A stretch of DNA of 38,009 bases, taken from the NCBI GenBank assembly GCA_023231475.1, contig JALJEE010002385.1, positions 1 through 38,009 of the forward strand, in the 5' to 3' direction. The number at the start of each line of letters is the position of its first letter. The stretch's first letter is position 1. The DNA comes from Seison nebaliae. Taxonomy: Eukaryota > Rotifera > Pararotatoria > Seisonacea > Seisonidae. The translations under genes were made by a program, and so were the position numbers. Below the pieces are notes generated by a model. It was not told where the DNA came from. It saw nothing but the letters and a program-made list of their open reading frames with translations, and made no database searches. Positions 1-38,009 of the stretch are shown here, in pieces.

Positions 1-185
1 GTCAAGGAAGAGCTCCCAAGGAATGGAAGGCCGAAAAGGAACGTGGAGCGGCGATACAAAAAGTAAAAGGTGAACGTGTCGTGTCGCGTGAGTGAACCGA
101 CGAGACAAAAGAGAAGCTTAGTGAGAACGTGCAAGAAGGTGGACTCAAAGACAATACTTGACTTTTTCATTTTGTACTAAATAAA
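1..185 (+). other. 3' end of an upstream transcription unit with poly(A) signal
   Basis: One frame is open from base 1 and closes with TAA at 67-69, ending in a basic tail (PRNGRPKRNVERRYKK). A second frame is open to about 112, so the true frame is not settled. An AATAAA signal sits at 180-185. The first 120 bases are clearly richer in G+C than the rest of the window. I do not recognise the product. It may be the last exon of a neighbouring gene or the edge of a mobile element. Confidence 0.35.
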
Positions 186-211
186 CTGTATCTTCTTATA
201 CCGCTTCCAAT

Positions 212-292
212 ATGTCGTCCCGACATTCTCCGAACCCGCCACAAAATTTTAATAATCAAATTTTTAGCTTTCCACAAATGAATTTTGATTAG
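212..292 (+). other. Short upstream ORF (26 codons) before the bZIP gene
   Basis: ATG at 212 opens 26 codons ending in TAG at 290-292, four bases before the ATG used for the bZIP protein. No GT donor that would remove the stop is obvious between the two. It could be a translated leader controlling the downstream gene, or the first exon of an isoform I cannot resolve. Confidence 0.3.
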
Positions 293-295
293 AAT

Positions 296-643
296 ATGTC
301 AAATGAAAAGTTTTTTCTTAATTTTCTTTTTTTAAATAGTTTTTTTCTGATAAGTAGAAATGGAAGTGATTATGTAGATAAGAATTCGGAGGAATACAAA
401 TGGAGAAGAGCAAAGAATAACGAATCAGTGAGGAAGTGTCGAGAGAAGGAGAAGATGGAAGAAATGGAGACCAGAGCAGAAATTATGAATTTGGAAGAGA
501 GGAATGTGCAGTTGGAATCGGAGTATTTAGAGCGTCAAAAAGAAATGAGAAAAATAGAGAAATTGATTGATATGTACACGACGATGCCTGAGCATCAATT
601 GGAGGAGGAACAAACTAAATTTCAATCTTCAACCAATCGTTAA
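296..643 (+). CDS. Small bZIP transcription factor, C/EBP-gamma type
   Basis: The protein is a nuclear DNA-binding dimer. The basic region (RRAKNNESVRKCREKEK) carries the C/EBP pattern of Asn, Val, Arg-Lys and Arg spacing, and is followed by a Leu/Ile heptad coiled coil reaching about the last 20 residues. Read straight through it is 115 residues with an odd hydrophobic N-terminus (FFLNFLFLNSFFLI). A 45-base intron at 310-354 (GTTTTTTC..GATAAG) keeps the frame and gives a 100-residue protein (MSNEN then RNGSDYVDKN), a size typical of minimal C/EBP-gamma/Irbp18/CEBP-2 proteins, which have almost no activation domain and act as heterodimer partners. The intron is inferred. The family call rests on the basic region and zipper. 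METTL18 starts 72 bases downstream on the same strand. Confidence 0.75.
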   Translation: MSNEKFFLNFLFLNSFFLISRNGSDYVDKNSEEYKWRRAKNNESVRKCREKEKMEEMETRAEIMNLEERNVQLESEYLERQKEMRKIEKLIDMYTTMPEHQLEEEQTKFQSSTNR

Positions 644-703
644 AACTAATTTGAATTTTATGAGACTTTTTGAAATGATATTTATTAATGAATTTATTCC
701 ATT

Positions 704-715
704 TACATTCTATAG
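704..715 (+). promoter_or_regulatory. Splice-acceptor-like site abutting the METTL18 start codon
   Basis: A pyrimidine-rich stretch ending in CATTCTATAG lies immediately before ATG 716 in the 72-base gap after the bZIP stop. The only GT next to the bZIP stop (C|GTTAAA, phase 1) would throw METTL18 out of frame if joined here, so a cis-spliced fusion is unlikely. A trans-spliced leader acceptor would fit, but that is inference. Confidence 0.4.
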
Positions 716-1849
716 ATGTTTTCTTTTAATTTCTTTTCCGACAAACAAGAATCGGATCAGATTACCAATTCAGAGGATGAACAATTCAAGGAAGAATTCA
801 ATGAAGATATTTCTAATTCAGTCAATTGTTGTGAAGTTGAAGAATTATTGGATGAAGTGGATATTGAAGAGAAGAGAAATAATTCTTATGAAATCATTTT
901 GAATGATCTTCTTCACATTCAAATGTTAAATATCGAAAGTGACGACGAAGAGGATGATGGAGAAGATTCGAACTCCGTCATATCTGTTGATGAAAATTCT
1001 TTGTCAGAAAAAGAAGAAATTTCAAAAAAACAAAAAAATGAAATTGCTGAAAATGAAAAATTAAAAGAAAATAAAATTTCTGATAATGAAAAATTAAACG
1101 AAAATGAATTTTCTGATAATGAAAAATTAAAAGAAAATGGAATTTCTGAAGATGAAAAATTAAAAAAAAATGGAATTTTTGAAAAAGAGAAATTAAAAGA
1201 AAATGAAATTTATGAAATTGGAAGAAATGTTAGAAGAGAATTAATTCCATCAGTAGTGAAAGCAAATGTATATGAAGGAGGTTATACCATTTGGGAAGGT
1301 GCTCTAGATATGGGTGTTTATGTCTGGAATAATTTGTTAAAGAATGATAATTTGAGAATTTTAGAATTGGGATGTGGTGCTGCTATTCCATTGATTGTTA
1401 CGTATAAATTATTGAGAAAAAATAAGAAAAATACATTTATATTTCATGATTTCAATAAATCAGTTTTGGAGAATTTTACCCGAATAAATTTTGCTCTTAA
1501 TAAAGAAAATGAGAATAATATTGTGAAATTCTATTGTGGATCATGGGGAGAAATGAAGTCGATAATTGAAGAGAAATCAATTGATATTATTTTGTCTAGT
1601 GAAACATATTATCGAGAGAAAGAAAGTCGATATTTGGCGGAATTGATGAAATATTCATTAAATGAGACTAAAACGAGTGAGATATTGGTGGGAGGGAAAG
1701 AAAATTATTTCGGACTTGATGGGAGTCTCAAAAAATTTCTGAAGAATTTTAATGAAAATTCATTTCAAATAGAAACTGTCAATTCAACGGATAATTTGAC
1801 AGTTAACGTTCCTCGTAAAATTGTTAGAATAAAACGAAAATTTTCTTAA
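716..1849 (+). CDS. METTL18: METTL18-like histidine protein methyltransferase
   Basis: Seven-beta-strand SAM-dependent methyltransferase of the Hpm1/METTL18 family. In characterised members it methylates a histidine of ribosomal protein uL3. 377 residues. The N-terminus (MFSFNF) matches the family start. Residues about 60-175 are an acidic/Lys-rich insert containing five 11-residue repeats (I-S-D-N-E-K-L-K-E-N-x). The catalytic half begins with VYEGGYTIWEGALDMGVYVW, then SAM motif I (ILELGCGAAIPL), the acidic strand-2 end (FIFHDFN), the post-motif SSETYY and the family-specific ENYFGLDGSLKKF segment near the C-terminus. All core motifs are present, so it is probably active. An AATAAA follows the stop within ten bases and the next gene starts 63 bases on. 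Confidence 0.88.
   Translation: MFSFNFFSDKQESDQITNSEDEQFKEEFNEDISNSVNCCEVEELLDEVDIEEKRNNSYEIILNDLLHIQMLNIESDDEEDDGEDSNSVISVDENSLSEKEEISKKQKNEIAENEKLKENKISDNEKLNENEFSDNEKLKENGISEDEKLKKNGIFEKEKLKENEIYEIGRNVRRELIPSVVKANVYEGGYTIWEGALDMGVYVWNNLLKNDNLRILELGCGAAIPLIVTYKLLRKNKKNTFIFHDFNKSVLENFTRINFALNKENENNIVKFYCGSWGEMKSIIEEKSIDIILSSETYYREKESRYLAELMKYSLNETKTSEILVGGKENYFGLDGSLKKFLKNFNENSFQIETVNSTDNLTVNVPRKIVRIKRKFS
1043..1207 (+). repeat. 33-bp tandem repeat (5 copies) inside METTL18
   Basis: Five consecutive imperfect 33-base units encode an 11-residue Glu/Lys/Asn repeat (consensus ISDNEKLKENG). It lies between the acidic N-terminus and the methyltransferase domain and stays in frame throughout. Confidence 0.8.
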
Positions 1850-1912
1850 AATAAAATAAATTACTCGTTTTCTTTAACGTCTTATGAGAATATTAATCAT
1901 TTTTTTCAAATA

Positions 1913-4900
1913 ATGAAAACTAGAAATAAGAGACGAACTGGAATCAATTTATTAGATAATAAAATTTTCACTCATTTCCTTCACTTCAAACATTTTAGTA
2001 ATTTCATTAATAAGAAACATGACAGACAATCACCAATTACCAATTTGAATACTAATAACAATAACAATAATAGTAATAGTAATATTTATGTTAATAATCC
2101 GAAAAGACGGAAATTGACATTATCTGATTTCTTCCAAAATTCTTTCTTCTCTTTAAATTTTAACAATAACAATGCTTTCGTACAATATGCATCTGGATCA
2201 TTTCCGAAAGCAAAAGAATTCATTCAGCAAATGGAGAAGGATACACATCGAACTTCTCGAGCATCGATCGGTTCGTCGATGGGTTCATCATCCATGTCTC
2301 GTACAAGTAGTCGACGATCACTTCATTCGCATGTGGATTCGTTAGAGAGTGTGGAAATGGTGAAATCGGCAGAGAAGATACATGTCAAACATGGAATTAA
2401 AACGGTGCAAATAAACGAGGCTCCTCGAGAATCTAAACAAATGTGTCATCGATGTGGAATAAAAATGAATATGGCGTCACTTGTTTGTGATAATTGTATC
2501 GTTCCACATCGATTATGTATTTATGGATGTGAACGATGTCATTTGCAACAAGCTACACCGGCTAAATGTCGAAGTGCATGGATATTGATGAAATCGGTAG
2601 CATATCATGGAAAGAACTGGAATAAGAACTCGTCAAGAGCCAGAACATTCAATTTTAATAAACAAGATTTGTTTACTGTAGTTGTGGGTGATCATCAAGA
2701 TGCTGTCGGGGCTTTAGACTCAATTCGGTTGAAGGACGTGGAATATAAAACGAGACTTTACATCCATAAACTCAATACGATGGGTGTTAATACGGCGACA
2801 GCGTTAAATGTGAGAAGTGTAAAAGGAAATATATTCTTTTGCAATACGGAACCAAATCTGCTGCAATTGCAGAAGGATGAAGCCGTTTATCGTTTTGTTA
2901 ACGATAATATTCTTCAAAATTTCTGGACTGATTATATTAATGATAATGTTGTTGAAGGTTGTTTTATCATCTTCTTTATGAATTTCTTCATATCTTTCAT
3001 TACTTAGTTGTACTTCGAAAATGTTCATGTCGGAAAATTTTGGATGGTTTAAATTTTTTGAATTTTTCGGTTTTTTTTAAATTTGATACTTTTCTTTCAT
3101 AGTCGTCTTGTTGACATGTCGTTGCTATGCAACGGTTGATAGTTAGTGTTGTTGTTGTTTATGTTGTGTGTGAATTATCTTCGATATTAGTCGCTATAGT
3201 TGATCGGGGACCATTTATTGATGATGTATCGGAAATGGAAAGTTAAATTTAAATTTTATAATTTATTATTTTTTGGAATAAAATTCTTCAATTAGATAAA
3301 TTCGATGGTGTAGAATCGAAGTCATATACTACAACTACTCGTGCGGTGAGGAAAACGAAATCAACTCACTTTGATCGAATGAAACCGGCCAAGCTCCAAA
3401 TTCGTGGAAGTTACAGTAATAGTAGTTATATCACTTCGTATAGTGAACTACAATCGTTGAAAGATTGGACAGAAAGTAGAAATCAACTAAACCAGAAAAT
3501 CTCCAGTGAATTATTGTTGAAGAAAATTAATTCGATAAATACTCCCGTTATCAAATTCAGTAGTTCCGAGAGTATAATCGATGGAATAATTTCTGCTAAA
3601 TCATCTCAAATGAGTGAAGAATTCAATAACAATAATAACAATCGTCGACGACGAAAGAAGTTTTATCGATACAAAAATAAATCATTTTATTATAATAATA
3701 ATAACAACAACAACAACGTCAATAATAACAACAACGTCAATTTAAATCATAATAACAATTTAAATAATAACAACAATAATGATGAAATAAGAATTGAGAA
3801 AAATGTTATTAATGAAATTCGAAAAAATGATGAGAAAGATGGAAATGATAAGAAGAATAAAACGATGATTCATAGGAAATTTAATGCAGAGAATAAGAGA
3901 AATAATATTGTGAATAGACGGAATAATCCAATGGGAAGGAGAATTGGAAGGAAACTAAATATTTTCAAACGTAACGAACTCAGTTCGAATAGTGACACGA
4001 TGATTAATAGGAAATTGAAAAAAGTCGATTCGGAGATAAGAAGAACAATTTCTGATGATGAGATTATTAAGACGAAAAATCGATTTCGAAAATTTTTAAT
4101 GACACAAAAATTTTCAAGAAGAAATCGAAATAATTCGAATAATATCAATTTAATGAATAGTGAATCTCGACTAAGGAATAAGTCTAAAAATCGAGTAAAC
4201 CATCGAAATCGTCAATATGGTCGTGTTAATCTTCCACGATCATCTTCTAGTTCGATGAGTATAAAGAATAGTAGTCGAATAGTTCCTAGAATTGGAGGTA
4301 ATACAACTGTCCGTCGAATAACATTGAATGAAATAAATCAATTAACGGCAATCAATTCAGCACATTCCAGCGGTTCTTGGATATTGAGTCAAAAGAAAGA
4401 TTTGGATGATCGAGATCCAACTTCCCACAACATTAATATTAATGCTAAATCTTATCGTCAACAATCACAATTGAGTTTCTCCAGATCAGAGAGTGGTAGT
4501 CGTGTTGCTTCGCCACTTGTCACTCAAATGAATATTACATCCACTCAACAACGACGAAGAGATAGAGATAAGAGAGCAATGAACGAATTCCATTCGACGG
4601 TTGACGAACCATATTCTCCGGCAATCTCCTGTTTAAAAATGACATATTTAGGTAATTGTTTCAATGTTGAAGGTTCAAGTGGAGGAACTTCAAATCAACG
4701 ACGACATCGAAAATTACATATTAGTCATTCAAATAAACCAGTTCGTGATACGACTAATTCATTATTCCAACGAATTCCTGATCTTAATGCCACTCTAAAA
4801 CGACAAATGGGAAAACATTATAGTATGTCTGAGCAATCTTCTTTGAGGAAAAAGGGAAGTAAATCTTGTCGTTTCATGTCAGATAGTGACGAGGCCACCG

Positions 4901-5846
4901 AGGGTAAACCCGACTGGAGAACCGATGGAAGAACTGATGGAAGAACTGATGGAAGAACTGATGGAAGAACTGACGGAAGAACTGACGGAAGAACTGATGG
5001 AAGAACTGATGGAAGAACTGATGGAAGAACCGACAGAAAAACTGGTGAAAAAACCGGGGAGAAAACCGGGGAGAAAACCGTCACACTTGATCCTATTATC
5101 GGTAGTCCCGATAAATCCCATTCTCCACGTACCCAGACCATAAGTAGCGAATTTTCAAAAGTAACTAAGCCACTTGATTTTCGTGCGGCCGGATCGACCC
5201 TATTTCGGCAATCTGAAGACACAGAATTAAAATATGCGACTTTATCAGATCTCGAAGATATGGGATCGACAACTGAGGAAGTTGAAGTATTTAGAGACAG
5301 TACTGAATTCTCTCAAGCTATTCATGATTTTGTTGCGAATAATCTTGAGAGTTATCTAACTAAATTAGATGATGACTCCCCGAAACCAATCGATGATATT
5401 CCTACTAGTAATAAAAAATCGAAAGTTCTTAAGAAAAAAAAGCCGGGAAAGTTTGGTCGTCCTACTTCCTCCAATTTCAATACAATAGTACCCGATAATT
5501 CACTTATGAATACTCCATCATCAATCGCTGACACTAGTACTGAGAGTTTGAAACCACAATCCAATTTTGGTTTTAAATCAAAAACTACAATCCAGTTGAA
5601 ATTAAAATTATTTCTCCAAATTTAATTGTCGTCCTTCTCCAGAGATAAGGCGGCAGAAGGAAAGCGTTATAGTCGTTTCAGTTTTTCGCACAGAGGAGCA
5701 GTTAAATTTTAGATTGAAAAGGAATGAATTTAAAATGTGTATTTTAGAGAATGAAGAGGAAGAAGGAAAAGAAATCTGATTTACATAGTGCTTCTGCTTA
5801 CACTCCAAAAGTTTCTTCTTTCAGAAACTCCAAATTATTTTGTTAA
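1913..5846 (+). CDS. Large low-complexity protein with N-terminal Cys-rich zinc-knuckle-like region
   Basis: Seven exons: 1913-2957, 3008-3046, 3103-3141, 3191-3241, 3296-5594, 5643-5700, 5748-5846. All junctions keep phase, giving 1209 residues. I do not recognise the family. A Ser-rich segment precedes a Cys cluster (CHRCGIKMNMASLVCDNC, C-x2-C-x11-C-x2-C, then CIYGCERC) that could bind zinc. A folded-looking region follows (VVVGDHQDAVGALDSIRLKD onward), which the short exons extend with more Cys (RKCSCRK, LLTCRCYATVD). The rest is disordered: Asn runs, Arg/Lys/Ser-rich stretches, a TDGR tandem array and a basic C-terminus. AATAAA overlaps the TAA (5845-5850). Without splicing the frames break at about 3007 and 5625, so the internal exons are inferred but mutually consistent. 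Confidence 0.6.
3628..3783 (+). repeat. AAT/AAC trinucleotide tract coding poly-Asn
   Basis: Interrupted runs of AAT and AAC codons encode Asn stretches separated by short basic and hydrophobic residues. This type of low-complexity tract recurs in other genes of the window (about 2053-2090, 28975-28990). Confidence 0.75.
4917..5080 (+). repeat. 12-bp minisatellite coding (TDGR)n then (KTGE)n
   Basis: About ten 12-base units of the form ACTGATGGAAGA encode Thr-Asp-Gly-Arg. They are followed by roughly three diverged units (ACCGGGGAGAAA) coding Lys-Thr-Gly-Glu. Because the period is a multiple of three and stop-free, other frames on both strands are also open here. Those are shadows, not genes. 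Confidence 0.85.
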
Positions 5847-5980
5847 TAAAAAAATTTCATAAAATTCTCAGGTGGATCTCAATCAGACAATTTTTAAAGT
5901 TTATCTCCTTTTTATTCAAGAGGAGATGTCATATATAATCTTTTTAGGAGCCGACACAAGATTGTTGTAAAGATAAGGAA

Positions 5981-8027
5981 ATGTTGCGATATAGTCAAGT
6001 CGAACCGACAGTATATGGGGGTAATGATTATAATACTGATTTGTGGTTGGGCACCATCCTCAGATTGATTGAACCGACAAATATAATAAATTCCGATTAT
6101 TACGGATTGAAAGGTATCAAATTTATATTTATATCGGGCACAAATTTGAATTAAAATTTAAATCAAATTTTTTAATTTCAGTCGATTTTGAAAAATTGAT
6201 GACTATGACTGAGAGGAATGAAGCGTTTTTTGATGTTTTCGGTAGTAAATATCAATTGCCAGATAATATTCGAGAACTGTTAACTTATCCATACGAACAA
6301 ATTGAACATTTGAGTTGGGATCGATGGTATTTTGATGATGCTGTCAAGTTTGACTTATTTTCTCTCATATTCTAATCACTTGCTTAATGGTAGACAAGCA
6401 CGATATCGAATTGAACAGGAATTAAAAGGTATCCGAAAACCGGGTGCAGTTAATTGGAAGAGTCGATTTTGTATCGTTATTCGTAAATGTCCTCTTAACC
6501 GATCAGGTTTAGTTTTCCGCTTTTTTTTTGTAAAAGAATAATTCTAATAATAATAATGATATGTCTAATATTTTGCGATGAAAAAAAACTTGTTTATGAT
6601 TTCAGATAAAATGATGAAAGAAACTGATATTTTGACGATTGTTGATAACCGATTATGTGTTCAACATCTTCCTCTTCATGATTATTTGAACACCAATTTG
6701 AATAATCGAATATCTGACGTTTGTTATGCATTCAACGAACAACAAACATATGAACATGTATATCAGTTAATTGATAATTATTATTGCTAAATAATAAATT
6801 GCTAGATTATGTTTATTACCGTTATTGAAATACACTTTTCAAGGACGATCTACTTTATTCTTCTGTCACGGTCCGATCAATAGTGGGAAGAATTATGTAA
6901 GAATTTCTTTTAAATATCTTTCAATAATATTTTTCGAAGTTGATGAAAGGAATGAAGAAGAAGAGGAAACTATCCAAAATTAAAGGACTATATTATCATT
7001 TGTGTTAGTTTAAATATTATCTGATATTTATACCATTATTATTCATAGCATTAGAATTAGAAGAGATTTTTGATAAAGTTGATGTTTTGATTTCAATGTC
7101 AGTCATCGAAATTTACAACAATAGAGTTAAGATTTAAAATTTTTTATAATTTCAATCAATTTTCTTCAAGTTATATGATTTGTTGAATGAACGATGTCGA
7201 GCTTATGTAACGAATGGAATCGGACAATTCTCGGGTCATATTCTTGGCGTTCATTTTCAAACATTAAAATCAGCATCCGAATTTCTCCAATTATTGAAGA
7301 ACGCGTTCAACTCTCAAAGTTATTATCAGAATCACAAAGAACGAAGATATCGATCTCATTCAGTTGTTCAATTATTGTTCCGTCATAAGTTCAATTCTCT
7401 TCGACTTTCTTATTATCGTTCAAGCTTATTTCGTTTTAAGATATCAATTTGATATATTGGGAAGATTAAGTATTATCGAATTAGCTGGAAATGAACATTG
7501 TAATATCACTTTTCTCGATAAGAAATATCGATGTGAATCATCATTTCTTAATCGTTCTTTATTCATGTTAAAAGTTTAATTTATGGAAATTTTTTTTTAT
7601 ACCCGAAATTTAAATTGTCATTCGGAAGGAATATCTTTATGGAATTTCAAGCAATTCTTCTTCGAGAGAGTTGTCGTTTAAAGCAAATGTTTTAAGTCGA
7701 ACTATATTCAGTTTATTACGATGTCCATTCCAGAAAATGAAACCCAGAATTTGTCTAGTTATTTTCATTACAAATATTTTCTATTTTCAAATAATTCGAA
7801 AATGATAATCTAATAATGATAATCGTTTATAGGTCTCTAATGTCAATCCTGGATGTCGACATGTTATTCAAACGAGTGAAGAAATACGATTTGTCAACAG
7901 GTTCATTAAATATTTTTAGTACGATTTTATATTGCCTTAAAGAATTCATGCGGCGTTGAGAAAATCGATGAGATTGAAAGATCCTAATTGGGCGTGGAAT
8001 AGTGATGAAGAGAAACCACCAGAATAA
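5981..8027 (+). CDS. Divergent kinesin-13-like protein with degenerate motor motifs
   Basis: Twelve exons: 5981-6113, 6182-6347, 6394-6506, 6606-6765, 6806-6896, 6940-7003, 7049-7125, 7171-7388, 7441-7566, 7652-7757, 7833-7900, 7943-8027; 468 residues, phase kept throughout. The motor starts near residue 124 (FCIVIRKCPLN, the kinesin-13 CVRKRPLN strand) after a neck-like YFDDAVKQARYRIEQ. FEIYSGKVFDLLN of the family appears as SVIEIYNNRLYDLLN, and the end of the core as SNVNPGCRHVIQTSEEIRFVNR. The P-loop is GPINSGKN (6870-6893) instead of GQTGSGKT, switch I keeps only RSHS (ERRYRSHS) and switch II is ELAGNE instead of DLAGNE. The kinesin-13 KVD loop is missing. The P-loop Thr and switch II Asp that handle Mg-ATP are lost, so ATPase activity is doubtful. 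Ends 76 bases from the convergent gene. Exons 9-10 joining is the least certain. Confidence 0.72.
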
Positions 8028-8065
8028 AGAGAAAAAGTGAAAAAAATTATTTTCGGATAAAATTT

Positions 8066-8100
8066 ATTGAGTTCATTAAAATAAAATACAATTCTTTCAA
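8066..8100. terminator. Convergent 3' ends with AATAAA signals on both strands
   Basis: The kinesin gene (+) stops at 8027 and the minus-strand module stops at 8103. AATAAA-type hexamers occur in the gap on the plus strand near 8082 and on the minus strand near 8070, so the two transcripts probably overlap at their tails. Confidence 0.5.
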
Positions 8101-8102
8101 AT

Positions 8103-9188
8103 TTAGGGAATATATGATGAATTGTTCGTGAAAACGGAGAAATTATTCAAATTCTCATAATTTCCCACGGAATAATTCGTATTGTTCGGATGTTGTATTT
8201 GGTAGTGTAACATATCGTATGTATCAGATATATTTGAATCTTCTTTCTCTCTTGATAATTCTCTCGGTTTTTGGGTTTGGTCTAAAGCAGAAATATTGTA
8301 AATATCTTCAAATAAGAGATCATCAACATTTTCATTTTGATGATTATTATCATTTTGATGATGTGAATGATGATTATTATCATTTTGATGGTATATCTGA
8401 TGATCAATATCGTCGTCATTCTCCATTATTATTTCGATCTTCTTATCTGGGAGAGATGAAGATCTTCTATTAGTGGAATTAATGGAAGAAGATGATGATG
8501 ACGATGATATTGATGATGGTGAAGATTGATATTGACCATAAGTCGTATCATTGATTTGTTTTGTTTTATCAAAAAATATTTTTCCTCTTCCATGAAACGT
8601 ATCCGATTCATCAATTATAATTCTTTTCGTTTTCATTTGAGTTTTGACCGTTTCACGATTCTGATTCGATCTGGAATGTTGCGATGATCGATAATTCGAT
8701 TTGGCTTGATTAAATGTTTCCATTGATATGTTCTCTGATGACATGACATCTTTCAATAATCTCTTTTTCAATTGATAAATATATTTCTCAATCCATTCAT
8801 GTACCACCTGATATGTCGTATGAGATTGGAGCCATTGGGCAAAACGTAATTTGATCAATTGCCACAAAGTCAATTGGAAAATATCTTTCTCGTTAATAAT
8901 TTGATCGATCGTCAATTTCTTTTCAAATATTTTCGAATTAATCGTTAAATGATTATTATTATTCAATTCGTATTGAGGTGAAGTTTTCGATTGAATCGTT
9001 GACATATCAACAGAACATCGATTAGAATATGACGAAATCTTTTTTCTTCGACGACTTCTCCTGTTTAAAGAGAATCAATTCAAGTCTGTGAATATATTTT
9101 ACTAACTGTCGATGACAATAACAACAAATCACCAAATTGGCTATGAATACTGATAAGAAGATCGACGTTCCCAATCCATAATAAATTG
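8103..9188 (-). CDS. Transmembrane segment plus cytoplasmic tail module (no own start codon found)
   Basis: Two exons, 9188-9107 and 9060-8103. The first codes a membrane segment (YGLGTSIFLSVFIANLVICC) followed by a Cys/His/Arg stop-transfer. The second codes a basic patch (RSRRRKK), a helical region (residues like LTLWQLIKLRFAQWLQSH) and a long Ser/Asn/His-rich disordered tail. No ATG precedes the TM in frame. The first exon starts in phase 1, which is exactly the phase left by the donor at 11407 of the upstream lectin/CUB gene. Joined that way the product would be 1294 residues. It could instead belong to a separate gene whose first exon lies unseen in 9189-9449. If translated alone from ATG 9005 it would be 300 residues without the TM. 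Confidence 0.5.
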
Positions 9189-9449
9189 CTAGAAAAATAT
9201 ATTTAATACATTTCCATTATTCTGAATTATTAATGAAAATATTGTCAAAATTTTTATTTCTAAAAAAATTTTCTGAATTTTTTTCTAAAATTCATTTTGA
9301 AATGTTTTTCGTCTAAAAAATTTTTCTACAAATAATTTGAAAGTTTTTTTATCCTAAAAATTATTTACATTCTTCAATGGTTGATAATATGATAATAATT
9401 GATGATTAGCTGGTTGATGATCAGTTTTATGTTTTTTCCGTTTAATATT

Positions 9450-12400
9450 TTATTGGAAAAGTTTTACTAATTCCAATTTTTGTAAATTTCCAGGTGAATT
9501 CGAACGTTTCAAATTCGATGTTTCACTATTATCATTGGAATGACATTTATTTAAACGATCATAAATATGTTCGTGATTCGTTGAATGTAAGTGATATGAA
9601 GCATGTAAATGATGTTTGAAAGAACGATCAAAACTAGAATAAATTATATGATTGTCACTCGATAAAGAATCGATAGTAGATGGTGCACCGAACGATATTA
9701 AATCATCAGAACATAATTTTGTGTTGGACAAATTGAGATAATTATCACAATTCTTCTCATTCCAATTCGATTCATTTGAATTATTATTATTCGAATTAAT
9801 CAGATTTACATCATCAATATCGTTGATGATTGGAAGATATGTGGCTTTCCCATTGATCATAATCATCGAAGTTTTTTGTTGTGGTTCCTCTTTCGGTTGA
9901 CGATCTTTCTTATCATTCATTGGACTCCAAAAATTTTTGTTCATTGATAAATTTGAATTTGAACAATTACTTGTAGATTCAGTTGCTTGATAACGATTGT
10001 TGTTGTTATTGTTTATTATTAAATTCTTTTTCTTATGAACTTGTTTCTGTTTCAATTGTTTACCTAATAATTGTGACGTATTAGTTGTTGTAACGGATGG
10101 TGTATTTGTTGATAAGGAATTGAATTTTTGAATAATTTGATGAGTATTCGAAACGGAATTGAACTGATTGGATTGTGCTAGTTTGATGGAATTCTCAATA
10201 GCACAATCGGAATTGTTCTTTATCTTCGAACTCATTTCGTCGGATGAATTAGGAAAAACTCTCAATAGTTTTGTTGTTGGGCATTTTTTTATATAGTTAG
10301 AATTCGAATAATCAGAATTTTTCAAATCATCACTCTGTTTATTTGGTGTATGAAAAAATTTCCGTTTATTCTCATTCTCCATCAAATCCACATTTGAGCT
10401 TGATCGTTCTATTGTATTCTGAGTTTTGGAGAGTCCAATTAGAAAGTTATCTAAAATCTCACTACTAATCGATGTGGAAATGGGGGTGATTGATAAATCG
10501 GAGAATTGATTACAATATTTTTTATGATTCAAATATTTTACATTGACATAATTATCATGTTTCTGTTGTTTCTTCCACAATTTATAATTCATTCGAATGA
10601 CTTGATTCAATAAATATAAATATTGTTTATCTATCGCATCGTGACAGGATAAAGAACGTTGACGATTTTTCGTTGACGATGGAGAATTAATAAACTCCTT
10701 ATTATTATTATTATTCGAATTCATCGTATTACAATAAGTGGAAGAGGAGAAAGTTGATGTGGAACTAGATTGTCTTTTATTCTTCTTCAATGACGAGCAA
10801 CGTCTTTTCATATTCAATCGATTCAATGCCTCTCTGATTGTTAGACGTTTATTGATGGAAGAATAAACGGTCGTTTTTGGTGTTACATCGAAGAATAGAC
10901 TTCCATCAATACTATTCTCCGATAGTCCATTCTTGTTCGATTGAATTGTGCATTGATTTACTACATTAGGAACAAATGGAATTGTACTCGTCCATATCGT
11001 CGAGTTATCCCCGTCATTCTTTTCCGTTTTCTTCTCCACATAACCAGCTAATTGGAAAGAATCGTTAATTTTCGATTTTAACTCATTCTTCCTATTTCTT
11101 CATCAAATTCAGCTTAGTTAATTCGAATCAGAAAAACAAAAAAAAAACCTGATCACTTTACAATATATCAGATTCATAAGAAGACAACTGAAAACTAAGA
11201 AAATGGCGAGTGTAATTAAAATGAGATAAAAAGATTTCATCGAATAAATCTCAGTATTATCATCAATTTTCTCATCAACTTTCTTCTGTTTCTTCTCAAA
11301 ATGTCTCACCATTCTCGTTGTCGGCGTGGTTTTAAACGAATTTAATGTAATAGAAATGGTTTCTAAACAGACAATTCAAAAAATAGAAAATTTTAATAAA
11401 TTGAACTTATTGTTCTTGTTGTGGTTGTTGTTGGTTTAGTGGTGGTAACTGTTGAAATGTGAGACGTGGTTAACATCGTATATCTCATTCTTTTGATGGA
11501 ATTTGGAGATGATTGACGGAAAAACGGTTTTCCGCTAGTAAACCTATTGAGATATTGATAAATATGATAATTGTCATTGAATAAAGTAGATCGGGTTGAA
11601 TGAGAAAATTTCGGTTTATTATTTGAATAAAAATTTTCTTTCCAAAAATTTCCTTTCCGATTATTCAAGATCGGTTGAATTTTCAGTAAATTTTTTTTAT
11701 AATTATTTTCCTGAGAATTAAAACCATTAAATTTTCTTCGTAAATTATAAATTCTTGTTGTTATTGTTGTCATTGGGATGGTGGTGATAGTTGGTGACGA
11801 TTTGATTGTAGAATATAAAGACGAATTTTTAATTGATGAAAATATTTTTTTTAATTGTGGATCATTATAAATTTCTGAATAATAATCGTTCAAATTTGAA
11901 GAATAGTCTAAATCGGTTGAATAATCGTAATTCCATAATGTTTCCGTCATTCTTGCTGTTGAGGGAGTTGAGTAAAAATTACGAAAATTTTCTTTTTTCC
12001 AACTCGTTATAGTTGAAGTGAGAGGATTGGAGAGATGATGATAAAACTTACGATGATTTCCTGGTAAACGGAAAGACGCTAATTCTTTATCATTTTTCGT
12101 CGTTAAATCATCTTCCGAATATTCGACAAATTCCACATTTTCATCATAATGATAATTATCATCATTAGTCTCTTTCACCGATAATTTGTGAGTGGTGAGG
12201 AATCGTGGTAATTTGGATTTATTTCGATTGATAATTTCTATCGTTGTCGAATTCGAGTTTTCTTTGAGTTGAAAGAAATATTTCTTATTTAATTGTCCAA
12301 AAGTTTTATTTAATCCGTTCATCGGATTTCGTTCGTTTACCGATAGTTGTAACTTATCTCTCTTTTCCATCACATGTCTACTGGTTCTACTGACTAAATT

Positions 12401-14668
12401 GATTAATTAATGAGATTAGAATGAGAGTGCAAAAAAATAATTTGTGCAGAAAATTATTACTACAAGATTAATAGAAACAGAAATTATACGAACCATTCGA
12501 TTCATTTTTCTCGTTCAATTCGACAGTTCCTTCGTTTTCATTCTTCCCCTTCAAATTACCATCATCATCATTATCATAAGTAACAATCTCGTCTAATAAT
12601 TGTTTCAATAACGACTTTTTTCCTTTTGAAATTGGCGTTTGATTAATTCGAAATTTTTTCATTTCTTTCTTCATCAAAACTTTTGGTTTGGATGTTCTCG
12701 GTGGCATTTGTCTTTTGGCGTCTCGAACTGATTTCATTGCCTTCCTCCAATCTCGTTCCACTTCCGCCACACTCTTCTCATCCTTATCAGAAAAGAGAAG
12801 TTTGATCATATTCGATAACATAAATGAATTGTTCAATATCGATCTTTTCGTCGTTTTCTCAGGTCGTTTCTTTCTCGATTTCATTCTTTTCAAAATCTTC
12901 TCCGTTTCATTCAAAATTTTCGGGGAATTCGTCGATATACGAAGACGAATAATTGCATTCACCTTTTCGATATTCCGATAATGATCCAATTGACTCGATC
13001 TTCTCGTCGATATTTTCGATCTCAATTTACTATCAATTTTCGTCGTCATCATCGTCGTCGTCGATGTGGTAGTGGTGGTGGTGGTGGTTGAAATTTTTGG
13101 TGTCGTTGTAACTTTCCAAATAGTATTTTTCATGTCGATGAGAAATTTGAAGAAGTTTAATGAATGTTTCTGATCGACAATCACATCCTTCGCCTCATTG
13201 AGAAATTCTCTTAATTTTTCGATATTTGAATTATGTTCCATAGGAATTCGTTGATAGAATTTCTTTACGACTTTAGGAGATTTTTTCGAATTTATATCAA
13301 TTTTTTCTTTTTCTTCATCGAATGTTGATATGGTTTCTTGTTCGTTTTCATCGAATGGTATTCGTTCTTCATAATCCTCATTTATTATTTCACTGTCACT
13401 TACATCGTAATATTGGATGTCATTCTTTTCCGTCGAATGATGTTGTAAATTCGTCGGAACATTAGAACTCCATTGGTTCGTTGAATGTTTGTTAGAGATA
13501 TCTAAATTCCTCCCACACGAAATCCGAACAATATCATTCGTAGATGATGGTGAAACTAAAAAATTTAAATTTAAATTAGTTAATATATTTTTTTTTTTTA
13601 TTATATCAAATCCACACGAGGCAAATTAAATAGAAAATATGATAACTCTTTCGAAGAGTTATTGATAATAAGATTCTTTCCTAGATAGATATATAATTTT
13701 AAAATGAACGAAAAAAACCTTCAAAATATATCCAAAATCCGTTATCATACCAGATTTTATGAGAATTATTACTCGTAAAAAATTCTAAATCAACTCGTCG
13801 ATGACCACTACCGAATAGTGAGGAGACATCTCTCTTATATCCACATTTTTTCACACCTTGTGTACTGTAACGATTCTCTTTAATTTTCAAATAAGTTTCG
13901 TCACATTCGTTTTTCTCATTACGATGACTAGATAACTGGAAAGAAAAAAAGATTAATGGAAGAAAATATGAAAAACGAACTTTCATATCGATTCGTTTTA
14001 ATAAGATAATTCCATGTCGATTTTTACCTGACGTATTTAAAAAATCTAATTGACAACGACATCGAAGATTAATCGGGAAATCGATCGGATAATGAGGACT
14101 GGTAATATATGCCGTTTGAATATGTTTATTCGATATTTCCGAACAAATATCGATCGTTTCCATTTCTAAAGAAGAAAAATAATAATTTATAAAAAAAAAG
14201 AAGAAAAATTGAACTGGGAAAACATTGATATTTGATATGAATATAATCGAACAATTTCCCATCACAAACTGATGAAATTATCAATTCTTTCATATTGATA
14301 CTTGTCTTACATTCACTCCTTCCCGTACAAATGTTATCGATATTGAAATATTGATCATAATAGCAGTTTTTCGACGAGTGTTTACAACTTCTTCTTTCAT
14401 CACTTTCGATCGATGTCAAATTGATGGTTGAATATTTTTGTTGAATTCCGAACAGAGTTTGAAGTATTTTCAATCTTCCTTCATTCTCACACAACAAATG
14501 GACATGGATGGATTTAGTACCGGTTAATAGACATTCGGATTTCTGAAAGACTTTCAACGAATAAATATCTACGACAATTCATTCAATTTTAAAAAGTTTT
14601 TTACACTAACCGATTTTAGTTGTTTGATATAAATTGAGAATGGATAAAAGTAGGAAAAATAATCTCAT
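9450..14668 (-). CDS. Receptor-like protein: signal peptide, SUEL galactose lectin, CUB, TM, long tail
   Basis: Eight exons: 14668-14611, 14550-14215, 14165-13981, 13935-13719, 13555-12494, 12393-11407, 11362-11149, 11097-9450; 1568 residues, all phases consistent. The signal peptide is MRLFFLLLSILNLY. Residues about 24-131 form a SUEL/Gal_Lectin domain (ends CTGRSECKTSIN..YIHIKYQC). Residues about 134-265 form a CUB domain (TSPHYPIDFPINLRCRC, ECDETYLKI, NGFWIYFEG). A long Thr/Ser/Lys-rich, mucin-like stalk follows. The TM lies near 992-1015 (LILITLAIFLVFSCLLMNLIYC). The roughly 550-residue tail is Ser/Asn-rich and disordered. Such proteins bind sugars or partners at the cell surface (EVA-1 and latrophilin carry SUEL domains), but I know no named protein with this order. 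An AATAAA overlaps the stop. Confidence 0.72.
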
Positions 14669-15293
14669 TCTAATTATTTGGGAAATAAATGAGAGAAATG
14701 AAATTAATTGATAAGTGAACTTCTTCACAACTGATCGAGTTATGTGAATGATGAAGTGAAAGGAATTATGTTGGAATAAGATGGGAGTGAATTTATCTCT
14801 CAAGACGTGTAAATCTATGTCAATAATTCAATAGACATAACACTTTCTACTCTTCCATTCATCACAGAATGGTTAGGTTAGGGGAATATGATAATAGAAT
14901 TATCGATTACTAATCATCGATAATGGGTGGAGTTCCAAATGAAAATTCTCATTCCAACACAAATAAAATTCCTTTTCTTATCAACTTCTTTTCCAACTCC
15001 AACAATTACCTCATTCACAATCGAATGGTAATTGATCCACAGGAACTTAAATAACAATTTCTTTTCTACATTCCTCAACGTCAACAAATCGATAATAGAG
15101 TTGGATGACCTAATCAATAATTAACAAATGAAAGTCAATAGTAGCAAGATCTATGACTCGTCGTTTAAGGAAATTATCTCTCGTCTTCTATCTATTATAG
15201 TTCTTCAACCTACATTTTATTATACGAAAAGAAAAATTGTGAAAACTTCCCAAAAAAAATTTGTTGATTAAAGAAAATTTTATTTAAAACATA
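14669..15293. other. Intergenic, upstream of the lectin/CUB receptor
   Basis: No convincing coding frame. It should contain the promoter of the minus-strand receptor gene and the 3' flank of NSRP1, whose minus-strand AATAAA is at 15279-15284. No TATA box or clear motif was recognised. Confidence 0.4.
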
Positions 15294-16163
15294 TTATGCT
15301 CGACGAAATGAATTTCGTTTAATTATTGATTTTAATTGACGTTCCTTAAATTTTTTTACTGCTTCTTCATACACTTTCCCCACCGTTTTCTTCTCCATCA
15401 AAACCATCAATCCTTTAATTCTCTCCCGTTCACTTTTTTTCTTCAAATCGTCGATGGTTATTCTTTTCCTCTTTACCTCCTTCTTTTTTCCACTTTCCTT
15501 CTCTTTCCCTTCAATTATTGATTCGGATTCCGATTCTGAATTTGAATCATATTCTGACGATGTTGACGAATCAGTTTCTTCTTTAATTTCACCTGATTTT
15601 TTCGTTTTTCTTTCTTCTTTACTCATCGATTCTTGGAGAGATTTGGCAACAGAAAAAAATTCATTGAAATTCTTTTTCTCCGAATCCTCATCGTCGTCAC
15701 TCTGTTGTCGATTTATGTCCAATTCTTTTAACCGTTTTCGATGGTTATCCGTTATGTAAGTATCTTTATCAAGAAATTCACCTTTCGATTCTTCTTCTTT
15801 TCTTTCCTTCTGGATTTTTCTTTCTCTTCGTCTTTCATTTTCCATTTGTCTATTTGCTGCCGATTCTAATAAATGTTTCATGTATTTCGGTTTATATTTC
15901 TGATCTGATTTCTTTGAATCACTTCTCGTTTTATCATTGAAAATGACAGATAATCGATTTTTTCCTTCTGATTCTCGATCCAATGAATCATATACTTCAT
16001 CGTATTGATAAATGGATGGATCGTCTTCTATATTCTTCGAATTAATTATATTCTTCTTCTTCTTTTCTGGTATAGTCGATTCATCGATTGCTGGTAAAAG
16101 GGTTCGTTTCTTTTCATTCTCGTTGAATTTCTTTCGTAAACTGATTAAAAATCTATTCGACAT
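15294..16163 (-). CDS. NSRP1: NSRP1 (nuclear speckle splicing regulatory protein 1, DUF2040 family)
   Basis: Nuclear splicing regulator that binds pre-mRNA and influences splice-site choice. 289 residues from ATG 16163. The DUF2040 core is clear: DPSIYQYDEVYDS, then KPKYMKHLLESAANRQMENE and ERRRERKIQKERKEEE, then GEFLDKDTYITDNHRKRLKE. The C-terminal third is acidic/Ser-rich then Lys/Arg-rich (EVKRKRITIDDLKKK), a typical disordered nuclear tail. It is shorter than vertebrate NSRP1, which has a long RS-like tail. A single exon was sufficient. An in-frame TTG nine bases upstream is ignored in favour of the ATG. A poly(A) signal lies 10 bases past the stop. Confidence 0.85.
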   Translation of the reverse strand: MSNRFLISLRKKFNENEKKRTLLPAIDESTIPEKKKKNIINSKNIEDDPSIYQYDEVYDSLDRESEGKNRLSVIFNDKTRSDSKKSDQKYKPKYMKHLLESAANRQMENERRRERKIQKERKEEESKGEFLDKDTYITDNHRKRLKELDINRQQSDDDEDSEKKNFNEFFSVAKSLQESMSKEERKTKKSGEIKEETDSSTSSEYDSNSESESESIIEGKEKESGKKKEVKRKRITIDDLKKKSERERIKGLMVLMEKKTVGKVYEEAVKKFKERQLKSIIKRNSFRRA

Positions 16164-17085
16164 ATTCCTCAATTTAATTCGGAGATTTATAATTTTTTTC
16201 CATTTTCAATATTATTTATATTCAATTTAATTAATAATATTGAAAGCCAACTAATTAATAAATAATTTATTTTAGAAACGGTTTGATTAAGACAACTAGT
16301 TATATTTGAGTTTATCAGATCCTAATTTCTTTGAGATATCCATTTCGGCCTCCCTACCAATCTCTAAAAAATACAATAAAACCTAATACCTAATACCTTA
16401 AATGCCATCCGTTTGGCGCCAAGTGAAACATTTCTTAATAAGCTTCTTTCTATTGAGTATTAAACCATATTAAGATTAATTTTATGCTTTAATAAGAATC
16501 CATACTCTTGGAATTATAGTTCATCTTTATCTACTTTTAATTTAGAAAAAAAAGAAAGCCACTATGTTTGGATAACAAAAACAAAGGATAAAAAAATTTA
16601 CACATCTCTTTAACTTTATTTTTCTGATCTCCATGATTTTTCGGAGTCAATTTTCTCTCATTGTAAAATGCAATCAAAATTGATTAAAATCTCTTTATAA
16701 GCGGACTAAATGTCAATTACTCATCGTAAATCTTTATTTTACAGTTTGTCAAATTTTTGGAAACTTTTATTAACGAGAAGGAAAAATAATTTAAAACAAA
16801 GTGGTTGTGGGGCAATGTGCGACAATAACTTTTAAATGAGAGAATTTTGGTTTCAAAGACAGTTCGTAACTAAAAAATTCGCTATGTTTGTCAATAAGAA
16901 ACAGTTCAGGTTTATGAAGCTTCATATAACGAGTTCGACATTCGTATCAAATTGGGTTTTCAAGAGATTTTTGGTACAATGGAAAAAGTATATAGAAAAA
17001 TGGAAACTAAAAAATTCCGGTTTACATACAACTTGAATTATTTTTTTCATTCTCAATTTCCTCCTTTATTTCCGCCTTCTTAAAA
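16164..17085. other. Intergenic region between divergent NSRP1 and the 315-residue membrane protein gene
   Basis: About 0.9 kb with no frame I can support. A short ORF at 16836-17036 has no recognisable features. A small direct repeat ACCTAATACCTAATACC lies near 16381-16397. Being between divergent starts it probably holds both promoters. Confidence 0.35.
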
Positions 17086-18619
17086 ATGGCTAACCATTTC
17101 TTCAATCATTTATTCAAACTAACATTAACACTGATAAATATTCAACTGGCAGTTTCGTCACTAACCAGTATCACGATAAGACTTCAAGATAAAGGTTATT
17201 GTCGTCGATATGAGAGATTGTATGGTATCAAAGCGAATATCCGGAATTACTGTAAATACTCGGAAGAGTTTTCGATGCATGTTGACAGTTTGATTATTTC
17301 AGTTTGTGCTTTAATTTTATTGATTGAAAGGTGACTCAATTTACGATGGGAAATTAAAGAGGGACTTGGAAAGAGGAAGACGTATTAAAGTTAACTAATT
17401 TTCACATAGCATCACCTGAAATTACTTTCAATTGTTCTTCAATGAATCAGTGGACATCATTTATAAGTTCATATTGTGCGATTAACGGATCGTTCTTTCG
17501 GAGTGCCAAGTTACCATTTTATTGATGTCAAATGATCAACAAATGAAAAAAGTTACAATTCGGGAATTGGAAGTATCTGCACGGTTTCACTTTCCTTATT
17601 CTTTTCTTTTTTCAACTTATGATAAAAAGGAAATCATTAGGAGTAAAGTAGGAATTTTTCATAGTTTTTTAAACGTCGATAAATTCCACACATTTGCATT
17701 TCCCTATATTAAATGTGTGGACCGGAATGACCAACAAATATATATGACGCATTTGAAGTATGTGCATATTTTCAAGTTTAATTGAATATTCCCTATGATC
17801 AGCTGAAAATAATATTAACATAAATACAAATCATAGAAATTTACACATGAGAAAGGCGGTTAAAATAGGCGCGCATATGACGGCGCTTATAGATGTGAGA
17901 GGTTCTGATTGGGGTAAAGGAGTTTCGAAGTATTCAAAAAAGCAGTCATGTATAAGCATTTTAAAATTTAAAGTTTATATTTTAAAAATTCTTCATCGTT
18001 CCTCAAACCATTGCTGCCTCATTCAAAAGAAATTTCTTTCTACAATTCGGAAAATATTGAGAATTTTAATGAAATTCCAATGGAACGAGGAAGTAGTTGT
18101 TTGTGGAATAAAAAAAAGAAATTTCATTATCAATTAATCTCCAATAATTAGCCATTTTCAGATCGGTTAAAAAATAAATGGGAAATTGACGGATTCACTG
18201 TTTTTGACGTTAAAGACGGCCGGAAATATCAACTTGAATGTACCGTGAAAGTTATTACTGTTTCGAAAGTAAGTAATTTCCTGATTGTAACTAAATAAAT
18301 TGATTCGTTAGATGAATGAAGCTCTATTTCTCTTGGTAAACAAAAGCTTACCAACTTTCATTTGTCCAGCTCACATGAAATGTAAGTACATTAAACAAAG
18401 TTCAACTAAATATTTTCAAAAATATTTCTCGATTTTTGAATTATAGAAATCGAAGTGAATCCATATGGTGGAGGGTTTGGATTTTTAATTCCAATAGTCG
18501 GTGCAATTGGTGGGGTTGTTCTTATAATAGGATTCGGCGCAATCATTTTGCGGAAGAAACCTGCAGGTCACGGTAGTGGTGCAAAACAAAGTCTAGGAAG
18601 TCACAACACATATTATTAG
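17086..18619 (+). CDS. Type I single-pass membrane glycoprotein, family not recognised
   Basis: Proposed exons: 17086-17287, 17410-17509, 17665-17757, 17837-17929, 17974-18092, 18162-18268, 18312-18381, 18456-18619; 315 residues, with phase kept at each junction. The N-terminus is signal-like (LFKLTLTLINIQLAVSS). The ectodomain has about nine spaced Cys and several N-x-S/T sites (NCSS, NGSF, NSSS). A Gly-rich TM (LIPIVGAIGGVVLIIGFGAI) is followed by RKK stop-transfer and a tail of about 22 residues ending HNTYY. The cysteine pattern hints at small beta-sandwich (Ig-like) domains but I cannot assign one. The second and last acceptor choices are the weakest points. An alternative small exon at 17553-17583 was considered. 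Confidence 0.5.
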
Positions 18620-19441
18620 AAAAACTGCAGTTTTATATCGGCCTATTTGGTCAAGACACAGTAAAATATCATTTACATATGTCGAAATAACGATAGGTTT
18701 TTGCTTTCATAAAGAGAAATTAATAAAAATGATAAATTAAGAAAAGAAAAAAGAATTGTTATTCTTTATTATTATATATGAAACTATTTTTTATTTATAA
18801 ATGTAAAATCGATATTACTATATTATTTATATAGAATATACGATATATTAAAAAGCATTTGTCACGATAACTAAATATGATTAACATGAGTTAAGGCAAA
18901 ATTACCTAAAAGTGTCCAATCGCTGCACCGCGCCCAATCAACCAATCTCCCATTCCGTTTTCACACAGTCAAAAACGATATCGCCATCAGAAAGTTTTGA
19001 TTTTCACTATCGTTTACGGACTATTTTCTGTATTCGAGTCATGAAATCCATTGAAATCTAATCTTCCGATCTCCTCTTCAAAATTTCTCGAAACTCGAAA
19101 TATTTGTTGACGATTTTTCATTTCATCTGTAAATTCATTTCATTCGTAAATTTGAAAGATGTCCAAATGGTAGAGAAACAAATACCTACAGAATATCTGC
19201 ATTATCATTCGATTTTGCGCTTAGATATTAGATGTGTGTCCTCAATATCATCAGTCAGTTTCTGATGATCATGATAAACTATGGCACGAATTGTGATAAG
19301 GAATAATTCGTACCAATTCGAAATGAAATTATTAGAATCATATATTGTTCCAATTTTAACTAAAAGTGTTCCTTTTACTCCTATGAAATAGAAGAAAGAA
19401 AATTATCAATTTGTGCGCCGATAGATTTGGTGTGGAGCCAT
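18620..19441. other. Intergenic, A+T-rich
   Basis: About 0.8 kb without a supportable gene. It starts with the 3' flank of the membrane glycoprotein gene, including AATAAA-like signals near 18721. Nothing else recognisable. Confidence 0.35.
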
Positions 19442-19499
19442 GTAAAATACGCCACGTAAAACACCTCACATAGAATAGACCACGTAAAATACGCCACGT
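19442..19499 (+). repeat. Direct repeats with CACGTAAAA cores, upstream of a TATA box
   Basis: GTAAAATACGCCACGT occurs identically at 19442-19457 and 19484-19499, 42 bases apart. The core CACGTAAAA also follows at 19454. They sit 100-160 bases before a TATATAAAG, so they may be promoter-proximal factor sites. This role is inferred from position only. Confidence 0.45.
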
Positions 19500-19599
19500 C
19501 AGATATATCACGATTACACGACACACAAAATTGACAGTTGGGCGAATAAAAAACGACAATTTTCAATTTTTTCGCGCGCACTTTTTTCACATCAACTAA

Positions 19600-19608
19600 T
19601 ATATAAAG
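19600..19608 (+). promoter_or_regulatory. TATA box (TATATAAAG)
   Basis: A good TATA match in a locally less A+T-rich stretch (CGCGCGCAC lies 27 bases upstream). It lies about 110 bases before the ATG of the small putative gene at 19711, leaving room for a start site near 19630. Confidence 0.5.
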
Positions 19609-19710
19609 ACTTGTGAGTTGAGTCTGTATTAGTATATTCATAAAATTGTTTTTTTTTAAAGTATAATAGTAAAGAGTGATGACAATAGTGTCATCACGGA
19701 AAAAAAGGGA

Positions 19711-20034
19711 ATGAAATCGAGAGAAATATCGATAGAGATATTCTCTCCGAGAAAAAGTTTGGGAATCAGTAGATTCAATAGTTTCTAATAATTTTATTTC
19801 TTGATAACATTTTATAAATTTATTCATTTCAGAATTTCGAGATTATTATACTGTGGCCAGAAGTTTTACCGAGGGTTCGTGTAGAGGTTTGGGAGTGCCA
19901 AAGGTTCATATTTATGAATTTTCGAGTAAAATTCTAATATTTTTCTAGTTATGGCTTCGAGGATGGATATGGCGAGTAGTATGGGAGAAGTAACAGGGAA
20001 ACGTTTTGGTTCTGTTAGTTTCATTTTTTGATAA
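19711..20034 (+). CDS. Putative small spliced gene, unknown product
   Basis: Proposed exons 19711-19780, 19833-19925 and 19949-20034, each bounded by good GT..AG sites (acceptors TTCATTTCAG and TTTTTCTAG) and in matching phase. The product is roughly 80 residues, beginning MKSREISIEIFSPRKSLG and containing VARSFTEGSCRGLGVPK and MASRMDMASSMGEV. The third exon may be read to TGA (ending VSFIF) or be spliced again near 20009. No family, signal peptide or membrane segment is recognised. Support is the TATA box upstream, the higher G+C of the exons than the flanks, and phase agreement. Confidence 0.35.
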
Positions 20035-20039
20035 TTAGT

Positions 20040-21135
20040 TCTGATAAAACATTTTCTTTCAAGGTAGGGGATAATATGAAAAGCTGAAAGTAGGGGTGCT
20101 GCCTCATGTTTAGTCCACAACTTCTTTTAATATAATATGAATTTTGCTTTTATATCTTTTAGGTTTAATTCCTGGAGGCAGCACAAGAAGTTATAATTAA
20201 ATTTATAAAAACATTATCATTTTTTATTTTATTAACAATTTATAGACCAAGTAATAGATGGAAGGAGTAAGAGATTCCATCAACTAAGGTACTGAAAGAA
20301 AGGTTTTTTATTTTATTCCATTTTATGTTTAATCAATTTTCGTAGTAAGATCAATTCACCACCACAATAAACACGGAATACACTTACTTGGATTGTGAGG
20401 TTCAAGAAACCACTACACATACTGAAAATACTACAAATAAATCAATTATGAGATTCATAAATATAATATATATTATTCATCATGAACTACCATTTTCTAA
20501 TTAACAATAAATCTGTTTTAATAATATTTTGAAACGATTTTTTTTATATCAAAATATGTGATCATCTCATCAGAATTACGATATTTCCTCATAACAATAT
20601 CTGACAATTACAGAGTAATGTCATCTTAAGCTTAACAATTTTTAAGAATAGACTTATAATCTCCAGCTTTTTAGTCCGACAAGTTATAATGTGGGACATA
20701 TGGTTGAAATATGTTGGAAATTGTACGTCATTTGTTGAACAGATAAAATCTGTTGATTAATCGTTAAGCTCTTCTTTCCTAGAAGAGAGATCGGAGAATA
20801 TCCTAGTCGAGTATCCTTGGAAATAACCATTTACACTTGATTATGATGATTATGACCTATGAAAAATAATTTTTGAAATTCATTAGAGAAAAAAGTTGAA
20901 AAATGGGAATAAAACATAATAAATGTTTGTGTGTGAGAATTATCCAGTAGTCGGTCAGTCAGTCAATCCATATAAATACTAACGAAGAACAGTGAAAATT
21001 TGGAAATTAAAAAAGAACTAATGTGAAATTTGTTTTCTTAATAGAGTTTATTTCTTTTCGATTCAACTTGTTCTCAATTTTTGATTTCTCCTTCATTTCT
21101 TTTTGGGCATTCTCAACCATAGGTTGTCATCCGTT
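20040..21135. other. Intergenic, no gene seen
   Basis: About 1.1 kb, A+T-rich. Short open frames exist on both strands but none has a recognisable motif or consistent splicing. An acceptor-like CATTCTCAACCATAG ends at 21122 just before the next gene's first ATG, so part of this may be its 5' UTR. Confidence 0.35.
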
Positions 21136-22215
21136 ATGTATTTGAATAACGGTACACAGATAGAAGTGATCGAGTATTATTTTTTATGGAAGCACAACAT
21201 AGCGCTAGACACAGTATTAGTCTCATTACTTATGTCAATTGTTGGTGGTGTATGTACTTATATAACATTGAATTTGGATCTAGAAGATAATGAGAATACG
21301 AAAATTCAAAAACACCTGAAGAATCTTTGGAGAATTGGTGTTGGCATGATAAGTTTTGGATTAATCTCTATTTGCTTATGTTACTTCGATATGAGAGTGA
21401 TTCATATGTTGACTGAAAATTTTATTACGACGGTGATTTTATGGTTTGCTATCGACATGGCAAAATCAGTTTTCAATTTAAAAATTGGGAAGTTTTACGT
21501 CTTATTCATATGCCCCACCATTCTCATGGTGGTGTTGAAGAGAGATACATCATTGTTCATTCATAATTTCTATTTTTTTCTATTCATTCTACAAATCGCA
21601 TTGAAAACTATTCCAATGATGGAATTTCGATTATATCGATATATTGTCATGATTCTCTTTTTTATTCACGAAACTGTTCATCATCTACAAATGCGTCCAT
21701 TCAAGAGACTTAAACACATACCATCCGCAATTACTCATCAACAACATTTTTTTGTGAATTTCTCTTCGAATCCTTTAACTAGTGACACGAAAGATCTACA
21801 GGAATTTCATATACCAAAAACGAAATTAAATTATCAATTATCAACGGAAAAAATGATCAGCATCGATTTCGATTATAACATCAGTATCTATTACGTTTAT
21901 TTCGTTACCATGTTCATCTACATTTTATCTCAATATCTTCCCGATCGACGAGACAGAAAGAGTTTCTCGTTTGATGGTTCATTCATTTCCGTTTTCCTCT
22001 ATCAATTTCGAATACTTAGCAACACTTTCGATTATCCTATTTCCATTTCCACTTTCTTAACATTCACTCTAATTTTTGGAAGATTCATTTCTTACATAAG
22101 ACGGCGTGATGAAAGCGAAGAAATGATGGAATGTTCCGATAAGGTGGAGGAAGGTGATTCGCAATCTACGTCAAATGTAGAGGGAATAATAAAAATAAAA
22201 TTAGGAATTGTTTGA
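21136..22215 (+). CDS. Polytopic membrane protein, about eight TM segments, unrecognised
   Basis: 359 residues from the first ATG (21136). The frame stays open upstream to about 21103 without an ATG. Hydrophobic segments include VLVSLLMSIVGGVCTYI, VGMISFGLISICLCYF, ITTVILWFAIDMA, YVLFICPTILMVVL, YFFLFILQIAL, IVMILFFIHE, YVYFVTMFIYILSQYL and ISTFLTFTLIFGRFISYI. A hydrophilic loop of about 65 residues lies after segment six (HLQMRPFKRLKHIPSA..). The tail is acidic (ESEEMMECSDKVEEGD). I see no GPCR, transporter or presenilin/SPP signature, so the function is not assigned. Its stop is only 45 bases from the stop of the convergent minus-strand gene. Confidence 0.6.
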   Translation: MYLNNGTQIEVIEYYFLWKHNIALDTVLVSLLMSIVGGVCTYITLNLDLEDNENTKIQKHLKNLWRIGVGMISFGLISICLCYFDMRVIHMLTENFITTVILWFAIDMAKSVFNLKIGKFYVLFICPTILMVVLKRDTSLFIHNFYFFLFILQIALKTIPMMEFRLYRYIVMILFFIHETVHHLQMRPFKRLKHIPSAITHQQHFFVNFSSNPLTSDTKDLQEFHIPKTKLNYQLSTEKMISIDFDYNISIYYVYFVTMFIYILSQYLPDRRDRKSFSFDGSFISVFLYQFRILSNTFDYPISISTFLTFTLIFGRFISYIRRRDESEEMMECSDKVEEGDSQSTSNVEGIIKIKLGIV

Positions 22216-22260
22216 AAATTAAATGGAAAAAAATGAGATTATTTTAAAATAATTTTTTCT

Positions 22261-23419
22261 TCAACTTCCTCTTCGTAATGATCGTTCAACTAAGAGAGCT
22301 GTTCGAGTTCCTGGAAGGATTTTCAATGTTTCCAAATTTCTTATTTGATCTTCAGTTAAATCGTTTTGAAGATTTTGATTGTTTATATGGAAATCCGTCA
22401 ATCTGGTAATTTGATGGTTATTGGGATTCAAAGCGACCATACATCTCGCTTCATAATCCGTTTGTACATCTCTCACATTGACATTTGCATATGGATCATT
22501 GAGACATTTATCTACTTTTTCTGATATTCCATGACATGGACATTTGTCTCCTAAATTTACATTTCCGTTCATATGGTTACAAAGAATGTTATCCGAATGA
22601 TTGAGATGATTGGGAAAATATCCCTCGGGTAACTGTTGATGAAGATCGGTGGTGAATTTTTGAGATGCGATAAGTTGTTGTAACACATGTTCATTCTGAT
22701 GATCATGAACGAGAGTCTGTTTTGAAATATCTTGAGATTTATTTCCATATTTCTGATCTTTCGCAACTTTCTCCATTCCTTCCAAATACTTGTTAGCTAG
22801 CGCATCATATTTCAATGGATTACTTAAATCGACACCTTAACACCAATTAAAAATTTTTTTTAAATTATCAAATTTAAAAATTTTAATCTTCAAATGAAAT
22901 AAAAACCGACAATTTCATCAGTTTGATGTTTCTTCATTTGTCGACGGAAATAAAAGTAGAGAAGTAAAGCGACAAATGCTAAAAATAAGAGTCCAGAGAC
23001 GACGCCGATGGCAATGTAGATGGCTATTTTCCTCTTTCTCTTAGCCTCCTCCTTTCTCCAATCTTCACCTCTCGATCCACCGCCAGTATTTAGAGTTTCT
23101 TCCAATGGAACGAAACCATAACCTGAATTGACATCACTCTCATCTGGAGGATTGACGATATCGTATGGTAGAATTTCGTCATTCTCTCCAATTAAACAAC
23201 ATTCACCCAATATCGGCGTTGAGAGACAACATTTCGGTTTTAACAAATTTAAGCGCTGATGATAACAATGTGCATCGACTTTGCACGGAATTCGTACACC
23301 TATTAGAAATGAAAATTTCAATTTGAAATAATTTGAAAAAAAAATAAACGTTCTGAAGAAACGATTAAGATATTGATAGTGATAATGAGGAATTGAAAGG
23401 AAAGTAGATTGATCGACAT
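22261..23419 (-). CDS. Cys-rich type I membrane protein, unrecognised
   Basis: Three exons, 23419-23350, 23299-22907 and 22835-22261; 345 residues, phase 1 at both joins. ATG 23419 was chosen because it gives a textbook signal peptide (MSINLLSFQFLIITINILIV, cleaved near SSE). The short ectodomain has a Cys cluster (CKVDAHCYHQ, KPKCCLS, LGECCLI) then an acidic/Gly linker. The TM is IAIYIAIGVVSGLLFLAFVA with stop-transfer RRQMKKHQ. The cytoplasmic tail of about 200 residues contains CPCHG and ends basic (LLVERSLRRGS). It could be a receptor adaptor of the Shisa-like architectural class (Cys-rich plus TM plus tail), but no signature confirms this. Confidence 0.65.
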
Positions 23420-24135
23420 TCCCAGAAAAGTGGAAGAAAAGAATTGGAAACAATCCCGATGAATGAAAATAGTTTCATGAAATTATATTCTTCCTTCATG
23501 ACTCATACATCATATCGTCATCTCTATGTGTATGTGTATATGTAATTCATGCAATGGGATAATTACATACTTGACAAGAATACATTTCCTTAAATAAATT
23601 TATGTGAATTAGAAATTTATTGTGTATTTCCCATTCAAGGTCCAATTACGTTCTCTCAAGGTGATCGAATAAAAAATAAATTATTTCACTGCAAACTGCA
23701 AAAACTCATATGATTCATTGTCAGTCGGGAAACGCAAGAATCATATGGGACGAATGTGGATAAACGGAAAATTGTTGATGTAACGAAATCGTACCGGTTA
23801 TTAAACCTCTTCATATACACCTCTCTATAAACAGAAATTGTATAACTCTTCACAATAAACTGGAAATTATAAAAAGTTACGTAAGACAAATGTAGAAATT
23901 GAAAGCTAAACATTTGAAATTGAGGAAAGGAAAGAAAATAAAGAAATAATTAATTTGTAAAATTTCCTCAAAAACTCATCCATGAATGGTCTTGTTTGAA
24001 ATTTCTACACGTTCCTCCATTTCTTAATTACATTTTCTCTTGTGAAAAATTGTTGTGAAAGAAATTTATTCGAAATCTCAAATTTTACCTCCCAAAAAAC
24101 ATTTTATTTCATTGAAAGTTTTTCCTATTATTGGA
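23420..24135. promoter_or_regulatory. Divergent intergenic region between the Cys-rich membrane gene and Nup358
   Basis: 716 bases between two start codons on opposite strands. No coding frame is supported. It contains a pyrimidine/TG-rich patch (GTGTATGTGTATATG near 23527) and probably drives both genes. The in-frame ATG status of 24055 (non-ATG) versus 24136 (ATG) favours the latter as the Nup358 start. Confidence 0.4.
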
Positions 24136-27100
24136 ATGATGTCGAGAGAGGACGATGACGATTTGTCGGTCAGTCGCATAACCAGCGAATTCGAACGGAA
24201 ACGTGATACTCTCTGCTCTGCATTGGAATTGTTCGAGAAGAACGAAGTGTTGAAAGCGAAAAAATTATTAGACGACCAAAAATATCGTTCACATGAATTC
24301 CCCGGTGCGTGGTATTTGTACGGGCGAATCTTCCACAAACTCAATCAGATGGAACAATCGACGAAAGCATTCCATTTCGCATTGGGATATGATCGATTTC
24401 TCGCTGGTAAACTCATCAAATTATCGAGCGATGAAACGGCGAAAAAAATGTACGAAGAATTATATGGAAGTGAAGATGTGAAGACAAATAAGAGGATGAA
24501 TGTCGATCTGACAACGGAGAAAGAGAAAGGGACGTTAGAAAAATTTAAAAAAATGTCTTCAGGAAAAGATCTCGTAGAAATATTGAACCAATTATGTCGC
24601 ACCTTCAATGGAACATATGACGTTCTATTAGAAGTAGATGCCAATTTCAATCTCACTCTACTCGATCAATTGAATGAAGAAGATTTGTTGAGTTTGTGGT
24701 TGTTCAAATTCAATTTGGAATGTCAAGCAGCATTTTCATATCTCACCTCCAAAAAGAATGACGAGATATTCGAAGACATTCTTAAACGATTATTAGAAAC
24801 GATGAAGAAATTTGAAAATAAATCATTCAAAAAATTATTTAATAAATATTCAAATAATTTACAAATGGAAATGGAGAAAATTTTATTTTTTCTCATTATC
24901 ATTTATGCGGAAAAAAGTTATGGTCAACATCTGACACTTCTCATCACACTATTATTTTGTACGAAGAAGTTCGAGTTTATTGGAGAGAATTCTTCATCTC
25001 CACATTTCCAAGAATCGTTTATGATATTTGGAAATTTATCAAAGACAACGGAAATGTTTCTTCGATTATATGTGGAACGAAGTGGGAAAGAAAAAATTTT
25101 TTCAAAATGGCAAAATCAATTTGAGAATTTGAAGATAAAAAATGATTGGCATTTTTCTTTCACCGAACAACATTGGAAATCGTTTAAAAAACCGTTGGAA
25201 TTACCGTCGTTATTGAAATATTTGAAAATAAATGAAATCGATGATGATGAATTGAAAGATGAATTAAATAATTTATTTGTTAATTTGAATGTGAAAGATT
25301 TATTTGAATTTTATCGATCAAATCTTGAAATGATTCTCGTCTGTTCATCGACATGTTTCCAATTCGATCAGAATATCATTCCTCCAAATGGTTTAATGAG
25401 ATTATATGAATCGGTTGGAAATCGATCATTATCCTTCGAATTCATTTTATATCATTCCATCGATATTTTCATGAAAATGAAATGTGAAGAATTCAAATCT
25501 TTTCGAGATTTACTCAATTCTTTCACCGTCGTCGAATTGGAAGTGAAACAAAACTGGAATAATTTACTGGCGGGACGATTGATAGAGAATGAAGATATTT
25601 CGAAAAATAATTCGATTTGGTTAAATGTGATAATGGGAAATTCATTCCGAATTCTTCTTGATCAATTATCTGATTTGAAATTGATTCGTGGAATGAGATT
25701 TTCAGGAGAAATATCACAAAAGAAATTGAGAGATCATTTAACTAATGTTCATTCATTCTCCGATATGATTGATATGGAACGAAGATATTGGAAGAAATGT
25801 CTCCAATTAATCTCATCATCATCAATTGCAATTCCACAGGATTTTATTGAGACGAAAACTTTTTGGAAAGACACGGCAATTTGTAATTTGAATGTTTTGG
25901 AGAATTTCGAATATTTCTTCTATTTAAATTTGAATGAGAAAGATTTGTCAATTGATACAATCTCAAAATCAGCGTTGGTAATGTCAAAATTGGAAGGTGG
26001 AAAAGCGACGATTGATGCGATGATGATTCGTCTCCATTTCGATGAAGGAAATTTCCGGGAATTATTAAGAAATTTATTGAAGATGTTATGGTCGATTGAG
26101 AGTAAATATGAAAATGCTCGATATTTCCCTCGATCATATTATATTGAATTATTCGATTTCATTTATTCTCTACATCAATTCGATAACAATAAACGAAATC
26201 ATAAACGAAACCAGAAAACGGAATTATTGGATGAAAAAAAGGAAGATGGAATAACGAATGGAATGTATGATGAATTGAAGAAAGAATTCAATTCAGTTTA
26301 CAAAAATCTCGAAAATAAGTTGAGTCTAATGGAGAAGAGATTTGATCAGATGCAAATCGATGTAAGGAAAACCGTTCAAACGGTTTCGAAAGAAACGGAT
26401 AATGAACGATTATTTGTAAAAGAATTCGATAAAATTGGACAATGTTTAACTGGAACTAATTCTCTATTGAATCAATTAATGATACAAAATCAACGAATGA
26501 GAGATGATCAATTATCAGCGAATCACCTTTTCAAAAATCCAGATATTCCTCAAACACAACCATCGACATTATTAATGTCACAACCACCACCACCATCAAC
26601 AACTACGATAAATCCACCGACATTTAATCAATCACAACAAAATGTTCAACAACCAATTGGAGTACCAGGAGGTCCTGGTGTACCACATACGACACATCAA
26701 CTTCCTCCAAATTTCATCAATCAATCAAATATGTTTTCGTCACCGTTACGTGCATTAGCTTCAGGAATGCATCCAGAAGTTTTTATTTCAAATTTATTGA
26801 AAACTGCTCGTGATTCAATACAGAAATTTGGAGTAGATCCAAAATCAGCAGCTGGTGACAAATTAGTCTTACAAGCGGTCAATAGTTATTTGGCATCAAT
26901 GAATAATCAACAATTACCGAATAATATGCAGATTCATGATCCGTTAACAATGACGAATAAAAATCAAACGCCAAAATATCCATCAAATTCGAGTGGAAAT
27001 CGTGGACGCGATTCTGTCCAAGGATCATTATCAGGACAACCAAATATAAATCGACGACCATCTGATGAATATGGTGGAATGTCGGTGGGGAATAATAATA

Positions 27101-30100
27101 ATAGTCGATCGAAACAAGAACCATCAGAAGATGATAATAATCGAACAAGTTCCTCATCTAAATGGCCGTTCAGAATGAATGAAGTTCCTGAAGCGATTAC
27201 AGAACATCAGACATTAAATGATCCGAAATTATTTAGTATCGAAACAAAATTTAATATTATGGAAAAAAGTAATACATTGACGAAGAAACCGGAAATGGTA
27301 CCGGTTCAATCGAAAACATTTCCAGGAGAAGATTTTGAAAAAATTCCGGAAACTCAACAACTTCACGATGAGGCAGACGAAGATGATTTGAGTGACGATT
27401 GTGTAATTAGTGATGATGAATATGGTGATACAGATGACGAGAATGATTCTGATGCTGTTTTATTTCAATCTCCTTGTACGGCTTGGTGTGTTCAAATGAA
27501 ACAAAACAGAAGATTAACAGAGGAAAATTTCAAAAATATTTTGGGAGTTCATGTCATTGGAGGCTTGATGTTCTTACTCGATACGGCGAATGATAAATAT
27601 CGATTAGTATTGGCACATTCGTCAACGAACGATGAATTTGAATATCCGATTAATTTGGAAACGAAAGTGAAAGAATTATCAGAACAAGATCTCCTTGTCG
27701 ATACGCCAATTTCGAGTATAACGTTACGAATAAAATTCGATACAATCGAAGATCTTCAATTGTTGTTGCAGGAATTTTATGATTCTAAGAAAGTGGGAAA
27801 AAATGATTCGTTGAAATTTCTCATGAAAAATGATGAATGGTCATGTGGAACATGTCTGACTTCCGTACCAAACAATAGTGAATTATGTTTGGCATGTGGA
27901 CAAATGAAACCAGGTGTGGAATTGAAGAAGGAAGAAGAAAAAGAAACAAAACCACCACCACCATCATTTAGTTTCGGGAAGAAATTGGACGAAAGTCAAG
28001 AAAAACCAAAAATTGACTTCACTTCAATATTCGGTCAGAAAACACCGATCGATTTGACGAAGAAAGAAGAGAAGAAGGAAATCAATATTATCAAACCAAA
28101 TCCATCATCTCAACCACCGTCTGAAACGTTTTCGGATTTATTGAAGAAAAAAAATATGTTTGATAAATTCTCATTCAATTTGAAATCGGATGAGAAGAAA
28201 AATGAAGAAAAGATCGAAAATGTTGTGAAAGTTGAAGAGATGGACGAAAGGACAAATATGGTCGTTCCCGTCGTTGAAAAATTACATTCGGCTTTTGAAA
28301 ATACAACAAAATTGAAATCGGGTGAAGAGAATGAAATTCCTGTATATCGACAACGATGTAAATTATATCGATATCGAGATGGTCAATGGAAAGAACGTGG
28401 AGTGGGTTGGATAAAAATATCGTGTAATTCGGCGTTTATGAAAGAAGCGGATAAGGAGAAACCGGATGTATCGACAGTTCGTCCACGAGTCGTTATGAGA
28501 CGAAATGAAACATTGAAAGTTTGTTTGAATCATAAAATTGGGAAGGATAATATATTGGAGAAAGATAATCGATCAAAGAATACATGGAAATGGAATGCAT
28601 TAGATTATTCGGATGTGGATTTATTAGAGGAAGGAGAAGAAATTGGAATTAGTTCATTAGCCGCTAAATTTAAGACAGAAGAATCGGCGTGTAAATTCAA
28701 TGAGATTTTACAAATTATGAAAGAGAAAGATCCACACAAAATTTTCGAAATATTAGAAGAGCCATATGACAATTATGAGGAGACAATGGAAGAAATGTAT
28801 CAAGAGAAAAAGATGGAAGAGAAACCGAATGAAACGAAAGAAACGAAAGAAGATGTGAAGAATTCGGAGAAATTTGAATTATTTAAAATAAAACAAGAAA
28901 ATCAAATAGATGGTGGAAATATTTCATTAAAAGAAGAGAAGAATAATGAAATGGAAATTGAAGAATTGAAAAATAATAATAATAATAAAAATGATAAAAA
29001 TAATCATGTGGATACGAATTATAGAAATGTTTTGTCAGATATTTCAAATATCTCACAATCTGATTTATTATTTAAACATATCATAGGTGATGGTAAAGAT
29101 GAAGATGAAAAAGAGGAAATTGAGAAATCAGAACCAAAAATTATCGATGCATCCGATCTTTTAGCAAATTCATTTTTCTCTCAAAAAACCGAAAATATTT
29201 TCGATGAAAAAGAAGATAATTCATGCGATGAAAAAGAAGATAATTTGTTTGAAGGGAAAGAAGGAAATTTGTTCGATGGAAAAGGAACTAGTTTGTTTGG
29301 TGGAAAAGTTGCTAATTTATTTGGTGGAAAAGATGGTAATTTATTTGATGCAAAAGAAACTAATTTGTTTCATGGAAAAGATAGTAATTTGTTTCATGGA
29401 AAAGATAGTAATTTGTTTGATGGGAAAGAAAGTTCATCTGAAAAGAACGATGACACTTTAGAAAAGAAGAACTTCTTCAATTGTACCAATACGGAAGATA
29501 CTCAAAATTTTTTAAATATTGTTTCTAATAATGTACCATCATGGTTGAATAAAGAGACGACGAAACCGATCGTCTTTCCATCAACTGGAATTCTCACCAA
29601 CACGAAAACAGATGATCGGAAAGTATCCGATGATTCTTTTGCCGATCAAATAGATTTTGCTCCGGCACTCGACAAATTGCCTAATCTCATCCATTTGAGA
29701 ACTGGTGACGAATTTGAAAATACCGAATTTGTTCATCGAGCTAAAATTTATCGATTTGATCAAGATCAATGGAAGGAGAAAGGTGTGGGAAATTTGAAAG
29801 TGTTGAGATCGCCAGAAACTGGTAAATGTCGCCTGCTGTTGATACGAGAACAAGTGTTTAAAACGGCATTGAACGATTGGATTAGACAGGACATGAAATA
29901 TGCGAGAATGAAAAAAAGTTTCACTTGGACCGGATTTGATGACGGTGAACAAATGACGTTTTGTTTGAAAATTTTGAATTCAAATGCCAGTGAAGCATTT
30001 ATTGAAACGGTTGAGAAATTACAAGAAATGATGAGAGATAAAGATGTAAAGTTGAAAGAAGTTGAACCTTTAAAATTGTCTAATTTCGTCGAACAGAAAA

Positions 30101-30485
30101 TCAGTTATAAACTAGAAACAAGTCAGGGAGATGAAGTTTAATTTGATTTCTTCTTAATTATTTTTAATTCTCCCATTTTAAGCATATCGGTTATACAGAA
30201 TTATGTGTTTTCAATTTAGATACTCAAAATCCATGTGTGAAAATTATTGATGCGAATAAGGAAATCATTTCCAATAACAAATTGACAGATGTCACAATTA
30301 AATTGTTAGTATTATGATAGTTATATGATCATTTCACTAATCATATTATCAGGCTACCGAAAACTGGAAAAGATTTACAGAGATTAATGCTTACGACGAA
30401 TGATGGAAATAAATTCATTTTTTATCATGATGTTCCTAACATATTTGGAAAGATTCTCAATTTGTGGGGAAAAATCGAGAAATAA
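24136..30485 (+). CDS. Nup358: Nup358/RanBP2-like nucleoporin
   Basis: Cytoplasmic-face nuclear pore protein that binds Ran-GTP during transport. Exons 24136-30121, 30220-30304, 30353-30485; 2067 residues. Without splicing the frame stops at 30141. Domains: TPR-type N-terminus (about 20-115, e.g. GAWYLYGRIFHKLNQ), helical scaffold to about 700, coiled segment, Pro/Gln-rich linker, acidic patch, a possible PH-like domain (1113-1215), one RanBP2 zinc finger (1234-1257, WSCGTC..CLACG), Ran-binding domain A (1402-1528, KLYRYRDGQWKERGVG), an NLFxGK repeat block (about 1699-1765) and Ran-binding domain B (about 1865-1968, KIYRFDQDQWKEKGVG). Compared with vertebrate RanBP2 it has fewer RanBDs and zinc fingers, few FG motifs and no SUMO-ligase or cyclophilin domain. 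Two ATGs (24136, 24139) are adjacent. Confidence 0.87.
29233..29433 (+). repeat. 24-bp repeat coding NLFDGKxx in Nup358
   Basis: About eight imperfect 24-base units encode an eight-residue repeat (N-L-F-D/H/G-G-K-D/E-x). Two copies read LFGGK, giving FG dipeptides. The block lies between the two Ran-binding domains. Confidence 0.75.
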
Positions 30486-31164
30486 TTTGGAAGAATAATT
30501 TAATAATTTTCTTTAATTTTTTCATTTCAATTATACATCGAGAAATCATTTGGCTCTTTGCCACATTTCTCTCGTATTTTCCTTTCTTACGATTATTAAA
30601 TAAACTTAAGTTTCTCCACTTGACACATTGTTATTTGTTATTTATTAGTTAGAATTCCCCTTAGGATAAATGTGAAAAAATATAAATGACATATAACAGG
30701 GATATATGAAGCGAGCAGCTCCATACATTTTACTCATACCCTTCCTCATTTTTACTCACTCTGTACATGTTAGGGAAAAAAGTTGTATCTCGATTAGTAG
30801 GTAAATTTATCACTTTTGTGGTCGTTTATGGTTTGATAAATTATTAGTTTAACGTTAGAAAAGATGAATTTAGAAGATTTTGTTGTCCTTGACTACTCTA
30901 CTATGTGACTATTGAACTATTGAATGAAGATAAATAAGAGAGATGAAGTCTATTTTCCATATGTGTAAATGTATAAAATATAATGTGTATAAACATAATT
31001 TGTTCTGATTGATTCGTTATGTATTAGGTATTCAGTTATGATTTTAATTTTCAGGAAAATTTTTTTTGAAATAATTTTTATTTCTTTTATTCTTGTTAAT
31101 CTACAAACGGATGATATTTATTAATTGACATTTTACTATTTTAATAGAGTAAAAGGATTCCCGG
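30486..31164. other. Intergenic, no gene seen
   Basis: About 0.7 kb of A+T-rich sequence after Nup358. Short open frames only. No motif recognised apart from scattered A+T-rich poly(A)-like signals. Confidence 0.35.
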
Positions 31165-31218
31165 AATGTAGCCAAATTTGGCTAAGTTCCTAATGAAGAT
31201 ATGAGATTTGGCTACATT
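31165..31218. repeat. 13-bp perfect inverted repeat
   Basis: AATGTAGCCAAAT at 31165-31177 is the exact reverse complement of ATTTGGCTACATT at 31206-31218, with a 28-base loop. The first arm also overlaps the palindrome CCAAATTTGG. It precedes the plus-strand LINE fragment by about 65 bases and may be an element end or a DNA-transposon footprint. Confidence 0.6.
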
Positions 31219-31283
31219 TCAAGTCAAGAAATTTCAGTTCAAGAATTTCATTCCATCATCGCTGCAAGTTTTTTTCTCTCAAA

Positions 31284-31778
31284 TTGAAGTTGAAATTATT
31301 TGTCTGTTACTGCTGTGACTTTTATGGGTTACCGGTATCCATCTCGAATACTGAGAAGTCATTACGATGCCTTGATCGAACATATAATAGAACAATTCGA
31401 ATGATGCTCGGTTGTCATAAGCCTTTCAATCGAGCATTTATGTTCACAATCTGCGAATTGACGCCTTTGCCGTTACTCCTGGCGCAGAGGTATCTGAAAG
31501 TAGTTGATTCTGTTCGCAGTTCAACTCTTTCAGTTCCAACGTATACACAATGTGAGGGCTTTTCGTCGCCTCTCCAATTTTTCTGCCGTTATTACTCGAT
31601 AAACTATTCTCTTTCACTTAATCATTCTTTATCGTTGACCTCCAATTTTGATATTTCTTACCATGTCCCTGAAGGTCTCAAACAATTTGTTGAGACGGGC
31701 AGGAATTTAATTTTAAATAACTCCTTTAAGAAGTTATCTTTTATTTTTTTAAATTTACCCCGCGGGGAGTTGCTATAA
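31284..31778 (+). mobile_element. 3' fragment of a non-LTR (LINE) retrotransposon reverse-transcriptase ORF
   Basis: The frame encodes the region usually found after the RT palm in Jockey/CR1/RTE-type LINEs: CLDRTYNRTIRMMLGCHKP, then FTICELTPLPLLLAQRY and a Leu/Ser-rich tail ending PRGELL. The stop is followed by an A-rich run (ATAAAAATAAAAAAAAT), as expected at a LINE 3' terminus. The 5' part, including the RT catalytic motifs, is missing, so this is a 5'-truncated dead copy. Confidence 0.65.
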
Positions 31779-32288
31779 ATAAAAATAAAAAAAATATTGC
31801 TGAAAAAGGAACGATGTTAACGTCATTTGGGTGAGCGAACAAATCAGAGACATAATGACGAATTACATCCTCAATCTCAATTCCCTACTTGATGAATATA
31901 AATTGTATTCGGATCGTAAATGGAAAGGTATACAGTCAATCGTCAATCGAGTATCAACTCACACGATAAAGTAAATTTATTAATTATTTCTCTGAAAATA
32001 AATTCGAAATAACATCAATAATAGAGAAAAACACATGTATCAAGGAAGTATTGACATCTCAAATGAACTGTATATCGGACGTCGATTAATAATAACAGAA
32101 AATTTCATCGACTTGGAAGTAAATAAGTCGTCAACCAAATGAAATAATTGGGACGTCAAACAATTATCTTCTATATAAAAATTTTTTCATAACTGCCTAA
32201 AATGTCACTGTATACATGTCATTTAATTCATTTTTTATGGTTTCGGGGAAATTTTGTAAGATTTTTATAAAATTTTTATAGAAAGCGT
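31779..32288. other. Spacer between two oppositely oriented LINE fragments
   Basis: Begins with the A-rich tail of the plus-strand copy. I see no coding frame and no clear target-site duplication. The RT catalytic core and 3' part of the minus-strand copy are absent here. Confidence 0.4.
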
Positions 32289-34547
32289 TCACGAACGAAA
32301 TGAGAACATTCGTTCGAACCGCATTGATAAGAACGGACGACAGACAATTCGGAGACACACTATTGCACCACTAACCGGTGGAATCCTTCGATAGCAGTTC
32401 GATAAAATGTAAACAGCATTCGTCCACACCTGCAATACGTAATTTCTCAATACCGATATCAACATTGACGGAATCGAATGCTTTAGATGCATCTAGGAAA
32501 CATACGAAGACACCACTTCTTAACCTTCGAGAACGAGCGATTATATAACGAATGAGGAGAATAAGAGGTAGTGTTCCTCTTACTGAATTGCGATAAGCAA
32601 ATAGAGTATGTCGGAATAGCGGTTACTTACTACCTTCTCAATTATTTTAACTAGACAGCTAGACACACAGATAGGACGGTATGATTCTGGAAAATTTGGA
32701 TTTGAGGAAGGACTTTTTATAATCGGAACGACTAAGAATGTACGAAAATTGCTGTAGTTCACTTCTCCCATAAAAGCACTGTTTATGAAGGAGAGGATCA
32801 GGTTCAACTCCGAGTCCGTTAACCCAATGATAATACTAGTGCACCGATTGTAGAAGCCGTGAGACTTACATAGAATCATATCGTTCACAACTTTTCGAAA
32901 TTCGGACAACGAGATTTTATTGAAATTAATGAACGGCTGAGAATTCGACTGATCATTGTTGTTACACGAGGTACGATTATCAAACATAATCGAGGAAAAA
33001 TACTGATCGAACAGATCAACTTCAACAGTGAATGAGTGAAGATTATTTGATCGAAGATTTGACCAGAAACGTTTACAGTCGTAATTCATAATTAAGGAGT
33101 TAAAGATCTTCGAGAGATTTTCTCTAATCAGTGATCGAACTGCTCGTCTAAATACTTTTCCCTCTTTCGCAAGTTCATTAAAACTTTCAGATGTATTCGA
33201 TTGTCGGTGATTCCTATTCGATATTGTCACTTTTTTCTTGAGATGCCGAATAGCATCGAAATTATGAATGTGCCTTCTTCTTCGATTTTCAGATGGTGAG
33301 GTAAAGTAACCTGCAAGGGATAACTTTTGATTCAACGATGTAAAATTCTCATACTTCCCGGATATGATTCAAACGATGGCATTTTCAACTTTCTCAACAT
33401 TTCTTCATACTTGGATATGTGAGTTTTCCGAGATACATTTTGACTCAGTCGAAACGGAAACGATTTCTTTCTGAATCGACAAGCATAATGGAAAATGATC
33501 AGAACGGAAAACCGACATAATTTATGTGGCAAGTGATAGCGAAGTGGAATATGTGGTCTGCGATCAGGAAATGATCGATCCAAGACGATCCGTTCCATGA
33601 CTTAAAAGTAATCGAATCAACATTACATAGAGATATATCAATTGCCGTAAAGTTATGGAGACAGGACGAAGTCATATACTTGCGGAGATCAGTAGGCGAC
33701 AAATTAAAGTCACCACCAAAGAACCAAGATTTCTCTCCATTCCCACCATATTCATTATCTAGCGTACTTATTTCTCGAATCAGATATGGTCTATTTATAC
33801 TATCACCATAAACGTTAAACACGACCAATGATCCTATCTGAATGGAGGAAATACGGTTGGATATGATACGAAAATTAAACGGATGTAGATTCCTCTTGAC
33901 TAATGTGATCAGTCCAAAAGAGCATCTACCTGTACCACTGTCAGCTCTAGGAGGTATCCCAGTTGTTAAAAATATTGAGTGTGAGTCGATGTTCTGAAAA
34001 TAATAAGGAAGGGATAATAGCCACACCTTTTGTAATAAGATAATATCAAAAAATAATAATTCGGCGAGGAACGGGATTAGCCATCAGGTCCGTGAGTATT
34101 GAAAGTGATAATGTTAATGTTAGGGAATTCCATATTGAGAAGACATTCCGACGAGTTAGATTGCCTTGATGGCGGAACAGAATTGATTATCTTTTTCACC
34201 AAGTGGCCACATTTTTCATCCGGTCACATAAGATTTGGTAATTCGCGACACCTGTCGGAATACTATTTTCCTATCAGATAAATATTTTCCAATTGAGTCT
34301 AACGGGACTTTTCTGTCGATGTTGGAGATAATTACTCGTCTTGTGACTTCATGGCTTGAATTAGGGATTGTGATAATCGATGGATCACTATTTCCCGAGC
34401 ATTTAATACTTGGATGCATGCTTTTCTTCTTCGGCCTCTCTCTCTCTGTAACTTGGTAACGACATCTACTTCGACGTTAACGGAACGAGTCGTTTTACTG
34501 ATATTCTTCCTTCCTGATTTTACCGCGTTAAGGTACGAAGGTTTCAC
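32289..34547 (-). pseudogene. Non-LTR (LINE) retrotransposon remnant: endonuclease plus partial reverse transcriptase
   Basis: Read on the minus strand from 34547 downward. An unassigned upstream ORF part is followed by an APE-type endonuclease (34026-33499: FGGDFNLSPTDL, then SWNGSSWIDHFLIADH). A Lys/Arg-rich linker leads into the reverse transcriptase (33335-32580) with NFPESYRPICVSSCLVKII. The frame shifts near 32590 and resumes with FAYRNSVRGTLPLILL and RT motif A (VCFLDASKAFDSVN, about 32450). The copy then ends: the catalytic YxDD box and thumb are missing. Several frame breaks separate the blocks, so it is inactive. Confidence 0.72.
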
Positions 34548-34689
34548 ACCACCAATGGGATTCTTTCCTTTCAGAAGACCGTTGTTCTCATTTGGAAATA
34601 AAAGACCTAGTAAAACATGATATCAGGTTAAGGGATGAATATCCCGTCATTCAAAAGATCAAAATATATGCCAAATGTAATAAAGGAGT

Positions 34690-37130
34690 CGATCCATGTT
34701 GGAGAAATTATTATCTTACGTTTTTGATAATTCTCTTTCAGATAGAATTGAACATTTAAACAATAAATATGGTCTACCTACTTTTTAAGTCACTACCAAT
34801 ATTGGAACCTTCGAATTATATGGTTAATCAATTAAAATTGTCGATTGCATATGGAAAAAGTGGTTTTCGTACGTTTTTGATAGTTCTCTTTCGGATAGAA
34901 TTGAAAATTTAAACAGTAAATATGGTTTACCTGCTTTTTCAAGCACTACCAATATTGGTTCCAATAGGCAACATAAATACGCATTCCAAGTCGATATTAA
35001 ACAAGCCATCTTACAAATATCTATAATTCCAGAACACCGAAAGTTTTTACAATTTATCGAAAAGGAAAAAGACAAATGGAGTTTTTATTACTTTAACAGA
35101 ATTCCATTCGGTCTAACTTGTGGTCCAGCGATATTGAAAAGAGTGCTTCAAAAGCACTTACAAACTTTACTTACTTGTTAGACGACACGTATTTAAAAGA
35201 ATCACAAAATGACTTAATAAAAAAATAGTTTTATGTCGACGACCTAAGTAGCGTCTTTCGAAAACCATGAAGAAATGACAAAAACTAAAATAAAACTGTC
35301 TCAGATCTTCAAAAAAGCCCATTTGGAATTACAAAATTGGAGATGCTGAAATGATGAACACAAAGCCGGCTGTTCCAAAGTACTCGGACTGAATTGGACA
35401 AAAAACGATACACTGAAACTAAATCTTTCACAGTGGAACAGAAAGATTCAAACACGCAGAGACATAATCTGCGAATAAACAAAATATTTCCGTTTTTTAG
35501 GATTTTTTGGACCGTTATCGTTTGAAAAAAAAATGTTAGTACAAGAAATTACGCCTGACCTTACTTGAGACCAGAAAATTCCTGCAGAAAAAAACCGAAT
35601 GCGAAAAATTGAAAAATAAGATAGAAAAGACTATTGATAAGAAATTGCTAAGATATATAAATAAACGGAACAACTGCATATATTCTGTGACACTTCCAAA
35701 TTAGCCATAGGTGCAGTCAGCTACAGTGTCACCAAAGAAGGTTCGACCTTAGTGTACTCAAAAAACCATGTTAAGGCAAATTCATAAACAACAAGTCCCA
35801 AATTAGAACTGGAAGTTGTCGTGCTAGGTTTCGAAGTAGCAGCAAAGGTTTATAAAGAACTAGGCTATAGTAAGAGAAGATTAATCAATTTATGGACTGA
35901 TTCGTCCCTAGCATATTTTTGGATAGAAAACCAAGAGTCCAAAGAACATTATGTGATTAGAAGAATTAAGAAGATACAGGATCATAACTTCATCTAGTAC
36001 CCGGAAAAGAAAATCCGGTAGATGCACTATCACGAGGAGATACGAAACCGTTAAATAACCTAACGCCTGGTCTGAACAAGTGAATTAAGGTTCCAATGTG
36101 GCTGAAATATGGAAAAGTTTAAGAAGAAAGCATAGAGGAAACAAATCTGTTCATTGATAATGGTTGCACCGAAGAAAATACGTTAATAGAGTTTAAAAAA
36201 TTTAATAGCTTCAAGAGAGTGAAAGGAGTTCTAAGAAAAGTTGTATTATTCCTAAAATGTGTGACAAACAACAAAGACCGTAAGAATAAGTTTTATATTA
36301 TGCTACATAACATTTATGAAAAATGTTACCAAGATCATCAGAAAATGTATTTCCGCAAGATACTCAAAAAAATTCAGGAAACCAAAAAAGTATTATGGAA
36401 TATGAAAAAATTTTATAAACTGGATAAGGTGCTAATGGTACAATCAAGGTCAAATCAGGAAGAGTATATAGCATTACACTCAGACGAACAATTACCAAAG
36501 TTAATAGCCAACGATATTCATCAACAAACAAATGATGTCCGAGTACAATAAGAAGTATTACACTCTAAAAATACGAAAAATCTTTCGAGGGGTTAAACAG
36601 ATATGCGTAATATGTAAAGCGGCAGAAGCAAGACCACCAAAAGTGGAGCAAGGGGGCTTCCTTTGTTTAGAACCCAAATCACAAGACCCTACGAATCAAT
36701 AGGATTAGATTACGCCGGTACTATTGAAATTGAAGACGGAAAAATATATATTCTATTAGATACAGGTGCTGCGACGCGACATATTATGATATTTCCTACG
36801 GAAAGTTGGTTCGTGAGGGAATTAGTCCTTATATTGCGAACCATTATGACCAAAAAATCAATTCCGAATGTAATACTTTCTGACAATGCTACAACCTTCA
36901 GAAACGCGGCCCAATGGTGTATAGATAAATTTCCATATGTAAGATGGAAGTTTGTCCCCCTTAGAACCCCGTGTGGGGAGGAATGTATGAAAGAGTAGTA
37001 GAAATTGTTAATTCGTATCTGAAGAAAATAAAGGAAATAAATACGATATCATTGTCGGAATTCCAGATGATTCTAATCGAATTAGATACGATCATAAACC
37101 AGAGACCATTTTTCGACCAATTATAATATA
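34690..37130 (+). pseudogene. Degenerate BEL/Pao LTR retrotransposon pol (RT, RNase H, integrase)
   Basis: Recognisable pol blocks in order, split by stops and frameshifts. RT: FQVDIKQAILQI, then FNRIPFGLTCGPAIL near 34980-35150, and the catalytic FYVDD at 35229-35243. RNase H: AIGAVSYSVTKEG, SPKLELEVVVLGF, LWTDSSLAYFW, about 35695-35940. Next is the VPGKENPVDALSRGD tether (about 36000), the HTH/zinc-binding remnant (36219-36551), and the integrase core (36663-37090) with GLDYAGTIEI, the second Asp in LSDNATTF and the Glu in WGGMYERVVE, which lies one frame away from the preceding block. Gag, protease and clear LTRs were not identified. Non-functional copy. Confidence 0.75.
34717..34962 (+). 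repeat. 93-bp imperfect direct duplication at the start of the BEL/Pao remnant
   Basis: 34717-34809 and 34870-34962 match at about 82 of 93 positions by eye, without gaps. Both copies code the same stretch (YVFDNSLSDRIEHLNNKYG versus YVFDSSLSDRIENLNSKYG). The spacer is 60 bases. It looks like a local duplication inside the element after insertion or in its parent. Confidence 0.75.
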
Positions 37131-38009
37131 ATATTATTCGTCAGATTCATATTCACCAAAAAAATGCGGTTGGGAACCCAAGAAAGCAATACCATGATTT
37201 ACCTAAAGGTAACCCATAATAAATTATGTAGTATTGACATCGATAGAATATTTATTAGAAATACGTCAAACTAATGACATATTCATGAGCAGGCAATGGA
37301 ACTATGAAGGAAGGAAGAAAGCATGCTGAATAGTATTCAATGACTATGAGATAAATAATATAGACAAAGGTGTAACCTCTAAATATATATATTATGCATA
37401 TCGGCTGGTGTATATTGTATACTAAATAGTTAAAATGTTCTTGCAATTCCGTAAACATAAATAGTTCATAGAATAGACCCCAATTACCTTCTATACAATA
37501 AATTAACAGAGTAGATAAAGATGCAGAAAGTTAATAATCGTCTAGCCCCTACTATAGGGAGGTTACTTAATGAAAATGATTAATACTAATAATGAAATCT
37601 GATGAACCATTAAACCTTACCAATGTGGCATACTAATTAATGGAACGAGATGTACGGTATGTAAATAAGACGATAAACAGCCGAAAGATTATCTTAAAAA
37701 ACCGAGCTTAAATGTTGAACATTTTTTCAGAGTTCTATAGGAAATACGCTTTTTTGAAAGGAAAAAAGGACACCATTAGAATCAGCACAAAATTTGAGGT
37801 TTAATAGGCTCATTCATAAATGCAAGAAAGTGAAGAAATTTTTTTCTTTTCTTTCCTTCCTTTCCTTCATAAGTTGGACTGTTTTTCTGTCTTACTGACC
37901 CTTCTCAGAAGTGAACGGAGAGAGACGAGCCGCTTGCGAGTCTCTCTGCGAAAGCTTCTAAGTCATAGGACCTTCTAAAATTTTAAGAAATTTTAACTCT
38001 TTCTCGGGA
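37131..38009. other. 3' flank of the BEL/Pao remnant, no gene seen
   Basis: Mostly A+T-rich without a supportable frame. It contains a polypyrimidine tract (about 37841-37868) and an 8-bp inverted repeat, AGAGAGAC (37919-37926) with GTCTCTCT (37940-37947), loop 13 bases. The last 130 bases are richer in G+C than the rest. It may include a decayed LTR, but I found no second copy in the window. Confidence 0.35.

Follow-up and report, generated by a model that had tools for sequence, protein, structure and literature searches.

Gene structure of the locus

The window, that is the whole 38,009-nt stretch of DNA analysed here, lies on contig C45 of the Seison nebaliae genome (36 Mb, 846 contigs). 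For this species, the available text of PMC8351084 describes two genetic lineages, puts the nuclear genome at about 46 Mb and mentions mRNA-Seq in the abstract. Positions 5981-8027 (+) appear to hold a protein-coding gene, presumably expressed, which would be one of two divergent kinesin-13-derived paralogues of S. nebaliae. Its spliced protein is called Psk here, and the paralogue, C537, was named for its contig. The exons were derived from spliced alignment with L005 and L006, the canonical kinesin-13 pair of this genome, and the junctions were set by hand. The gene model has 12 exons and runs from ATG to TAA over 1437 nt (478 aa) with no internal stops. Twelve exons in one stop-free frame had been proposed in the original prediction and are retained; the length proposed there, 1407 nt, is 30 nt below that of this model.

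All 11 introns are GT-AG introns of 40 to 99 nt. GTT donors occur in 9 of them, which is no mark against the model because 6 of 7 inferred introns in two other Seison kinesin genes also have GTT. A codon-usage model was built from 6047 codons of seven open frames, two of which are the canonical kinesin-13s. It gave the Psk coding sequence +92.7 bits in its own frame and scores of -124.7 to -396.7 in the remaining five; a single exon of the 12 (6806-6896) had a slightly negative in-frame score (-1.7). The tail extends 26 residues beyond the motor. The exons are as follows:

5981-6113 (+): exon 1, N-terminal extension; starts with ATG at 5981, preceded by an in-frame TAG at 5945
6182-6347 (+): exon 2, N-terminal extension and neck start; partial match in C537
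6394-6506 (+): exon 3, neck and beta-1 (RKCP replaces RKRP)
6606-6765 (+): exon 4, L2 region, KVD finger lost
6806-6896 (+): exon 5, P-loop GPINSGKN at 6870-6893
6940-7003 (+): exon 6, from spliced alignment with hand-set junctions
7049-7125 (+): exon 7, SVIEIYNN core strand
7171-7388 (+): exon 8, beta5a-beta5b hairpin (7198-7257) and switch I ERRYRSHS (7339-7362)
7441-7573 (+): exon 9, switch II ELAGNE (7478-7495), L11 and alpha-4 start
7629-7757 (+): exon 10, alpha-4 end, L12 and alpha-5; rewritten part 7650-7730
7833-7900 (+): exon 11, beta-8 and alpha-6
7943-8027 (+): exon 12, short tail, end NWAWNSDEEKPPE, stop TAA

Several other features were observed in the window and in the genome. At 5941-5980, just 5' of the Psk start codon, there is a T-rich stretch with a terminal AG, and another is found near position 17375 of contig C537, upstream of a possible C537 start codon; both are possible trans-splice or 5' UTR acceptors. 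In the interval 4918-5044 (+), a 12-nt tandem repeat (9.4 copies, 4918-5030) is found within a low-complexity open frame. An open frame of 2028 aa at 24055-30141 (+) has two RanBP1 domain matches, and we take it to resemble RanBP2/Nup358. On the other strand, an NSRP1 N-terminal domain was matched at 15294-16172 (-) (E 1.2e-21), and a weak endonuclease-reverse transcriptase match at 33499-34026 (-), below the cut-off (E 0.0084), marks a possible retroelement fragment. Pfam searches of the whole genome returned 8 matches to Motile_Sperm and none to Chitin_bind_4, which likewise had none in 14 control genomes and is therefore uninformative.

A second gene of the same type

A search of the genome with Psk found C537 (positions 13966-15966 of contig C537), which is 40% identical to Psk over 364 columns. 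With Psk as the guide, the spliced C537 product is free of stops between a point just ahead of the neck and its end, motor and tail included, and all comparisons with C537 cover this part. Nine introns fall in this part, and 9/9 match Psk introns in both alignment column and phase; the Psk introns lacking a C537 counterpart are one in the compared stretch (7574) and one further upstream (6114). When the genome was searched with C537 and the best candidates were scored, no third copy of this type was found at E values up to 0.1.

The search for a canonical kinesin-13 suggested in the original prediction yielded two in the same genome, L005 and L006. Part of SNEBB_006870, a hypothetical protein of S. 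nebaliae, is 100% identical to L005 (579 aa queried). The motors of L005 and L006 are intron-free (open frames of 614 and 660 aa), and the pseudo-motor genes have many introns.

A set of 5.8 billion proteins, in which the canonical Seison kinesin-13 is present, was searched with Psk and with the alignment of Psk and C537, giving 1 match (P0001, 24% identical to Psk) and 5 matches, respectively. No annotated Seison protein for Psk or C537 was among the matches of either search, which required shared words and a match length of 0.55 to 1.75 times the query, so that a badly merged gene model could be missed.

Changes in the nucleotide-binding and kinesin-13 motifs

The canonical reference consisted of 114 rows (P0002, P0010-P0121 and L006), namely the best matches to a Seison kinesin-13 query plus L006; isoforms and near-copies are included (69 clusters at 95% identity), so the independence of the rows is overstated. 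Seven double-motor proteins (P0003-P0009) were excluded from it. Each of these metagenome proteins has two tandem kinesin-13 motors; switch II has DLAG in the first motor, and in the second the Gly is replaced by Asp (DLAD or ELAD) in 7/7, which may mark another ATPase-impaired kinesin-13 head.

The P-loop is GQTGSGKT in 114/114 canonical rows, GPINSGKN in Psk and GADESGKK in C537, with the Thr replaced by Asn and Lys, respectively. In switch I, SSRSH became RYRSH in Psk and KTRSH in C537, and the Ser-Ser pair was lost in both. Switch II changed from DLAGNE to ELAGNE in Psk and to EMASSE in C537; the Asp, present in 113/114 canonical rows, is Glu in both paralogues, and the Gly is Ser in C537. 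Both proteins kept the Ser-Gly-Lys of the P-loop, the Arg-Ser-His of switch I and the Glu of switch II. Psk does not have the intact P-loop, switch I and switch II of an active kinesin ATPase. The original prediction had named the same three altered motifs (here at 6870-6893, 7339-7362 and 7478-7495) and a decayed nucleotide site, and the changes in Psk and, differently, in C537 agree with it, with the qualification that D to E is the sole difference between ELAGNE and the kinesin-13 DLAGNE.

The motifs of the depolymerase class are changed as well. It has been reported that kinesin-13 is marked by the KVD finger in L2 (PMC2990766, PMC5503940), the KEC motif (PMC2990766) and an insertion of one residue in L11 (PMC5503940), according to the available parts of these papers. 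KVD, present in 114/114 canonical rows, is replaced by D-Y-gap in Psk and R-Y-N in C537, and KEC became KEY in both. L11 is one residue shorter in Psk than in the canonical rows and of canonical length in C537. RKRP is RKCP in Psk and unchanged in C537. In L12, His-x-Pro-Phe-Arg became Glu-x-Ser-Phe-Lys in the pseudo pair, while the alpha-4 LKE was kept. The positions of KIF2C Arg420, His536 and Arg540 are occupied by Y, E and K in both paralogues; KIF2C His536 and Arg420 are described as lying near acidic residues of beta-tubulin H12 (PMC5503940, available text).

Relationship to kinesin-13

Psk matches the Pfam Kinesin domain with 103 bits (E 1.9e-29). Its best PDB match is KIF2C (E 5.5e-35), 56 bits ahead of the best match of another class (E 5.5e-18), and the top ten rows are all KIF2C, KIF2A or Klp10A; for C537 the corresponding E values are 2.2e-40 for kinesin-13 and 1.6e-13 for the best other class. 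Because of the Pfam and KIF2C E values and the in-frame codon score, the kinesin likeness of Psk is not due to chance. The alignment along kinesin-13 given in the original prediction holds, and two of its motif spellings need correction: the sequence has CIVIRKCPLN, not CVRKRPLN, and RFVNR, not RFANR. The KIF2C alignment starts within the neck, at residue 89 of Psk and residue 33 of C537, although neck identity to L005 is low (4/29 for Psk and 4/27 for C537). At 45 diagnostic columns, Psk has the kinesin-13 state in 13 and C537 in 15; in 9 columns each, they have a state that also occurs in one of the four other Seison kinesins. Among the other kinesin loci of the genome, L002 and L008 are labelled kinesin-3 and the like, which is our assumption.

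A tree was built from 27 hand-chosen rows, with KIF24 left out. Psk and C537 were grouped together (100/100) and fell inside the kinesin-13 group, which was separated from three Seison kinesins at 100/100; within it, their grouping with the kinesin-13s of Brachionus and Seison had a support of 93/98. The pair sits on a very long stem (7.04), and long branches drew a warning from the tree program. The kinesin-13 class named in the original prediction is supported by sequence similarity and the tree favours a placement inside the class, but three constrained trees with the pair outside kinesin-13 were not rejected by the AU test (p 0.175, 0.188 and 0.17). In the same tree, the double-motor proteins P0003 and P0007 are placed beside Bemisia.

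Pattern of constraint

There are 155 columns conserved in at least 98% of the 114 canonical rows. Psk keeps 57 of them, C537 61 and both 47, against 22 expected if they were independent; common descent also raises the count of 47. The canonical L005 and L006 keep 150 and 130. In 37 of the 155 columns Psk and C537 have one new state in common, which is a gap in one column.

Constraint follows structure: the nucleotide loops have drifted, and the former tubulin-binding face is better kept and jointly rewritten. The tubulin-binding subdomain (beta5a-beta5b, alpha-4, L12 and alpha-5) was defined after the available text of PMC5503940; the region test was chosen after the alignment had been seen, with the definition taken from print. 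In the nucleotide loops the pseudo pair is identical at 10/32 positions versus 32/33 for L005 and L006 (p 9.9e-9), and inside the pseudo pair these loops are not significantly less identical than the rest (p 0.56). In the tubulin-binding subdomain 38/65 positions are identical between Psk and C537 versus 92/240 elsewhere (Fisher p 0.0046). The corresponding values for the canonical pair are 43/58 and 118/239, and the two pairs do not differ significantly in the subdomain (p 0.087). The nucleotide and tubulin counts agree in three further alignments, and circular shifts reached the tubulin-subdomain contrast in 1/339, 1/333 and 1/341 cases in these three. Among columns conserved at 95%, Psk and C537 have the same new residue in 18/40 of the tubulin-binding subdomain versus 2/27 of the nucleotide loops. 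The net charge of the subdomain is +5 in both (canonical mean 5.0; L005 3, L006 1), which says little because the canonical range is -3 to 8.

Proposed explanation and alternatives

From the similarity, likely ancestry, open frame, motif loss and constraint pattern, all present in the sequence itself, we infer that Psk is an expressed kinesin-13 derivative, probably ATPase-dead, whose role would be to bind a partner without nucleotide. The explanation that we favour, and consider fairly probable, is a selected, non-catalytic protein acting through the former tubulin-binding face, whatever the partner. A kinesin-13 ancestor would have been duplicated, and the use of ATP given up before or soon after the duplication. 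The product would keep the neck and the kinesin fold and lose the residues which hold and hydrolyse Mg-ATP, the KVD finger and the canonical tubulin contacts, and the former tubulin-binding subdomain would dock, nucleotide-free, on a partner held by selection since the duplication. If this partner is tubulin, sites on tubulin or the microtubule would be occupied and subunits not removed. The C537 paralogue, the loss of the depolymerase motifs and the new residues common to both tubulin-binding faces go beyond what had originally been predicted from the sequence.

It is very improbable that Psk is a decaying pseudogene whose frame is open by luck. Its decayed nucleotide motifs would fit this, as would the lack of a protein of the Psk kind among the matches of the two 5.8-billion-protein searches. 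However, both genes of the pair have open frames at about 40% identity, and their constraint is patterned by structure. Omega = 1 was rejected for the pair (2dlnL 125.6) with dS saturated, and the point estimate of omega was dropped because of this saturation. When neutral evolution of the Psk frame was simulated with substitutions only and no indels, 0.05 of them per site produced a mean of 5.4 stops, and the distance between Psk and C537 is far above this value. The original prediction had likewise preferred selection to a dead gene, and the open paralogue, the shared gene structure and the rejection of omega = 1 (dS saturated) speak for it. A kinesin-13-like protein with an altered pocket, which still binds and perhaps slowly hydrolyses nucleotide and acts on tubulin, is unlikely. 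The P-loop Ser-Gly-Lys, switch I Arg-Ser-His and switch II Glu retained in both paralogues leave weak nucleotide binding possible, but the P-loop Thr and the switch I Ser-Ser are gone in both, Glu replaces the switch II Asp in both, Ser replaces the switch II Gly in C537, and the three loops are identical at just 10/32 positions between the paralogues.

The remaining alternatives concern the partner. By analogy with Cik1 and Vik1, Psk might be a non-catalytic head which pairs with and tunes a canonical Seison kinesin-13; this would be compatible with the favoured explanation, with another partner, and we regard it as rather improbable. The genome has two canonical kinesin-13s, and in the available text of PMC4338441 a single catalytic motor has two non-catalytic paralogues, Cik1 and Vik1, as its partners, but Psk ends so soon after the motor that little room is left for a coiled coil. 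It is possible, though we would not expect it, that the rewritten face binds a non-tubulin partner and that the protein no longer belongs to the microtubule system; this is a variant of the favoured explanation, with which its odds overlap. The new residues shared across the conserved face columns, among them Glu at the His536 position and Tyr at that of Arg420, and the loss of KVD point that way, whereas the net charge of the face at the canonical mean and the still recognisable neck point against it. His536 to Glu and the loss of KVD also argue against ordinary tubulin binding. Since the charge of +5 is kept but the equivalents of His536 and Arg420 are lost, tubulin is slightly ahead as a first guess, closely followed by a new partner.

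Under the favoured explanation of a selected, non-catalytic derivative, we consider it possible, though not probable, that Psk and C537 form a two-gene pseudo-kinesin-13 family, perhaps found in Seison or its kin only, of nucleotide-independent tubulin or microtubule-end binders limiting or steering the two canonical kinesin-13s. Selection would then have shifted from the ATP pocket to the jointly rewritten tubulin-binding face. A pseudo-motor derived from kinesin-13 would be a natural protein in which tubulin binding is separated from catalysis, and the paralogue pair shows which surface was kept by selection once ATP was abandoned.

Comparison with known systems

Kinesins without a working ATPase are already known, namely Cik1 and Vik1, which are kinesin-14 partners, and KIF26/VAB-8. 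Cik1 and Vik1 pair with Kar3 through a coiled coil, for which Psk has little room, and they belong to kinesin-14. They resemble Psk and C537 in being paralogous non-catalytic kinesin-fold proteins of one genome, and their non-catalytic head holds the Kar3 motor on microtubules (PMC4338441, available text). VAB-8/KIF26 (kinesin-11), which Psk would resemble in this, has no functional P-loop and is non-motile, and VAB-8 is located at microtubule minus ends (PMC12646758, as far as its accessible text describes), but it belongs to a different kinesin class. PseudoKinesin-21 is also a pseudo-kinesin group, orphan and fungal; it is unique to fungal taxa according to the available part of PMC5076506, and was set beside Psk by description only.

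No pseudo-motor of the kinesin-13 class was found in a literature search with few subscription journals and short listings, in agreement with the original prediction, nor was a paper combining kinesin, rotifer and microtubule depolymerase. The closest likeness is to kinesin-13 itself (KIF2A, KIF2C/MCAK, Klp10A), with which Psk and C537 align over neck and motor, which gives their best PDB matches and with which they share LKE. They differ from it in the nucleotide motifs, KVD, KEC and L12, all changed in the pair, and in the short 26-residue tail of Psk.
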